A DNA stretch of 64,000 nucleotides from NCBI RefSeq assembly GCF_001433995.1, contig NZ_AZCX01000005.1, positions 1 to 64,000 of the forward strand, read 5' to 3'. Below the pieces are notes generated by a model. The model saw only the letters and a program-made list of their open reading frames with translations, had not been told where the DNA came from and did no database searches. This document shows, piece by piece, positions 1 to 64,000 of the stretch (its first letter is position 1; every line of letters starts with the position of its first letter). The translations under genes were made by a program, and so were the position numbers. Origin of the DNA: Secundilactobacillus kimchicus JCM 15530. GTDB lineage: Bacteria > Bacillota > Bacilli > Lactobacillales > Lactobacillaceae.

Positions 1-3000
1 AAGCAAGCAAAGCTTCAACTGCTAAAGATCAGGCTTCGAGTGCTGCGTCAATAGCCGCAAGTGCAGCCTCAGCAGCTAGTTCGGCGGTAACCGCAGGCGA
101 TAGTTCAGCGGCTTCCACTGCCGGTTCAATCGCCTCCAGCGCTGCTAGTGAAGCAAGCAAGGCTTCCAGTGCAGCCAACTCAGCAGCATCAGAAGCCTCT
201 AATGCAGCTTCGACAGCTTCCAGTGCAGCGTCAACTGCAACGAGTGCTGAAAGTAAAGCCTCGAGTGCGGCATCAACTGCCGCTAGTGCGGCTAGCCAGG
301 CTAGTTCGGCTGCTAGTGTGGCAGTTGATGATCAGAATGCTTCCAGCGCAGCCTCAACGGCTGCTTCAAATGCATCAGATGCAAACGATGCAGCTAAGAG
401 CGCCGCTAGCGACGCCTCAACGGCATCAACGGCAGATAGTCAGGCAAATAGCGATGCTTCGGTCGCATCAGACGCAGCCAGTTCAGCAGCTAGTCTGGCC
501 AAGGATAACCCAAGTAACGCTAACATTTCGGATGCGAACTCAACGGCAAGTTCAGCCTCAAGCGATGCAGATAGTGCAGCTAGTGTTGCCGATAGTGCGT
601 CAACGACTGCCTCGAATGCAGCGTCAACGGCCAGTGAAGAGGCAAGTAAAGCTTCTACTGCTAAAGATCAAGCTTCGAGCGCAGCCTCAGCGGCCTCAAG
701 TGCAGCATCAGAAGCAAGCTCAGCCGTGACGGCGGGCGACAGTTCAGCGGCCTCCAGCGCGGGCTTAATTGCCTCCAGCGCCGCTAGCGTAGCCTCCAGT
801 GCGGCGAGTGAAGCCAACAAGGCATCGAGTGCAGCCTCCAGCGCCGCGTCGACTGCCTCCAGTGCAGCGTCAACGGCAACAAGCGCTGAAAGTAAAGCCT
901 CGAGTGCGGCCTCAACCGCGACAAGTGCAGCGAGTCAGGCTAGTTCAGCAGCTAGCGTGGCTCAAGACACTTCAACGGCTACGAGCAATGCCTCAACAGC
1001 TTCCAACGCTTCGAATACGGCAAGTACAGCCGCTTCCGGAGCTAATCAAGACTCATCGATCGCTTCTACAGCTAGTTCGAAGGCGACAAGCTCAGCATCA
1101 ATTGCTTCAGATGCAGCCAGTTCAGCCGCAAGTTTAGCTAGCGAAAATCCAAGCAACGCTAACATCTCAGATGCAAACTCTAAGGCCAGTGACGCTTTGA
1201 GTGAGGCAAACAGTGCCGCTAGTGTGGCTTCTAGCGCCTCTACGGCCGCTTCGAGTGCGGCTTCAACAGCTAACAAAGAAGCAAGTGCTGCGTCAACAGC
1301 AGCAAGTACGGCTTCTGAGGCTGCTTCGACGGCCTCAAGTGCCGCTTCTGTTGCCAGCTCGGCAGTGACAGCAGGTGATAGTTCAGCCGCTTCCACTGCT
1401 GGTTCAATTGCCTCCAGTGCCGCTAGCGTGGCTTCAAGTGCGGCTAGTGATGCTAATAGTGCATCCACGGCGGCCAGTCAGGCATCAGATGCTGCCTCGA
1501 GTGCGGCATCGACAGCCACAAGTGCCGAGAATAAGGCATCTTCGGCAGCATCAACGGCGTCAAGTGCAGCGAGTCAAGCAAGCTCAGCTGCCAGTGTGGC
1601 CGAAGACACATCAACGGCCACAAGCAACGCCTCAACGGCAGCGTCAACGGCATCAGATGCTAACGATGCGGCTAAGAGCGCCGCTAGTGATGCCTCAACG
1701 GCTTCAGTAGCAGACAGTCAGGCAAATAGTGATGCTTCGGTAGCATCAGATGCAGCCAGTTCAACTGCTAGTTTAGCCAAGGACAACCCAAGTAATGCCA
1801 ACATTTCTGATGCCAATTCAACGGCTAGTTCGGCCTCAAGCGATGCTAAGAGTGCAGCTAGTGTTGCCGATAGTGCTTCAACGGCGGCCTCGAATGCAGC
1901 GTCAACGGCTAGTGAAGAAGCAAGTAAGGCATCTACTGCCAAAGATCAAGCTGCGAGCGCAGCCTCAGCGGCCTCAAGTGCAGCATCAGAAGCAAGTTCA
2001 GCCGTGACGGCGGGCGATAGTTCAGCGGCTTCCACTGCTGGCTCAATCGCCTCAAGTGCAGCTAGTGTTGCTTCGAGTGCGGCTAGTGATGCTAACAGTG
2101 CTTCAAACGCTGCCAAATCAGCAGCATCAACCGCCTCAAGTGCTGCATCAACCGCTTCAAGTGCAGAGAACAAAGCCTCAAGTGCTGCATCAACGGCTTC
2201 AAGCGCGGCGAGCCAAGCCAGTTCAGCTGCTAGTGTGGCAGCTGATGATCAGAATGCGAAGAGCGCTGGTTCAACTGCTTCGGGTGCTGCGTCAGGGGCC
2301 GGTCAATCAGCGAATGGTGCTGATAAAGATTCAGCTGCAGCTTCAACCGCGGCTTCCAGTGCAGCTAGCGATGCATCAGCTGCTTCAGATGCAGCCAGTT
2401 CAGCAGCTAGTTTGGCAAAAGACAACCCAAGTAACGCTAACATTTCTGATGCCAACTCAACGGCTAACTCGGCCTCAAGTACGGCTTCCAGCGCCGCTAG
2501 TGTTGCTGATAGTGCGTCAACGGCAGCTTCAAATGCAGCCTCAACGGCTAGTGAAGAGGCAAGTAAGGCTTCTACTGCTAAAGATCAAGCTTCAGAAGCC
2601 GCATCTACAGCTTCGAGTGCGGCGTCAGCAGCCAGTTCGGCAGTGACAGCGGGCGACAGTTCAGCTGCTTCCACCGCAGGATCGATTGCTTCGAGTGCGG
2701 CAAGCATTGCTTCCAGCGCTGCTAGCGAAGCAAACAAGGCTTCTAGTGCTGCTAACTCAGCCGCATCAACGGCCTCAAGTGCCGCTTCGGTTGCCTCAAG
2801 TGCTGAAAGTAAGGCTTCCAGTGCGGCCTTAACGGCTTCCACCGCAGCGAGTCAAGCCAGTTCTGCAGCCAGTGTGGCTAAGCAGGAACAAGAAGTTGCT
2901 AGCAAGGCAATTGATCAAGCAAATGGGGCAAGCTCGGCAGCAGCAAGCGATCGAACGACTGCTCAAAGTAACGCTAACGGCGCGGGTTCGGATGCCGCTA

Positions 3001-4316
3001 AGGCAAGCTCGGCAGCCAGCCAAGCAAGCAGTAGCGCCAGTCAAGCCGCAAGCCAAGCAAGTTCTGCTAGCTCAAAGGCGTCAAACTATCCTGGAAACCC
3101 AGTGATCAGTAGTGCTGCTTCAACGGCTAACAGCGCGGCCAGTGCGGCCTCAACTGCTCGAAGTACAGCTAGTTCGGCTGCTTCAACGGCTGCAAGTTAT
3201 GCGAGTGTGGCTTCAAGTGCGGCAAAGGTTGCTGCTAGTGAAGCAGAGAAAGCTAAAGAACTGACTGGCCTTGCTAACAGCGCGGCAGCAGATGCTAAGA
3301 CGCATGCAGATCAGGGTGATCAGGCAACCGCTGATAGTAGCAATGATAAGGCCAACAGCCTAGCTAGTGCTGCAAGTAACGCTGCTTCAACAGCTGCAAG
3401 TCAAGCGGCCATCGCCGCTGGCGCAAGTAGTGCTGCTTCAAGTGCGGCAAGCGTCGCGGTGAGTGCTGCTAGTACTGCTGCGGAACAAGAGGCAATTGCA
3501 ACGAGTGCGAGTCACGTGCTTGATAGTGCGGCCAATGCAGCCGATGCGGCGGCTGCCGCAGCAGCGGAAGAAGCTAACCGAAAGAAGCTCACATCGGTTG
3601 AATCCCAAGATGCAGCGGATGGGTATCACACAGTAATGACTAGTCACACTATTGTGACCGACCACGGATTGTATCGTTATGATGGGGCAACGTTCAGTCG
3701 CGCCAAGAAATTAGAATACATTCCGACCGGCACGGTCTTACATGTGACCGACATCGTGCACAATGGCGACACCACTCGGTTTGTCTTGAGCGATGGCAGC
3801 TTTATCACAGGATTACAAAGCTATTCACACTTTGTTACTGATGTTCCGGCGAAGTATGGTAATGACAATTACCGACCAGGCATCTGGGTTGTCACGAGCC
3901 GTAAGGGGATTTACGAATACTCTGGCAAGACGTTCAAGTCAGCTAAGCAGATTCGGAATGTGAAAGTGGGGACGGTACTGCACGTTAAGCGCGTCGTGAA
4001 GGCGGGCAAGACGTTCCGACTCTACTTGACGAATGGTCGCTATGTAACGGCTAACCGTAATCTAGTGGCTAAAAAGCCGGTGCAAGCTCGTTACTACACG
4101 GGTAAATTGCACGGTCGAACGGTGACAGTCACGAATGCTAAGGGCATCTTCAAGTACCGTTCAGCGAGTCTTAGCAAAGCGACCCGCGGGCAACATGTTA
4201 AGCGGGGGACGACGCTTCATGTGAAGCGGATTGTCCGGACGAACAACGTCACCCGGTTCCAGTTAACCGACGGCACGTTTGTCACAGCTTACACGAAGTT
4301 CATTAAGGTTCATTAG
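1..4316 (+). CDS. Ser/Ala-rich repeat surface protein, 5' end missing
   Basis: The reading frame is open from base 3 to the TAG at 4314-4316, so the N-terminus and signal peptide lie outside the window. About 1,170 visible codons are almost only Ser, Ala, Thr, Asp, Asn, Lys and Glu in SAAS-like heptads, probably forming an extended or coiled stalk. A landmark motif NPSNANISD recurs at nt 507, 1146, 1785 and 2424, exactly 639 bp (213 codons) apart, with a degenerate copy near 3096. The C-terminus holds three copies of a ~65-residue beta-rich unit (nt ~3620-3835, 3880-4065, 4117-4313) that resembles DUF5776, a likely wall-binding repeat of lactobacilli. No LPXTG sorting signal is present. An adhesin or glycosylated cell-surface role is inferred. 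Confidence 0.85.
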   Translation, partial: ASKASTAKDQASSAASIAASAASAASSAVTAGDSSAASTAGSIASSAASEASKASSAANSAASEASNAASTASSAASTATSAESKASSAASTAASAASQASSAASVAVDDQNASSAASTAASNASDANDAAKSAASDASTASTADSQANSDASVASDAASSAASLAKDNPSNANISDANSTASSASSDADSAASVADSASTTASNAASTASEEASKASTAKDQASSAASAASSAASEASSAVTAGDSSAASSAGLIASSAASVASSAASEANKASSAASSAASTASSAASTATSAESKASSAASTATSAASQASSAASVAQDTSTATSNASTASNASNTASTAASGANQDSSIASTASSKATSSASIASDAASSAASLASENPSNANISDANSKASDALSEANSAASVASSASTAASSAASTANKEASAASTAASTASEAASTASSAASVASSAVTAGDSSAASTAGSIASSAASVASSAASDANSASTAASQASDAASSAASTATSAENKASSAASTASSAASQASSAASVAEDTSTATSNASTAASTASDANDAAKSAASDASTASVADSQANSDASVASDAASSTASLAKDNPSNANISDANSTASSASSDAKSAASVADSASTAASNAASTASEEASKASTAKDQAASAASAASSAASEASSAVTAGDSSAASTAGSIASSAASVASSAASDANSASNAAKSAASTASSAASTASSAENKASSAASTASSAASQASSAASVAADDQNAKSAGSTASGAASGAGQSANGADKDSAAASTAASSAASDASAASDAASSAASLAKDNPSNANISDANSTANSASSTASSAASVADSASTAASNAASTASEEASKASTAKDQASEAASTASSAASAASSAVTAGDSSAASTAGSIASSAASIASSAASEANKASSAANSAASTASSAASVASSAESKASSAALTASTAASQASSAASVAKQEQEVASKAIDQANGASSAAASDRTTAQSNANGAGSDAAKASSAASQASSSASQAASQASSASSKASNYPGNPVISSAASTANSAASAASTARSTASSAASTAASYASVASSAAKVAASEAEKAKELTGLANSAAADAKTHADQGDQATADSSNDKANSLASAASNAASTAASQAAIAAGASSAASSAASVAVSAASTAAEQEAIATSASHVLDSAANAADAAAAAAAEEANRKKLTSVESQDAADGYHTVMTSHTIVTDHGLYRYDGATFSRAKKLEYIPTGTVLHVTDIVHNGDTTRFVLSDGSFITGLQSYSHFVTDVPAKYGNDNYRPGIWVVTSRKGIYEYSGKTFKSAKQIRNVKVGTVLHVKRVVKAGKTFRLYLTNGRYVTANRNLVAKKPVQARYYTGKLHGRTVTVTNAKGIFKYRSASLSKATRGQHVKRGTTLHVKRIVRTNNVTRFQLTDGTFVTAYTKFIKVH
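507..3098 (+). repeat. 639-bp tandem coding repeat
   Basis: Four NPSNANISD landmarks start at 507, 1146, 1785 and 2424 with identical 639-bp spacing. A fifth, degraded landmark (NYPGNPVIS) begins near 3087, with its Asn-Pro about 672 bp after the previous one. Each unit also carries a SAVTAGDSSAAS block and an AESKASSAAST-like block in the same order. The units differ by many synonymous changes, so they are old but length-constrained. Confidence 0.9.
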
Positions 4317-4326
4317 TCACGAGTCA

Positions 4327-4371
4327 CACAAAAGAGGGCACCCTGTTTAAACGGGGCGCCCTCTTTTGTGT
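4327..4371. terminator. Rho-independent terminator (bidirectional)
   Basis: CACAAAAGAGGGC pairs with GCCCTCTTTTGTG around a short loop. It closes the surface-protein gene and has A- and T-runs on both sides. Confidence 0.85.
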
Positions 4372-4383
4372 TGTAGCCAAACT

Positions 4384-4408
4384 AAAAGCCGGTTAACCCC
4401 CGGCTTTT
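4384..4408 (-). terminator. Rho-independent terminator of cfa
   Basis: AAAAGCCGG pairs with CCGGCTTTT. It lies just past the cfa stop codon on the minus strand. Confidence 0.75.
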
Positions 4409-4416
4409 GTGTCAGC

Positions 4417-5589
4417 TTATTGATAAATGTAATCGCGAGTCATTGGTAAGGCAGCGCCAGATGGTCCCTTGGTTAATAGGAACTGCATGACGTCGATGTT
4501 ACCTGATTGGAACGAGGCGGCGCTAGCCTGCAGGTACATGTCCCACATGCGCACGAACCGTTCATCCATCATTTCAGTAATCTCGTCGCGATGACGGTTA
4601 AAGTTTTGATCCCAGATTTCGGTGGTCTTTTGGTAATGCCGACGAAGTGGTTCAAGGTCGGCAATTTGCAAGCCAGCGTCCAGAATGTGTTGCGTGTTTT
4701 CAACAATTCCGGGCACGTAGCCACCAGGGAAGATCCACTTGTTTAACCAACCGTTGTTGGCACCCTTGCCTTGCCGAGTAATGCCGTGAATGAGCGCGAC
4801 GCCGTCCTTATTCATGTACTTGGCCACGTCGTTAAAGTAGGTGCCCAGGTTTTCTTCGCCGACGTGTTCGAACATTCCAACAGAGGTAATGTAGTCCCAG
4901 GTACGGTTACCAAGTTCCCGGTAGTCGACCAAGAGGACTTCGGCAACACCTGATAGCCCTTCATTAGTGATGCGTTGTTGGACAAAATCATACTGTTCCT
5001 GACTCAGGGTAACACCGGTGACCTTTAAGCCGTACTCCTTAGCAGCGGTCAGCATGAGCGTTCCCCAGCCGCAGCCGATATCGAGTAGCGTTTTGCCGGG
5101 TTGCGGATGGAGCTTTTTGATGATGTGGTGGACCTTGTTAAGCTGCGCGGTCTTTAGATCATCTTGCTCGGTCTCAAAGTAGGCGCAGGAATAAGTCATT
5201 GTATCATCAAGCCAGAGTTGATAGAAATCGTTCCCAAGGTCGTAGTGACTTTGAACGTCTTCCTTACTTTCAGTTTCATCGTGCTTTTGTTTTGGTAAAA
5301 ACTTAATAAACTTGGAATTATGGAAAAAACTGCCCGCCGTTTCGTATGCGCTAGTCAGTAGTTTTTCAATACTTCCATCGATTTCAATCTTCTTATCCAT
5401 GTAACCTTCACCCAAGGCGATTGAGGCATTTTTACGAATGTCTTTGATCGGAATAGGTTCGTTAAACGTGATGTGAATTTCAGGCTCACCGTTGCCGTAA
5501 ACATCGGTTTTGCCATCCCAGTAGGTGACGGCAATCGGGATGTTAAATGAACGACTCAGGAAAGTCTTGTAAAACGTTTTTTCAAGCAT
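4417..5589 (-). CDS. cfa: Cyclopropane-fatty-acyl-phospholipid synthase
   Basis: The 390-aa product matches the CFA/mycolic-acid synthase family, which transfers a methylene from S-adenosylmethionine to cis double bonds of membrane phospholipids at the cytoplasmic face. Residues ~1-110 are the divergent N-terminal lipid-binding domain. The methyltransferase core has the SAM motif [15 protein letters not shown] (~residues 165-180), then [10 protein letters not shown] and the SVGMFEHVG segment. Length is normal for lactobacilli. It is a single gene, divergent from the next one and closed by its own hairpin. In lactic acid bacteria such genes are linked to acid and stationary-phase membrane adaptation; nothing in the promoter was recognised to show this here. 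Confidence 0.95.
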
Positions 5590-5750
5590 CAGTTTTATTC
5601 CTCCCTTAATCTCTTACAAATACAAAGGACATTATACGCTTCTGTGTCAAATGACGTAAGAAATTTTGCTTTGGAAAAGCGAGGTAAAACAGTTCATGGT
5701 ATAATACTCCTGAAACGATTACGAACAACTATCGGAGCGGAGGGACTATT

Positions 5751-6671
5751 TTGAAGAAATGGATATGGACGATTATTGTCGTCGTTATCGTGGCTTTAAT
5801 TGGCGGATACGCCTACTCAAGTCATCGATCCATGCAAAGTCAGTATGATACAGCGATGGCTGATGGAAAGAGTGCCATTCAAGATAAGAAATACAGTGAA
5901 GCAGAAACGGACTTCCAAAATGCGTTGCGCCATAAAAGTAATGACAAAACAGCGCAGGCTTATCTAAATCAGACCCAAAGTTTGGTGTCGGCGGAAAGTA
6001 ACCTGCAAAACGGTCACTTTGACGTTGCCAAGTCTGATTACAACGAGGCTAAAAATGCCAATAATGGTTCCAGTGTATTGGTAAAGCGGGCTAAGGACGG
6101 GCTGAAAAACCTCAAAACGGTCCAATTGAAGGCCGACACTTACCAACAGATTTATGACTCAGCTCTGACCCAGAACCGGGCACAACAATATACGGCTTCA
6201 AACAGTACGTTAGACCGAATCTTTAACGATGCTGAAGCCAAGCAAGCTCCTTACTCAACCGTTTACAATAAGGCCGTTGATCTGCGTAGTGCGAACAACA
6301 AAGCCATTAAAAACGGCGGTGACGGGACGCCATCTGATAAGGTGACGGCTTCAAACAGTTCAAGTTCTAGCGCTAGTTCAAGCAGCGCCTCAGCTAACTC
6401 TAACTCATCATCGGTGACTGGATTGACGGATGCCGAGAAGAAAGAGGCTAAAAATTACAAGGGCAAAAACGAGTACACCGTTGGTAAGGATCGGAAAGAA
6501 ATTAACGGTAAGACGATTACTGCGAAACAAATTCAGGAGGGTCGTAATTTAATTACGGCTAGTGGTCTGGAAGAAGGTAGCTTCTCAGATCAGGATATTC
6601 GAGATGGGTTAATTGCGGCTCACAAGGCCGGCATGACTTATGCGCAATACCTCCAAAAGAATTACAAGTAG
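5751..6671 (+). CDS. Membrane-anchored tetratricopeptide-like protein
   Basis: This 306-aa protein starts at TTG 5751 behind GGAGCGGAGGGA and an extended -10 (TGGTATAAT, 5697-5705). Residues 4-23 form a single transmembrane anchor. The next ~170 residues are helical repeats with TPR character (AIQDKKYSEAETDFQNAL and NLQNGHFDVAKSDYNEAK). A Ser/Ala/Asn-rich linker (~200-225) follows, then an 80-residue C-terminal domain ending in MTYAQYLQKNYK. The domain outside the membrane is probably extracytoplasmic. I do not recognise a named family; a role in envelope assembly is only a guess. It is monocistronic with a terminator at 6697-6737. Confidence 0.7.
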   Translation: MKKWIWTIIVVVIVALIGGYAYSSHRSMQSQYDTAMADGKSAIQDKKYSEAETDFQNALRHKSNDKTAQAYLNQTQSLVSAESNLQNGHFDVAKSDYNEAKNANNGSSVLVKRAKDGLKNLKTVQLKADTYQQIYDSALTQNRAQQYTASNSTLDRIFNDAEAKQAPYSTVYNKAVDLRSANNKAIKNGGDGTPSDKVTASNSSSSSASSSSASANSNSSSVTGLTDAEKKEAKNYKGKNEYTVGKDRKEINGKTITAKQIQEGRNLITASGLEEGSFSDQDIRDGLIAAHKAGMTYAQYLQKNYK

Positions 6672-6696
6672 CCCGCGTTAACTAACATGGGTTGAG

Positions 6697-6737
6697 AATC
6701 TGCAAGTACTCGGCATGATGAGGCTCGCAGATTTTTT
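6697..6737 (+). terminator. Rho-independent terminator
   Basis: AATCTGC pairs with GCAGATT and is followed by six T. It lies 25 bp past the preceding gene. Confidence 0.7.
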
Positions 6738-6844
6738 CATCTCACTAGACAGCGGTTTATTAAGCTTTCCTTCACGTCGTGTTCTACCATTGAAAAATAC
6801 TCAGACACCGGTATTATTAAAGGTGGTTAATAGGGGGGAAGAGC

Positions 6845-7948
6845 TTGAGTTTATATGAACGATTTGTAAATAATATCGGTATTCGGCGTTGGGTCGTTCT
6901 AGGCAGCATCATTTTTGGATTGTGGTTGCTGCGAAGCGAAATGAACATGATTTTGCTGACGTTTATCTTTACGTTTCTCGTTGTCCGGTTAATTCGATTA
7001 GTCCAGCGATACGTGAAGATTCCGTCATCGCTGATTGTCATGGCCGTTTATCTATTGGTAATTGCGGCGATGTACTTTGCCGTGACCAAGTACATTCCCA
7101 TGATTGTCAAACAAGTCACGATGATGGTTCAATCCAGTTATAATTTTTACCAAAGTTCAGCAAATGATACCAATCAGACGGTGAAGCTGATTAACGACTG
7201 GATGAACCAGTTTGACGTGGTCCCACAGGTTAAAAGTGGGCTCAAAGTGGTGGTGGACTACGTGTCCACGATCGGGTCGTTTGGCCTGACCTTTTTTCTA
7301 TCGTTTATCTTGAGCTTCTTTTTCACCGTCGAAGAAAAACAGATGGTAACGTTTAGTCAGTTGTTTTTAACCAGTCACTTTGGCTGGTACTTCCAAGATG
7401 TCGCCTACTTTGCCAAGAAGTTTTTGAACACCTTTGGCGTCGTGCTGGAGGCCCAGTTTATGATTGCGGTAGTGAACACCATCATTACGACCCTAGGACT
7501 CGCTTTTCTGCATTTTCCACAGCTTATGGCGCTCTCTATCATGGTCTTCATCTTTAGCCTGATTCCGGTCGCAGGGGTTATTCTATCCGCCATTCCGCTG
7601 ACTATCCTAGGGTATTCAGTTGGTGGATTTCAGACGGTCGCCTACATCATCATTATGTTGATTGTGGTCCACGGCCTGGAAGCGTACGTGCTGAACCCCA
7701 AATTCATGTCGTCTAAGACAGAGTTGCCCATCTTCTATACCTTTGTTGTGCTACTGGCCGGCGAAGCGTTCTGGGGCGTTTGGGGCCTGCTATTAGGGGT
7801 GCCGGTCTTTACGTTCTTCCTCGATGTGCTCGGGGTCAAGGCGGCCCACGGTCTACACGTACCGCCCGCCCGATTTCAAAAAATGAGACTTAAAAGATTC
7901 TATCGAGAAAATTCAGATTCAGATTCGAATGATGAGAAGGGAAAGTAA
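6845..7948 (+). CDS. AI-2E family (UPF0118) permease
   Basis: The 367-aa integral membrane protein has the layout of the AI-2E transporter family: paired N-terminal membrane helices (residues ~15-45 and ~60-85), a polar central region (~90-140), then about five more helices. It contains the family segment PVAGVILSAIPLTILGY and the conserved C-terminal GVWGLLLGVPVFTFFLDVLG. Family members have been proposed to export AI-2 or act as Na+/H+ antiporters; substrate cannot be read here. The start is TTG 6845, 7 nt after AGGGGGGAA. Signal peptidase begins 3 bp after the stop, so the two genes form an operon. Confidence 0.85.
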   Translation: MSLYERFVNNIGIRRWVVLGSIIFGLWLLRSEMNMILLTFIFTFLVVRLIRLVQRYVKIPSSLIVMAVYLLVIAAMYFAVTKYIPMIVKQVTMMVQSSYNFYQSSANDTNQTVKLINDWMNQFDVVPQVKSGLKVVVDYVSTIGSFGLTFFLSFILSFFFTVEEKQMVTFSQLFLTSHFGWYFQDVAYFAKKFLNTFGVVLEAQFMIAVVNTIITTLGLAFLHFPQLMALSIMVFIFSLIPVAGVILSAIPLTILGYSVGGFQTVAYIIIMLIVVHGLEAYVLNPKFMSSKTELPIFYTFVVLLAGEAFWGVWGLLLGVPVFTFFLDVLGVKAAHGLHVPPARFQKMRLKRFYRENSDSDSNDEKGK

Positions 7949-7951
7949 GTT

Positions 7952-8566
7952 ATGAAAAAAGCATTGTCGTGGCTCGTCCCAATCGCGGTTGGGATCGCCT
8001 TAGCGTTTCTAATTAAGCAATTTGTATTCGTTGTCGTTCGGGTGGATGGCCCGTCCATGGAACCTAACTTGCAAAATAACCAACACGTTTTAGCGGTTAA
8101 GCCCCTCGCAATTCACCGTTTTTCAGTTATCGTGTTTGATGCGGATGGTGTGGATGCCAACGCTAACGGACATGAAAACTACGTGAAGCGGGTCATCGGG
8201 TTACCAGGAGATTCAATCAAATACACGAAGACGGGTAAGTTATACGTTAATGGCAAGTACCAAGCGCAAAACTTCATTTCAAAATATCAACGAACAACCG
8301 GGACGGTCGCCAGTTTCAAGAATGGCTTTGACCTCGTCACGGCTGCCCGACAGTATGATTGGAGTAATAAGTGGAGCCTAGATATTGGTAATAACCGGGT
8401 CAACAAGGTCCCCAAGAACTGTTACTTCGTCCTTGGTGACCACCGGAGCGTTTCTGAAGACGGCCGGATGTACGGCTTCGTTCCTAAGAGCAAGATCTTA
8501 GGGGTTGTCAAAGCTGGCTTCTGGGCTAAGAACCATAAGATGGTCAACTCGTATTCAAATAACTAA
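7952..8566 (+). CDS. lepB: Signal peptidase I
   Basis: This 204-aa type I signal peptidase cleaves signal peptides of secreted preproteins at the outer face of the membrane. A single N-terminal transmembrane helix (residues ~7-28) is followed by the catalytic serine box GPSMEPNL (Ser ~37), the lysine box YVKRVIGLPGDSI, and the C-terminal box FVLGDHRSVSEDGR, where family members usually have GDNR(x)NSxDSR. It starts 3 bp after the permease and shares its promoter. The length suits a Gram-positive SipS-type enzyme. Confidence 0.93.
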   Translation: MKKALSWLVPIAVGIALAFLIKQFVFVVVRVDGPSMEPNLQNNQHVLAVKPLAIHRFSVIVFDADGVDANANGHENYVKRVIGLPGDSIKYTKTGKLYVNGKYQAQNFISKYQRTTGTVASFKNGFDLVTAARQYDWSNKWSLDIGNNRVNKVPKNCYFVLGDHRSVSEDGRMYGFVPKSKILGVVKAGFWAKNHKMVNSYSNN

Positions 8567-8571
8567 CACGT

Positions 8572-8602
8572 AAGCATCGCTCAAATTGGGTGGTGCTTTT
8601 TT
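8572..8602 (+). terminator. Rho-independent terminator
   Basis: A short stem, AAGCATC with GGTGCTT (one wobble), is followed by a T-run just past the signal peptidase gene. Confidence 0.55.
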
Positions 8603-8764
8603 GAATTGGCTATCGGACAAATAAAGCGCAGGTGACGGGATAGCCTGTGAATGGTGAATGGTCACGCTTACACATTTGTGAAACGCTGATTTTGTACTGA
8701 AATAAACGCCGATATGGTGTAAAATGATGGGGTACTTTTAAATGAAAGAAAGAGGTTATTACCC

Positions 8765-9457
8765 ATGGCAAAACTTGTATTAATCCGTCACGGCCAAAGT
8801 GAATGGAACTTATCTAACCAATTTACTGGTTGGGTTGACGTTAATTTGAGCGACGAAGGTGTTAAGCAAGCTCAAAACGCTGGTAAGTTGATCAAGGAAG
8901 CCGGCATTGAATTCGACTACGCCTTTACTTCTGTATTAACGCGTGCCATCAAGACGTTGCACTACGCTTTGGAATACTCAGACCAACTCTGGATTCCAGA
9001 AACTAAGACTTGGCGCTTAAACGAACGTCACTACGGTGCTTTGCAAGGCCAAAACAAGGCCGAAGCCGCTGAAAAGTTCGGTGAAGACCAAGTCCACATC
9101 TGGCGTCGTTCATACGATGTATTGCCACCACTTTTGAGTGCTGACGACGAAGGTTCAGCTGCAAAGGACCGTCGTTACGCTAACTTGGATCCACACATCG
9201 TGCCAGGTGGTGAAAACTTAAAGGTTACCCTTGAACGGGTAATGCCTTTCTGGGAAGACGAAATTGCGCCTAAGTTATTAGACGGCAAGAACGTCATCAT
9301 CGCAGCCCACGGTAACTCATTACGTGCCTTGAGCAAGTACCTTGAAAACATCTCAGACGAAGACATCATCAACTTGGAAATGAAGACTGGCCAACCAGTT
9401 GTTTATGACTTTGATGATAAGTTGAATGTGACGAATAAGACTAAGTTGGGCGAATAA
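8765..9457 (+). CDS. gpmA: 2,3-bisphosphoglycerate-dependent phosphoglycerate mutase
   Basis: The 230-aa enzyme interconverts 3- and 2-phosphoglycerate in glycolysis. The phosphohistidine motif [10 protein letters not shown] (His ~9), the substrate segment [20 protein letters not shown] and the second histidine in [14 protein letters not shown] are all present. Length and sequence are those of the dPGM family. Codon use is strongly biased (highly expressed type). It starts at ATG 8765 after AAAGAGGTTATTACCC. It is monocistronic and followed by an unusually structured spacer (9473-9803). Confidence 0.97.
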
Positions 9458-9472
9458 AGAATAGAGTGTGGA

Positions 9473-9570
9473 ACGGGGCGGTTAGGTCACGGCGTGTAAG
9501 ACGGGAAGTCAGGAAATCCTGCTTTTGGATTTTGTGACTTTTTGGCTTACACATTAGTGACCTGCCCCGT
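9473..9570 (+). ncRNA. Long imperfect hairpin in the gpmA 3' region
   Basis: Six nested helices pair in order around one loop: ACGGGGC/GCCCCGT, GGTCAC/GTGACC, GTGTAAG/CTTACAC, AAGTCA/TGACTT and AAATCC/GGATTT, separated by small internal loops. The whole ~98-nt block can fold as one rod. It may protect the gpmA mRNA end, act as a small RNA, or be the relic of a miniature inverted-repeat element. Function is unknown. Confidence 0.5.
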
Positions 9571-9597
9571 GGAACACGTTTCGGCCACGCTGCCTAT

Positions 9598-9623
9598 GCC
9601 GTCTCCCTGGGGGGCGGCTTTTT
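9598..9623 (+). terminator. Probable rho-independent terminator after gpmA
   Basis: GCCGTC pairs with GGCGGC (one G-T wobble) and is followed by TTTTT. Confidence 0.55.
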
Positions 9624-9647
9624 GTGTGAGTGGGCGATGTCATCTCC

Positions 9648-9803
9648 GACGGTCGCTGTTAGTGCGCTGTGGGGACCGGTCCGAGCCTGAGGAGCGGTCT
9701 CGAACCTCGCATTGAAGCCCCGCTTACGGGTCTCCAATGGCGTCCCGCGGTGTAAGTGCTAAAGCACTAACGCCGCTGTCACCGCGCACCAACAGCGATC
9801 GTC
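9648..9803. repeat. Hairpin repeat element, copy 1 (156 bp)
   Basis: The ends are 20-bp inverted repeats (18/20 match; left 9648-9667, right 9784-9803). The interior shares long blocks with copy 2 at 27395-27548: GAGCGGTCTCGA, CTCGCATTG, GGGTCTCCAATGGCG and GTAAGTGCTAAAGCACTAAC, the last with an AGTGCT/AGCACT hairpin. It carries no ORF. It resembles a miniature inverted-repeat or REP-like intergenic element. Confidence 0.75.
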
Positions 9804-9936
9804 TCCGATTGTGAGAGTTTCTGATTTAACTAACAACGAAACAGAATCAAAAATGATCACTCGCCATGGGTGATCATTTTTGGTGACAATGCTGGACTAA
9901 CAAAATATTAGTAAAAATCGAATGGAGTTTAAAACC

Positions 9937-10164
9937 TTGGAAAACACAGCTAAACAAGAAGTCGCACAACGCGACATGATGAAGATTATCGGCCTTTTTC
10001 GAAAGAACAGTTTCCGTGGCGAATACGAAAGCTTTGAGCACGGTGACGGTGGTCAAGACGAGTACCTCGTCACTTTAGTGGATGAAAAGACCGGTGTTAA
10101 AGGGTTATTCAAGGCAGATTTAGGGACTGGTGTGATTGAGTTCCAGCATGTGGTGATGGATTAA
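9937..10164 (+). CDS. Small uncharacterised protein (source of the repeated 3' ends)
   Basis: This 75-aa soluble acidic protein reads LENTAKQEVAQ at the start and ends GVIEFQHVVMD. TTG 9937 is preferred over ATG 9922 because the only Shine-Dalgarno (TGGAG, 9923-9927) sits 9 nt before the TTG and overlaps the ATG. I do not recognise a family. Its last ~20-38 codons and terminator recur as remnants at 12140-12256, 13904-13966 and weakly 15082-15111, which suggests the locus is a duplication or integration hot spot. Confidence 0.65.
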   Translation: MENTAKQEVAQRDMMKIIGLFRKNSFRGEYESFEHGDGGQDEYLVTLVDEKTGVKGLFKADLGTGVIEFQHVVMD

Positions 10165-10192
10165 AGATTTCTGGGTTTAGAGAATGTAAATA

Positions 10193-10228
10193 GGGCCAAG
10201 GTCGCGATTGTGCGATCTTGGTCCTTTT
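10193..10228 (+). terminator. Terminator of the 75-aa gene (repeat family copy A)
   Basis: GGCCAAGGTCGC pairs with GTGCGATCTTGGTCC around GATT and is followed by TTTT. The loop-proximal part is shared with copies at 12285-12322 and 13994-14030. Confidence 0.8.
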
Positions 10229-10258
10229 ATCATATTCAGATATTTTTTATTAAATGCC

Positions 10259-10843
10259 CTACTCGTTTCCGGTCAACAAAAATCCATGAATTAGCGTTAC
10301 CACATCTTGTTGTGATAGTGGCTGATCGGTTAATTCGCCGGTAGTCTGAAAAAGGAGGTAGTTAACAACCATTGAGAAGACCCCTTCGGCCAAAAATTGA
10401 GGGTTATAGTTTTTGATAACGTTAAGTTGTTGAAAGTGTTCAATTTTTGTAAAAAGAGCGTCAAAAAAAGGATCGTCTTGAATGGTTGGAAGTATCGGAC
10501 GGATTTGTGGTTGTTGGCGAAATAGCAGAATAAGTTGAATTGATTGTGGATGTTGTAAGCCAAATTCAATGAGGCCGGTAATGAGGGCATCGATTTGCTG
10601 AACTGGACGTAATTGTAATTCAAGTAAAGGTTGAAGGGCTGTGATGAGTTTCGCCTGGTGTTGGCTAAAAACGGCTAGCAGAAGCATCTGTTTATTTTTA
10701 AAGTAGGAGTAGATGTTAGATTGAGAGATGTCTAGTTTTTTTGCCACTTTAACGGTTGAGGTGCCTTCGATACCTTGAGAAATCAACAACTGGGTGGTGG
10801 TGGTGAGGATTGATTGGCGGAGTTTTTCACTTTTGAGCTTCAT
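10259..10843 (-). CDS. TetR family transcriptional regulator
   Basis: This 194-aa regulator has a TetR DNA-binding domain at residues ~8-55: ILTTTTQLLISQGIEGTSTV, then the helix-turn-helix KVAKKLDISQSNIYSYFKNK. The C-terminal ~130 residues form the ligand and dimer domain. ATG 10843 follows AAGGAGACAATT. It is divergent from the SDR gene at 11041, whose promoter carries two GATAG-N2-CTATC palindromes, so repression of the SDR gene is the likely job. The inducer is unknown. Confidence 0.88.
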   Translation of the reverse strand: MKLKSEKLRQSILTTTTQLLISQGIEGTSTVKVAKKLDISQSNIYSYFKNKQMLLLAVFSQHQAKLITALQPLLELQLRPVQQIDALITGLIEFGLQHPQSIQLILLFRQQPQIRPILPTIQDDPFFDALFTKIEHFQQLNVIKNYNPQFLAEGVFSMVVNYLLFQTTGELTDQPLSQQDVVTLIHGFLLTGNE

Positions 10844-10946
10844 AATTGTCTCCTTTAAATAATCATGATCATTATTAGGATAGCGAAGATTGATCCAACT
10901 AACAAGGGATTGGCGATTAGTGGCGCTAAATAATGAGTTAATAATC

Positions 10947-11004
10947 TTGACAAACGATAGACCTATCGCTATTATTGAGATGTTCTTTTAGAGATAGAGC
11001 TATC
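10947..11004 (+). promoter_or_regulatory. SDR promoter with two TetR-type operators
   Basis: A -35 TTGACA (10947-10952), a 17-bp spacer and a -10 TATTAT (10970-10975) precede the SDR gene. The spacer contains the palindrome CGATAGACCTATCG (10955-10968). A second copy, GATAGAGCTATC (10993-11004), lies 37 bp downstream, centre to centre. Both positions would block RNA polymerase. The adjacent divergent TetR protein is the natural ligand. Confidence 0.75.
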
Positions 11005-11040
11005 ATTAAAAATGTAATTAATTACTGGAGGCAGACAAAA

Positions 11041-11910
11041 ATGAAAACATGGTTTATTACAGGGGCTACGGGTGGTTTAGCAACCGCCATTATTAGCCAA
11101 TTGCTTGAACGGGGTGATCGGGTCGCTGCGACAACACGTAAAAAAGATGCGTTGGCAGCCTTAGAAAGCGAATATGGCGCTCAGTTATGGGTAACGGCAC
11201 TGGACTTAACAAATCCGCAAGCCGTTAATGGTGCTGTGAATCAAGCATTTCAAATCTTTGGTACAGTTGACGTGTTACTCAATAACGCGGCCTATGGGCT
11301 GTACGGAACGGTTGAAGGGATCAGCACCAAGCAAACGGGAGAGGTATTTAGTGTTAATGTTTTTGGGTCGTTAAATACGGCGCGGACGTTCCTGCCTCAT
11401 TTTAGAGAACAGGGAGGTGGACAGATTATCCAGATTGCTAGTATGGCTGGACAGTACTCGGCACCAGTAACGGGAATGTATAGTGCGTCAAAGTGGGCAG
11501 TGGAAGCCGCGTTTGAAGCACTGGCTACAGAAGTTGAGCCATTTAACATTCAAACAACGATTGTTGAGCCTGGTGGCATCAGGACTAACTTTGTCGGTGG
11601 AAACGGTGTTTTCGGCGAGGATCCGATTGCTTATCAAGACACTAAAGTCGAAAAAATGGTTCGACTGATGAAAGGTGATGTTCCAGGGATGGATCTAGCA
11701 ACGTACGAAAAGTATATCGCCGGTGATCCTGAAAAAATGGCCCATCAGATTATTAGCCGTGTAGATGTTGGAAAAGGACCATTGCGGTTGACGTTGGGCA
11801 GTGACGCCTATCAAAAAATCAAGGCAAGTTTGGAAGCGCGACTAGCGGCATTAACTGAACAAAAGACTGTTGCGTATTCTACGGATGCTGACGATTATGT
11901 TGCGCGGTAA
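11041..11910 (+). CDS. SDR family oxidoreductase
   Basis: The 289-aa short-chain dehydrogenase/reductase has the cofactor motif TGATGGLAT (~residues 6-14), the NNAAYG motif, the catalytic Ser in QIASMAGQYSAPVTG and the catalytic pair in YSASK. A C-terminal extension (~residues 190-289) resembles that of larger classical SDRs. ATG 11041 is chosen because CTGGAGGCAG precedes it; an upstream in-frame TTG at 10975 falls inside the -10 box. The neighbouring TetR probably controls it. The substrate is unknown. Confidence 0.88.
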   Translation: MKTWFITGATGGLATAIISQLLERGDRVAATTRKKDALAALESEYGAQLWVTALDLTNPQAVNGAVNQAFQIFGTVDVLLNNAAYGLYGTVEGISTKQTGEVFSVNVFGSLNTARTFLPHFREQGGGQIIQIASMAGQYSAPVTGMYSASKWAVEAAFEALATEVEPFNIQTTIVEPGGIRTNFVGGNGVFGEDPIAYQDTKVEKMVRLMKGDVPGMDLATYEKYIAGDPEKMAHQIISRVDVGKGPLRLTLGSDAYQKIKASLEARLAALTEQKTVAYSTDADDYVAR

Positions 11911-12139
11911 GCATTGTTCGGCAAGCAAACAATATTAATAACGGTTGCCAGGGCATTAAGTTGATGTGTGTAGCGAAAGTATTGTCTTAGTTGATTTCAG
12001 AAACGGTTAAGGAAAACGATATATGGTGGCGGTCGAAATACATGATATGTGATGCTTAGTCAACGACTTAGTAAATAGCACCGGGATATAGAAAAAGCTA
12101 ATGGTCCAAAGAACGAGCAGAGAGTCCGACACTAAGTAG

Positions 12140-12256
12140 GAATATTTCGTACAACGCACGGTCGTTTTGACTGAGGAGAAGTCAGGCGTTAAGGGATTAT
12201 TCAAGGCTGGTTTAGGGACTAGTTCGATTGAACTCCAGCAGGTGGTGATGGAGTAG
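12140..12256 (+). pseudogene. Remnant 2 of the 75-aa gene (3' end)
   Basis: Thirty-eight codons, EYFVQRTVVLTEEK then SGVKGLFKAGLGTSSIELQ and QVVME, end in TAG. They match the C-terminus of the 9937-10164 product (EYLVTLVDEK, TGVKGLFKADLGTGVIEFQ, HVVMD). A stop codon lies directly upstream and no start exists, so this is a decayed copy. The rest of 11911-12139 shows nothing I can name. Confidence 0.8.
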
Positions 12257-12284
12257 GTTTTATTGCTGGTTTACAGTTATTTAA

Positions 12285-12322
12285 AAAGGATAAGGTTGCG
12301 ATTATGCGAGCTTATCCTTTTT
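12285..12322 (+). terminator. Terminator, repeat family copy B
   Basis: AGGATAAGGTTGC pairs with ATGCGAGCTTATCCT around GATT, then T-run. Relative to copy A the outer stem has changed sequence on both arms and still pairs. Confidence 0.75.
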
Positions 12323-12609
12323 GAATTCGAGAAAGAATCAGTTAATTTCAGAAACCTAACTACTTGGAATAATGCGTAGGATAGATCCCAAAATGAGTAA
12401 AAACGTTCTAGGCAGTATCGTTTCTAGGACAAGACCTAAAACTAAATCCATTTTGGTCCTGCGTAGTCGTATCGTTAACAGATCTGGCCGAATGAAGTAG
12501 TCAATTAGCATTAAGGTGTTAACAGGTGGGATGATCAACCGCAATAGTCGCTACGGTCTGGGAAAATATGATACAATTATTTGTACCTTTTAGAACGGAG
12601 GTTTTGACT

Positions 12610-12642
12610 ATGGGTCGACCTGCAATGTACGTTGTACTTTAA
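12610..12642 (+). CDS. Leader peptide MGRPAMYVVL of the efflux gene
   Basis: The 10-codon ORF starts at ATG 12610, 8 nt after a perfect GGAGG (12597-12601), and stops at TAA 12640. Its last codons lie in the 5' arm of a hairpin that covers the ribosome site of the MFS gene at 12698. The YVV ending recalls the IAVV and IFVI stalling motifs of ErmA and ErmC leader peptides (established for those genes; similarity here is by eye). A ribosome-stalling regulatory peptide is inferred. Confidence 0.65.
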   Translation: MGRPAMYVVL

Positions 12643-12698
12643 AATCCTAATCCCCAGATCACGCAATGGCGTAGATTATGATTAGGAAGATAGTACAA
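12632..12698 (+). promoter_or_regulatory. SD-sequestering hairpin (translational attenuator)
   Basis: TTGTACT (12632-12638) pairs with AGTACAA (12692-12698), which includes the A of the efflux ATG. TCCTAATC (12645-12652) pairs perfectly with GATTAGGA (12680-12687), which contains the AGGA of the efflux Shine-Dalgarno. An inner ACGC/GCGT stem (12661-12672) caps it. A ribosome stalled near the end of the leader ORF would cover the 5' arm and free the start site. Confidence 0.65.
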
Positions 12699-13864
12699 TG
12701 GAAAAAAGTTGGAAGAAGAAGGCCTATGTCTTCTTGGTTTCACAAAATATCTCTTTATTTGGCAGCTTGGTTACCAGTTTTGCTATTACGTGGCACATTT
12801 CGTTGGCCACCAACTCTGCTACATGGATGGCGATTGCAACGATCTGTACGATTTTACCGCAGATAGCAGTTTCGCTTGTTGGCGGCTTTCTTGCTGATAA
12901 CTATTCACGCAAAATGCTGATTATTGCGGCTGACGGTGGAATTGCTTTAATGACAGTCGTCTTGTTTGTGATGAACTTAAAAGGCACCGTCGCGATCGGA
13001 TTATTGTTACTCTTCACGGCTTTACGCTCGGTCGGTCAAGGTATTCAAGCACCAGCAGTGAGCGCAACTTATCCGACGATTGTCCCTGAGGAAGCACTCG
13101 CAACAGTCAACGGTCACAATCAAACTATGGTGTCAGTTTCGTCGTTTTTTGCCCCAATGATTGGTGGCGTAATTTTAGCAGCTAGTAATTTGGCAATTGC
13201 CTTATTAGTGGATGTTGTCACAGCTTTGATTGAAGTTGGGTGCCTGACATTTCTGACTTTACCAAAAGTGAATCAGCGGGTGAAAAATAATATGTTGCCC
13301 GAATTATTAACGGGCTGGAAAGTCGCGTTAAAAATTAAACCACTCAAGAAATTATTAGCGGTGTATACTGCAAGTTTCTTATTCATTACACCGATGATGG
13401 TTCTCGGCCTTATCATGGTGCAACAGCGTTTTGGCCTGGATGTTAAGTTGCTGACATCACAAGAAGTTATTTGGGGGTTGGGGTCAATAGTTGGCGGTTT
13501 AATCGTTGGGAAAATCACTAAAAAATATGAACTCAAAAAGATAGTTGTGATTAGTTTAACTGTCTTTGGTGTTCTTATGAGTCTCATGAGTGTTGTGCCG
13601 TTGTTTTGGATGTATTTGTTACTCTCGTTTGCAACGGGACTCTTAATGAGTTTAATTATTGCAGCACAAACCACAGTGATTCAGACTTTAGTGCCATTGG
13701 AAAACATGGGTCAGGTCTTTGCGGCTTTTCAAATGAGTAGCAACTTGATGATTTTACTAGGATCAATTATTTTTGGTCCCTTAAGCGACTTAGTTGGCAT
13801 ACAGATAATTTTTATAGCTAGTGGTGTTTTACTAATTATCAGTTCGTGTCTATATAATAAGTAA
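12698..13864 (+). CDS. MFS efflux transporter, Mef-like
   Basis: This 388-aa major facilitator protein has about twelve membrane helices. The motif-A loop reads GGFLADNYSRKMLI (~residues 62-75). The segments ALRSVGQGIQAPAVSATYPT and IVPEEALATVNGHNQTM align by eye with the macrolide exporter MefA (IRSIGTAFHTPALNAVTP, LVPEEQLTKCAGYSQSL). It is expected to pump drugs out with proton exchange. It starts at ATG 12698 after AGGAAGATAGTACA, a site locked in the leader hairpin. It sits between two remnants of the 75-aa gene, so horizontal gain is likely. Macrolide specificity is inferred, not shown. Confidence 0.82.
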   Translation: MEKSWKKKAYVFLVSQNISLFGSLVTSFAITWHISLATNSATWMAIATICTILPQIAVSLVGGFLADNYSRKMLIIAADGGIALMTVVLFVMNLKGTVAIGLLLLFTALRSVGQGIQAPAVSATYPTIVPEEALATVNGHNQTMVSVSSFFAPMIGGVILAASNLAIALLVDVVTALIEVGCLTFLTLPKVNQRVKNNMLPELLTGWKVALKIKPLKKLLAVYTASFLFITPMMVLGLIMVQQRFGLDVKLLTSQEVIWGLGSIVGGLIVGKITKKYELKKIVVISLTVFGVLMSLMSVVPLFWMYLLLSFATGLLMSLIIAAQTTVIQTLVPLENMGQVFAAFQMSSNLMILLGSIIFGPLSDLVGIQIIFIASGVLLIISSCLYNK

Positions 13865-13903
13865 TAAAAAACGAACTAGCTTAAAGTACAATAGAAGTCA
13901 GGC

Positions 13904-13966
13904 AGGTTTATTCAAGACAGATTTAGGAACCGGACCGATTGAGTTTCAGCATGTGGTAATGGATTA
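13904..13966 (+). pseudogene. Remnant 3 of the 75-aa gene (3' end)
   Basis: About 21 codons, GLFKTDLGTGPIEFQHVVMD then TAA, match the C-terminus of the 9937-10164 product at nearly every residue. Upstream codons are lost. Its own copy of the terminator follows at 13994-14030. Confidence 0.8.
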
Positions 13967-13993
13967 AGCATAGTCATTTAGAGCTAAAGAAGA

Positions 13994-14030
13994 AGGGCAA
14001 AGGTCGCGTATGTGCGATCTTTGCCCTTTT
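13994..14030 (+). terminator. Terminator, repeat family copy C
   Basis: GGGCAAAGGTCGC pairs with GTGCGATCTTTGCCC, followed by TTTT. The downstream bases TATCGTATTCGGATTTTTT also match those after copy A. Confidence 0.8.
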
Positions 14031-14076
14031 ATCGTATTCGGATTTTTTTATCAGATAGATGCGAAGCATACCTAGT

Positions 14077-14838
14077 CTACCGTAACTTAATATCTCCGCC
14101 GTCCACCATGAGCGTTTGACCCGTCATATAGGAACTAGCGCTGCTGGCTAAGAAAAGGGCAACTGAGCCGATATCGGTCTCGGGATCGCCTAAGCGATGG
14201 AGTGGGATACTGTTGACCAGCTGGTCGTATTGTTCAGGCGCTGCCTTGTGCCATTGCTTAACGCCCTCTGTTTCAGCGATTGGAGAAATAATGTTGACGC
14301 GAATGCCATCGCTGGCCCATTCGTTGGCAGCGACTCTGGATAGTCCACGGATAGCTTCTTTGGCTGCGGCGTAGGCCGCTTGAGTTGGCTGACCGTTGAT
14401 GCCAGCGCCTGAGGCAAAATTGATGACGCAGCCCTTTGAGTCTTTTAAATAAGGGTGAGCAAATTGCATTAAGTGCCAAGTTGGGTAGAACCCTGTATTA
14501 AAGGATAGGGCGAGATCGTCGTCGGTTAAATCGGTAAATGGCTTTTGCTTAGAGGCGTGAGCGTTATTAATTAACACATCTAGGCTACCGAACTTCGAGA
14601 CAGCTGTTTCAATGATTTCTTGGTCGACGGTCACAGATGAGATATCCGCTTTTAACGTTTCAATGGTTCCGAAAGACGCCAAATCTTTTTTGGCCTGAGT
14701 GAGTGCCGAGTCATTAACATCGACAATTAATACTTTTGCACCGGCCTTAACAAATGCGGTCGCCATTCCAAGGCCGATCCCGCCAGCACCGCCAGTGATG
14801 ATTACACTTTTATCTTGCACATCCCAGTTAATACTCAT
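14077..14838 (-). CDS. SDR family oxidoreductase
   Basis: The 253-aa classical short-chain dehydrogenase has the NAD(P) motif TGGAGGIGLGM (~residues 14-24), VDVND after strand 2 (suggesting NAD preference), NNAHASK, the catalytic Ser in NFASGAG, the Tyr-Lys pair in YAAAKEA and the C-terminal SSYMTGQTLMVDGGD seen in 3-oxoacyl reductase or sugar-type SDRs. The start is ATG 14838, because an in-frame ATG at 14853 is part of the GGAGG itself. A near-consensus cre site lies 50-63 bp upstream. The substrate is unknown. Confidence 0.88.
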   Translation of the reverse strand: MSINWDVQDKSVIITGGAGGIGLGMATAFVKAGAKVLIVDVNDSALTQAKKDLASFGTIETLKADISSVTVDQEIIETAVSKFGSLDVLINNAHASKQKPFTDLTDDDLALSFNTGFYPTWHLMQFAHPYLKDSKGCVINFASGAGINGQPTQAAYAAAKEAIRGLSRVAANEWASDGIRVNIISPIAETEGVKQWHKAAPEQYDQLVNSIPLHRLGDPETDIGSVALFLASSASSYMTGQTLMVDGGDIKLR

Positions 14839-14887
14839 AATAAGAACCTCCATAAAGATAATTTTGCATTAAGCAGCATATCATAAA

Positions 14888-14901
14888 TGTAAGCGTTTTT
14901 A
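14888..14901 (-). promoter_or_regulatory. Candidate cre (CcpA) site
   Basis: On the minus strand this reads TAAAAACGCTTACA. Against the consensus TGWAANCGNTNWCA it has one mismatch (A for G at position 2). It sits in the upstream region of the SDR gene, so catabolite control is plausible. Confidence 0.5.
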
Positions 14902-14954
14902 AAATTAATTTCATAAACTTAGAATAATTGGCTTGTCCTAAAGGGAGAGGCATC

Positions 14955-15111
14955 ATGAAAATGAATGAATTATTGATAATAAGCGTCGGGATGGCACTTT
15001 TTGATCGCTAGCACTATTGGTAGCAATCAGTTTTAACGAGTTCTGGGGTTAAAAAATGGGGAATGGATTGAGAAATTGGTTCATTGAGTTCCAGAATACG
15101 ATGATGGCATA
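14955..15111 (+). other. Degenerate spacer with a tiny ORF and a fourth 3'-end remnant
   Basis: A short ORF, MKMNELLIISVGMALFDR, with a good SD (GGGAGAGG) runs 14955-15011; it looks like the head of a broken membrane-protein gene. At 15082-15111 the codons IEFQNTMMA-stop resemble the IEFQHVVMD-stop end of the 75-aa gene. No hairpin follows. Both readings are weak. Confidence 0.35.
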
Positions 15112-15211
15112 GCGTCGAGATACTTTGATAGTCTGCTCGCTGTCACTACCGTAATTTTTCATGTACAATTAAGCTTAAAATAAGCGACACCGTTCTTTAA
15201 GGAGGATTATC

Positions 15212-15766
15212 GTGGTTACAATGAGACGGGCCAAACCGACGGATGCCAAAGCTATTGCGAAGATCTTGATGGTGATTTTTGAACAGATGGGCATAACTGA
15301 GATGTTACCGGAGGAACTGGTCAAGCGGGTGGCTCGGGTATTTGAAGGGTCAGCCTTTCTTGGTGAAGTTGCCGAAACAATCGTGGCCGAAACGGCTGGG
15401 CAAGTGGTTGGTGTTGCGTTTAGCTACCATGCTGACCAAGAAGTGGCGGTCATTGAACACTGGGATTCGGCGTTTATCGACACGTCGTTGCGCCTTCACC
15501 CAACCAGCGAAACGCTACCGGGTGAATGGTATCTGGAACTCCTGGCAACCGATTCAAAAGTTCGCGGCCAGGGAGTTGGCGGCCAGTTGCTAACAGCAGT
15601 CCGTCGCCTGGCTCAAGATAATGGGGCCGAGACCCTGGCCTTAAATGTCGATGTTGCCAATCCCAAGGCGGAACGTTTGTACCGGCGGCAGGGCTATCAG
15701 TCGGCTGGAGACATGACAATTTTGGGCCATCGGTATCATCATTTAGAGTTGAATCTTGCGGAATAG
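15212..15766 (+). CDS. GNAT family N-acetyltransferase
   Basis: The 184-aa protein has the acetyl-CoA loop signature KVRGQGVGGQLLTAVRRLA (~residues 113-131) and the following ETLALNVDVANPKAERLYRRQGY, typical of Gcn5-related acetyltransferases. GTG 15212 is the start, 6 nt after AAGGAGG; the in-frame ATG three codons later is too far from it. The acceptor substrate is unknown. It is monocistronic. Confidence 0.88.
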   Translation: MVTMRRAKPTDAKAIAKILMVIFEQMGITEMLPEELVKRVARVFEGSAFLGEVAETIVAETAGQVVGVAFSYHADQEVAVIEHWDSAFIDTSLRLHPTSETLPGEWYLELLATDSKVRGQGVGGQLLTAVRRLAQDNGAETLALNVDVANPKAERLYRRQGYQSAGDMTILGHRYHHLELNLAE

Positions 15767-15771
15767 CAATC

Positions 15772-15820
15772 AAAAACGAGACCGGCATCCATTACGGAAG
15801 TGAAGTCGGTCTCGTTTTTA
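15772..15820. terminator. Rho-independent terminator (bidirectional)
   Basis: AAAAACGAGACCG pairs with CGGTCTCGTTTTT. It is shared by the convergent GNAT and pentapeptide-repeat genes. Confidence 0.8.
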
Positions 15821-16429
15821 GTCAATTTCAACGCCAAGAGCTAACGCAAATGGCAGGGCCTGCACGGCGTCAATGCGACAGCCGCGGACTAAAGCAGGGG
15901 TAAAGCGGAGGTCGTCAATGGTGCTTGTCCGAAAGTCGACCCGTTTCAGCGCGCTATCACTAAAGTCGGCCGCCACCAGTTGGCAGTCGGTGAAAGTTAG
16001 GCTATTTCTCACCGTCATCGCTTGGAAAGCTGCTTCTTCTAGGCGGGTGCTCACGAAATGGCATTGATCTAATTCGGTTTCGGAGAAATTGCAGTAGCTG
16101 GCTTGGCTATCCGTGAACGTCACTTGTTTGAGTCGTGACATTGTCCAGTCCGTGCCGATCAGCTGGCAAGCCTCAAACTGACACCGGTAAACATGGCTAC
16201 CTGAGAAATCGGCATTTGGAAATTGACAATGGCTAACCTGACAGTCCAGCCATTCTCCTTGGCGAAAATTGGTCTGCTGGAGCACACAGTGGTCAAGAAT
16301 GAGCTCGCTAAGCCTGACATCCGTGTTGGAGTAGGTTAGTGTGCAGTTTTTATAGTGATGTGCGGGTTGAAGGTCGTCTAGGGACAACGTCTGCGACGTG
16401 ACAACGGGGTATTCAGGGGAATTTTGCAT
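15818..16429 (-). CDS. Pentapeptide-repeat protein
   Basis: The 203-aa product consists mainly of A(D/N)LxX-type pentapeptide units, for example TNFRQ, CQFPNADFSGSHVYRCQF, CNFSETELDQCHF and ADFSDSALKRVDF, which form a right-handed quadrilateral beta-helix. Qnr and McbG-like members mimic DNA and protect gyrase; others have no known role, so function here is open. ATG 16429 is preferred because GAAGGAG lies 5 nt upstream. A longer in-frame start at 16525 has no ribosome site. Confidence 0.8.
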   Translation of the reverse strand: MQNSPEYPVVTSQTLSLDDLQPAHHYKNCTLTYSNTDVRLSELILDHCVLQQTNFRQGEWLDCQVSHCQFPNADFSGSHVYRCQFEACQLIGTDWTMSRLKQVTFTDSQASYCNFSETELDQCHFVSTRLEEAAFQAMTVRNSLTFTDCQLVAADFSDSALKRVDFRTSTIDDLRFTPALVRGCRIDAVQALPFALALGVEID

Positions 16430-16565
16430 GGGGGCTCCTTCTATTGGCAAGCGGAACTTTAATCGGGCCGCTTTTGTTAGCGATAGCGTATCATGTTGGG
16501 TGACGTTTTGCCACGTGTTGGTCAAATTTTAAAAGGCGTATACTTAGGAAAACAACGAAAAGAGC

Positions 16566-16787
16566 GTGGTATCTGTGAAAAAACTAATTGCCGCTATCAC
16601 AGTGATTTTGTGGCTGGCCGCTGTCGTAATCATCGTCGTTGCAGCTACTCACCATGAACTGCTAACACTAATACCGGTCTTTGCTGACAACCGACCTCAA
16701 GGGCGCCTTGGTTGGACCCTCACCGCCGCAATGGTGGTGCTAATAATCAGTCTGCTGGTCCATAGCAACGGCCACCATATTAAATAA
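16566..16787 (+). CDS. Small two-helix membrane protein
   Basis: The predicted product has 73 aa, or 70 aa from the second GTG at 16575. Two hydrophobic helices (residues ~7-28 and ~50-66) are separated by a short polar loop (FADNRPQGRLG). No family is recognised. The ribosome site is weak (AAAAGAG), so expression is uncertain. Confidence 0.5.
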   Translation: MVSVKKLIAAITVILWLAAVVIIVVAATHHELLTLIPVFADNRPQGRLGWTLTAAMVVLIISLLVHSNGHHIK

Positions 16788-16878
16788 GCGGGCTAGACTG
16801 GGGCGTTTAGCGAATGTTACACTATTACTATAATGATTGATAATTAAGTTTATTGTTTGATATTGAGGGGGGATTCTC

Positions 16879-17541
16879 ATGAAAAAAATTGTTCAGGGGT
16901 TGATGGCATTTGGCTGCACGTTATTTGTCAGTGCCACGGTGGGGAGCGCCAAGACGGATTTTGTCACCACCACTGCACCCATTGAGGTTGGCACCGTTGT
17001 TATTCCAAAAAATACGCGGTTGTCGTTCATCGATACGAGTCAGGTAGCTAATAGAACGGTCGCCAATATTGACTGGTCGGCGTTGAGCTATACGCTGCGT
17101 CAGCAAAAGGCGGGCGATAGTCTCCAGCTACCATATTCAGACCATCTTAGAGCATCGAAAGACACGGCGGCTGACCGGCTACCATGGTTCTATCAAGGGC
17201 GTTACGTTGGGTCAGAGGCTCGTCAGTTGGCCCGGAAGATGTTGAAGGTCACATCCGACCAATACCTGGAATACTACAAGAGTCATGATGCCCAACAAAA
17301 ACCGATTTCAACGACTAAGATTACGAAGAGCATTAAGAAAGGCAAGTTTACTTTCTTGTATGCCAAAACAAACATGGCCAAGTTGCCAGATAAGAAGGTT
17401 CGATCGACTGGCAATTACCGTTACCGGTTGACGATTCGGGATAACGGTACGAAGACGGATCCGGCATCACAGCAGAAGTACAGCAGCTTTTCGGTAGGCC
17501 GCGTTGCCAACAAGTTCTTCGTGCCAGAGGGCCGAGCTTAA
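16879..17541 (+). CDS. Secreted protein, paralogue of the 27655 gene
   Basis: The 220-aa protein has a Sec signal peptide (KK, hydrophobic core, cleavage probably after VGSA near residue 24) and a basic mature region. The C-terminal part shares a pattern with the protein at 27655-28548: YLEYYK / YIEYYK, then VRSTGNYRYRLTIRDN / VRKSGPYQYRLTIKNQ. This suggests a small lineage-specific secreted family. ATG 16879 follows GAGGGGGGATTCTC. No enzymatic motif is visible. Confidence 0.7.
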   Translation: MKKIVQGLMAFGCTLFVSATVGSAKTDFVTTTAPIEVGTVVIPKNTRLSFIDTSQVANRTVANIDWSALSYTLRQQKAGDSLQLPYSDHLRASKDTAADRLPWFYQGRYVGSEARQLARKMLKVTSDQYLEYYKSHDAQQKPISTTKITKSIKKGKFTFLYAKTNMAKLPDKKVRSTGNYRYRLTIRDNGTKTDPASQQKYSSFSVGRVANKFFVPEGRA

Positions 17542-17578
17542 ATCGCTTTGCGGCAATTAAAGAAGATAATTAATTAAC

Positions 17579-17616
17579 AAAACGGAGTAGGGGGAAAATC
17601 CCTACTCCGTTTTTTC
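17579..17616 (+). terminator. Rho-independent terminator
   Basis: AAAACGGAGTAGG pairs with CCTACTCCGTTTT and is followed by further T. Nothing else is recognised between here and 17834. Confidence 0.85.
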
Positions 17617-17834
17617 TGGATTGGTGAGTCATAGTCATCGCGTGACGAACCGTTATAGGCGTTGATGGATTTGTACGTTGTTCCAGCAGTAGCGCACTAA
17701 CGCAAATGTCGGTGGTGGTTTTTCCGTAACGTTTTTCATGAATATATCAGAGTTCTTTGGGGGTCACAATGACTGTCGGCCTCGGAGAGGGGAGGCCCCC
17801 CGGGACCACGTTAATCATTTTCTGTTTCTTAGAA

Positions 17835-18950
17835 CTAGCACTGGCAATTAACATCACAGTCATCAAAGTCGTCCAAAAACATGTTGGCCTTTTTGTATTG
17901 CTGTGTGACTTGGGGATTAATTGTCATACGAAGCCGGGCTAACAGTTCTTCTGCCAGCGGGGCGAACCGTTGGCGGTATTTATAAATATAGCAAAGTACG
18001 ACATCATCGTGAGTCACTTGTGGACCAATCAAAAATACATTTGGTGACTTGGTTGATTCGTCCATTGCGGTTAGTAGTGGGCGGTTGGCGCGAATGTCAA
18101 ACAGGGAACTGACAAGAGGGCTCTGAGAGGCCGCAAAGCCAGTTGCAAAAATTGGCTTTGTTTGTGAAATGGCAGTTGATGAATCGGCAAAAGTCAGTTT
18201 GAAAGCGGTTGGTTTTTTCTTAATGGCAACCAGTTGTTTATGAGATTCAACGTGAATCAAATCAGCGTACTTTAAGTATCGACCGATGGTAAAGGTTGAC
18301 AGTCGTTTGCTAGGGTCAGCCGCCTTTGATTCAAGACCGCTTTCAGTCGTGTAAATGGTTGTTGGAATCCCCCGCTTGGCAAGGTTGATTGCAACGTCAA
18401 AACCAGCCTCATTGCCACCAATTACAGTTTGCATTTGGTCGGAAAAGCGGTTATAAGTTTGAATATCGACGTAGTGAATGCCGTAGTTATTGCCTGGAAT
18501 ATCTGGTCGATAAGGGTATGAAAAATCGCCAATACCCACAAAGACATACTGGGCTTCAAGTATTTGAGACGAGGAAAGAATCAATTCAAAGTGGTCTTCG
18601 ACGGGGAAGATTCTGTCGACTCCCGTGTGTTGTAAGACCGGTAAATGACTGAGTTTACTAACTGCTCGAAGATAGCTTGCGTACGCTTTGCCAGACGGAT
18701 GTTCTGAGCTGATAGAATACGCGGGTGAAGTATCGGGAGTAATGGCATTGAGGTCTGGGGCCCCAAATCCGTTAGTAGTAAAGGAGGGGGAAATGAAGTG
18801 TGTCTCCGGATTCCAACTCTCAAATGAATGACCAATGGTCTCTTTTTCTAGGATTAAAAAATCGTTAATCCCGTAGTTTTGAAGTGCTACTCCTAAGCCG
18901 ATTCCTGCCGGTCCGGCACCAATAATGACAATAGAATGTTGATCGTTCAA
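17835..18950 (-). CDS. FAD/NAD(P)-binding oxidoreductase, zinc-regulated operon
   Basis: This 371-aa flavoprotein has an N-terminal FAD motif VIIGAGPAGIGLG, a second dinucleotide motif IGGNEAGFDVAINLAKRG (~residues 170-190), and FATGFAAS before the C-terminal part, as in CzcO/FMO-like or YpdA-like proteins. The C-terminus ends in an acidic, cysteine-bearing tail (DDFDDCDVNCQC) that could bind metal. TTG 18950 is chosen: AGGAAG lies just upstream, and its TTGA overlaps the TGA stop of the Amt-like gene, implying translational coupling. The substrate is unknown. Confidence 0.8.
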   Translation of the reverse strand: MNDQHSIVIIGAGPAGIGLGVALQNYGINDFLILEKETIGHSFESWNPETHFISPSFTTNGFGAPDLNAITPDTSPAYSISSEHPSGKAYASYLRAVSKLSHLPVLQHTGVDRIFPVEDHFELILSSSQILEAQYVFVGIGDFSYPYRPDIPGNNYGIHYVDIQTYNRFSDQMQTVIGGNEAGFDVAINLAKRGIPTTIYTTESGLESKAADPSKRLSTFTIGRYLKYADLIHVESHKQLVAIKKKPTAFKLTFADSSTAISQTKPIFATGFAASQSPLVSSLFDIRANRPLLTAMDESTKSPNVFLIGPQVTHDDVVLCYIYKYRQRFAPLAEELLARLRMTINPQVTQQYKKANMFLDDFDDCDVNCQC

Positions 18951-20062
18951 AATGCCGCTTCCTTTCGTCTGGATAAGATAAGTATTTTTATTATTTTGAT
19001 GAGCCCCAAACAAACGAGAGTTCCAAGAAGGGTGATGAGAATTGTTACAATTAGAGTTAACCCTTCAACCTCGGCGAATTTTAAACCGCCAGAAAGTAAA
19101 CCAGTGGCACCGGCCTTGTTAACCGTCGGCGTTGCGAACAAAATTAAGCCAAGTGTGCCAACAAGGCCGCCTATCCCGTTAATTCCGAATGAATCAACTG
19201 GATCGTAAAAGTAAGTGGAGTCTGCTAACAGGTCAGTGACATAGTGACAAATCAGACCGCTGATTAACGTGACGATGAGCATTGATGGAGTTGAAACATA
19301 AGCGACTAAGGCGGTACTCGTAACGAGGCCACAAATAATGCCGTTGTACAAAGTGCTGGAATCCAAGGACAGTCCCAACCGACTGCCACTCGTCCAACCA
19401 ACGACGGCGCCAATAGCAGCTGTTAAAGTATTAATGACAATTAACGGACCATGGTTTTGAAAGGCGCCAGCAGGGGCTAAGTTAAAGCCAAGCCAGCCGG
19501 TTAAAATAAAGAGTGTTGCCACGTAGTTTAATAGCGGACTATCACGTGGCAACGGAGGTTTGGTATTTCGCATAAAAAACGACAAAATGAGACTTGTGAG
19601 TCCCGCGGTTAAGTGCACAACCAGTCCGCCGGAAAAATCTAATGCGCCTAGCCTATATAAAAAGCCGTTCGATGACCAGATTAGATTAGCTAGCGGCGCA
19701 TAGACAAAAAATGTCCAAAGGGGGATGAAGATGATTAGGAATTGCCATTTAATCTTTTGAACGCTGGTCCCAACGAACATAATGAGCGCATACAAATAAA
19801 AACATAGTTGTGATAAAACTGTGATGGTTGGTTTGAGAGTGGTCAAATTAAGATTGAGAAAACTAAATTGAAACGACTCAATGTTGCCAAAGAACAACCA
19901 GCAAGTGATGCCACAAAGTATGGCGGCAGTCATTGTTGTCAGGTGAGTGGATGATTCACTATTAGCGTACGCGTTGATGTACATGACGGGGACAAAGAAA
20001 ATCATGGGAATCATGATCAATGAACAAAGTAAAATGAAGTTATTATCCAAGCAAAGGCGCAC
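18947..20062 (-). CDS. amt: Amt-family channel lacking the second pore histidine
   Basis: The ~371-aa membrane protein has about eleven helices of the Amt/Mep/Rh ammonium channel family. The first signature, LDFSGGLVVHLTAG, retains the Asp and first pore His (His168 in E. coli AmtB). The second, normally DVFGVHGVGG, reads DSFGINGIGG, so the partner histidine (His318) is Asn (AAC). It is shorter than the usual 400-450 aa. The start is uncertain: GTG 20062 touches the GGAGGT, and TTG 20050 is 13 nt from it. No PII (glnK) gene follows. A Zur-like box lies upstream, so zinc rather than nitrogen probably sets its expression. Confidence 0.8.
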   Translation of the reverse strand: MRLCLDNNFILLCSLIMIPMIFFVPVMYINAYANSESSTHLTTMTAAILCGITCWLFFGNIESFQFSFLNLNLTTLKPTITVLSQLCFYLYALIMFVGTSVQKIKWQFLIIFIPLWTFFVYAPLANLIWSSNGFLYRLGALDFSGGLVVHLTAGLTSLILSFFMRNTKPPLPRDSPLLNYVATLFILTGWLGFNLAPAGAFQNHGPLIVINTLTAAIGAVVGWTSGSRLGLSLDSSTLYNGIICGLVTSTALVAYVSTPSMLIVTLISGLICHYVTDLLADSTYFYDPVDSFGINGIGGLVGTLGLILFATPTVNKAGATGLLSGGLKFAEVEGLTLIVTILITLLGTLVCLGLIKIIKILILSRRKEAAF

Positions 20063-20072
20063 CTCCGTTGTT

Positions 20073-20093
20073 AAATAGTAATTGTTACGATTT
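20073..20093 (-). promoter_or_regulatory. Zur-box-like operator of the amt-flavoprotein operon
   Basis: Plus-strand arms AAATAGTAA and TTACGATTT are separated by TTG. On the minus strand this contains TCGTAACAATTACTA, close to the Bacillus Zur core TCGTAATNATTACGA. A -35 TTGACA lies at 20125-20120, placing the operator just downstream of the -10 region. Its twin is at 20867-20887. Confidence 0.75.
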
Positions 20094-20236
20094 AGAATTA
20101 TTCTCCTTGGCTAGATAATTGTCAAGGTTATTTTGAAAAATATGAGTAAATACGGATCTAAAACAGCCCAATCGCCTCACGACGGATAACTTGTCACCTT
20201 GTTAAACATTCTGAATCTGTGGGATTGTAACCGAAT

Positions 20237-20315
20237 AAAAAAGTGCTGTTATGAGACCACCAAAAATCAAATAATTTTACTTGATCTTTTGGCAGCCCCA
20301 ATTGAGCACTTTTTT
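20237..20315 (-). terminator. Possible long-loop terminator
   Basis: AAAAAAGTGCT (minus strand 5' arm, 20315-20305) pairs perfectly with AGCACTTTTTT (20247-20237). The loop is ~57 nt, which is long for a terminator. It follows the rpmF-like two-gene unit. Confidence 0.45.
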
Positions 20316-20347
20316 GGGGAGTGGTGACGGTTAGGTCACGGTATGGA

Positions 20348-20656
20348 TTAATTTGTCCCGTTAATAAAGGCATCCATCGCATTTTGATCGACTGAATTGA
20401 TGATGAACGTGACTTGATCAACATTAAAGTTTTGAGTATCAATATCGACGACTTGGCCGTTATGAGAGAAACGGGTTCTGAAATCTGCTTGAAGATAGCC
20501 AAGCAGTGAAACAAATAGTAGAATCGCCCGTTGATCACCAAACGTGATTTCAACGGCTTGGCTTGAACCATCATACCGGAGGATAGCGTGGGGGAGTCCA
20601 TAGCGGTTAAAGAGATGATTGAAGCTTGTTAAAACGAGTTGGTCTGAGTAGTTGAT
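20348..20656 (-). CDS. Uncharacterised ORF downstream of the L32 paralogue, non-AUG start
   Basis: An open frame of 102 codons reads NYSDQLVLTSFNHLF, then RYGLPHAILRYDGSSQAVEI, and ends MDAFINGTN. Its composition is protein-like, unlike the overlapping frame. No ATG, GTG or TTG occurs in frame before near its end. The best candidate is ATC 20656, placed 7 nt (a run of seven C) after AGGAGGT, which itself overlaps the rpmF stop. Either AUC is used or the start was mutated. No family is recognised. The same Zur-like promoter should transcribe it. Confidence 0.5.
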   Translation of the reverse strand: MNYSDQLVLTSFNHLFNRYGLPHAILRYDGSSQAVEITFGDQRAILLFVSLLGYLQADFRTRFSHNGQVVDIDTQNFNVDQVTFIINSVDQNAMDAFINGTN

Positions 20657-20669
20657 GGGGGGGACCTCC

Positions 20670-20846
20670 TCAGTACTTAGGTTTGATAACTTGGTGGCCG
20701 TGATACAAGCCTGATGGTGAGATGTGGTGGCTCAGCACGTATTCATTGATCTGTGGATCCCAGTGAACTGCTGGTGTGGATAGTTTTTGGTGGTTTCGCC
20801 GACTACGTTTTTTAGTTTTAGAGGTTCGTCTGGCGGGGGTAGCCAT
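20670..20846 (-). CDS. rpmF: Ribosomal protein L32 paralogue without zinc cysteines
   Basis: The 58-aa product starts [20 protein letters not shown], the L32 N-terminus, but has no cysteine at all. The four zinc-ribbon cysteines of ordinary L32 (CPxC...CxxC) are absent. Such C-minus ribosomal paralogues replace zinc-binding copies during zinc starvation and are controlled by Zur in many bacteria (established for L31, L33, S14 and others). ATG 20846 follows AAAGGAGGACATAATCCT. The Zur-like operator at 20867-20887 supports this role. The product is too short to be noticed by length-based gene finders. Confidence 0.9.
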
Positions 20847-20866
20847 AGGATTATGTCCTCCTTTCT

Positions 20867-20887
20867 AAATAGTAACTATTACTATTT
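20867..20887 (-). promoter_or_regulatory. Zur-box-like operator of the rpmF paralogue
   Basis: AAATAGTAA and TTACTATTT are perfect 9-bp inverted arms around CTA. Fourteen of the bases outside the centre match the amt operator, with identical spacing. The promoter reads -35 TTGACA (20923-20918), 17-bp spacer, -10 TATTCT (20900-20895), so the box covers the transcription start. The two promoters also share AGCCAA in the spacer. Confidence 0.8.
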
Positions 20888-21014
20888 GAGCTTTAGAATA
20901 AAACTTTGGCTGGAATTTGTCAATTTAAAATTGCAATTTACTCTGGCGGATATTAAAAACCGCTACTTTGTTAGGGTCGAAGTAGCGGTTGTGTCGAATG
21001 ATTAGGGATGACCA

Positions 21015-21326
21015 TTATTTTGTTGGCAACATTCCTGCCAGTAAATCCATCACGCCACTAGTGGCACTTGGAAAGGCAAAAATTTGTTGGTGTAAGTCGT
21101 TAGCTGTCATATGGCCATTGATGATCATCGTGATGAGGTTAATAAGATCATCCGCATCATCTGCGTAGAGGCTGGCTCCGACCAAGTAACCAGCTTGATC
21201 AAAAACGAGGGTGGCCTCGGCGTCCAAGGCCAGCTTGTACTCAAAGGCGAGTCGTTTTCCAAATGGGGCAACTTCAGTCTGGTATGTACCGGGGTTAGCC
21301 TCAATGATTGCGAGGTATTGACACAC
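21015..21326 (-). pseudogene. C-terminal remnant of a glutathione-reductase-type enzyme
   Basis: Only ~103 codons remain. They correspond to the C-terminal dimerisation domain of pyridine nucleotide-disulphide oxidoreductases: YKLALDAE, GYLVGASLYADDADDLINLI, GHMTANDLHQQIFAFPSATS. The FAD and NAD domains (~330 residues) are missing and unrelated sequence begins directly upstream. It is almost certainly a truncated relic, although a short product could still be made. Confidence 0.75.
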
Positions 21327-21434
21327 TAAATTTTGCGAATTAAAGATGCGTATTATTAGTTGTTTTCGGCATATTTGCTATACTTTTAGTGAAAGTATGA
21401 ATTAATGAGCAATGACCAGAAAGGGTGTTTTACG

Positions 21435-22055
21435 ATGAAATGGCAACTCAGTGTCGCAATCGCAGCGACCCTATTACTAGCGGGGTGTTCTACAACCGAT
21501 AACGGGTCAAAAAACGCATCGAGTCAGCAATCAACTAACAGCCAGTCGAGTGTTAGTTCAAGTTCGAACAGTTCGACGACAAAATCCACGGCGTCGAACA
21601 AATCCCTCACCAACCTAGCGTTTAGTCCAACCGACGCGATTAAAAAGTTCCAGGATAAGTACCCAAAAGCAGCCATCACAGATTTATCCATCGAAAAGGA
21701 TTCGGGTCAATACCAGTATGAAATTACTGGTGGTCATGGGCATTCAGAGTATACGCTAGATCTGGACGCTAAGTCTGGAGCGGTCTTGGATACAGAAAGC
21801 GAGACAATCGACATTGATGGTGAGGATGATAATTTCGCTGATAATGCGCTAAATTTGAAGAATCTGATTAGTTTGAATAAAGCGGTGAGCGCGGCTCAAC
21901 CAAAAGTCCGTCATGCGACCGCAACAGAAGCGGCACTAAAACAAAAGGGGAACGTTACGTACTGGGAGATCCAGTTCAATAAAGGCCAAAAGCAGCCAGA
22001 CGTTCACGTCGATGCCCATTCGGGAAAAGTCTTGGCGGTTGACCAAGACGACTAA
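21435..22055 (+). CDS. PepSY-domain lipoprotein
   Basis: The 206-aa lipoprotein has a type II signal peptide with lipobox LLAGC (Cys ~19), a Ser/Thr/Asn-rich linker, and two PepSY-like units. The first contains DAIKKFQDKYPKAAITDLSI then YEITGG; the second contains TYWEIQFNKGQK then VHVDAHSGKVLAVDQD. PepSY proteins are anchored outside the membrane and often modulate proteases or bind ligands; the role is unknown here. ATG 21435 is chosen over ATG 21405 because AGAAAGGG lies before it and the lipobox spacing is then normal. Confidence 0.85.
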   Translation: MKWQLSVAIAATLLLAGCSTTDNGSKNASSQQSTNSQSSVSSSSNSSTTKSTASNKSLTNLAFSPTDAIKKFQDKYPKAAITDLSIEKDSGQYQYEITGGHGHSEYTLDLDAKSGAVLDTESETIDIDGEDDNFADNALNLKNLISLNKAVSAAQPKVRHATATEAALKQKGNVTYWEIQFNKGQKQPDVHVDAHSGKVLAVDQDD

Positions 22056-22113
22056 GGCCTTTAACTGGTTGACCAGGACACTTAGTCAGCAAATCATTCG
22101 ACTTTAAACCCTC

Positions 22114-22167
22114 AAATCCGCCATAATTGTTAGTAGAAAGACTAACGGTTATGGCGGATTTTATTTT
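22114..22167 (+). terminator. Rho-independent terminator
   Basis: AAATCCGCCATAA pairs with TTATGGCGGATTT, and an inner TTAGT pairs with ACTAA. Confidence 0.85.
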
Positions 22168-22182
22168 GGGTCACAACCCATG

Positions 22183-22224
22183 TTGACACGGTGTCATAAT
22201 CGCGTTATATTTATCAGGTGATAA
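22183..22224 (+). promoter_or_regulatory. hrtRBA promoter with HrtR-type operator
   Basis: TTGACA (22183-22188), a 17-bp spacer and TATATT (22206-22211) form the promoter. TGACAC-G-GTGTCA overlaps the -35; with its flanks it is nearly the L. lactis HrtR palindrome ATGACACAGTGTCAT as I recall it. A second inverted repeat TTATCA-GG-TGATAA (22211-22224) overlaps the start region. Confidence 0.8.
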
Positions 22225-22253
22225 ATTAGATTAACTCATAAAGGAGGTCCGCA

Positions 22254-22778
22254 ATGGTTCAGACAACGTTTTTGAATTTACCAGTTGAAAAACAGAAGAA
22301 GGTCCGCCAAGCGCTGCTGGCCGAATTTAGGCAGCACGCCTTGGCAAAGGCTCAAGTGGCGCGCATTGTGAAAGCTGCCGAGATCGCCCGGGGAGCATTC
22401 TACACCTATTTTTCGGATTTAACGGATGCGTATCAATACTTAATGGAAACTACGCTTCAAGAGATTCATGTCTCATTGCCAACGGACGCGCCGATTGTAG
22501 TGCCGACTCAGTACATTGAAACAATTCGTCAGTTTTTCACGCAAGCGACCAATCTGGATTATCTGAACTTATTCCAGATGCACTACCGGTTTAACGAAGG
22601 AGTGCTGGGTGCGAAGCCATCTGAGCTTGTCCAAGCTGACTATGGGCCAGCGCGGTGGGCCATTATGACGCTTTATCACCAGACGATTCAAGATTGTATT
22701 TTGGATCCCGAGCACTTGGAGGCCCGGCTTGGACAGCTCCAAGAAATTCTTGAAAAAAGCCAGATTGGAGGGGTTTAA
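22254..22778 (+). CDS. hrtR: TetR family haem-responsive repressor (HrtR-like)
   Basis: This 174-aa regulator has an N-terminal helix-turn-helix (VARIVKAAEIARGAFYTYFS, ~residues 36-55) and a helical ligand domain. Gene order (TetR, FtsX permease, ATPase) and the TGACAC/GTGTCA operator match L. lactis hrtRBA, where HrtR releases DNA on binding haem. The permease starts at the base after its stop codon. The haem ligand is inferred from synteny and operator, not from residues. Confidence 0.8.
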   Translation: MVQTTFLNLPVEKQKKVRQALLAEFRQHALAKAQVARIVKAAEIARGAFYTYFSDLTDAYQYLMETTLQEIHVSLPTDAPIVVPTQYIETIRQFFTQATNLDYLNLFQMHYRFNEGVLGAKPSELVQADYGPARWAIMTLYHQTIQDCILDPEHLEARLGQLQEILEKSQIGGV

Positions 22779-23834
22779 ATGTTTCTAGCATTGAAGGAAA
22801 TTAAAAAAGAAAAAATCCGATCCGGCATGATCATTGCGATGATTGCGTTGATTGGGTATTTGATTTTTATTTTGACCAGCCTAGCACTCGGGCTAGCGCG
22901 GCAAAATACCGATGCCGTAAATTCTTGGGGCATCGACAATATCACGTTAAATGACAGTGCTAACGTTGATTTACGCCAATCCATCATTACTCAAAAGCAG
23001 GTTGGCAATCTAACGGCCGACCAAGCACTGTTGGGACAAGCACCAGTCGTGGTCAAAGCTAAGGACCATGCGAACACGTCGGCCGCCTTTGTTGGCTTGA
23101 AGCCGGATCAGTTTATCGCGAAGAACCTCAAAGTGTCGAGTGGTCATCAGGCGACTCGCGTTGGGGAAGTCGTCGCAGATGATTCCTTTAAGACCAAGGG
23201 CTATGAGCTTGGCGATACGGTGACCTTTAATGACTTCAGTCGCAAGTTTAAGATCGTTGGGTTCACCCAAGGCGCTAAATTAAACATTGCGCCAGTCTTA
23301 TACGGCCGGTTGTCAACCTGGCGTCAGTTGAAAGGCAACATGCCAGGAGCCTATGCAAGTGCCATTGTTTCCAAGGATGCGGGGTATCGAACAAAGGCCA
23401 ACGGATTGAAGACGTACAGTAAAGCCACCTTCATTAATAAGCTCCCGGGGTACTCTGCACAGAACTTGACCTTTGGCCTCATGATCTTCTTTTTAATGTT
23501 AATTTCGTTGATTGTGATTGCAGTTTTCCTCTATATATTAACGATGCAAAAGTTACCAAATTACGCTGTATTGCGGGCGCAAGGCATTCCCAGCAAAATG
23601 CTGGTGGGTGCGACAATCAGTCAGTCCGTGTTGTTGGCAGCTGCCGGTTTGATTCTCGCGACCGCCCTGACTGTTGTGACGGCTTTTGCCATGCCAGCGA
23701 GCGTTCCCGTGGCCTTTGATGTTCCGATTCTGGCCAGCGCAGGGGTGGGGCTACTAGTGATGGCCCTATTAGGGAGCCTCATTCCGATTCGAAGCGTCTT
23801 GAAAGTTGATCCGGTAAGTGTGATTGGAGGGTAG
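22779..23834 (+). CDS. hrtB: ABC transporter permease, HrtB-like (haem efflux)
   Basis: The 351-aa FtsX-type permease has an N-terminal transmembrane helix (~residues 16-38), a ~190-residue extracytoplasmic MacB-like domain, and three C-terminal helices (~230-255, ~280-305, ~315-340). Length and layout match HrtB, which with HrtA expels excess haem from the membrane. It abuts hrtR and precedes hrtA by 3 bp. Confidence 0.83.
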   Translation: MFLALKEIKKEKIRSGMIIAMIALIGYLIFILTSLALGLARQNTDAVNSWGIDNITLNDSANVDLRQSIITQKQVGNLTADQALLGQAPVVVKAKDHANTSAAFVGLKPDQFIAKNLKVSSGHQATRVGEVVADDSFKTKGYELGDTVTFNDFSRKFKIVGFTQGAKLNIAPVLYGRLSTWRQLKGNMPGAYASAIVSKDAGYRTKANGLKTYSKATFINKLPGYSAQNLTFGLMIFFLMLISLIVIAVFLYILTMQKLPNYAVLRAQGIPSKMLVGATISQSVLLAAAGLILATALTVVTAFAMPASVPVAFDVPILASAGVGLLVMALLGSLIPIRSVLKVDPVSVIGG

Positions 23835-23837
23835 AAA

Positions 23838-24512
23838 ATGAAACCATTAGTGATTGAAAAGGTGAACCAGGTTTTCGGAACGGGAACTGCCCGGGTTCAC
23901 GTTCTGCACGATGTGTCGTTTGAAACGGAACCGGGAACCGTCAGCCTCATCATGGGTCCATCTGGGTCAGGGAAAAGTACGCTGCTTAGCATTGCTGGTG
24001 GCTTGCTGACTCCGACAAGCGGGATGGTGAGCGTGGCTGGCGAGCCGTACAGTGACCGAACAAAAAAGCAGCGTGATAAGTTGCGCTTGGACTACATTGG
24101 CTTTGTGTTACAAGCCTACCATCTGCTACCTTATCTCACGGTTCAAGACCAATTCACGTTGGTGGACAAGGTGAAATCAACCGGGAATCTATCTGCAGAT
24201 GAATTAGCCGAAGTGCTCGAGTCCTTGGGAATCTCAGACCTCGTGCATAAATACCCGCCCGAATTATCCGGTGGGCAACAGCAACGGGTCGCTATTGCCC
24301 GGGCGCTATACCCGAACCCCGCCGTCATCTTGGCCGATGAACCCACGGCTGCCTTGGATGGTCCGCGGGTGCAGGTAGTGGCTGATCTTTTCAAGAGTCT
24401 GGCAGTGGAACACGGCAAATCCGTCGTCATCGTGACACATGACAGTCGGTTGACTGATGTGGCGGATGTTATTTATGAAATGAAAGACGGTTATTTAACT
24501 CAAAAAGAATGA
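23838..24512 (+). CDS. hrtA: ABC transporter ATP-binding protein, HrtA-like
   Basis: The 224-aa ATPase of the LolD/MacB class has Walker A GPSGSGKST (~residues 40-48), signature LSGGQQQRVAIARAL, Walker B VILADEPTAALD and the switch His in VTHDSR. It pairs with the preceding permease to energise haem or haem-like efflux. The gene is last in the operon and followed by a hairpin. Confidence 0.88.
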   Translation: MKPLVIEKVNQVFGTGTARVHVLHDVSFETEPGTVSLIMGPSGSGKSTLLSIAGGLLTPTSGMVSVAGEPYSDRTKKQRDKLRLDYIGFVLQAYHLLPYLTVQDQFTLVDKVKSTGNLSADELAEVLESLGISDLVHKYPPELSGGQQQRVAIARALYPNPAVILADEPTAALDGPRVQVVADLFKSLAVEHGKSVVIVTHDSRLTDVADVIYEMKDGYLTQKE

Positions 24513-24519
24513 TGAAAGC

Positions 24520-24562
24520 AAAGCCCGACTGGTCGAAAATGGTGACGAGTCGAGCTTTTTTT
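24520..24562 (+). terminator. Rho-independent terminator of hrtRBA
   Basis: AAAGCCCGACT pairs with AGTCGAGCTTT (one mismatch), followed by a T-run. Confidence 0.65.
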
Positions 24563-24735
24563 GAAATGAAAACGGAAATTTTCGGCCGTTTAAAAATCTC
24601 GTAAGAGGGTTGTAAGCACGAGCCAAAACCGCCATAATACTAGTTGTGAGGAGATTTTACGAGAGTTAAGTTTCCCCTCAAAATAACGGGTGTTCAGTAA
24701 CTTTTGTAATTGGACCGTATCAATTTTTTAAATTG

Positions 24736-24763
24736 TTGACTTTTCTCCAAAAATTGGTATGAT
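24736..24763 (+). promoter_or_regulatory. Phosphoketolase promoter
   Basis: TTGACT (24736-24741), a 16-bp spacer and TATGAT (24758-24763) precede the gene by ~80 bp. No cre site is evident nearby. The remainder of 24563-24735 shows nothing recognisable. Confidence 0.6.
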
Positions 24764-24841
24764 TATGGAGCAAAGAACGATTCCGGACTCCCGGAATTTT
24801 GTTGCTGACAGCTTGTATTTAAATGAAGGAGTGTAAATTTC

Positions 24842-27301
24842 ATGGCAGTAGATTTCGATTCCAAGTCATACTTGGAAAAAGTTGACGCCTGGTGGCGCGC
24901 TACAACGTATCTTTCTGGTGGGATGATCTTTCTGAAGGACAACCCATTGTTCTCAGTTACTAACACGCCACTCAAGGCAGACGATGTGAAAGTTAAGCCT
25001 ATCGGACACTGGGGTACCATTTCAGGACAAACCTTCCTGTATGCGCACGCTAACCGTCTGATCAACAAGTACGACTTGAACATGTTCTACATTGGTGGTC
25101 CAGGTCACGGTGGTCAAGTAATGGTTACTAACTCTTACTTAGACGGTACCTACACTGAAGATTACCCTGAAATTACGCAAGACCTTGAAGGAATGGCTCG
25201 CTTGTACAAGCGCTTCTCATTCCCAGGTGGGATTGGGTCACATATGACCGCTCAAACCCCTGGTTCATTGCACGAAGGTGGCGAACTTGGTTACTCATTA
25301 TCACACGCTACCGGTGCTGTTTTAGATAACCCAGACCAAATTGCCTTTACGGTTGTTGGTGATGGGGAAGCTGAAACTGGTCCAGCTGCTACGGCCTGGA
25401 ACTCAATCAAGTTCTTGAACCCTAAAAACGATGGTGCGGTATTACCAATCCTTGACGTTAACGGCTTCAAGATCTCAAACCCAACAATTAGCTCACGGAT
25501 GAGTGACGAACAATTAACTAAGTTCTTCGAAGGCTTAGGCTGGTCACCTCGTTTCATCGAAAACGACGACATCCACGATTACATGGCTTACCACGAATTG
25601 GCCGCTAAGGTCTTGGATCAAGCTATTGAAGATATCCACCAAATCCAAAAGGACGCTCGTGAAAACGGCAAGTACGAAGACGGTGAAGTGGCTGCATGGC
25701 CAGTTATCATCGCTCGTTTACCAAAGGGTTGGGGTGGTCCTACTCACAACACCAAGGGCGAACCAATCGAAGGTTCATTCCGTGCTCACCAAGTTCCTTT
25801 GGACTTGAAGCAAGGCGACTTGTCACAATTGGGTGAATTCGAAGACTGGATGAACTCATACAAGCCAACTGAATTATTCAACGCTGATGGCTCATTGAAG
25901 GACGAAGTTGCTGACTTCGCACCTAAGGGCGACAAGCGGATGGCTGCTAACCCAGTTGCTAATGGTGGCCGTGCTAAGGGCGCTAAGCCTGAAATGCTTG
26001 ACTTACCAGACTGGAAGTCACTTGCAAACGACATCAACGATAGCAACCGTGGGACGCAATTACCAGACGGTAACCGCAACATGGATATGAACGTTCTTTC
26101 AACGTTCTTTGCTGGCGTTGCTAAGAAGAACCCAACTTCATTCCGTGTATTCGGTCCTGACGAAACGATGTCAAACCGTCTCTGGGAAATGTTCAAGATG
26201 ACTAACCGTCAATGGATGAGTAAGGTTGAAGAACCATTTGACCAATACGAAGCCCCTGAAGGCCGGATCTTGGATGCTCAATTGTCAGAACACCAAGCTG
26301 AAGGTTGGCTTGAAGGTTACACTTTGACTGGTCGTACTGGTGTCTTCGCATCATACGAATCATTCTTGCGAGTTGTTGACTCAATGACGACGCAACACTT
26401 CAAGTGGATCCGCCAAGCTGCAGATCAACCATGGCGTAACGATTACCCATCATTGAACTTGATCTCAACTTCAACTGTATTCCAACAAGACCACAACGGT
26501 TACACCCACCAAGATCCAGGTATGTTAACCCACTTGGCAGAAAAGAAGTCGAACTTTGTTCGTCAATACCTGCCAGCTGATGGTAACACCTTGCTTGCTG
26601 TCTTTGACCGGGCCTTCAAGGATCGTCAAAAGGTTAACCACATCGTGGCTTCTAAGCAACCACGTCAACAATGGTTCTCAATTGACGAAGCTGATGAATT
26701 AGCTAACGAAGGACTTAAGGTTATCGACTGGGCTTCTACTGTTGCTGAAGGTGAGGATGCAGATATCGTCTTTGCTTCAGCCGGTGTAGAACCAACCATC
26801 GAAACTTTGGGTGCCGTTCAATTGATCAACGACGCCTTCCCATCTGTTAAGATGCGTTACGTCAACGTTGTTGAATTAGGACGTCTTCAAAAGAAAAACG
26901 GCCCATTGAACGACGACCGTGCCTTAACTGACGACAAGTTCAGCGCACTGTTTGGCCAATCAGGCACTCCAGTTGTCTTTGGCTTCCACGGTTACGAAGA
27001 CTTGATCGAATCAATGTTCTACGAACGTCAACACTTAGGCTTGCACGTTCATGGTTACCGTGAAGACGGTGACATCACTACTGCTTACGATATGCGTGTC
27101 TACTCTAAGTTGGACCGCTTCAACCAAGCTAAGGACGCCGTTAAGACGTTGGTAGCTAACGGTGCCGTTGATAAGGCTGCCGGTGAAGCATTCGACAAGA
27201 AGATGGATGACATCTTGGCTAAGCACTTTAAGATCACTCGTGACGAAGGTCGCGATATCGAAGAATTCACTAAGTGGTCATGGTCACCATTGAAGAAGTA
27301 A
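24842..27301 (+). CDS. xfp: Xylulose-5-phosphate/fructose-6-phosphate phosphoketolase
   Basis: The 819-aa thiamine-diphosphate enzyme splits xylulose 5-phosphate with phosphate into acetyl phosphate and glyceraldehyde 3-phosphate, the key step of heterolactic and pentose fermentation. Family motifs are present: [37 protein letters not shown], the TPP-binding [10 protein letters not shown] and the [14 protein letters not shown] segment. Full length is normal. Codon bias is strong, implying high expression. ATG 24842 follows GAAGGAGTGTAAATTTC. Whether it is the main glycolytic route depends on genes outside the window. Confidence 0.97.
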
Positions 27302-27331
27302 TTCCTCAATCGTTAAAATGAACATTTATAA

Positions 27332-27366
27332 AAAGGTCAGCTCCTTGTGAAGGGCTGGCCTTTTTG
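27332..27366 (+). terminator. Phosphoketolase terminator
   Basis: AGGTCAGC pairs with GCTGGCCT, followed by TTTTT. Confidence 0.8.
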
Positions 27367-27394
27367 TTTTGCCTTGAGTTCGTGTGCCACTTGC

Positions 27395-27548
27395 GGGGCC
27401 GGGGGTTGTTGGCTGTGGGGGCCGGGCCGAGCCGAAGAGCGGTCTCGACCCTCGCATTGCAGCCCCGCTTTGCGGGTCTCCAATGGCGCCCCATGCTGTA
27501 AGTGCTAAAGCACTAACACCATCGACACTGCCAACAACCCCCAGCCCC
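27395..27548. repeat. Hairpin repeat element, copy 2 (154 bp)
   Basis: The 19-bp terminal inverted repeats match at 18/19 positions (27395-27413 and 27530-27548). The interior matches copy 1 (9648-9803), but the ends have a different sequence in the two copies while each still pairs with its partner. No ORF is supported. Confidence 0.75.
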
Positions 27549-27654
27549 TCCGGGTTACGCAGTGCTCGATATTGCAGCAGTGAGTTGCGAGCCAAACTCC
27601 CAGGGCTTGGAAAAATGGTATACTTAGTTCAATACAGAGCAGGAGGAGAAACAA

Positions 27655-28548
27655 ATGAATTTCAAAAAGCTGACCCTTTCACTTACTGGTCTTGTACTTA
27701 GCCTGCTGGTTTTTGGCGGTACTGCCCAAGCTGAGACAACCAATATTACAGACAACCATGCTTCACGAGTGCGTGGCAATATAAATGATTACGAGGGTCT
27801 ATTTAGTCGTCAATATTACCGAGTCAATAAGAAAACAACAGTCAAACTCGCTTTTTATCGCAAGGATAACCCCTCAAAAATAACCTATCGCAACTTGACC
27901 ATTCCGACAGGCACCATCATCAGCGCCCGTTCTTGGACGGATCCGAAAAATGCTAAGATTACTAGAATCAATGATTCATTTCACATGGCGGACCTCAGCT
28001 ATAAGCTGAAGCAAAAGGTGATTACCTCAGCTAGTGCCAATGCTTATGGTAATGGCGAAATCTATATAAAATTTAGGCCGGGTCGGAATTTTACTCGAGT
28101 GAAGCGCCCAAGTTCAGTTTTGCCATATGGTGACAGCATCCTTGCTAAGGGCGGGGTTTCAGCTATTAGACAGCTACCCACGGTCACCGGTGATTCAGTT
28201 AAGTTGACGTCAGATGGTTATATTGAATACTACAAATTTAACCAGCAACCGTACACATCGTATTCTCAACGCTATTTCTGGAGTTCCAAGCCAACTAGCT
28301 ATCGAAAGATTAATCACGTTTTGGTTAAAGGATCCTCAGTTTACTTGTACTACAGGTCAAAGTTGCCTAATGTCAATGACAAACGAGTACGGAAATCTGG
28401 GCCATACCAATATCGGTTGACCATCAAAAATCAGCACACACCATACTCGTACGAAGACACAACTCAAGGTGATGACACGGGCTTTTCAAGTATTTATACC
28501 ATCGGCGGCGTGCAATATAATACCCGAATTGCGCAAGGCTGGAATTAG
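27655..28548 (+). CDS. Secreted protein, paralogue of the 16879 gene
   Basis: The 297-aa protein has a clear Sec signal peptide (core LVLSLLVFGG, cleavage after AQA near residue 26) and a basic, Tyr-rich mature domain. Its C-terminal ~90 residues carry YIEYYK and VRKSGPYQYRLTIKNQ, shared in pattern with the 16879 product. ATG 27655 follows GCAGGAGGAGAAACAA. It lies between a full repeat element and a half element (28634-28690). No function can be assigned. Confidence 0.7.
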   Translation: MNFKKLTLSLTGLVLSLLVFGGTAQAETTNITDNHASRVRGNINDYEGLFSRQYYRVNKKTTVKLAFYRKDNPSKITYRNLTIPTGTIISARSWTDPKNAKITRINDSFHMADLSYKLKQKVITSASANAYGNGEIYIKFRPGRNFTRVKRPSSVLPYGDSILAKGGVSAIRQLPTVTGDSVKLTSDGYIEYYKFNQQPYTSYSQRYFWSSKPTSYRKINHVLVKGSSVYLYYRSKLPNVNDKRVRKSGPYQYRLTIKNQHTPYSYEDTTQGDDTGFSSIYTIGGVQYNTRIAQGWN

Positions 28549-28578
28549 AAAATGATTGGTTACGATTAGAGCGGCTTT

Positions 28579-28609
28579 AGGTCAATTCGCGAAAGAACTG
28601 GCCTTTTTG
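28579..28609 (+). terminator. Rho-independent terminator
   Basis: AGGTCA pairs with TGGCCT (one wobble), followed by TTTTT. Confidence 0.6.
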
Positions 28610-28633
28610 GTCGATAAATAAATGGGTTTTCAT

Positions 28634-28690
28634 GGCTGTGAGTGCTAAAGCACTAACACCATCGACACTGCCAACAATCCCCGGCCCCTC
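28634..28690. repeat. Hairpin repeat element, copy 3 (right half only)
   Basis: GAGTGCTAAAGCACTAACAC, then CATCGACACTGCCAACAA and CCCCGGCCCCTC, match the right half of copy 2. The left half is missing. Confidence 0.7.
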
Positions 28691-28790
28691 TAGTTTACTG
28701 AACAGCTTTCGGGGACGTTATTAGTTCTGTTCGAAATCAAACGAGATTACCTGGTTTACTATTGTGGGGTTTAGTAGAAACACGCAATTA

Positions 28791-28827
28791 AGCGTCTGAC
28801 ATTTTTCATAGTCAGACGCTTATTTTG
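28791..28827 (+). terminator. Orphan rho-independent terminator
   Basis: AGCGTCTGAC and GTCAGACGCT form a perfect 10-bp stem before TATTTTG. No gene directly precedes it, so it may mark a lost gene. After it, codons 28825-28983 read like the tail of another membrane protein (LPWAIFSLVFLASGAFSKKP) and end over the DUF389 start. Confidence 0.65.
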
Positions 28828-28975
28828 TATCGAGATTCAGTCATTCTTTCAATATTGCCATGGGCAATTTTTTCCTTGGTATTTTTAGCTAGCGGTGCAT
28901 TTTCCAAGAAACCAGCTGCACTATTCGGAACGGGGTTATTGGGTGTATCGCTACAGCCTCACGCCGAGTTGCGGT

Positions 28976-30232
28976 ATGCTTAAGCAAAACGAGGAGGGGG
29001 CAGGTAGGCCAGCTAAAAATATTACGGACGTTTCTAGCTTTGATCGCGCCATGCGGGATGATTTAGTGTTGAGCCCCGGAAATTTAGGGATTTTATTTTG
29101 TGCAGCTATGATTGCCAGTATCGGGTTGAATCTCAATTCACCGGTCGTGATTATTGGGGCGATATTGATTTCACCGCTGATGAGTCCCATTCAGGCGATT
29201 GGCTATGGACTTGCGATATCCGATTCAACGTTGCTTGGCCGTGCGTTGCGACTTTTGGGGTTAGAGGTCGTGACCAGTCTGGTGGCGGCCAGTCTCTATT
29301 TTTTGTTTTCGCCAATCAATACGCCGACTGCGGAAATTTTGAACCGGGTGCAACCGACGATCTGGGACGTTTTGATTGCAATTCTTGGCGGAACCGCTGG
29401 AATCATTGCTGCTACCAAGAAAAATAGCATTAACGTGGTGATTGGAGTCGCCATTGCGACCGCTTTGATGCCACCGCTTTGCGTGGCTGGATTTTCGATT
29501 GTTCATGCGAACTGGTGCTATCTGGGCGGCTCTGCGTACCTATTTTTAATCAATTCATTTTTCATTATCTTAGCTACGATGATCGGCATCTTGATTTACA
29601 ACAAGGCCAACCATATCCATTCAACGGTTCCCAGCCGGTTCCGATGGGTGATTTCCTAAATTGCAGTCGTCATGGCGGTACCGAGTTTGATTACGGCTCT
29701 TGTCACGGTTCGCCAGAGTTACTTGGATAGTCAGTTACAATCGTTTGTTGACTCGGAAATGTCGAGTATCTATGTCTCTAAGCAAAGTGTCGATCGTAAT
29801 CAGCGGAAAATTTCGTTGTTTGTGGTGGGCTCTCAAGTTTCTAGTCAGGAAAAGCAGCGACTAAAAAAACAGCTGCCGAGCTATCATTTGACGGACTACA
29901 AACTTGATATCACGCAACTATCAGCTAAGAAATATGTCTCAATTGCGGATCTTAAAAAGTACTTTGCGGATAATCAGCAGGCCGCACAAGATGCTGATAG
30001 TACTCAAGATAAAGTGCAGACTGCCATTGCCGATGAAGTTAAAAAAATTAACAAACAGGTTGTGGTGTCTTTTAGTGATTTGAAGGAGGAGGATGACCGC
30101 GTTGAAGTGACCATTCAAACGAAGCAGCGGTTAAACGCCGCTCAAAAGAAGGCTCTTCAAAAGGCGGTTAAAGATGCAGCTGATCAATATAGCATGACGG
30201 TCCAAATGACCTTCACGGTATCGGATAAATAA
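28976..30232 (+). pseudogene. DUF389 (TIGR00341-like) membrane protein split by an in-frame stop
   Basis: A DUF389 protein of ~418 codons is interrupted by TAA at 29657-29659. The part before it holds the hydrophobic core with family segments LSPGNLGILFCAAMIASIGL, NSPVVIIGAILISPLMSPI and VGVAIATALMPPLCVAGFS-like helices. After the stop the same frame continues at 29660 with the last helix (IAVVMAVPSLITALVTVRQS) and a soluble C-terminal domain to 30232. One base change (CAA to TAA would do) explains it. The second part has an in-frame ATG at 29672 without a good SD. Upstream ATG 28895 is rejected because that stretch reads as another protein's tail. Confidence 0.8.
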
Positions 30233-30257
30233 TCGTTAACAGCAGAGGATACCAACT

Positions 30258-30297
30258 AAAAAAAGCCATTCCAACTGAAAATGGAATCGGCTTTTTT
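30258..30297. terminator. Rho-independent terminator (bidirectional)
   Basis: AAAAAAGCC then ATTCCA pair with TGGAAT then GGCTTTTTT. It serves both convergent genes. Confidence 0.85.
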
Positions 30298-30316
30298 AAA
30301 TCAAAATGAAATTTGG

Positions 30317-31357
30317 TTAGTCGACGATGATCAATGATTTAATCGCTTTTCGTTGATCCATTGCTTGGTAGGCGGCATCAATGTCATCCAGTTTGAATGA
30401 TTGGGTGAAAACCTTGCCAGGGTGGATGTCACCATCTAACACAGCCTTCAGTAATTCGGCTTTATCGTAAGTGGTAACCGAAGCAGGGCCACCGGCAATT
30501 GTTGTGTTTTTAAAGAAAACGGGGGTGAGATCCATGGCAGAATTGTGAGGAACGCCAACGCGACCAACCATGGCGCCTGGGCGGCCCACTTTCATGGCCG
30601 TGTCAACGGATTGTTCGGTCCCGACACATTCGAGCACAGCATCAGCGCCGTCGCCATTTGTCAGTTCCATCACCTTAGCAACGCCTTCATCACCACGTTC
30701 AGCGACGATGTCGGTAGCACCAAATTCCCGGGCGAGTTTTTGCCGGTCTTCGTGCCGACTCATCGCGATAATCCGCTTAGCGCCACGGAGTTGGGCAGCA
30801 ATGACACCACATAAACCAACGGCGCCGTCACCAACGACGACCACGGTGTCACCCTTTGAAACGTGCGCAACGCGGGCGGCGTGGTAACCGGTTGGCATGA
30901 CGTCGGCCAACGCTAATAATGATTTCAACATTTCTTCACTGTAGTCTTCGGGTTGACCAGGAATCTTGATTAATGACCATTCAGCATGTTGGTAACGCAT
31001 GTATTCGGCCTGGGCGCCCGTACTGAAATTGTCGTCGTGGTTCAAGCAACCACCTTCAAAGCCGGCGCGACATGCCGCACAGTGACCACAGCCATGAGTG
31101 AACGGCGCGATAACGAAGTCGCCAGGGACGAGGGTCGTAATGGCAGCACCCACGGATTCGATAATTCCGATGGCTTCGTGGCCCGAATTTTGTGAATGCT
31201 CGGGGACTTCGTCCAGTCCACGGTAGGCCCAAAGGTCAGATCCACAGACACAAGCCCGAACGATGTGAATGATCACGTCGTCGTCAGCAATTAATTCTGG
31301 TTTATCCACGGTTTCAATGGCAACTTTGCCAGGTTTCATAAATAGTGTGTCTTTCAC
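30317..31357 (-). CDS. Zinc-dependent alcohol dehydrogenase
   Basis: The 346-aa medium-chain dehydrogenase has the catalytic zinc residues in RACVCGSDLWAY and SGHEAIGIIESVG, the structural zinc loop CGHCAACRAGFEGGC, and the NAD(P) motif VVVVGDGAVGLCGV. It should oxidise or reduce an alcohol/aldehyde pair in the cytoplasm; the specific substrate is unknown. GTG 31357 is chosen because CTGGAGGA lies 8 nt upstream; the in-frame ATG at 31381 precedes that site. Confidence 0.9.
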   Translation of the reverse strand: MKDTLFMKPGKVAIETVDKPELIADDDVIIHIVRACVCGSDLWAYRGLDEVPEHSQNSGHEAIGIIESVGAAITTLVPGDFVIAPFTHGCGHCAACRAGFEGGCLNHDDNFSTGAQAEYMRYQHAEWSLIKIPGQPEDYSEEMLKSLLALADVMPTGYHAARVAHVSKGDTVVVVGDGAVGLCGVIAAQLRGAKRIIAMSRHEDRQKLAREFGATDIVAERGDEGVAKVMELTNGDGADAVLECVGTEQSVDTAMKVGRPGAMVGRVGVPHNSAMDLTPVFFKNTTIAGGPASVTTYDKAELLKAVLDGDIHPGKVFTQSFKLDDIDAAYQAMDQRKAIKSLIIVD

Positions 31358-31519
31358 AATTAATTCCTCCAGTAATTTCATGATTAATGATCAAGTCTAT
31401 TATGCGCAAGATTGACCAAAAAGACCAATACTTCTTATCCTTACATCTTATAGCTAAAAGCTATAGTGATTTCGATGAGGCCGGCGATATGAACGCAACT
31501 AATGACCGTGGGATGACTA

Positions 31520-32398
31520 CTATTGGCTTGCTAGGTGTTGCCGAAATTCTTTTAAAAACGCATCTGCTTGGGCTGAAAGCGGTGTTGACTTCGACCATAT
31601 TAAACTTGCGTGGGCTTCGAGCCTGGGCGCTAGCGGAATAAAGGTAAGATTGCTACCGGTTGTATTAATGATGCCATCTAAACAAAGAACGGCACCGACT
31701 CCGGTGGCGGCCATAATGGACGCATTATAGAGTAAATTATAGGTGGAAATAACCTCTAAAGAAGCAGTACTGTCACCAATCCAATTGGCGAATAACGATA
31801 AGTTACCAGTTTGTTGGGGCATGATTAAACATTGCTTTTGTAGGTCCGCAGCACTGACTGTGGCTTGCTGCGTGAGGGGATTATCCCGACGAACAAGAAG
31901 CCCCCACTGAGTCGACCCAGGTAGTGTTAAGAAGTTTGCATTTTCTTTGTCGGCAGGTTCCATCACGACGCCGAAGTCAAAAAGACCAGCATCCATTTTG
32001 GTCGTCACTTCATCGGCGTCAGTGCTGTACAAGTTGACTTTCACCTTTGGTGCCTTTTGTTTTAGCGCGGCAACTGTCTCGGCGACCGTGACCATCATTG
32101 AAGCTTCGGCACTACCAATAGTCACAATCCCGCTTAATTCAGCACTTTGTTGAATGTTGACGATTGTCTTGTCGGATAGCGAAATAATTTGTTTCGCTTG
32201 GTTAAAAAAGTACTTACCAGCACTGGTGAGTCCGATGGTCCGGCTGCCACGTTCGAAAAGGGTGACGCCCAATTCAGCTTCCAGATCCTTGAGTTGCCGG
32301 GAAATGGTTGGTTGCGAGATATGCAGTTTTTCAGCGGCCCGAGAAATGTTTCGTTCCGTGACCACGGCGACAAAATAGCGAAGAACCCGTATTTCCAT
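31520..32398 (-). CDS. LysR family transcriptional regulator
   Basis: The 292-aa regulator has the LysR winged helix-turn-helix at residues 1-60 (FVAVVTERNISRAAEKLHIS, QPTISRQLKDLEAELGVTLF) and a periplasmic-binding-like effector domain. It is divergent from the operon starting at 32505, which it most likely controls. The effector is unknown. The two start codons are 106 bp apart. Confidence 0.9.
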   Translation of the reverse strand: MEIRVLRYFVAVVTERNISRAAEKLHISQPTISRQLKDLEAELGVTLFERGSRTIGLTSAGKYFFNQAKQIISLSDKTIVNIQQSAELSGIVTIGSAEASMMVTVAETVAALKQKAPKVKVNLYSTDADEVTTKMDAGLFDFGVVMEPADKENANFLTLPGSTQWGLLVRRDNPLTQQATVSAADLQKQCLIMPQQTGNLSLFANWIGDSTASLEVISTYNLLYNASIMAATGVGAVLCLDGIINTTGSNLTFIPLAPRLEAHASLIWSKSTPLSAQADAFLKEFRQHLASQ

Positions 32399-32504
32399 TT
32401 TGAATTACCTATTCCTTTTAACTATATGTTGCCATCTATTATAAGTATTAGACAGAATATTGTAAAGCCGCTATGATGGATTTATCTTAATTGGAGGTGA
32501 TGAT

Positions 32505-33068
32505 TTGCCAGTTCGATTAGAACAGTTGCTTGATGCTGGTACAGTCGCCTTTTCCGGTGAAATTGAGGCACAAGTTAACCGGGTTGTGGCTGAAACAGCA
32601 GGACACTTGCAACGGTTTAACGGGACGCAAGATACAGCGGAACAGGTAACGATTCTTCAAGAGATGATGGATGATCGGTTACCGAAAACAAGCACAATAA
32701 AAGCGCCATTTCAGAGTGATTTTGGTGGTCACATCTTTGTCGGCGAGCACGTGTTTGTTAACCGAGATTGTTTATTTGTTGACTTAGGCGGTATTACGTT
32801 AGAGGATCACGTTTTAGTTGGACCCCGAGCATCACTGATTTCGGTTAACCACGTTGAACAGCCAACACACCGACGGGACCTTGTGTTAAAGCAAGTGATC
32901 GTCAAAAAAGGAGCCTGGATTGGATCGGGATCGATAGTGTTGCCTGGAGTGACGATTGGCGAAAATGCCATCGTAGCGGCAGGGGCGGTGGTCACAAAAG
33001 ACGTTCCCGCCAATATGATAGTTGCTGGGGTGCCGGCTAAACCCATTCGGGAAATTAAAGTGGAATAG
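32505..33068 (+). CDS. Sugar O-acetyltransferase (maltose/galactoside type)
   Basis: The 187-aa protein belongs to the hexapeptide-repeat acetyltransferases (Maa/LacA group), which form left-handed beta-helices and transfer acetyl from CoA. Repeats run from ~residue 65: [34 protein letters not shown] (with the catalytic His), [27 protein letters not shown] 32505 follows GGAGGTGATGA. It is the first gene of a four-gene unit with hydrolase and reductases. Confidence 0.88.
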
Positions 33069-33096
33069 GTGTCGCTATTAGAGGAGACAATAGTTA

Positions 33097-34035
33097 ATGG
33101 ATAATTATATTTTTGAACTCGACCAAACTGTGGATTGAAAGACGGTCCACTTTACAAACCGTTTTGGCATTCAGCTGGTCGCGGATGTGTATACGACGAA
33201 AGGCCTGGATTTTTCAACTAAACATCCCGCGTTGATTGTTGGACCACCGTACTCTGGTGTTAAGGAACGGGGACCCGGGATTTACGCGCAGGAAATGGCA
33301 AAACGGGGTTACGTTGCGCTGGCTTTTGACCCATCGTTTAACGGGTTTAGCGGCGGTGAGCCACATCACGTTTCATCGCCTGATATTTTTGTCGAAGATT
33401 TCATGGCTAGTGTTGATTACCTTGGGACTCGCGACTACGTTGATCGTGATCGAATCGGGGTTATTGGCATTTGTGGTAGCGGGAGTTTTGCGTTAAGTGC
33501 CGCTCAAGTTGATATGCGCATTAAGGCTGTGGCAACGGCCAGCATGGTTGATATTTCTGCTGCCCAACAACAGGGGACAAAGGACGAACGCCAAGCCCGC
33601 TTAACTGAAATTGGTGAGCAGCGTTACGTTGATTTTACGAGTGACCAACCCTTTATGGGGCCGCGAGGGTCAGCTCTTGCTGATGAAACTGACGATCCCG
33701 TTTTCCGTGAGTTTGGTGATTTTTACTTTACTAGTCGCGGGTGGCATCCGAACGCTATTACGACAGTTGCGCTGAGCTCCAGTATGTCATTTATGAACTT
33801 CAACTTATTGGATAAGATTGCCGAAATATCGACGCGACCAATAATGTTGATTGTGGGAGAAAATGTTTTTTCGAAGGGTTTCTCTGAAATGGCTTTTGCA
33901 GCCGCTCAGGATCCAAAGGAGTTAGTGATGGTTCCTAATGCAAACCATATTGACTTGTACGATGACTTGAAGACGATTCCATTTGATCAATTGCAACAAT
34001 TTTTCGATAGCAGTTTATATCGTTTGACTAACTAA
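33097..34035 (+). pseudogene. Alpha/beta hydrolase with a premature stop at codon 14
   Basis: The frame starts at ATG 33097 after GAGGAGACAATAGTT and reads MDNYIFELDQTVD, then TGA (33136-33138), then KTVHFTNRFGIQLVADVYTT and on to 34035. The rest is an intact alpha/beta hydrolase of the YcjY-like/dienelactone hydrolase group, with the nucleophile elbow GICGSGSF and a C-terminal acid and His (NANHIDLYD). An in-frame GTG at 33187 has no SD. Either a single base change inactivated it, or a truncated product is made by reinitiation. Confidence 0.75.
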
Positions 34036-34046
34036 GGAGGGCCAAT

Positions 34047-34694
34047 ATGACAAAAGTTTTAATTTTAGGCGCTAATGGGGCGACTGCCAGGATTGTTACG
34101 CAACGGTTGATTGACGAGACAAACGATGACATCGTGCTTTATTTGCGGAGCGCGAGCCGACTTTCTGAATTCAACCAATATACGCAAGTCACCGTGATTG
34201 AAGGCGATGTTTTGGACACAGTCACGTTGGTGCAAGCGATGGTGGGCGTTGACCTTGTGTATTCTAATATTGGCGGCGTCGATTTAGGCAAGGCTACCCA
34301 GGTCATTCTTGATGCGATGAAGGTGAGTGATCCGAAGCGACTGATATTTTATAGTGCGTTAGGCGCGCTGCATGAAGTACCAGGCGCATTTGGTGAATGG
34401 AACGAAAACGCAATTAAGGCTTATCTGCCCGGCTTTCGTGAGGCTAATCAACTCATTGAAGCGGTCCCGGAAATTACCACCACCCAGTTGCGACCTGCCT
34501 GGTTAACGGACGCTGATGAGATTAACTATGAACTAACGGGATCTGATGAGCTGTTCAAAGGGACCGAGGTCTCCCGAAAGAGTGTTGCGGACTTCGTCGT
34601 CTCACTAATTAAGGACCCGAGTCAATACCAAAATGACAGTATTGGCCTCGATAAGCCGGGCACGGATGGGCCGAAGCCGACATTCATGGCGTAA
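34047..34694 (+). CDS. NAD(P)-binding oxidoreductase (atypical SDR/NmrA-like)
   Basis: The 215-aa protein has a Rossmann motif VLILGANGATARIV at residues 4-17 and NmrA-like downstream features (YSNIGGVDLGKATQVILDAM, FYSALGALHEVPG). It lacks the classical YxxxK. These proteins use NAD(P)H on quinones or flavins, or act as redox sensors. It starts 11 bp after the hydrolase with TAAGGAGGGCCAAT as ribosome site. Confidence 0.83.
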   Translation: MTKVLILGANGATARIVTQRLIDETNDDIVLYLRSASRLSEFNQYTQVTVIEGDVLDTVTLVQAMVGVDLVYSNIGGVDLGKATQVILDAMKVSDPKRLIFYSALGALHEVPGAFGEWNENAIKAYLPGFREANQLIEAVPEITTTQLRPAWLTDADEINYELTGSDELFKGTEVSRKSVADFVVSLIKDPSQYQNDSIGLDKPGTDGPKPTFMA

Positions 34695-34723
34695 CAAAGT
34701 AGTGAAAAGGAGGACGATAGTCG

Positions 34724-35599
34724 TTGACTATTCAAGAGGTAACATTAAATAACGGTATTAGTATGCCCCTCGAAGGGTTTGGGGTTTTTCAAGTGGATGA
34801 CTTAAAGGGTGCCGAAGAAGCAGTTCAGACCGCCATCAACAAGGGTTATCGGTTAATTGATACGGCGAGCTCCTATAAAAATGAAACGGCAGTTGGTCAG
34901 GCAATCAGTAAGTCTGGTGTGGACCGGCAAGATCTATTTATCACGACAAAGGCCTACATTCAACAAATGGGCTATCGTGAAACGATTCGGGCCTTCTATG
35001 AGTCACTAGAAAAACTTCAATTAGATTATTTAGATCTTTATTTAATCCACATGCCTTTTGGCGATTATTACGGGTCTTGGCGGGCAATGATCGATTTATA
35101 TAAAGAAGGAAAAATTCGGGCAATTGGGGTCAGTAACTTTGACTCAAGCCGATTGATTGATTTAGCCAACAACTTTGATGTCATTCCGGCCGTGAATCAG
35201 ATTGAACACCATCCCCATTTTCAACGTCCTGAGGAATTAAAGGTGATGGCGGACCTGGGTATTCAACCTGAAGCGTGGGCCCCATTTGCGGAAGGGCTGA
35301 ACGGTATGTTTGACGAACAAGTGTTGAAGAATATTGCTGAGAGTCATGGTAAGTCAGTCCCGCAAATCATTCTTCGGTGGAACGTTCAAAACGGGGTTGT
35401 GGTTATTCCGAAGTCCGTTCATGAAAACCGAATGATTCAAAATCTCGCCATTTGGGACTTTGAATTGACGACTGAAGAACAGGATCAAATTGCGACGCTA
35501 GATAAAAAAGTGCCATCAATGCTGGATATTAACGAACCGAGTGAAGTCAAACGCGTGTACGATTACTTGGAGCATCCGGTACTGACCAGTTTGGGCTAA
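34724..35599 (+). CDS. Aldo/keto reductase
   Basis: The 291-aa NADPH-dependent reductase of the AKR5-like group has GYRLIDTASSYKNE (catalytic Asp and Tyr), the Lys in ITTKAYIQ, the His in LIHMPFGDYY, and VVIPKSVHENRMIQN for the cofactor phosphate. TTG 34724 follows AAAGGAGGACGATAGTCG. It is the last gene of the operon under the divergent LysR. Substrates are small carbonyls; the exact one is unknown. Confidence 0.9.
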   Translation: MTIQEVTLNNGISMPLEGFGVFQVDDLKGAEEAVQTAINKGYRLIDTASSYKNETAVGQAISKSGVDRQDLFITTKAYIQQMGYRETIRAFYESLEKLQLDYLDLYLIHMPFGDYYGSWRAMIDLYKEGKIRAIGVSNFDSSRLIDLANNFDVIPAVNQIEHHPHFQRPEELKVMADLGIQPEAWAPFAEGLNGMFDEQVLKNIAESHGKSVPQIILRWNVQNGVVVIPKSVHENRMIQNLAIWDFELTTEEQDQIATLDKKVPSMLDINEPSEVKRVYDYLEHPVLTSLG

Positions 35600-35611
35600 A
35601 ATAACGTGATG

Positions 35612-35637
35612 AAAGCTGCCATTTAGGCGGCTTTTTA
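35612..35637 (+). terminator. Rho-independent terminator
   Basis: AAAGCTGCC pairs with GGCGGCTTT (one wobble), followed by T-run. Confidence 0.75.
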
Positions 35638-35664
35638 TTTTGGAAAGAGCGCCGATATTGATAC

Positions 35665-35693
35665 TTTACAACGGTGAGGGAAAAGCGGATAAT
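35665..35693 (+). promoter_or_regulatory. Promoter of the ABC exporter operon
   Basis: TTTACA (35665-35670), a 17-bp spacer and GATAAT (35688-35693) give a 5' leader of about 128 nt. B. subtilis bmrCD is controlled by a leader peptide in such a region; I see no convincing leader ORF here. Confidence 0.5.
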
Positions 35694-35827
35694 ACAAAGC
35701 CTCTTGTAAAACGGCACACTTTACGTAAGTAAGACAACCGGTGGTCGAAACGTTGACGCAGTTGCCCATTTGTGTGTAACAGGTTTGGCGGGGGAGCACA
35801 TGTTGAGAGACATTAGGGAGGTATCGC

Positions 35828-37576
35828 ATGTTAGTTCGTGCAATTGGAAAATACAAGTGGTTGTTAACAGCTGCCTTGGTGACCATGCTGGTCGAAGTAG
35901 GCGCAGCCTTATGGCAGCCGAGCTTTATGAAGGACATCTTAAGTACCATGGCCAGCTTATCGTTATCGACGAGTGGGAAGGTCGGTAAAGTCAGTGGTTA
36001 CGGGATTGCGTTGATTGCCATTGCCGTGGTGGGGTTGATTGGCTCGATCCTAAACACGATTGCGGCAGCAAAGTTGGCGCAGGCGGTTTCCGCTGATTTA
36101 CGAGAAAACACATTCCGCAAAATTCAGACGTTTTCGTACGCAGATATTGAGCGGTTTAAGTCCGAAAACTTAGTTGTTCGGATGACCAACGATATTAACC
36201 AGATTCAGATGTTGTTAATGATGACGTTCCAGATTTTGATTCGGGTCCCGTTATTGTTTGTCGGGTCCTTTGTCTTGTCCATCATCACGATGCCACAGTT
36301 ATGGTGGGTCATCGTGGTGATGGTCGTCTTAATCGTGATTGTCACGGGACTCTCAATGCGGGCGATGGGGCCTCATTTTGGGGCGTTCCAAAAGTTAATG
36401 GATAAGATCAACGCCATTGCTAAGGACAATTTACGGGGCGCTCGGGTTGTGAAATCCTTTGTTCAAGAACGCAATCAAGAAGCCAAATTCGATAAAGAAT
36501 CAGACGATTTGCTGGGGCATAACTTAACGGTTGGCTACATTTTTGCCGCTATGATTCCGGCATTTACGATCATTTCACAACTTGCTATTTTTGTCGCCAT
36601 TCTCTTTATTTCGTTCGGTATCACCCAGTCGGCGAGTTTTGCCCAGGATCAACTGGGAGGTATCATGAGTTTTATTCAGTACATGATGCAAATTATGTTT
36701 GCCATTATCATGGGTGGGATGATGTCAATGTTCGCTTCTAGGGGCTTCGTTTCGATTGGCCGAATTCGGCAGGTCTTGGAGGCCACGCCTTCCATGTCAT
36801 TTCCGGATACGCCAACGGAGACGCTGAGTGGTGATGTGACGTTTGAACACGTGTCATTTTCTTATCCTGACGATGAAAAGCCAACGTTGAAGGATGTTAG
36901 TTTTGAACTAAAATCCGGCCAACAGGTTGGGATTGTCGGGGCAACTGGGGCCGGAAAATCCACTTTGGCCCAACTCATTCCGCGGTTATTCGACCCATCG
37001 GAAGGGACCGTCAAAGTGGGCGGCAAGGATTTAAAGACACTGTCGCGTAAGACGTTGAACAGCACCGTGTCGATTGTTTTGCAAAAGGCTATCCTGTTCT
37101 CCGGAACCATTGCGGGGAACCTTAAACAGGGGAATTCGGCCGCTACAAAAGACGATATGGATCGGGCTGCCCAGATTGCACAGGCCGCTGAGTTTATCAA
37201 TCGCCTCCCTAACCGCTACGATGCGGAAGTGGTTGAGCGAGCCAATAATTTCTCGGGTGGGCAAAAGCAACGCTTATCCATTACCCGAGGCGTGATTAAG
37301 CAACCGAAAGTCTTGATTTTGGATGATTCCACATCAGCGCTAGATGCCCGTTCGGAGAAGCTTGTTCAAGAGGCGTTTGATAAGGAATTGAAAAATACGA
37401 CGACCATTATTATTGCGCAAAAGATTTCGTCGGTGGTGCATGCTGACACCATTTTAGTGATGGATCAGGGCCGGCTTGTTGCGCAAGGCACCCATAATGA
37501 GTTAGTGGAAACGTCCGACGTTTACCGTCATATTTATGACACTCAAAAAGCCCAGGGGGATGATGCTGATGAATGA
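35828..37576 (+). CDS. bmrC: Heterodimeric ABC multidrug exporter subunit (BmrC-like)
   Basis: The 582-aa half-transporter has six membrane helices (to ~residue 300) and one nucleotide-binding domain: Walker [10 protein letters not shown], signature [10 protein letters not shown], Walker [13 protein letters not shown]. The catalytic Glu after Walker B is Asp, marking the non-hydrolysing site of heterodimeric exporters such as BmrCD. The partner gene overlaps its 3' end by 8 bp. The pair probably exports drugs; substrates are unknown. ATG 35828 follows AGGGAGGTATCGC. Confidence 0.88.
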
Positions 37577-39665
37577 CACTGCGCGCGCCATTAAGTTCTT
37601 CTATTTGTACCTTAAAAAATATAAATTGCAGTTCGCCGTTATTGCGGTCTTCATTATCGCAGCAACCTACCTGCAAGTGAAAGCACCCGCCATCATGGGG
37701 GACGCCATTACCCACTTAACTACGTATGTGGGCGACTTCTTTACCCATCAACATGCGCCAGAAGCAACTAGCGCCCTTAAGAAAATTGCCGCTGGTGCGG
37801 TGAGTTCTCAAGAGGCGTTGCAACAGATGGCCACTCAATTGAGTCACGCCACTGGCCATACGATGACCTGGCAGGCGTTGACCGACAATAATGTGCCACA
37901 ACAGCTACTCAGTCATTTGCCAAAGGGCACCACGATTCACTCCCTACAACAAATGGCCAGCATGCCGCACGACTGGAAGGCGTTGACAGATAGCAACGTG
38001 CCTGCTTCGGTGATATCATCACTACCGGATGGGACGTCCATTAGTAGCCTGCACAAAGTTGCGTTATCGGCACCAGCAAGTAAGGGCGCCTTCTTCTCTT
38101 CCATGTGGTTGCTTTTAACGTTTTACGTGATGACTGGGGTGGCGCAACTTTTGTACACCCTGTTATTTGCGCGAATCGTGGCGCATTCAACGAATCGGAT
38201 GCGAAAAGGCCTCTTCGGCAAACTTGAAAAAATGACGATTGCTTATTTTGATCGCCACGAAGACGGGGACATTTTGGCCCGGTTTACTTCAGATTTAGAT
38301 AATATTCAAAATACACTGAATCAAGCTGCTGTTAATGTCACGACCAACTTTGCGTTGTTTATCGGGATTTTGATTATGATTTTTCGGCAAAACGTGACCT
38401 TGGCCTGGGTGACCGTTTCGACAACGCCGGTGGCGGTGTTAGTGGCCGTGATTATTGTGGTTCAGGCCAAGCGCAACACGGACCGCCAGCAAGCCGAAGT
38501 GAGCGATTTGAACGCTTACATGGACGAAACAATTTCGGGCCAAAAAGCGATTATTGTGGAGGGCCAACAAGAGGACGCCATTGATGGTTTCCTAGTTCGA
38601 AACAAGAAAGTGCAAAGTTCAACGTTTAAAGCGCAAGCATGGTCTGGGATGATTATGCCCGTGATGAACGGTTTTCAATTGCTCACAACTGCATTGGTCA
38701 TTTTCATGGGGACGCGCTTGGTCTTAAATGACTCGGGTATGAGTACGGCGGTCGGTCTGGGATTGGTTGTTACCTTCATTCAGTACGCCCAACAGTACTA
38801 CAACCCCATCATGCAAATCTCGTCCTCGTTTGGTCAACTGCAGTTGGCCGTTACGGGAGCGACTAGGTTGAATGTGATGTTTGATGAACCTGAAGAAGTT
38901 CGTCCTAAAGACGGGAAACCGTTCGAAGAAGTCGGGAGCGGGATTCAAATTGACCACGTCAACTTCGGGTACCTGCCAGGCCGCCAGATTCTAAAGGATG
39001 TCAACATTGACGTCAAGAAGGGGGAAATGGTGGCGCTCGTTGGGCCAACGGGTTCCGGGAAGACCACCGTGATGAACTTGATGAACCGCTTTTACGATGT
39101 GGATAGCGGCCACATTAAGTACGATGGGACTGATATTCGGGAATTCGACCTTGATAGTCTGCGCTCAAAGGTCGGCATCGTGCTCCAAGAATCCGTTCTG
39201 TTCTCCGGCACCATTGCGGAAAACATTGCGTTCGGGAAGCCAGATGCAACAATGGCCGAAATTGTGACCGCGGCCAAGACAACCCATATCCATGAGTTTA
39301 TCGAGAGCCTGCCCGACAAGTACGAGACGCACGTTGATGAAAGTAACGATGTCTTTTCCGTGGGTCAAAAGCAACAAGTGTCGATCGCCCGAACTATTTT
39401 GACAGATCCCAAGATTTTGATTTTGGATGAAGCGACGTCAAACGTGGATACGGTGACGGAACAGCAGATTCAGTACGCGATGGATGCGGCAATTGCAGGG
39501 CGGACAGCCTTTGTGATTGCCCACCGACTGAAGACGATTTTAAACGCTGACAAGATTGTTGTGTTGAAAGACGGTCAAGTCATCGAAGAAGGCAATCACC
39601 ACGAACTGTTACGAGAAAACGGGTTCTATGCGGAACTCTACCGCAACCAATTTGTTTTTGAGTAG
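37569..39665 (+). CDS. bmrD: Heterodimeric ABC multidrug exporter subunit (BmrD-like)
   Basis: The 698-aa half-transporter is longer than usual because ~125 extra residues lie between the first two membrane helices, as in BmrD. They contain a duplicated ~35-residue unit ([20 protein letters not shown] and [20 protein letters not shown]). The ATPase has Walker [10 protein letters not shown] and a canonical [12 protein letters not shown], but a weakened signature FSVGQKQQ. This signature faces the degenerate Walker B of the partner, as expected. ATG 37569 is 9 nt after AGGGGG; earlier in-frame ATGs sit on the SD. Confidence 0.88.
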
Positions 39666-39704
39666 GGTTGATCACAACCGCGGCGATTAATCTGCCGAAA
39701 AATG

Positions 39705-39748
39705 AGTCTGGCCCAAAAAGCACCTTGCTTTTTGGGCCAGACTTTTTT
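39705..39748 (+). terminator. Rho-independent terminator of the ABC operon
   Basis: AGTCTGGCCCAAAAAG pairs perfectly with CTTTTTGGGCCAGACT, followed by T-run. Confidence 0.9.
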
Positions 39749-39833
39749 GATCGTCAGCGTTTAAGCTGAGGGCGTTCAAATGGCTATTTTACAAAAAAAC
39801 GCTATAATTATATATTGGAAAGGAGGTGTCTGT

Positions 39834-40565
39834 TTGCCAGAAAACTATACAAACCGTGGCGAATACCGAACTTATAAATTACTCAAAGAATTAAGTGACA
39901 AATATCCAGAAGACGATTTTCATATTTTTGCTAATTTATATTTAGAATCAGATGATGACCGAGACCCGAATCGGCAAGTTGACCACCTAGTGGTTTGTCG
40001 AAAAGGAATCTTCATGTTTGAAACGAAGTATTGGACCGGGCAGGTGTATCATAACGTCACCCGCGACCAGTTGATCAGTCTGGTCAACCCGGCTAAAGGA
40101 CAGCCCAATAAGGCGGCCATTAAGCTGTTGACAAGCTTGTTACCCGATAAGGTGACCCGGGAGAACCAGGAATCGTTTACCATGACCATCAAAAGTCCGG
40201 AAAATATTGAAGTCTATAACGGCACAAGTAACCCAATTACGCAGGTCCAGCTCTCTGGATTAACGCTGAATCGACTGATTGATAAAAAATTACGACGAGC
40301 TGGTATTAAACCCTATATTCATGAATTTGTTTTCTATAATTACGTTAGTCGGAGTGGCGACGATGAGGTGATTGACCTCAATGGCGTCTTGGATAAACCC
40401 TATAGCGATGATTATAATGATTGGGGTGAGGGCTTCACAAATGCGTCGCGGCTCCGTAAGTTCTACCAAGATGTGCACGATAATTTACCAGATAAGCTGG
40501 GATTAAAACCACGGCAGGTGGAAAAAATTACAGATTTGATTCATCGCCAGATTGTGCTGGATTAA
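39834..40565 (+). CDS. NERD-domain protein (nuclease-related)
   Basis: The 243-aa product has a NERD domain at its N-terminus (residues ~8-110): GEYRTYKLLKELSDKYP, then DHLVVCRKGIFMFETKYWTG with the D...ExK arrangement of restriction-like nucleases. The C-terminal half is not recognised. NERD proteins are thought to act on DNA, but few are characterised. TTG 39834 follows a strong AAAGGAGGTG, and a TATAAT lies at 39803-39808. It is a single gene between two terminators. Confidence 0.75.
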   Translation: MPENYTNRGEYRTYKLLKELSDKYPEDDFHIFANLYLESDDDRDPNRQVDHLVVCRKGIFMFETKYWTGQVYHNVTRDQLISLVNPAKGQPNKAAIKLLTSLLPDKVTRENQESFTMTIKSPENIEVYNGTSNPITQVQLSGLTLNRLIDKKLRRAGIKPYIHEFVFYNYVSRSGDDEVIDLNGVLDKPYSDDYNDWGEGFTNASRLRKFYQDVHDNLPDKLGLKPRQVEKITDLIHRQIVLD

Positions 40566-40614
40566 ACTGACACGGCTACAAGTCGTTCTTTTTGATTCAT
40601 CCGGTGGTTGAGCA

Positions 40615-40654
40615 AGCCGTCTCTTTGGGGGTTCCCATTGTTAGACGGCTTTTT
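40615..40654 (+). terminator. Rho-independent terminator
   Basis: AGCCGTCT pairs with AGACGGCT, followed by TTTT. Confidence 0.8.
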
Positions 40655-40763
40655 GTCATGATTGGACACGTCTTTTTTACGTGCAAATTAAGAGTCGGCC
40701 GTATTTTCAGCTATCCGCCGTCTAACCGGCATGGTACACTAAAACCAGTTAGGGGGCTGAGAG

Positions 40764-42608
40764 ATGATGAAAGTAAAACGAGTCGTTGCCCTGTTAGCGC
40801 TTGGGTTGGGTCTAAGCGCTGGCGGTGAAGTGGCCTCGGCAAAGGATTATACAATTGACCAGTACCACGTCAACGTGGCGATACAGACCAACGGGGATGC
40901 TGTGGTGACCCAACGCGTGGCCTACGATTTCGATGGCAGCTTCCACGGCGTGTACTACAATCAGGATATTGGCGGCATTAAAGGCCTGGTTGACCCGGCG
41001 GTGAGTGTTCGGACAGCGACGGGCAAGACCCACCAGCTGGCCCATAACCGGTCGCAACAACCCAACACATTTTTGACAACTAAGACAAAGAATAACTATA
41101 AATTCAAAGTGTTCTATCCAACCCGAGATGATCGGGTGACTTTCCAATACCACTATCAGTTAAAGGGGGTCGTGACAAATTATAAGGATACAGCAGAACT
41201 AAACTGGAAGATTGTTGGGAGTGCATGGGAAGAGGACCTAGACAACGTTAAGATCACGGTTCAGTTGCCCGCCAAAAATATTGGGCGGCTCCAAGCCTGG
41301 ACCCATGGGCCGCTAGATGGCGACACAACGGTGAATAAGAAGTCGGGCCGGGTCACCATGCAAGTGGCCTCGGTACCCGCCGAGACGTTTCTAGAAAGTC
41401 ATATGCTGTTTCCGACCCAGGTTACTGCGCAAAATCCAAATGTGAAACCCCAACGGCGGTTAAAGGCCGCACAGGAACAAGAGGCACAGTTAGTCGCCGA
41501 AGCGAATCGCCAACGGGAACAGAGTCGGCGAGTCCCGTTAGTGATCGCTGGGATTGCCTTGGCAATCGGAACCCTGTATTTGGTCATACAGTGGTGGTGG
41601 TTCCGCCGCCATCCCGTCCACACGGTAAAAGAGGTCCCGCCCGTTCATAGCTTTGAGATTCCACCCTATCCCGCAGCAACTGCTCAGTCGATTTTGACCC
41701 GCACGACGCCAGATAACGCGGCGTTCACCGCCTGGTTGATGGAACTGGCAGCGGCCGGGGAAATCACGATTTCACCGGAAAAAGTCGGCCGGCACAAGAC
41801 CTATCGACTGACTCAAACGACTAAAATGAGTGCCGCCAACAAAACGGAGGACCTCCTTCGATTCTTGTTTGAAAAAGTCGGCCATCAAGACGCGGCTGGG
41901 CATCAGACCGTGACGTTGCGGGAAATAAATAAATATGGCAACGGGGCAAGTAAAAAAATGAGTCAAAAATTTACAGCATGGCAGGAGGCTGAATTAAACC
42001 GGGTTAAGGCCCAACAGTTCTTCGATGAGGCAAATGGTCAAACCCAGCTTCAGGCATGGTTACTGCTGATTTTTAACGCCATTTTGGCGGGTGGTGGCGC
42101 TTTGTGTGCCGCGTTTGTTGTTTGGTCCAACTGGCGCTTAGTGGGCTTCATTTGGGCGGCTGTTTTAATGGCTGTTACCCTGGGCGTCGCAGTCAAACGG
42201 CTCTGGCATTTATCGCCGTACACGCAGGCTGGTGCGGATGCTGCTGGGCCGATTAAAGGCTTCAAGGCCATGCTACAAGATATCGGCCATTTTGACCGAG
42301 CTCAAGTGGGGGACCTAATTTTATGGGAACGGATCTTGCCGTATGCCGTCGCGTTTGGTTCGGCAAAACAGGTGATTGCAGCTATGCAGACCGACTTTTC
42401 CGCGGAAGAATTAGCCACTGGAATGGGCTTTTATTACCCGTTATTCTTCTACGGTGATTTTGGTAACACGACGTTTGCTAGCCAGTTTGGTCACGATTTT
42501 GGTGGCAACATTCAAAGTGCAATGAGCAGTTCAAGCGGTGGGAGCGGCGGCTTTAGTGGCGGCAGCTCCGGCGGCTTTGGTGGTGGCTCTGGCGGTGGTG
42601 CTTTTTAA
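40764..42608 (+). CDS. DUF2207 membrane protein with Gly-rich C-terminus
   Basis: The 614-aa protein has a signal peptide (cleavage near residue 26, EVASA), an extracellular beta-rich DUF2207 domain (FDGSFHGVYYNQDIGG, ~residues 50-70), a membrane helix (~255-275), a cytoplasmic region, two more helices (~430-475), and ends in a Ser/Gly run (SSSGGSGGFSGG...GGGAF), all typical of the family. Function is unknown; an envelope role is likely. It starts at ATG 40764 (or 40767) after GGGGGCTGAGAG. Confidence 0.82.
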   Translation: MMKVKRVVALLALGLGLSAGGEVASAKDYTIDQYHVNVAIQTNGDAVVTQRVAYDFDGSFHGVYYNQDIGGIKGLVDPAVSVRTATGKTHQLAHNRSQQPNTFLTTKTKNNYKFKVFYPTRDDRVTFQYHYQLKGVVTNYKDTAELNWKIVGSAWEEDLDNVKITVQLPAKNIGRLQAWTHGPLDGDTTVNKKSGRVTMQVASVPAETFLESHMLFPTQVTAQNPNVKPQRRLKAAQEQEAQLVAEANRQREQSRRVPLVIAGIALAIGTLYLVIQWWWFRRHPVHTVKEVPPVHSFEIPPYPAATAQSILTRTTPDNAAFTAWLMELAAAGEITISPEKVGRHKTYRLTQTTKMSAANKTEDLLRFLFEKVGHQDAAGHQTVTLREINKYGNGASKKMSQKFTAWQEAELNRVKAQQFFDEANGQTQLQAWLLLIFNAILAGGGALCAAFVVWSNWRLVGFIWAAVLMAVTLGVAVKRLWHLSPYTQAGADAAGPIKGFKAMLQDIGHFDRAQVGDLILWERILPYAVAFGSAKQVIAAMQTDFSAEELATGMGFYYPLFFYGDFGNTTFASQFGHDFGGNIQSAMSSSSGGSGGFSGGSSGGFGGGSGGGAF

Positions 42609-42622
42609 TCTAACGAGAAACC

Positions 42623-42638
42623 AAAAAGTGATCCTGAA
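42623..42638. repeat. 16-bp repeat, copy 1
   Basis: AAAAAGTGATCCTGAA is identical to 43373-43388 (direct). An inverted copy shifted by one base lies at 50331-50346. Here it is a half-hairpin with no partner arm. Confidence 0.7.
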
Positions 42639-42676
42639 GTGAACCCCGATTGTTGGACGAAACTTTCAGCTGTTTT

Positions 42677-42731
42677 CTGGGTGGTAAGAATTCGGTAATT
42701 TACCGGACGCTTACCACCCAGTTTTGTTTTG
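42677..42731 (+). terminator. Rho-independent terminator of the DUF2207 gene
   Basis: CTGGGTGGTAAG pairs with CTTACCACCCAG, with an inner CGGTAA/TTACCG stem, then TTTTGTTTT. Confidence 0.9.
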
Positions 42732-42819
42732 CACCTCCTGAAACGTTGTTATATCAGCTATACGCTAGTTTAACCTACAAAGTGTCCGTGCAACTTGCTT
42801 TGAATGTGTTAGAACACGT

Positions 42820-42985
42820 TTATAGAACACTACCAAAGTCTAATCCGGCTATCTTCTCTTTCAACGTCTCACGGTTCAGTCCCAAGTACTTCAACGTCAT
42901 AGCTTGGCTTGAATGGTTGAGCAACATCATGACAAAGGCAATGTCGTGTCCTGACTGCTCATTTTTTTTGATTTCCAAATAAACT
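42820..42985 (-). pseudogene. Tyrosine recombinase C-terminal remnant
   Basis: About 54 codons read VYLEIKKNEQSGHDIAFV, then MMLLNHSSQAMTLKYLGLN and RETLKEKIAGLDFGSVL before TAA. The HSS...T.KYLG segment is the catalytic C-terminal motif of XerC/D-type integrases, including the nucleophilic tyrosine. A stop codon lies directly upstream, and the catalytic core is missing. The rest of 42732-43202 shows nothing else recognisable. Confidence 0.75.
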
Positions 42986-43202
42986 TAAATAAGCTCGTAA
43001 AACATCTCAAATAAAACTCTGTATTCATTGAGGTAAAAGGGATATAGAGTACTTAAAGAGGTTTGTAAAGGGCAACCGAACAAAATCGACGGGCACCAGA
43101 TTTTAGAGAGGGGTTCCCGCCATAAAAGATCTTTTGCATAGCATTGTGCCCGAATTAAGATATACTGACGACGAAGGAATACATATTCTGAAGGGACGGG
43201 AT

Positions 43203-43373
43203 ATGATGCTGAAAAATCGCCATGTTCAAGCGTTGGTTGTGGGAATCGTAGCTGCCATCATTGTCATTATCACTAGTCGTTTAGAGTTGAATATTTTTGT
43301 ATCTGCATTTCTGATAGGGTTAGTTGTTTTTTTAACTGGTGTAATCGTTACAGCTTTGGGTAAAACCAAATAA
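43203..43373 (+). CDS. Small two-helix membrane protein
   Basis: The 56-aa product has two hydrophobic helices (LVVGIVAAIIVIITSRL and SAFLIGLVVFLTGVIVTAL). ATG 43203 (or 43206) follows GAAGGGACGGG; a longer in-frame start at 43134 lacks an SD. No family is recognised. It is convergent with larR and shares its terminator. Confidence 0.55.
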   Translation: MMLKNRHVQALVVGIVAAIIVIITSRLELNIFVSAFLIGLVVFLTGVIVTALGKTK

Positions 43374-43408
43374 AAAAGTGATCCTGAAATTTTTCAGGGT
43401 CACTTTTT
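43373..43408. terminator. Rho-independent terminator of larR (bidirectional)
   Basis: AAAAAGTGAtCCTGAAA pairs with TTTCAGGgTCACTTTTT. Its left arm is the 16-bp repeat also found at 42623 and inverted at 50331. Confidence 0.85.
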
Positions 43409-44114
43409 ACATTGGGACGTAATCACGTAAGTAAATCAGGTTTTTAATCACAAATTTGTGGTCCGAGATGTCGATGATGCCTTCTTTGCGGAGGTCACTT
43501 AAAATTCGGGTGACTGAGGACCGGGAGTTAATCCCACAAAAACCGGCGATGTCCATATTGGTGACGACAAAATCGATGAGGATGCCCTGATGATCTGGGA
43601 GGCGTTTTCCAAACAGGTCGACGAGCTGTTTTAGAAAGGTGCACACGATGTCGTGCTTGCTTCCCATGATCATTTGCTGGGAGCGGACAATATTTTCTGA
43701 TAATTTTGTGCGGTAGTATTCCTTTACGTAGTTGTTTAATTCGTCGTCTTTGTTGACCATTTGCCAAAATGTTACCCGGTCAATTTTATAAAAATCAGCT
43801 GTTTCAGATTCGATGCGAACGTTGAATGGTTGGGCGGTATTCTTAGATAGTTCGTCGCGTAATAAGCTGATAACATCAGGTTTGGTAATGTAGGATAAAT
43901 TGAACTCGCGACCGTCCTGTAAAATAATGGAATTTTTGACGATGCCATCTTTTAAAATGTAGGTGCTGGTTTCGCCTAGTCCATGATAGGTGAGGTAAGT
44001 GTGCCGCTTTTTGGTAATTACAGGGACGTGATGAGTCGCCATTTGATTTAGTAAATATTCGGTACGAGTCATAACCATTTTTTTCAGATCCTTAACCATT
44101 AACTTTTGAAACAA
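43407..44114 (-). CDS. larR: Crp/Fnr-type regulator of lactate racemase
   Basis: The 235-aa protein has an N-terminal cyclic-nucleotide-fold-like sensor domain and a C-terminal winged helix (MDIAGFCGINSRSSVTRILS, DLRKEGIID). It is divergent from larA exactly as LarR of Lactiplantibacillus plantarum, which activates the lar genes in response to the L-/D-lactate ratio (known there). ATG 44114 or one of two internal ATGs may be used. Confidence 0.85.
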   Translation of the reverse strand: MFQKLMVKDLKKMVMTRTEYLLNQMATHHVPVITKKRHTYLTYHGLGETSTYILKDGIVKNSIILQDGREFNLSYITKPDVISLLRDELSKNTAQPFNVRIESETADFYKIDRVTFWQMVNKDDELNNYVKEYYRTKLSENIVRSQQMIMGSKHDIVCTFLKQLVDLFGKRLPDHQGILIDFVVTNMDIAGFCGINSRSSVTRILSDLRKEGIIDISDHKFVIKNLIYLRDYVPM

Positions 44115-44244
44115 AATGAAAACTCCAATTTGAGTTGCAAGCTTAATTCTAGCACATAACCTGTAGGAATAAACCGCTTTTCGAGACCCGGTAACATTTC
44201 ATACGGTAAAAGTTTGCCCCTAAATAATCGCTACAACTCAAGTC

Positions 44245-44257
44245 GTTTTCAGAAAAC
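44245..44257. promoter_or_regulatory. Palindrome upstream of larA, candidate LarR site
   Basis: GTTTTC-A-GAAAAC is a perfect 13-bp palindrome 47 bp before larA, just upstream of a TATGCT -10-like box (44265-44270). A related GTTTT-G-AAAAC occurs before the second larD. Assignment to LarR is inferred. Confidence 0.45.
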
Positions 44258-44303
44258 AGAGTGGTATGCTTGTGAATGTTTTTGAGAGGAAGGATTAGAG
44301 AAA

Positions 44304-45587
44304 ATGATTGATATTGAATTGCCGTATGATAAGCAAAAGATTACGGCGCACGTTCCGGAAACAAACTTTGCGGGAAAGCTAGTTTCACAAGCTGCCACTT
44401 ATGAAAATCCCGTTTCAGAAGAGGAGACCGTTGAACAGTCTCTGGATCATCCAATTGGCTCACCAAGCCTAGAGGCTCTGGCGAAGGGGAAACGTAACAT
44501 TGTGATTATTTCCTCCGATCATACGCGACCAGTCCCGTCACATATTATCACCCCAATTCTACTTCGTCGAATTCGTTCGGTGGCCCCGGATGCCCGGATT
44601 CGGATTCTCGTTGCGACAGGGTTTCACCGTCCTTCGACCCATGAAGAACTAGTGAATAAATACGGCCAGGCCATTGTCGATAACGAAGAAATTGTGATGC
44701 ATTATTCTGAGAAGGACGAGGACATGGTCAATCTTGGTAAGCTACCATCCGGTGGTGACTTACTGCTAAATCGAGTGGCCGTTGAAGCTGATCTTTTAAT
44801 CTCGGAAGGGTTTATTGAATCCCATTTCTTTGCTGGTTTTTCGGGTGGTCGTAAATCAGTCTTGCCAGGCGTAGCGTCATATAAAACAATTATGGCGAAC
44901 CATTCCGGTGAATTCGTTGCCGATAAGCACAGTAGAACCGGGAATCTTCACCACAATATGATTCATGAAGATATGGTTTACGCCGCAAAGGCTGTTAATT
45001 TGCAGTTTATTTTAAACGTTGTCTTAGACGAAGATAAAAAAATTATTGCCTCTTTTGCTGGTGATTTGGAGCAAGCCCATAAAAAAGGGACCGATTTTGT
45101 TTCATCGTTATCCCGTGTGGATGCGGTCGATTCTGACATTACAATTTCAACCAACGGTGGTTATCCACTTGACCAAAATATTTATCAAGCGGTTAAAGGG
45201 ATGACAGCAGCCGAAGCCACTAATAAGGAAAACGGCACAATTGTCATGGTTGCCGGTTGTCGTGATGGTCATGGTGGTGAAGGGTTTTACCATAATCTAG
45301 CTGATGTGCAGGATCCTCAAGAATTTTTTGATCAAGCGGTCAACACATCCCGGTTGGAAACAATCCCTGACCAGTGGACAGCGCAGATTTTGGCGCGGAT
45401 TTTGATCCATCATCACGTCATTATGGTTTCCGATCTTGTTGAACCTCGTTTGGTGACGGACATGCACATGGAACTTGCTAAAAGCTTAGAAGAAGCAATG
45501 ACCATGGCTTACGAACGCGAAGGACAACAGGCGAAAGTAGCGGTGATTCCAGATGGATTAGGTGTCATTGTTAAGGCAAAGGAATAG
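44304..45587 (+). CDS. larA: Nickel-pincer lactate racemase
   Basis: The 427-aa enzyme interconverts D- and L-lactate using a covalently bound nickel-pincer nucleotide. All key residues of the L. plantarum enzyme are at the same numbers: His108 (ATGFH), His174 (FIESH), Lys184 (SGGRKSVLPG, cofactor tether) and His200 (IMANH); the SSDHTRPVPS loop is also present. It heads the lar operon, with larB 6 bp after the stop. ATG 44304 follows GAGAGGAAGGATTAGAGAAA. Confidence 0.97.
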   Translation: MIDIELPYDKQKITAHVPETNFAGKLVSQAATYENPVSEEETVEQSLDHPIGSPSLEALAKGKRNIVIISSDHTRPVPSHIITPILLRRIRSVAPDARIRILVATGFHRPSTHEELVNKYGQAIVDNEEIVMHYSEKDEDMVNLGKLPSGGDLLLNRVAVEADLLISEGFIESHFFAGFSGGRKSVLPGVASYKTIMANHSGEFVADKHSRTGNLHHNMIHEDMVYAAKAVNLQFILNVVLDEDKKIIASFAGDLEQAHKKGTDFVSSLSRVDAVDSDITISTNGGYPLDQNIYQAVKGMTAAEATNKENGTIVMVAGCRDGHGGEGFYHNLADVQDPQEFFDQAVNTSRLETIPDQWTAQILARILIHHHVIMVSDLVEPRLVTDMHMELAKSLEEAMTMAYEREGQQAKVAVIPDGLGVIVKAKE

Positions 45588-45593
45588 GGCATC

Positions 45594-46361
45594 ATGGTTG
45601 AAGATGAAGATAGGGTGACCGCCATTCTGCAACAGATTGCCGACCACAAGTTGTCGGTTGCCTCAGCGCTGAAGCAATTAGTTGATCCTGGATTTGTGGA
45701 TCTAGACTACGCAAAGGTAGATACAGATCGACAGCACCGGACGGGTTATCCAGAAGTCATTTACGGTGAAGGAAAAACGCCGGACCAAATTATTGGCATT
45801 ATTCAAACCATGGTCTCTGCTGAAATGAATGTGTTGGTCACAAGGGTTTCGCCAGAAAAGGCGGCAGCCGTGATGGCTGTTTTTCCTTTAATGGTTTATC
45901 ACAAAAATGCTCAAATTCTAACCTGGCAGTCAGTCAATGTTACTCGTTTGACGAATACGATTGCAATCGTCACTGCCGGAACTTCGGATTTACGAGTGGC
46001 TGAAGAGGCGGCGTTAACGGCCGAAGCCTTCGGTAATTCAGTGTCGCGGGTCTACGATGTTGGGGTTGCCGGGATTCACCGGCTATTTGCCCGGCTTGAT
46101 GTGATTCGTCAGGCCCAAGTAGTGATTGTCATTGCAGGGATGGAAGGGGCGTTAGCTTCGGTTATCGGTGGCCTAGTGGACAAACCGGTGATCGCCGTCC
46201 CGACAAGCGTTGGGTACGGCGCCAATTTTGGTGGTCTGTCCGCTTTATTGACCATGTTAAACAGCTGTGCGTCAGGCATTACCGTCGTCAACATTGACAA
46301 CGGTTTTGGTGCCGGCTACAGTGCCAGTCAAATCAATCATTTAACGGAGAATACAAAATGA
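45594..46361 (+). CDS. larB: Pyridinium-3,5-biscarboxylic acid mononucleotide synthase
   Basis: The 255-aa protein is LarB, which carboxylates and hydrolyses nicotinic acid adenine dinucleotide in the first step of nickel-pincer cofactor synthesis. The C-terminal half is the PurE/AIR-carboxylase-like fold ([56 protein letters not shown]). It overlaps larC by 4 bp (ATGA). Confidence 0.95.
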
Positions 46362-47641
46362 GTTATCTCTATTTAGATCCATTTTCAGGTTTGAGCGGGA
46401 ACATGCTTTTAGGTGTCTTGTTTGACTTAGGGTTGGACTATGACCAATTTCAAGTTGAATTACAGAAGTTGCATGTGTCTGGGTATCATTTGACTTTAGA
46501 AAAAACAAATCGATCTGCAATTGGTGGTCATTTGTTTAATGTGGTGTTGGAAGAGGCCCATCATCACGCGGATGAAGGGTTAACTGCCAGCGAGACGGTG
46601 AGCCACGCGCATTCTGACCATTCAAAATCTCAGCATCATCACCACCACGGTCGAAACTTGTTGGAAATCACACACTTAATTAATGATTCAGAATTAAAGC
46701 AATCCGTTAAAGATCAGGCAATCGCGGTTTTTAACGAAATCGCGCAAGCTGAAGCTCACGTTCATCAGCTATCTACCGAAGCCGTCCATTTTCACGAAGT
46801 TGGGGCTATTGACTCCATTGTTGATATCGTTGGCTTTTTCATTGGGCTTGACCTCATGGGAATTGAGGGGATTCAGAGTGGCGCGTTGGTAGATGGTTCT
46901 GGAACAATCCAAGTGGCCCACGGGACTATGCCAGTGCCGGTGCCGGCCGTGATGCAAATGCGACAAAACAGTGAAGTCCCAGTTAAGCAACGCACCGATA
47001 TTCAAACGGAGTTGGTGACGCCAACGGGATTTGCCGTCGCCAAATTGACGGTTAAGTCGTTTGGGCCAATTCCTGATACGATGCAGATTCAACGTGTCGG
47101 ATACGGGTTTGGTACGCGAGAAACTGGTCATCTCAACGCGCTCAGAGGATTGCTTTTGACACCGATGGCCAGTCATAAGGAAGTTCATTCAACCGGTGAT
47201 GAAATATTTGAAATCCATGCCAACATCGATGATCAAACGGGAGAAGATCTCGGGTTTGCACTCAGTAAATTGATCCATGGCGGTGCGCTTGATGCGTATT
47301 TCACCCCGATATTTATGAAAAAGAACCGGCCAGCTTACGAATTAACGGTTATTGCGGCAGCTAGTCAGTTGTCGGCAATGATTGCGTTGTTATTGGAACA
47401 CACCACAACGTTTGGCGTTCGATGGACCAAGATGGAACGTCAAACGCTGCCTAGAAAATTTGAAACGGTGACGACCCAGTGGGGCGACGTCACGGTCAAA
47501 GTTGGGGTCAGCGAGACAGGTTCCAAAATTACGGTAGAACACGATACCGCAGCAGCGCTTGCTGACGCTCACCAGATTAGTCTTGATCAGGTTCGTCAGG
47601 CCGCTCTGTTTGCTTATAAAGAAGAAGATAGGATGGTTTAA
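46358..47641 (+). CDS. larC: Nickel insertase for the pincer cofactor, single ORF
   Basis: The 427-aa LarC inserts nickel into the thiolated cofactor, using CTP. The N-terminus [19 protein letters not shown] and the [16 protein letters not shown] motif are typical, and a His-rich stretch (~residues 66-97, with QHHHHHG) probably binds nickel. In L. plantarum larC1/larC2 lie in two frames joined by programmed frameshifting; here one uninterrupted frame encodes the whole protein. larD begins at the base after the stop codon. Confidence 0.95.
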
Positions 47642-47642
47642 C

Positions 47643-48353
47643 ATGCATCAATTACTTGCAGAATTAATGGGCACTGCCCTTATGATTATTTTTGGGGTTG
47701 GCGTTCACGCCGACACTGTTTTGAACGATACAAAGTACCACGGTTCCGGTCATTTATTTGCCATTACGACTTGGGCATTTGGGATTTCGATTGTCTTATT
47801 TATCTTCCCGACCGTTTCAATCAATCCGGCTATGGCGCTCACACAATTCTTTTTAGGCAATATTAGTTTTATCACGTTCGTTGAAACGAGTATCTTTGAA
47901 ATGATTGGCGGGGTTCTTGGTGCGGTTATTGTCTACGTGATGTACGCCGATCAGTTTAAGCATTCATACGATAAAGTGGATAATGTTGTCATTCGAAATA
48001 TTTTCTCAACTGCGCCTGGGGTTCGTAATTTACCCCGGAACTTCTTCGTTGAATTTTTTGCAACGTTTGTGTTCTTAACTGGAATCCTCGCCATTGCCAC
48101 GATTAAAACGCCAGGCGTCGTTCCCATTGGTGTCGGCCTCTTAGTCTGGGCAATTGGGATGGGGATGGGCGGTCCAACTGGGTTTGCGATGAATCAAGCC
48201 CGGGACTTAGGCCCTCGAATCGCGTTCGCCCTGTTACCAATTAAAAATAAAGCAAACGCGGACTGGCAATACGGTTTAATTGTGCCAGGACTAGCGCCAT
48301 TTTGTGGCGCAGTAGCCGCTTTCTTGTTTAGTAAATTTTATCTTGGAATGTAA
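47643..48353 (+). CDS. larD: Lactic acid channel, aquaglyceroporin family (copy 1)
   Basis: The 236-aa, six-helix MIP-family channel carries lactic acid across the membrane in L. plantarum (known). The first NPA motif is intact (SINPAMAL); the second reads NQARDLGPR instead of NPARD. ATG 47643 is preferred to upstream starts inside larC. It is in the operon between larC and larE, and differs from the copy at 50503 in 18 of 236 residues. Confidence 0.92.
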   Translation: MHQLLAELMGTALMIIFGVGVHADTVLNDTKYHGSGHLFAITTWAFGISIVLFIFPTVSINPAMALTQFFLGNISFITFVETSIFEMIGGVLGAVIVYVMYADQFKHSYDKVDNVVIRNIFSTAPGVRNLPRNFFVEFFATFVFLTGILAIATIKTPGVVPIGVGLLVWAIGMGMGGPTGFAMNQARDLGPRIAFALLPIKNKANADWQYGLIVPGLAPFCGAVAAFLFSKFYLGM

Positions 48354-48376
48354 TTTAAAGAATGGAAGTAATTAAA

Positions 48377-49201
48377 ATGAGTGAAAAAAATGCAGAATTA
48401 GTTCGTCTTTTGAAGTCGTACAACAAGGTCTTGGTGGCCTTTTCGGGTGGCATTGATTCAACGGTTGTATTAGATACAGCATTGAAGACTCTAGGTAAGA
48501 AAAACGTTGTGGCGGTAGTGGCTAATTCTGATTTATTTACTGACGAAGAATATGCCAAAGCCATCCATTTGGCCCAAGAACTGGGGGCCACCGTAAAAGG
48601 TGTGACATTAGACTATTTGGCTAACGATGAGATTAAGTTCAACCGTCCAAGTTCTTGGTACTGGATGAAGAAGCTCTTTTATCAGAAGATGAACGATTTA
48701 AAGGCTCAATATGACTGCGATGTTGTCTTGGATGGCATGATTATGGATGACAATGACGATTTTCGTCCTGGGTTACGAGCCCGTGATGAAGAAGGGGCCG
48801 TTTCAATTTTACAATTGGCTGACATCTACAAGTCGGATGTCCGGACAATTGCCCGGGCAAATGGGCTATCTAATTGGAATAAGGTTGCAAGTTGCTCGGT
48901 TTCATCTCGATTTGCTTACAATACCGAACTGACAGTAGCTGGTCTTCAACGGGTCATGAAAGCAGAATCTTACCTACGCCGGCTTGGGTTCCCAACTGTT
49001 CGAGTTCGGGTTCAAGATAATCTTGCCCGGATTGAAGTATTAGCCGATCAGATGAACGACTTAGTTGCTCAAATGTTTGATGTTAACTCAACCTTGAAGA
49101 ATCTAGGATACGAATTTGTGACTGTGGACCTTGAAGGATTTAAGTCGGGTCGAATGAACGACAGTTTAAGCACCGAAGTTAAAGCGGCTTTAGTCGATTA
49201 A
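48377..49201 (+). CDS. larE: Sacrificial sulfur transferase for the pincer cofactor
   Basis: The 274-aa ATP-pyrophosphatase has the PP-loop AFSGGIDSTVV (~residues 21-31). LarE of L. plantarum donates the sulfur of its own Cys176; the matching Cys here is Cys173 in NKVASCSVSSRF. It adenylates and thiolates the LarB product. ATG 48377 is 8 nt after GGAAG; an in-frame ATG at 48362 overlaps that SD. Confidence 0.94.
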   Translation: MSEKNAELVRLLKSYNKVLVAFSGGIDSTVVLDTALKTLGKKNVVAVVANSDLFTDEEYAKAIHLAQELGATVKGVTLDYLANDEIKFNRPSSWYWMKKLFYQKMNDLKAQYDCDVVLDGMIMDDNDDFRPGLRARDEEGAVSILQLADIYKSDVRTIARANGLSNWNKVASCSVSSRFAYNTELTVAGLQRVMKAESYLRRLGFPTVRVRVQDNLARIEVLADQMNDLVAQMFDVNSTLKNLGYEFVTVDLEGFKSGRMNDSLSTEVKAALVD

Positions 49202-49222
49202 GGCAAAGAAGTGGAGGAGCGC

Positions 49223-50233
49223 ATGCAAAAAGTAAGCCTTCGAAGGGCCGTCCCATTTTACGGACTCTCACTTGGATTGCATCTCATCGGGCTGGTCCTA
49301 CTTGTTATTGCGGCTCAAGCGGCTCCTAAATTCTGGGGGTTAGGGTTACTTGCTTACACGTTGGGATTACGCCACGCATTTGACGCCGATCATATTTCAG
49401 CGATTGATAACACCGTTCGCCGGTTGTTGAACCAAGGCACATCAGCTTACGGTGTTGGGTGGTACTTCTCAATGGGCCATTCGACGGTGGTTTTTCTAAT
49501 GATCATCGCTGTTCGGGCGTCGTGGGGCTGGGCTAAGGCACGGTTGACTATTTTTGGAACCATTGGTGGCCAAATTGGGACCTGGGTTTCGGGAATGTTT
49601 CTGATCATTATTGCGATTAGTAGTTTTATGATTTTAGGCAAACTTTGGCGACTGAAAGCGCACGCCCAAAGCGATCAAAATCAAGTTGAATTAGGCGCTT
49701 TACTGGATTCCAGAGGATTACTGACCCGCTTTCTTGCCCCACTATTCAGATGGATTCGGCATGATTGGCAAATGTACTTTATTGGGTTTGTATTCGGTTT
49801 GGGATTTGATACTGCCACAGAAATTGCAGTGATCGCATTGTCGGCGGTCACGACCAGCGCATCAACGGTCACTTCATTTGGGATATTTGCGTTACCCATC
49901 CTATTTGCAGCAGGCATGAACCTAATGGATACTGTCGATTCGACAATGATGTTATTTGCGTACAGTTGGGCGTTTGATACGCCAGGCAAGAAGTTGCGCT
50001 ACAACCTAGTTATGACGAGTTTTTCCGCTGTTACAGCATTAAGTATCGGAGCGGTAGAATTACTTCAAACGGTTCATTGGCCAGCTGGTATGGGCCGAAT
50101 GATTGCTAATATTGACATGGGGTGGGTGGGTTACGCCCTTGTCTTGATTTTTGCGATTTTTTGGGCCATTTCGTTTGGTCGTTGGTCATGGCGAAGTCAC
50201 CATCTCTCCTTGCCAACCCGTTCAGATTCGTAA
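49223..50233 (+). CDS. NiCoT family nickel permease
   Basis: The 336-aa, ~8-helix transporter has the NiCoT signature RHAFDADHISAIDNT in helix II, MGHSTVVF, GFDTATEIAV and GMNLMDTVDSTMM. It imports Ni2+ (or Co2+) and, as the last gene of the lar operon, should feed the racemase cofactor. L. plantarum uses a different, ABC-type importer next to its lar genes. ATG 49223 follows GTGGAGGAGCGC, which overlaps an in-frame GTG at 49211. Confidence 0.92.
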   Translation: MQKVSLRRAVPFYGLSLGLHLIGLVLLVIAAQAAPKFWGLGLLAYTLGLRHAFDADHISAIDNTVRRLLNQGTSAYGVGWYFSMGHSTVVFLMIIAVRASWGWAKARLTIFGTIGGQIGTWVSGMFLIIIAISSFMILGKLWRLKAHAQSDQNQVELGALLDSRGLLTRFLAPLFRWIRHDWQMYFIGFVFGLGFDTATEIAVIALSAVTTSASTVTSFGIFALPILFAAGMNLMDTVDSTMMLFAYSWAFDTPGKKLRYNLVMTSFSAVTALSIGAVELLQTVHWPAGMGRMIANIDMGWVGYALVLIFAIFWAISFGRWSWRSHHLSLPTRSDS

Positions 50234-50265
50234 GCTAAAAAGGGGTTGCTTCCAAATTCGGAAGT

Positions 50266-50325
50266 GAGGCCTACCCCCAAAGTTAAAGTGATTTTACTTT
50301 AACTTTGGGGGTAGGCCTCATTTTG
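50266..50325 (+). terminator. Very strong terminator ending the lar operon
   Basis: The 24-bp perfect stem has arms at 50266-50289 and 50296-50319 (beginning GAGGCCTACCCCC) and a 6-nt loop, followed by ATTTTG. It separates the operon from larD copy 2. Confidence 0.9.
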
Positions 50326-50330
50326 ATTGA

Positions 50331-50346
50331 TTTCAGGATCACTTTT
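50331..50346. repeat. 16-bp repeat, inverted copy
   Basis: TTTCAGGATCACTTTT is the exact reverse complement of 43374-43389. The two inverted copies bracket larR and the lar operon. Confidence 0.65.
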
Positions 50347-50370
50347 CATTTAGATAAGCTTAGCGTTTTT

Positions 50371-50424
50371 GTTTTGAAAACGCATGAAAACGTACTTTAC
50401 TGGGATTCTTCAAAGCGGTATGAT
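50371..50424 (+). promoter_or_regulatory. Promoter region of larD copy 2
   Basis: GTTTT-G-AAAAC (50371-50381) resembles the larA palindrome and is followed by a second GAAAAC half (50386-50391). A -10-like TATGAT (50419-50424) sits in CGGTATGATAGT, similar to TGGTATGCTTGT before larA. Shared control by LarR is inferred. Confidence 0.4.
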
Positions 50425-50502
50425 AGTTGCTATGTGTGAGATAGCGTCAGGTCGATTGGGCGGACGCACACAAAAAAAGAAAAGAGAGTGGGAAGTTATA
50501 GC

Positions 50503-51213
50503 ATGCATCAGTTACTTGCAGAGTTAATGGGTACGGCCCTGATGATTATTTTTGGGGTCGGCGTCCATGCCGATACGGTTTTAAATGATACGAAGTACCA
50601 TGGTTCTGGCCACTTATTTGCCATCACAACATGGGCATTTGGAATTTCAATTGTACTCTTTATTTTCCCGGCAGTTTCCATTAATCCTGCCATGGCGTTA
50701 TTGCAATTTTTCTTAGGCAACATCACCTTTGTCACCTTTATTCAAACGAGTATCTTTGAAATGATTGGCGGGGTCCTTGGTGCCGTCATCGTTTATATTA
50801 TGTACGCGGATCAATTTAAGCACTCATACGATAAAATTAACAACGTGACCATCAGAAACATCTTCTCAACAGCTCCCGGTGTCCGCAACTTACCCCGGAA
50901 CTTCTTCGTGGAATTTTTTGCTACGTTTGTCTTTTTAACCGGCATTTTGGCCATCGCAACAATTAAAACACCAGGGATCGTCCCTATTGGTGTTGGTCTG
51001 TTGGTTTGGGCAATCGGGATGGGAATGGGGGGCCCAACTGGGTTCGCCATGAACCAAGCCCGGGACTTGGGCCCACGGATCGCATTTGCCTTGCTACCAA
51101 TCAAAAATAAGGCAAATGCTGACTGGACTTACGGTCTTCTTGTCCCCGGTATCGCACCTTTCTGTGGGGCAGTCGCTTCGTTCTTCTTTGCGAAGTACTA
51201 CCTGGGGATGTAA
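50503..51213 (+). CDS. larD2: Lactic acid channel, aquaglyceroporin family (copy 2)
   Basis: This second 236-aa LarD is identical to the first at 218 positions; the changes are mostly conservative and cluster in helix III and the C-terminus. The first NPA and the altered NQARD are kept. Many silent differences show the duplication is not recent. It has its own promoter and terminator (51237-51276), so channel dosage can be set apart from the racemase. ATG 50503 is preferred to GTG 50488. Confidence 0.9.
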   Translation: MHQLLAELMGTALMIIFGVGVHADTVLNDTKYHGSGHLFAITTWAFGISIVLFIFPAVSINPAMALLQFFLGNITFVTFIQTSIFEMIGGVLGAVIVYIMYADQFKHSYDKINNVTIRNIFSTAPGVRNLPRNFFVEFFATFVFLTGILAIATIKTPGIVPIGVGLLVWAIGMGMGGPTGFAMNQARDLGPRIAFALLPIKNKANADWTYGLLVPGIAPFCGAVASFFFAKYYLGM

Positions 51214-51236
51214 CATTTATTCTGAATCAACTAATG

Positions 51237-51276
51237 AGGACCAACACTACAGTGGATTGTGGTGTTGGTCCTCTTT
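51237..51276 (+). terminator. Rho-independent terminator
   Basis: AGGACCAACAC pairs with GTGTTGGTCCT, followed by CTTTG. Confidence 0.75.
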
Positions 51277-51289
51277 GCGTTCTATTAGC

Positions 51290-51402
51290 ATCTCTGATGG
51301 CTGCGGTTGGTGCGCTGTGGGGGACGGTCCGAGCCTTAAAAGCGGTCTCGACCCGTCCCCCACAGCACACGACCCCCAGCTATCGGAGATGGCAGCAAGA
51401 AA
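51290..51402. repeat. Hairpin repeat element, copy 4 (short form)
   Basis: GCTGTGGGGGACGG (51317-51330) pairs perfectly with CCGTCCCCCACAGC. Between them lies TCCGAGCC...GCGGTCTCGA as in copies 1 and 2, but the CTCGCATTG...GTGCTAAAGCAC part is missing. Outer CATCTCTGAT and ATCGGAGATG also pair. Confidence 0.7.
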
Positions 51403-51456
51403 TGAAAAAGGATCAACTCACGCAAACTGCGCAAAATTGGTCCTTAGAAATCAAAA

Positions 51457-52464
51457 TTAAAGTAAGTGAATCCCAGCAGCTTCACACTTGTCGATCATTT
51501 CTTGTGGCCAAAGGGCAGCTTGAACTTCACCCACGTGGGCCTTGCCGAGTAACAACATGCAGACCCGTGATTGACCGATTCCACCACCGATGGTGAATGG
51601 AACTTCTTCGTTTAAAATCATTTGGTGGTAGGGGAGGGTTAAGCGGTCTTCGGCATCCGCAATTTTGAGTTGTTTCTTCATTGAGTCAGCATCGACCCGG
51701 ATCCCCATGCTTGAAATTTCGAGTTTTTGGTTCAATGGTTCGTACCAGAAAATTAAATCGCCGTTTAATTCCCAGTCGTCGTAGTCAGGGGCGCGACCGT
51801 CGTGTTTTTTACCGCTCTTTAGGGCGCCGCCAATCTTCATGACAAAGACACACTTAAGTTCCTTGGCAATGGCGTCTTCGCGTTCCATTGGAGTCAGGTC
51901 TGGCCACCGGTCTTCGAGTTCTTGGGTGGTCACAAAGTGAACTTCGTCAGGTAAGTGGTGCACGGCTTCAGGGTACTTATACCAAACTTCGTGTTCCATG
52001 TGCTTGAGGACTTTGAAAATTTGCTTAACCGTTGCTTGGAGGGTTTCAATCGTCCGTTCTTCGCGGCTGATTACTTTTTCCCAGTCCCATTGGTCGACGT
52101 AAGCGGAGTGGAAGTTATCCAGGTCTTCGTCTTTCCGGATTGCGTTCATGTTCGTGTATAACCCTTCGTGAAGCTTGAAGCCGTTCCGTTTGAGGGCGAC
52201 CCGCTTCCACTTAGCTAACGAATGCACGATTTCGATGGGTTCGGCACCCATGTCTTGCATGGTAAAGGAAACTGGGGTTTCAACACCGTTCAGATTATCA
52301 TTTAACCCAGTCTTCTTTTCTAGAAACATTGGGGCAGAGACCCGTGATAAATTCAATTGTTGGCCGAATTCGTCTTGAAACGTTTCTCGGATGTAGCGGA
52401 TAGCCTCTTGTGTTTCACGGACTGACAATTTTGGCTCGTATGACTCTGGAATGATTAAATGCAT
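51457..52464 (-). CDS. asnA: Aspartate-ammonia ligase (asparagine synthetase A)
   Basis: The 335-aa AsnA makes asparagine from aspartate, ammonia and ATP and is related to class II tRNA synthetases. Recognisable segments are [39 protein letters not shown] and the C-terminal [23 protein letters not shown] 52464 follows GAGGAGAAGGAAC; earlier in-frame ATG 52479 overlaps that region. A T-box leader controls it. Confidence 0.96.
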
Positions 52465-52499
52465 GTTCCTTCTCCTCACGGTATTAAAAAGTTTTTAGA

Positions 52500-52790
52500 C
52501 AAAAGAAAAAGTCTCCCGTCCCTATCTCTAGGGACGAAAGACTTCTTTCGCGGTACCACCCAAGTTGCCTATCAAAATAGGCCAGCTCAAACTGAAGGAC
52601 AATCATCCTCCACCGATGGTAACGTACCGGTTAACGGCGAAACCTACTCCACGAATGTTTCAGTCAGCAACTAAGAAAGTGTTTTTCCGAACGGCTAATC
52701 CTCATCGGGTTCTCACTCAGCCCCGACTCACTGATAGGTTAGCCAGACGTACTCGTCTTTCCTCCGTCTTTTATCTTGTGACTCATTATA
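52500..52790 (-). promoter_or_regulatory. T-box riboswitch of asnA
   Basis: On the minus strand the T-box sequence GGGTGGTACCGCG (52561-52549) is followed by a terminator with GTCCCT/AGGGAC and outer AGTCT/AGACT stems and a T-run. A promoter with TTTACA (52813-52808), 17-bp spacer and TATAAT (52790-52785) starts the leader. Uncharged tRNA, presumably tRNA-Asn, should allow read-through; I could not fix the specifier codon by eye. The -35 extends slightly beyond the coordinates given. Confidence 0.9.
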
Positions 52791-52914
52791 TTCTCACTTT
52801 TTTAAAATGTAAATAACATTTTCAGGTTATTTTATGGTTGGCCCGCCATAATGGGTTATAAAGCTTGATGTTATCCTATTTCAAGAAGTAAAAAAATATT
52901 TGAAGGGCCGTGTG

Positions 52915-53814
52915 ATGATGAAAGTGAAAAAGGCGGTGATCCCAGCTGCTGGATTGGGAACGCGCTTTCTCCCAGCAACCAAGGCATTAGCAAAGGAAAT
53001 GTTGCCAATTGTGGATAAACCAACGATTCAATATATTGTAGAGGAGGCAATTGCGAGTGGGATTGAAGACATTTTGATCATCGAAGGCAAGCAGAAGCGA
53101 GCCATTGAGGACCACTTCGATGCCGCCCCCGAGCTAGAGCAAAATCTGGCCGAAAAAGGCAAGCAGCACTTGCTTAAGTTGGTCAAAGAAATAACGGCTG
53201 ACGGGGTTCATATTTTATACGTTCGGCAACCCTACCCAAGCGGGCTAGGGGATGCGGTGAGCTATGCTAAGTCTTTCGTGGGTGATGAGCCGTTTGTGGT
53301 CATGTTAGGCGACGACTTGATGCGTGACCGGGTGCCACTGACCCGCCAATTAATGACGGCCTACGAGAAAACGCACGCGGCCACATTAGCGGTCAAACGG
53401 GTGCCCCACGAGTCGGTATCGGCCTATGGCGTCATTGACCCCGTTGAAGCCGTCGAACCGGGGTTATTCCGGGTGGCCCACTTTGTTGAAAAGCCGCATG
53501 TAGCGACGGCGCCTAGTGATTTAGCTATCATTGGCCGGTATCTATTAACACCAGCCATCTTTGACCAGTTGGCCACGTTAACAATTGGAAAAGGGGGCGA
53601 ACGTCAACTGACGGATGCCATTGATGCGTTAAATCGTCAGGAGTCAGTCTTTGCTTACGAGTATACCGGTGAGCGTTATGATGTTGGCAATAAGTTAGGC
53701 TACGTCACGACCAACATTGCCTATGGGCTGACCCATCCAGAGATTCAAGCAGACCTTCGCCGTTATATTTTGACCACGGCGGATCAGATTCGGGCCGCCG
53801 AGCCAGTTGATTAA
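52915..53814 (+). CDS. galU: UTP-glucose-1-phosphate uridylyltransferase
   Basis: The ~299-aa nucleotidyltransferase makes UDP-glucose for glycans, teichoic acid decoration and galactose metabolism. It has the GalU motif [56 protein letters not shown] and [10 protein letters not shown]. The start may be ATG 52915 or 52918; TTG 52900 would include the GAAGGG ribosome site. It is monocistronic. Confidence 0.95.
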
Positions 53815-53851
53815 CCGGGTGGGTCACGATTAGTGAACTGAAAATAACAAG

Positions 53852-53888
53852 TAAGGCGATCTTATTTTTAAGGCTCGCCTTATTTTTA
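53852..53888 (+). terminator. galU terminator
   Basis: TAAGGCGA pairs with TCGCCTTA, followed by TTTTT. Confidence 0.75.
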
Positions 53889-53949
53889 TTGAGTTCGGGT
53901 TAAAAGTGAGTAGGTACAGTAAAGAAACCGGTCTCAAAGAACCCCTTTA

Positions 53950-53964
53950 TTAAGGTATCCCTAA
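53950..53964. promoter_or_regulatory. Candidate MntR (DtxR-type) box
   Basis: TTAAGG-TAT-CCCTAA is an interrupted palindrome 74 bp before mntH. Its form fits DtxR-family metal-repressor sites (TTAGG...CCTAA). Assignment is inferred from position. Confidence 0.45.
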
Positions 53965-54037
53965 AAAACATGTTGAAATCATTTGAAACAGAAGTACAAT
54001 GGAGCAGGTGACAAAAATTAAGGGAGTGTGACTTAAA

Positions 54038-55627
54038 TTGAAAGATCAAAATACACCTCGCAAGCACCACTTGATTGAGTATGCCAATGGTAAGTCATTG
54101 GAGGAAATTAACGGAACCGTAGAAGTTCCAAAAGGCAGGGGCTTTTGGCGAACTTTGTTCATGTATTCTGGGCCGGGTGCGTTAGTTGCGGTTGGTTATA
54201 TGGATCCAGGTAATTGGTCAACGTCGATTACCGGTGGTCAAAATTTTCAGTATTTACTGATGTCTGTCATCTTGATGTCAAGTTTGATTGCGATGTTATT
54301 GCAATACATGGCAGCTAAACTTGGCATCGTGAGTCAGATGGATTTGGCTCAGGCCATTCGGGCTCGAACGAGTAAGTCGCTCGGTGTCGTGCTATGGATT
54401 CTAACTGAGTTAGCCATTATGGCAACCGATATTGCGGAAGTTATTGGGGCCGCAATCGCTTTGTACCTGTTATTCCATATTCCACTTGTTTATGCGGTTT
54501 TCATTACCGTTTTTGATGTTTTGTTACTGCTATTATTAACCAAAGTCGGTTTTCGAAAGATTGAAGCCATTGTGGTCTGCCTCATTTTAGTGATCTTATT
54601 TGTTTTCGTGTATCAAGTTGCGCTGTCAAACCCTAACTGGGCAGCAGTTATTGGCGGCCTTGTTCCAACGGGTGAGACCTTCTCAAGCAGCCCGTCAGTT
54701 GGTGGGATGACCCCAATTTCAGGTGCTTTAGGGATTATTGGGGCGACGGTCATGCCCCACAACTTGTATCTGCATTCCGCGGTTTCACAATCGCGTAAAA
54801 TTGACCACAACGATGAAGAAGATGTGGCGAGAACCGTTCGTTTCTCAACTTGGGATTCAAACATTCAACTCTCATTTGCGTTTGTTGTGAATTCACTGCT
54901 CCTCATCATGGGGGTCGCGGTGTTTAAGACCGGGGCCGTCAAAGACCCATCGTTCTTCGGCTTATTTGAAGCCTTGTCAAACACTTCAACGTTGAGTAAC
55001 GGCGTTTTAATTGGCGTTGCTAAGTCAGGGGTGCTCTCAGTCCTCTTTGCGGTCGCCTTACTCGCATCTGGGCAAAACTCGACCATTACTGGGACGTTAA
55101 CGGGTCAAGTCATCATGGAAGGGTTCGTGCACATGCGGATGCCACTATGGTTACGGCGGTTAGTGACCCGACTGATTTCAGTGATTCCCGTTTTGATTTG
55201 TGTTGCGATTACTGGCCGTGAAACGCCGATTCAACAACATGAAGCGCTCAATAATTTAATGAATAACTCTCAAGTCTTCTTGGCCTTTGCGTTGCCATTT
55301 TCAATGTTGCCACTTCTAATGATGACGAATAGTCGGTTGGAAATGGGGCAACGGTTTAAGAACAATTTCTTAGTGAAGCTTTTTGGTTGGATCTCAGTGA
55401 TTGCGCTGACGTTCCTGAACATGAAGGGTCTTCCAGGCTCCATTGCCGGGTTTTACGGGGACAACATCACAGCTGCTCAAACGCACCAAGCTAACATTAT
55501 TGCTTACATCCTCATCGCAGCAGTCTTAGCCTTACTCGTTTGGACCGTCTACGACCTGTACAAGGGAAACCAGCGACTTGCTGCCAAGTTGGCGGCTGAA
55601 CCAAGTAACAACGACGTTGCGGACTAA
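54038..55627 (+). CDS. mntH: Nramp family manganese transporter
   Basis: The 529-aa proton-coupled divalent metal importer has eleven helices. The metal site motifs are present: [12 protein letters not shown] in helix 1 and [14 protein letters not shown] in helix 6 (Met and His pair). Lactobacilli use several MntH proteins for the large Mn pools they keep in place of superoxide dismutase. TTG 54038 follows AAGGGAGTGTGACTTAAA. A universal stress protein gene follows 19 bp after its stop, a common arrangement in lactobacilli. Confidence 0.93.
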
Positions 55628-55646
55628 GCCGAGGAGGAACTAGAAG

Positions 55647-56081
55647 ATGAGTACAACTGAATTTCACAGAATTTTGGTCGGCGTTGACGATTCAGCAGAC
55701 GCCCTGTTAGCCTTTGACTACGCGATTGCCTTTGCAAAGGAAAACCAAGCAGAACTAGTCATTACCTCCATCCTAGAGCGGGATGACATGAACGTTTATC
55801 AAACGATGGATAAGGACTTTTTCCATGGCGAATACGCCGAACTAGAGCAACACGTTTTAAAATACCAACAGCAGGCTGAACAAGCGGGCGTTGCGCACGT
55901 CCGAGCCATTGTGGCCGAGGGAGAACCAGGCGAAACAATTATCGAAAAAGTGATTCCCCAAGTGAAGCCGGATGTTTTGATCGTGGGCTCACTAGCCAAG
56001 AAGGGCGTTCGGAAGTACTTCGGTAGCCAGGCCGCCTACATGGCCAAGTATGCCCCCATTCCAGTCTTCGTTATCCGGTAA
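55647..56081 (+). CDS. Universal stress protein (UspA family)
   Basis: The 144-aa UspA-fold protein starts with the strand RILVGVDDSADALLAFDYAI. Its C-terminal part reads PDVLIVGSLAKKGVRKYFGS and AAYMAKYAPIPVFVIR; the usual ATP motif G2xG9xG(S/T) is altered, so nucleotide binding is unsure. It is co-transcribed with mntH, suggesting a role in metal or oxidative stress. Confidence 0.9.
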   Translation: MSTTEFHRILVGVDDSADALLAFDYAIAFAKENQAELVITSILERDDMNVYQTMDKDFFHGEYAELEQHVLKYQQQAEQAGVAHVRAIVAEGEPGETIIEKVIPQVKPDVLIVGSLAKKGVRKYFGSQAAYMAKYAPIPVFVIR

Positions 56082-56126
56082 GGATACGCTAAAGCTGGTT
56101 GTTTAAATCATGTCAAGTGCAGTGTG

Positions 56127-56207
56127 AGCGGTGCCTAAGTGGCGCCGCTTTTTTGAATTTGGGCAAGGAAACACGTTCTTTCAAGGACGTGATGAATTGC
56201 CTTTTTT
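56127..56207 (+). terminator. Two tandem rho-independent terminators
   Basis: AGCGG/CCGCT followed by six T (56127-56154), then GGCAA/TTGCC with inner CACGT/ACGTG and six T (56162-56207). Confidence 0.75.
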
Positions 56208-56272
56208 ATGAACCAAACGGTTTCATTCGGACCGATTCTGGCTTAAACTGTTGATGTAGCAAAAGGAGGAGT

Positions 56273-57121
56273 ATGATGACAACCATCACAGAAACGTTTA
56301 CGTTAAATAATGGCGTCAAAATGCCCAAGGTCGGTTTTGGGACTTGGCAAACCGAACCGGGACAGGAAACTTATGATGCGGTGGCAAACGCCCTGAAGGC
56401 GGGATACCGCTTCTTAGATACGGCGAAAGCTTATCGCAATGAAAAAAGTGTTGGCGAAGCATTTGCGGCCTCTGGCTTAGACCGAGAAGCCGTTTTTATC
56501 CAGACCAAGTTGCCAGCTGAAACTAAAACATACGACGGGGTCCTGGCTGACTTTCAAAGTAGCTTGGACGCCTTGGACGTTGATTATGTCGATTCTTATA
56601 TTATTCACGCCCCGTGGCCATGGGCAGATATGGGGTCTAACCACGATGCCGAAAATCGCGAAACTTGGCGAGCCATGCAAGATATCTACGCTAGCGGTCG
56701 AGCTAAGGCGATTGGCGTGTCAAATTTCAATTCCCATGACCTCGATAATCTGTTGAGCTGGGACGGCTTAACAATCGTACCAGCAGTGGACCAGATTCAA
56801 TATTTTGTGGGTCACACGCAAGATTCAATCGTCACAACAGCAGCAGCCCATGACATTTTGATTCAAGCCTACTCACCGCTTGCAACGGGTGATTTGTTGA
56901 AACGGCCGGAGTTAGCAGAGATTGCGGCCCACTATGCTGTTTCAGTGTCCCAAGTTGCCTTGCGGTACGTAATTCAAAAGGGCATTGCACCGCTTCCTAA
57001 AGCTCGTTCAATGGCCCACGTTCAAGCTAACGCGGCCCTTGATTTTGAAATTAGCGAGTCCGATATGCAAACACTAGACGGGTTAAGCGATCTCGATCGT
57101 TGGCACCCGGCTGGGGATTAG
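56273..57121 (+). CDS. Aldo/keto reductase
   Basis: The 282-aa AKR has the catalytic residues in GYRFLDTAKAYRNE, the Lys in IQTKLPAE, the His in YIIHAPWPW, and PLPKARSMAHVQAN for NADPH. It is related to but clearly distinct from the AKR at 34724. ATG 56273 follows AAAAGGAGGAGT. It is monocistronic with a terminator at 57130. The substrate is unknown. Confidence 0.9.
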   Translation: MMTTITETFTLNNGVKMPKVGFGTWQTEPGQETYDAVANALKAGYRFLDTAKAYRNEKSVGEAFAASGLDREAVFIQTKLPAETKTYDGVLADFQSSLDALDVDYVDSYIIHAPWPWADMGSNHDAENRETWRAMQDIYASGRAKAIGVSNFNSHDLDNLLSWDGLTIVPAVDQIQYFVGHTQDSIVTTAAAHDILIQAYSPLATGDLLKRPELAEIAAHYAVSVSQVALRYVIQKGIAPLPKARSMAHVQANAALDFEISESDMQTLDGLSDLDRWHPAGD

Positions 57122-57129
57122 TTAAAACG

Positions 57130-57175
57130 ACAGTCGCGGTTGGGCAAACAGCCTACCGTGACTGTTCTTTTTATT
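57130..57175 (+). terminator. Rho-independent terminator
   Basis: ACAGTCGCGGT pairs with ACCGTGACTGT (one mismatch), then T-rich. Confidence 0.7.
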
Positions 57176-57224
57176 TTTCTAAACTTTTACTCTAAACGGT
57201 GTCCTAGATTTTGGGAGGGGTATA

Positions 57225-57731
57225 ATGGTGCCATTCGACAGGGAGGTCATGAAAATCAAACCGAATAAGAAGATAATCGTAGGATTAGCATTACTCACGT
57301 TTGCACTTTCAATCATTGGATTTGGTCATTTAAACGCGCAAGCCAAAACAACTTGGCATACCGGAACACCAACCGCTATTCGCGGGACATGGTATTACAA
57401 TGGTGCTGGCAGTAACAAGGCCTATGTGACGTATTCAGCGCATATGAGTAAAGGCCAGTACTTCGAAAAATCGGATGCTGATAACACGTACTATAAGTTA
57501 CCTGGGTATGGCTTGAAATCAATTAAGTATCGTTACTTAGGTCAGCGGGTCTACGAACTAACGGGGATTCAGTATTCACCAAAGGGGGCCAAGGTCCAAT
57601 TTGATGGTAAGCGGATGACCTATAAAGTTAAGGCCATTTCAAAAAGTAAGCTCTACTTTTACAAGGGCTTCCACACTTACACGAAGACCCCCAAGTTCAC
57701 GGTCGTTAAAGCAAATCACGCGTTGAGTTAA
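57225..57731 (+). CDS. Secreted uncharacterised protein
   Basis: The 168-aa product has a signal peptide (hydrophobic core LALLTFALSIIGFG, cleavage after AQA near residue 41) and a basic, Tyr-rich domain with WYYNGAGSNKAYVTYS and KLYFYKGFHTYTKTPKF. Similar Tyr/Lys-rich small secreted proteins are common in lactobacilli, but no family is recognised. ATG 57225 follows GGGAGGGGTATA; ATG 57249 would be too close to a second GGGAGG. Confidence 0.65.
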   Translation: MVPFDREVMKIKPNKKIIVGLALLTFALSIIGFGHLNAQAKTTWHTGTPTAIRGTWYYNGAGSNKAYVTYSAHMSKGQYFEKSDADNTYYKLPGYGLKSIKYRYLGQRVYELTGIQYSPKGAKVQFDGKRMTYKVKAISKSKLYFYKGFHTYTKTPKFTVVKANHALS

Positions 57732-57894
57732 GCGCAGAATCAAGACAGGTAATCAGCGATGGTTGCCTTTTTTTGTGCGTTCCACAAGATCCAATAAAAT
57801 GATAAGGTTAGCCTGTATAATCGAAAAACAATACTTGATTATCGATAAACGATATATCATAATGAGGATATAAAAGTTCATTGGAGGGATTTTT

Positions 57895-58470
57895 ATGTCT
57901 AAGAAGTTAAAGATTGGGTTGCAAATTGTCTCATTTTTTCTGTATTTTGGGTTGATTGGTGCGGCCTTGCAGTGTTTGACGCCATTGGGGTCGTTACTTC
58001 AATTATTTTCTGGTAGTGCGGCAAATGATATTTTGCATGATAGCGATTACTTAGTTATTGGTAATCATGCCCATTTATCGGCAACGACCATTAGTCATTT
58101 CCCTGAAGTGCCCTATGGTATCTGCACCACGATTGGGTCAGCGCTTTTAGGGATTGGCTCATTGTATGTGACCTGGGCCCTTCTTCAAATTATCGCTAAT
58201 ATGAATCGAGGAAAATATTTCACGGTTGAAAATCAACATTGTATCAAAAATATTCTAATTTCATTGGGCTTCTTCTGCGGTGCAACCACTTTTCTAGCTG
58301 CTGCGAACCAGATGACGGAGAGCTATTTATTCCGGACCAATGTTGGTTACCAAGCGGCAACTTGGTCTGATATTGGAAGCTATTTATTTTTAATTATTGT
58401 GGTTGGTTTAATTTACACCGTTTTTAATCAAGCCCTTTCTATGAAAAAAGAACAAGACTTAACGATTTAG
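57895..58470 (+). CDS. DUF2975 membrane protein
   Basis: The 191-aa protein has four membrane helices (residues ~10-32, ~78-100, ~115-137, ~158-180) and the family segment MNRGKYFTVENQHCIKNILIS, diagnostic of DUF2975. It precedes a small Xre-type regulator by 13 bp, the usual pairing for this family. Function is unknown. ATG 57895 follows TTGGAGGGATTTTT. Confidence 0.85.
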   Translation: MSKKLKIGLQIVSFFLYFGLIGAALQCLTPLGSLLQLFSGSAANDILHDSDYLVIGNHAHLSATTISHFPEVPYGICTTIGSALLGIGSLYVTWALLQIIANMNRGKYFTVENQHCIKNILISLGFFCGATTFLAAANQMTESYLFRTNVGYQAATWSDIGSYLFLIIVVGLIYTVFNQALSMKKEQDLTI

Positions 58471-58483
58471 GTGGTGATGATGG

Positions 58484-58708
58484 GTGATCAAAATTACGCT
58501 GAACGTTGTCATGGCGAAACGCAACATTAATACTGGTGAGTTGGCAAAATTGGTCGGGATAACGCCGGCTAATATTTCAATTTTGAAAACTGGTAAAGCG
58601 AAAGCAGTTCGGTTTAGCACGCTCGAAAAAATTTGTCAGGTTTTAGATTGTCAGCCTGGCGATATCATGGTATATGAACCTGACCCTTTTAAGTCGGTCG
58701 AAGAATGA
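58484..58708 (+). CDS. Xre-family (YozG-like) small DNA-binding protein
   Basis: The 74-aa product is essentially one helix-turn-helix: MAKRNINTGELAKLVGITPA, then NISILKTGKAKAVRFSTLEK and ICQVLDCQPGDIM. It belongs with the DUF2975 gene upstream and probably regulates that operon. GTG 58484 follows AGGTGGTGAT. Confidence 0.88.
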   Translation: MIKITLNVVMAKRNINTGELAKLVGITPANISILKTGKAKAVRFSTLEKICQVLDCQPGDIMVYEPDPFKSVEE

Positions 58709-58751
58709 AGTTTTGTGCTACACTAACAACAAACAAATTCGGAGGCTAACC

Positions 58752-59438
58752 ATGGCATATAACACCCTGTTATTCGATATTGATGATACCCTGCTTGATT
58801 TTCAAGCTTCGGAAGCGGCGGCACTGCGGCAGTTGTTCGTTGAAATGGAGCAGCCGTTGACAGCGGCAGACGCAGCTTACTATCACCGCGTCAACGCTGA
58901 GCTATGGCAGCGGTACGAAAGGGGCGACATTACCCGCCCAGCGTTACTCATTGAACGGTTTAACCGGTTGTTTGAGCATATGGGGCAATCTGGCGTGGAT
59001 GCGCGTCAAGCAGAAGCGACTTATCGCCGCCATTTGGCAGCAGGGCACACGGTGTTGCCATACGCCCGAGAGGTGTTGCAGACGTTGACGCGTGATCATC
59101 AGCTTTACGTGATAACGAACGGGGTTGCTGCAACTCAGCGGCGCCGGTTGCGCGAGTCAGGGTTAGTTGACTATTTTAACAAAGTCTACATTTCGGAAGT
59201 GGTGGGGGCTAAGAAGCCGGATCCCCAGTTTTTTGAATCGGTTGCGGCCGATATTACGCACTTTGACAAGCAACGGGCGCTGGTGATTGGCGACTCGTTG
59301 TCCTCAGACATTTTGGGTGCGGCGCAGTTTAACGTGGATTCCATTTGGTTCAATCCTGCGCGTACGGTAAATGCCAGTGATGTGCAGCCCACCTTCGAAG
59401 TGGCTGATTTACGTCAGATTCCAAAGATTGTTGGCTAA
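58752..59438 (+). CDS. yjjG: Pyrimidine 5'-nucleotidase, YjjG family (HAD)
   Basis: The 228-aa HAD-superfamily phosphatase has motif I LLFDIDDTLLDF, motif II VITNGVAATQ, the Lys in GAKKPDPQFF and motif III ALVIGDSLSSDILGA. YjjG-type enzymes dephosphorylate pyrimidine nucleotides, including non-canonical ones. ATG 58752 follows CGGAGGCTAACC. Confidence 0.92.
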   Translation: MAYNTLLFDIDDTLLDFQASEAAALRQLFVEMEQPLTAADAAYYHRVNAELWQRYERGDITRPALLIERFNRLFEHMGQSGVDARQAEATYRRHLAAGHTVLPYAREVLQTLTRDHQLYVITNGVAATQRRRLRESGLVDYFNKVYISEVVGAKKPDPQFFESVAADITHFDKQRALVIGDSLSSDILGAAQFNVDSIWFNPARTVNASDVQPTFEVADLRQIPKIVG

Positions 59439-59454
59439 GGGTGGAGGATGAGTG

Positions 59455-60828
59455 ATGGCAAAGACGACGAATGCAATGTTTGATATCGAACAGGTCACGA
59501 TGAACACGCCCATGGACGTGTTGATCAAAAGGGGGCGGGATAACGCGATCCAAACCGATCCGGCAAAGTTAGCCCAGATGATTCCGGTAGCGCGTGATCC
59601 CTGGAAACGGATTCAAAAAGTGGAAAATAAACTCATTAAGGGCTTAATTCCCATGCGTCATGAAAAGATGGGTGCTGATATTTTTTCCTTTTACCGCGGT
59701 ACAGCGGAGCTCATGGCGGGGGATTTAAAACAGCAGGTGAACACCAATATTCCAGTAGTAGCCTGTGGTGATGCCCATCTGGGTAATTTTGGGTTCTACG
59801 CCAGTCCTGAGCGGCAGTTAATTTTTGATTTGAACGACTTTGATGAAGCACACATTGGGCATTGGGAAAATGACCTCAGACGATTGTTAGTCAGTGTGAA
59901 GCTAGCTGGAAGTCTGAACGATTTTGCGGGTGAGCAGTTGGATCATTTGGTGAAAAAAGCGGTCAAGAGTTACTGTAAAGGCATTGATTATGCGATGTCG
60001 TTAAGCACCCTGGACCGGTTTAATTTTTCGAGTGAAATCGGCAACCTTGCGGAGAATCTCATGGGGTTTCACGATTCAGATGATATGATTGAAGCCATCA
60101 CAAAACAAGCGACGAAGCGCACATCGTCGCAGGTGATCAAAAAATACACGACTACGGATACGACTGGTGAACTGCACTTTGTCGAAGACGCGCCCCAGAC
60201 GGTTCACATTGATGAAAAAACCTATGCCCAATTGGTCGCCGGCTATGAAGAATACCGCCGGACCGTGGCAGACGACGTTGCCCTGTTGCTCACTCAGTAT
60301 CATTTAACCGATATTGCCCGGCATAGTGTGGGGGTCGGGAGCTTTGGGACTCGCTGTTACTTACTGCTGCTAACGGCTAACGATGGCAGTCACTTGGTCT
60401 TACAAATCAAGGAGGCGTTGCCGGTGAGAGATGCGTTTATTCCTGAAGCAGCCGATCTTGAGCTTCACCGGGAACTAAGCGAGGGCCAACGAATTATAGC
60501 GGCTCAAAAAATTCTTCAAACCGCGTCGGATGCGTTCATTGGCTACTTCAACGCCGGGAAACGGAGCTATTATGTCCGTCAGTTCCGGGATATGAAGGCT
60601 TCGGTGAAGCTGAATGAACTGTCTTGGAAATGGTATAAAAAATATGTCAAAACCACCAGTTTCCTGTTGGCGGTCGCCCATAGTCAGAGTCCAACGGCCC
60701 CGATGATCAAGGGGTATTTGGACAACTGCGATGGTCTGCCGGAAGCGCTCGCCAATTGGACGATGCAGTACGACGAACAAGTCAAGACGGACTACCAACG
60801 ATTTTTGAGTCAGGTAGCGGATAGATAA
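59455..60828 (+). CDS. DUF2252 family protein
   Basis: The 457-aa protein matches DUF2252, which is distantly kinase-like: FYRGTAELMAGDL, VACGDAHLGNFGFYASPERQ, DLNDFDEAHIGHWENDLRRL, and QIKEAL further on. It may act as a phosphotransferase, but no substrate is known. ATG 59455 follows GGGTGGAGGATGAGTG. It may be co-transcribed with yjjG (13 bp between them). Confidence 0.85.
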   Translation: MAKTTNAMFDIEQVTMNTPMDVLIKRGRDNAIQTDPAKLAQMIPVARDPWKRIQKVENKLIKGLIPMRHEKMGADIFSFYRGTAELMAGDLKQQVNTNIPVVACGDAHLGNFGFYASPERQLIFDLNDFDEAHIGHWENDLRRLLVSVKLAGSLNDFAGEQLDHLVKKAVKSYCKGIDYAMSLSTLDRFNFSSEIGNLAENLMGFHDSDDMIEAITKQATKRTSSQVIKKYTTTDTTGELHFVEDAPQTVHIDEKTYAQLVAGYEEYRRTVADDVALLLTQYHLTDIARHSVGVGSFGTRCYLLLLTANDGSHLVLQIKEALPVRDAFIPEAADLELHRELSEGQRIIAAQKILQTASDAFIGYFNAGKRSYYVRQFRDMKASVKLNELSWKWYKKYVKTTSFLLAVAHSQSPTAPMIKGYLDNCDGLPEALANWTMQYDEQVKTDYQRFLSQVADR

Positions 60829-60833
60829 CGATA

Positions 60834-60876
60834 CTAAAAGCCCCTCGTCGGCAAATGTCGATGAGGGGCTTTTAGT
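60834..60876. terminator. Rho-independent terminator (bidirectional)
   Basis: CTAAAAGCCCCTC pairs with GAGGGGCTTTTAG. It serves the convergent DUF2252 and flavin-binding genes. Confidence 0.85.
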
Positions 60877-61277
60877 TATTCGTGATACAACTCGCCAGCT
60901 TTTGGCCCGGCATCGAGGGTCCAGATGGTGTCAATGTCGATGACAACAGCGGCAATCGGTGCGGGCAAATTGTTGGCCTTGGAGAAAGCGACGGCATTGT
61001 CGAAGTAGTCGCCTTCCGTGTAAGGCGTTGCGTGACCGCCAAACCGATACCCTCGCAGGTTTGCCTTATTAGCAAAGGCGGCCAAAATCTTGCCGTTGGC
61101 CTTGATGTCTGAAAAGATGACTTTACCCGTCATTTCATTGTAAATTAAGCGGTGATCATCCAATACTCGCAGACTCATCTTGGGTCCAAGGTCTGGTTCC
61201 CCGTTCTCATCGACGGTTGCCAGGTACCCTAAGTTGTCACTCACGTATTGCTTCATTTCATCAGTTAACGTTGCCAT
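60876..61277 (-). CDS. Pyridoxamine 5'-phosphate oxidase-like FMN-binding protein
   Basis: The 133-aa split-barrel protein reads YLATVDENGEPDLGPKMSLR, then KVIFSDIKANGKILAAFANK, typical of small PNPOx-like flavin proteins. The exact reaction is unknown. ATG 61277 is chosen because GAGGAGCG precedes it by 8 nt. Confidence 0.82.
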   Translation of the reverse strand: MATLTDEMKQYVSDNLGYLATVDENGEPDLGPKMSLRVLDDHRLIYNEMTGKVIFSDIKANGKILAAFANKANLRGYRFGGHATPYTEGDYFDNAVAFSKANNLPAPIAAVVIDIDTIWTLDAGPKAGELYHE

Positions 61278-61356
61278 GTTTAATTCGCTCCTCACTATTC
61301 ATGATTGATGTTGCCACCATCATAAGGGCTAGCGAATTAAAGTCAAGAAAAGCGTT

Positions 61357-61752
61357 CTAGCAACTTTCGCCCTTGGCGACGATCCCTTGGTTGAAGGCGG
61401 CAAGGACTGCGGCGCCATCCGCAATCTCAACGGCACTGTCAAGCAGGCCAGCGTTATCTCGTAGCTGGATTTGATGATTTTTGTAGTCCAATACAAGGCC
61501 AGGCCCCATGAATGCCGCATCATAATCGGAAGTCTTCAGAGACCAGTCCGCATCATTTTGAATCGAGAGGGGGTAGCGCGCGTCCGGAGCGGTTAGCACA
61601 ATGAGAGAAAACTTAGCCCCAATCGTGCACGCGCCGCCGGAAAGAGAGTATCGGCCACCACCATCATCGGTAATGAGCAATAACGGTCGGTCGCTGAGTC
61701 GTTTGTCAGCCATCAGCTGTTGCATCGATGGCGTCACGTGTAAGTTGAGCAT
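61357..61752 (-). CDS. HesB/IscA-like (Fe-S biosynthesis family) protein
   Basis: The 131-aa product resembles the short iron-sulphur biosynthesis family of lactobacilli: LLLITDDGGGRYSLSGGACT near the start. It has a Cys in GGACT and a C-terminal GESC, but not the three-cysteine pattern of IscA, so cluster binding is doubtful. It is followed in the same direction from yaaA. Confidence 0.72.
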   Translation of the reverse strand: MLNLHVTPSMQQLMADKRLSDRPLLLITDDGGGRYSLSGGACTIGAKFSLIVLTAPDARYPLSIQNDADWSLKTSDYDAAFMGPGLVLDYKNHQIQLRDNAGLLDSAVEIADGAAVLAAFNQGIVAKGESC

Positions 61753-61785
61753 GGTGAATCCTCCTCTGACGTTTTTTGGCGCGAT

Positions 61786-62550
61786 TCACCGCTGGTGGTA
61801 AGGGGCCGCCGGTTCAACAAACGTGAGGGTGGTCGCAGTGGATCGGGTCGGGTCGAATTGAAAGTGTGCGTGGTGAAAGGCTCGGAGTTGGTCGACAGTC
61901 GTGACGTTGTTTTCGGCCATGTACCGGACCATTTCACCCCGGGCCATTTTAGCGTGAGTCGCGCGGGTCTTGAGCTGACCGTCAATGAGGCTACCGAATT
62001 TGACGGTGATGAGTTGGTCGTCAGCCTGCATGTACGGCGTAATTGCGGCGGCGTATTCTTTAGACGCTAGGTTCACGACCGGCCCCTGATCAAAATGCAA
62101 TGCGGTGTAGAGCTTAGCGCCCCAGAAATCATAAAGGTTGGCGCTGTGATCAATCTGAATGGCTGACCGCATCTCTAAACGATAGGGCACAATCCCGTCG
62201 AATGGCCGCAGGATGCCGTAAAATCCACTAAGAATGCGGAGGTTTTCTTGAACGTAGGCTAAGGCTGGCGCCGTAAAAACTCCAGGTGCCATGTATTGGT
62301 ATTGAATACCAGAGTAGGCGATGAGTGCCGGGGTCAATTGACGGGTCAAATCGGTGTGTTGGAGCACTTCAAAGGCCGGTTGGGCGAGTTTGTCACTGGC
62401 ATGCCACATCGTTTTCGCCTGTTCGTAGGTTAGGGTCTGCATGACGGCCAGAATGCGTTGCGCCTCTGCCAGGTATTGGGGGTGGTCCGCAACGTCGAAG
62501 CTATCCTGATCAACGACCATTTTCTTGGCTGGCGCAATGATGATCTTCAT
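61786..62550 (-). CDS. yaaA: Peroxide stress protein YaaA (DUF328)
   Basis: The 254-aa protein has the family motifs MKIIIAPAKKM at the N-terminus, ALIAYSGIQYQYM, LSGFYGILRPFDGIVPYRLE and YDFWGAKL. In E. coli YaaA limits free iron and protects DNA under peroxide stress. It follows the YdeI-like gene by 1 bp. Confidence 0.92.
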   Translation of the reverse strand: MKIIIAPAKKMVVDQDSFDVADHPQYLAEAQRILAVMQTLTYEQAKTMWHASDKLAQPAFEVLQHTDLTRQLTPALIAYSGIQYQYMAPGVFTAPALAYVQENLRILSGFYGILRPFDGIVPYRLEMRSAIQIDHSANLYDFWGAKLYTALHFDQGPVVNLASKEYAAAITPYMQADDQLITVKFGSLIDGQLKTRATHAKMARGEMVRYMAENNVTTVDQLRAFHHAHFQFDPTRSTATTLTFVEPAAPYHQR

Positions 62551-62551
62551 C

Positions 62552-62803
62552 TTACTTTGCCCGCTGATCGTAGGCGCGCTTTGACTTGAATCCGGCGTTA
62601 AAGACCGTCTTCATTTGGTCAATATGGCGTTGCTTTGTTGCCTCGGTTGCGGTACCGAAAATGAAGCGGGCCCACTCGCGTTGGTAGCCGGGTGTTAAGG
62701 CGTTGAAAAACTGTTGCATAGTGGCGTCATCGCTGAGTAACTGGGCGACGTCAGGGATGTTTTGCTCGTATTCTGAAAGTGGTTTTTGGGCCACGGGAGT
62801 CAC
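62552..62803 (-). CDS. YdeI/OmdA-like C-terminal domain protein
   Basis: The 83-aa product (or 80 aa from GTG 62794) reads ALTPGYQREWARFIFGTATE, then ATKQRHIDQMKTVFNAG, the C-terminal bundle of YdeI/OmdA proteins (~190 aa). Only this domain is present. The second GTG is better spaced from AAAGGA. It is operonic with yaaA. Confidence 0.72.
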   Translation of the reverse strand: MTPVAQKPLSEYEQNIPDVAQLLSDDATMQQFFNALTPGYQREWARFIFGTATEATKQRHIDQMKTVFNAGFKSKRAYDQRAK

Positions 62804-62857
62804 GTCCTTTCTCGTTGAATTTACTGTAGCAATTTACCGGTGATTGGTCAAATCACT

Positions 62858-62883
62858 AAAAAAAGCCCAAAGGTGGGCTTTGT
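62858..62883 (-). terminator. Rho-independent terminator (minus strand)
   Basis: AAAGCCCACC pairs with GGTGGGCTTT in part, with a T-run on the minus strand. It lies between csp and the yaaA operon. Confidence 0.6.
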
Positions 62884-62920
62884 TGGGATAAAATAGGCGG
62901 CTGCGCTTAAAAAATGACGT

Positions 62921-62955
62921 AAAAAAACACCCGGGCTCAAATGAGCTCCGGGTGT
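62921..62955 (-). terminator. csp terminator
   Basis: On the minus strand ACACCCGGAGCTC pairs with GAGCCCGGGTGT, followed by seven T. Confidence 0.85.
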
Positions 62956-62967
62956 CCCAGCTAATCA

Positions 62968-63168
62968 TTAAGCTGGCGTAACGTTAACAGCTTGTGGGCC
63001 ACGATCGCCGTCTTCAACGTCCAAAGTAACCTTTTGGTTTTCTTCAAGCGTCTTGTAACCATCAATGTTGATGGCGCTGAAGTGAACGAATACGTCTGAA
63101 CCGTTGTCCAAAGTGATAAAACCAAAACCCTTGTCGCCGTTAAACCATTTAACAGTACCTTGTTCCAT
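62968..63168 (-). CDS. csp: Cold shock protein
   Basis: The 66-aa CspA-type protein binds single-stranded RNA and DNA. It has RNP1 KGFGFI and RNP2 VFVHFSA in the order [23 protein letters not shown] 63168 follows ACGGAGGTTTCATTCTT. A long untranslated region lies upstream (63169-63469), as usual for csp genes; I see no other gene in it. Confidence 0.96.
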
Positions 63169-63469
63169 AAGAATGAAACCTCCGTTGCGCATAGCGCGAA
63201 ATATTTTGCATTGATTACTCTGAATAAAGGAGTCATTCTCGCGAACAAAAGCCTTGTTTCGAAGTTAATGAATACATTACTAAGTAACTTAACATGGTTA
63301 GCACTAAATAGCAAGGCCGGACGCTCGCATTTTTGTGGGTCAGTTTGTTGTAACGTGACTGGGACGCTCTTTTGGCAGCCTAACAATTAATTAACTTTAT
63401 TTTGATATTGCGCATGGGGTGGTCGCGCGATACGCTAACTAATGAGAAAAATGGAATGGAGGAACACGA

Positions 63470-63844
63470 GTGAAAAAGATAATTGCAATTGCGGGGTTCG
63501 GGTTTTTAGGCGCTTTGTTACGCCTCACCCTTACTCAGTTAGCGGGTTCTCATCACGCACTCATGACAATTTTGATCAACGTGGCCGGGTCGCTGTTACT
63601 AGCCGTTGTGACCGGGTTGTTACCGCTCTGGCTACCGGTATCTGACACCATTTTAACCGGTTTAAGCGTTGGCTTTGTCGGGACCTTCACGACTTTTTCG
63701 ACCTTTTGTGTGGACACCGTCACTTTGCAGCAACCGTGGGGAGCAGTTTATTGGCTGATTAGTCTTGCCCTTGGCTATGGCGCCGCTTGGACGGGGGTTA
63801 CTTTAACGGACCGGGCAATCGCCAGGAGGAAGACTCAATGGTAA
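63470..63844 (+). CDS. crcB: Fluoride channel subunit CrcB (Fluc), first copy
   Basis: The 124-aa, four-helix protein has the Fluc signature GFLGALLRLTLTQL, NVAGSLLLAVVTG and SVGFVGTFTTFSTFCVDT. It expels fluoride as a dual-topology dimer, often a heterodimer of two adjacent genes. GTG 63470 follows ATGGAGGAACACGA. No fluoride riboswitch was recognised upstream. Confidence 0.92.
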   Translation: MKKIIAIAGFGFLGALLRLTLTQLAGSHHALMTILINVAGSLLLAVVTGLLPLWLPVSDTILTGLSVGFVGTFTTFSTFCVDTVTLQQPWGAVYWLISLALGYGAAWTGVTLTDRAIARRKTQW

Positions 63845-64000
63845 TGAACGTTATCGTCATGAGTTTGGCTGGCACCGTTGGCGCGGTCCTTCGATACGGG
63901 GTCACCCGGGCCGGAAATGTGTTGTTCAAGACGGTTCGGCTGCCAGTTGCCACGCTAGTGATCAACCTCGTCGGGGCCTTTTGTCTGGGACTAGCAGTGA
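63838..64000 (+). CDS. crcB: Fluoride channel subunit CrcB, second copy (partial)
   Basis: The frame starts at ATG 63838, 7 nt after AGGAGGA and overlapping the first crcB by 7 bp, and runs off the window after 54 codons. MSLAGTVGAVLRYGVTRA and LVINLVGAFCLGLAV match CrcB helices 1 and 2. It should be the partner subunit. Confidence 0.9.
   Translation, partial: MVMNVIVMSLAGTVGAVLRYGVTRAGNVLFKTVRLPVATLVINLVGAFCLGLAV

Follow-up and report, generated by a model that had tools for sequence, protein, structure and literature searches.

The window analysed here, a stretch of 64,000 nucleotides from Secundilactobacillus kimchicus JCM 15530, lies on a 149-kb contig with no plasmid signs in a genome of 2.59 Mb. 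Inspection of its minus strand reveals a cysteine-less paralogue of ribosomal protein L32 followed by a small open reading frame (ORF) of 102 sense codons, which runs from 20656 to 20348 and ends with a TAA stop at 20350-20348. A preliminary description of this DNA had reported at this site a frame behind the L32 paralogue without any ATG, GTG or TTG start, and this was borne out, the first such codon in frame being codon 94 when counted from ATC. The position numbers given there are correct, but the strand, left unstated, is the minus strand; on the plus strand the same site has many stops in frame. From stop to stop the small frame extends over 127 codons (20731 to 20348). The features of the locus, from promoter to hairpin, are listed below.

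20895-20923, minus strand: promoter-like sequence TTGACA-17-TATTCT upstream of the L32 paralogue (consensus scan, 10/12)
20867-20887, no strand assigned: Zur-type box AAATAGTAATAGTTACTATTT, just 3′ of the -10 element (pattern search)
20857-20864, minus strand: Shine-Dalgarno (SD) sequence AAAGGAGG of the L32 paralogue (sequence)
20670-20846, minus strand: cysteine-less (zinc-independent) ribosomal protein L32 paralogue, 58 aa (PF01783, E 8.6e-17; TIGR01031, E 1e-15)
20664-20670, minus strand: SD sequence AGGAGGT of the small ORF, one base shared with the L32 stop (sequence)
20657-20663, minus strand: C7 tract forming the gap between SD and start (sequence; missing from all relatives read)
20654-20656, minus strand: ATC codon where all relatives read have an ATG start (alignment to the G005 and plasmid loci)
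20348-20656, minus strand: 102-codon ORF, hypothetical protein of the WP_024624166 family (sequence and homology)
20237-20315, minus strand: terminator-like hairpin AAAAAAGTGCT...AGCACTTTTTT at the operon end (fold of 20225-20330)

The base common to the two genes is the final A of the L32 stop codon (TGA, 20672-20670), and the 7 nt between AGGAGGT and ATC are filled entirely by the C7 tract. With this spacing AUC is, as had been proposed, the best-placed start of the frame. The local mRNA fold near the start is unremarkable (z -0.71). The hairpin behind the ORF (-39.5 kcal/mol, z -7.65) is very stable and much longer than a usual terminator.

The gene family and its Zur-type context

The window protein matched a family of plasmid-encoded proteins (genome search, E 3.5e-12; tblastn, E about 1e-10 to 5e-10), with 31-34% identity over 96-100% of the length. 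The plasmid homologues come from 24 records of Lactiplantibacillus, Pediococcus and Levilactobacillus, where most carry the annotation 'hypothetical protein' (WP_024624166, for example), the operons being hosted by Lactiplantibacillus plantarum, Pediococcus damnosus/inopinatus and Levilactobacillus brevis. Four other genomes of the bacterial family also carry a homologue, namely G005 of the same genus and three more. Within Secundilactobacillus the distribution is patchy, with the ORF present in 2 of the 15 genomes. G005 is very likely Secundilactobacillus malefermentans, for in both G005 and S. malefermentans DSM 5705 a contig of 8,180 bases bears a plasmid-type element that encodes the same protein.

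The codon-level comparison indicates that the small ORF is a real protein-coding gene of an undescribed family. When it was aligned with the plasmid gene over 97 codons, frame 0 scored +168 by BLOSUM with no stops, whereas the other two frames scored -63 (13 stops) and -84 (20 stops). The differences at the three codon positions were 52/42/67. Within the plasmid family, dN/dS was 0.34-0.38 (about 0.35), which points to constraint at the family level. The protein-coding status suspected earlier is thus upheld, and the homologues are not frame-disrupted throughout, though two plasmid copies are broken: the extra copy of NZ_CP013754 carries a frameshift, and a remnant in a Lactiplantibacillus carotarum plasmid is both truncated and frameshifted. 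These copies show that some hosts can do without the gene.

Other searches added little. In Pfam and NCBIfam the window protein was without a match, and its relatives had stray matches only (DUF1955, E 0.0066). Scans of genome contigs, viral contigs and phages with the window protein alone returned nothing, as did a DNA search of plasmids with the window sequence. An order-wide profile search yielded no more convincing homologues, the matches at E about 0.01 being partial and often with stops, and in a family-wide L32 search the loci with a parsed L32 gene, all of them on one strand, showed no such downstream ORF except in the known plasmid-type operons. Our literature search found no paper on the WP_024624166 family.

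The AlphaFold2 (AF2) model of the AUC-started protein, made from a thin alignment, has a compact alpha/beta fold (pLDDT 78, pTM 0.69). As its helix 1 spans residues 5-18, a later start would be predicted to truncate the fold. The sequence search against solved structures gave chance-level matches only. In fold comparison the best match was the PulL periplasmic domain (Z 6.5, rmsd 3.3, 78 aligned), and the best Foldseek E was 0.06; because these are common alpha/beta arrangements only, no function was read from the fold. From its operon setting we guess that the protein serves zinc-starved ribosomes as an accessory factor, perhaps in assembly or storage.

The homologue comes directly after a cysteine-less L32 in the four other genomes and in those plasmid operons that were read. 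The plasmid order is rpmF (L32) - ORF - rpmG (L33) - rpsN (S14), usually with genes for a 'putative metal homeostasis protein', for an amidase and for a zinc-binding ABC protein behind it; the rpmG/rpsN neighbourhood is a matter of operon context and not a property of the WP_024624166-like protein. Behind the window ORF, rpmG and rpsN are absent and the operon stops at the hairpin; rpsN2 is found elsewhere in the genome. The plasmid genes for L32, L33, S14, the amidase and the zinc-binding protein look like a mobile kit for zinc starvation; it is carried at high identity on fermentation plasmids of several genera, and IS elements lie near it in Pediococcus and L. brevis.

The Zur-type pattern AAATNGTAANNNTTACNATTT occurs twice in the window against 0.04 expected, and the box of the L32 paralogue is a perfect 21-bp palindrome with free central bases right behind the promoter. 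When up to two mismatches were allowed, 10 sites were found genome-wide, and the reversed control gave 0. The neighbours of these boxes are zinc ABC transporter genes (znuABC-like), a Fur-family regulator (zur-like), an S14 paralogue (rpsN2-like), a gene for a zinc-binding lipoprotein with an amidase-like gene, and a second cysteine-less L32. The Zur regulon of Lactobacillaceae comprises znuABC, zur and rpsN2 (PMC3616900). Since the sites match this regulon, the plasmid operons share the same box about 42 nt 5′ of L32, and the housekeeping L32 (C1:142098) retains its zinc cysteines (CPNC...CPNC), we strongly infer that Zur controls the L32-ORF operon. Zinc limitation, suggested beforehand, is supported as an apt condition for testing translation of the ORF.

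Two further observations concern the other genes with such boxes. The second cysteine-less L32 (C1:58932) is 69% identical to the one in the window and has its own Zur-type box (2 mismatches) with no small ORF behind it. The second box of the window (20073-20093) stands before a two-gene operon (17835-20093 with the box), one gene encoding an Amt-type transporter and the other a YpdA-like flavoprotein. The other 14 genomes of the genus contain nothing closely matching the flavoprotein, and it would be unusual for Amt to be controlled by Zur.

The ATC codon and the C7 tract

ATG at this position in relatives had been named in the preliminary description as speaking against its reading, and AUC as a conserved start is not supported. 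An ATG stands at exactly the position of the window ATC in each of the 15 homologue loci read, although several of these loci are near-identical and represent few independent types, mainly a plantarum/Pediococcus type and an L. brevis type. The start-site alignment is ungapped from codon 1 (MEFSDQL versus I(AUC)NYSDQL in the window), and the relatives have SD-like AGGAG/GGGAG sequences 7 nt 5′ of ATG where the window has AGGAGGT. Because ATG stands at the aligned site in every locus, the AUC is a substitution, and the simplest history is an ATG to ATC change on the lineage of the window, whose species is represented by one genome. Conservation lends no support to AUC itself, as no relative uses it. 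The AUC is the best start of the frame but a derived one, and it may be a damaged start. Nor does the intact frame prove use, because the first stop arose only after a median of 22 random neutral substitutions (about 7% divergence).

AUC starts had been called very rare, and we agree, yet they are documented, in rnhC of Listeria (PMC13068326) and infC of Streptomyces (PMC5472188). Streptomyces sigR starts with GTC (PMC5472188), and in Staphylococcus aureus infC starts with AUA, cvfC1 with AUU and ccpN with AUA, with an extended SD (PMC13009471). In these other bacteria, Listeria rsbW mutants included, AUA, AUU and AUC starts function at a reduced rate (PMC13009471, PMC13068326, PMC5472188); a Listeria rsbW reporter with an ATT start gave almost no product (PMC13068326).

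We looked for similar starts in the genus. In Secundilactobacillus, infC shows a conserved ATA behind GGAGGTGA. Its start region reads GGAGGTGAATGACCATAGCAAAC in 14 of the 15 genomes; in G005 it reads GGAGGTGAATAACCATAGC, the upstream ATG being lost with none left near the SD. Since ATA is conserved while G005 has no such ATG, the comparison indicates that infC most likely starts with AUA here as in S. aureus, and the genus therefore probably already uses at least one AUN start. A second AUC-started gene was sought in the window genome in the form of rnhC, and no clear rnhC was found.

The C7 tract is the sole run of seven or more C or G in the window, where by our own estimate a few would be expected by chance at 47% GC. 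No ATG, GTG or TTG occurs between the SD and C7, or 5′ of C7 in the reachable frames. Because the tract lies outside the frame and no such codon is reachable upstream, a change in its length would alter only the spacing between SD and start. Of the two effects of C7 slippage that had been suggested, the one on spacing would be possible and the one on frame is not supported; we rejected frame slippage at C7 as a candidate for want of a usable start 5′ of the tract.

Interpretation and rival explanations

We consider it probable, with some reserve, that the small ORF is an accessory gene for zinc starvation in which AUC has replaced AUG, and that it is still weakly translated by SD-assisted initiation or re-initiation. 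When zinc is scarce, Zur would leave the box at 20867-20887, and the cysteine-less L32 and the 102-residue accessory protein would be transcribed together as a two-gene operon up to the hairpin at 20237-20315. The second gene belongs to a family that travels with genes for zinc-independent L32, L33 and S14, its ancestral AUG having presumably been replaced by AUC in the lineage of the window. The initiator tRNA would then act at AUC to give translation at a reduced level, aided by the SD of 7 nt, and ribosomes that have just finished L32 a few bases 5′ could re-initiate there. Re-initiation is known to be boosted by an SD and lowered by excess IF3 (PMC2268962), and initiation at this AUC should likewise be IF3-sensitive.

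Alternatively, the ATG to ATC mutation may be a recent loss of the start, leaving the gene effectively silent and in early decay with its frame still unbroken, which we regard as somewhat unlikely. The ATG in 15 of 15 relatives speaks for it, as do the patchy occurrence of the family, the broken copies in NZ_CP013754 and the L. carotarum plasmid, and the rpmG and rpsN genes that were lost, or never present, behind the window ORF. It is opposed by the 102 intact codons and by an SD that is perfect and well spaced. That the resulting codon still initiates weakly is a further but weak point against it, as 6 of the 9 one-base neighbours of ATG (GTG, TTG, CTG, ATA, ATT and ATC) can initiate to some extent (PMC12350097).

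The change from AUG to AUC might instead be adaptive, such that a weak start coupled to L32 termination would keep the accessory protein at a low, IF3-dependent ratio to L32, with the length of C7 tuning the SD spacing between strains; we think this quite unlikely. If true, it would represent a regulated non-AUG start within a Zur operon.

A sequencing or assembly error at C7 or at the start, with ATG in the true genome, appears very unlikely. Such an error would be favored by the single genome read for the species and by the homopolymer adjoining the site, but it requires a base substitution rather than the length error usual at homopolymers. Changing the number of C residues neither makes an ATG nor brings an upstream ATG, GTG or TTG into frame, and the assembly is rated 99.96% complete.

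Least credible of all, and in our estimate hardly probable, is an L32-ORF fusion by programmed frameshift or readthrough (at TAC TGA G, or by C7 slippage), by which a start codon would be unneeded: the frame is indeed open from 20731 and overlaps the L32 end, with an SD-like sequence at the L32 stop, but that SD sits after the shift site and not before it, and because the ORF is in +1 relative to L32 in the window and at offset 2 (-1) in the plasmid operons, where both an ATG and an SD of its own follow the L32 stop, there is no conserved recoding relation.

Returning to the putative accessory gene, its analysis matters in several respects. Gene finders restricted to ATG, GTG and TTG would miss the family member in the window, and the locus ties the zinc-starved ribosome to a protein family on fermentation plasmids that is itself undescribed. 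Should the AUC function, one more AUC-started bacterial gene would join a short list, and a natural pair of AUG and AUC starts would be available for IF3 control; if it does not, the locus would be an example of start loss.

Comparison with known systems

The AUN-started genes of Bacillota (S. aureus infC and ccpN with AUA and cvfC1 with AUU; Listeria rnhC with AUC and infC with AUU) resemble the small ORF in combining a strong SD with a weak start and no AUG alternative. However, those starts are conserved and several were demonstrated by experiment, whereas here all relatives have AUG and initiation at AUC is putative. The ATG-to-ATA and ATG-to-ATT mutants of Listeria rsbW (PMC13068326) are similar in that, of two closely spaced genes, the second has a weak start in place of a canonical one; these mutants were selected in the laboratory and measured, while the change in the window is known from one genome only.

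With the Zur-regulated zinc-independent ribosomal proteins (rpsN2 and others; PMC3616900, PMC6103462) the locus shares a Zur-type box and a cysteine-less paralogue alongside a zinc-ribbon housekeeping copy, and it differs from them by the extra non-ribosomal ORF, which is undescribed in the papers found. The closest likeness is to the WP_024624166 family. The window copy differs from it in having ATC in place of ATG, in lacking rpmG, rpsN and the genes for amidase and zinc-binding protein behind it, and in lying on the 149-kb contig without plasmid signs, but the position after a cysteine-less L32, the Zur-type box, the length, the alignment at the start site and the 31-34% identity are common to both.
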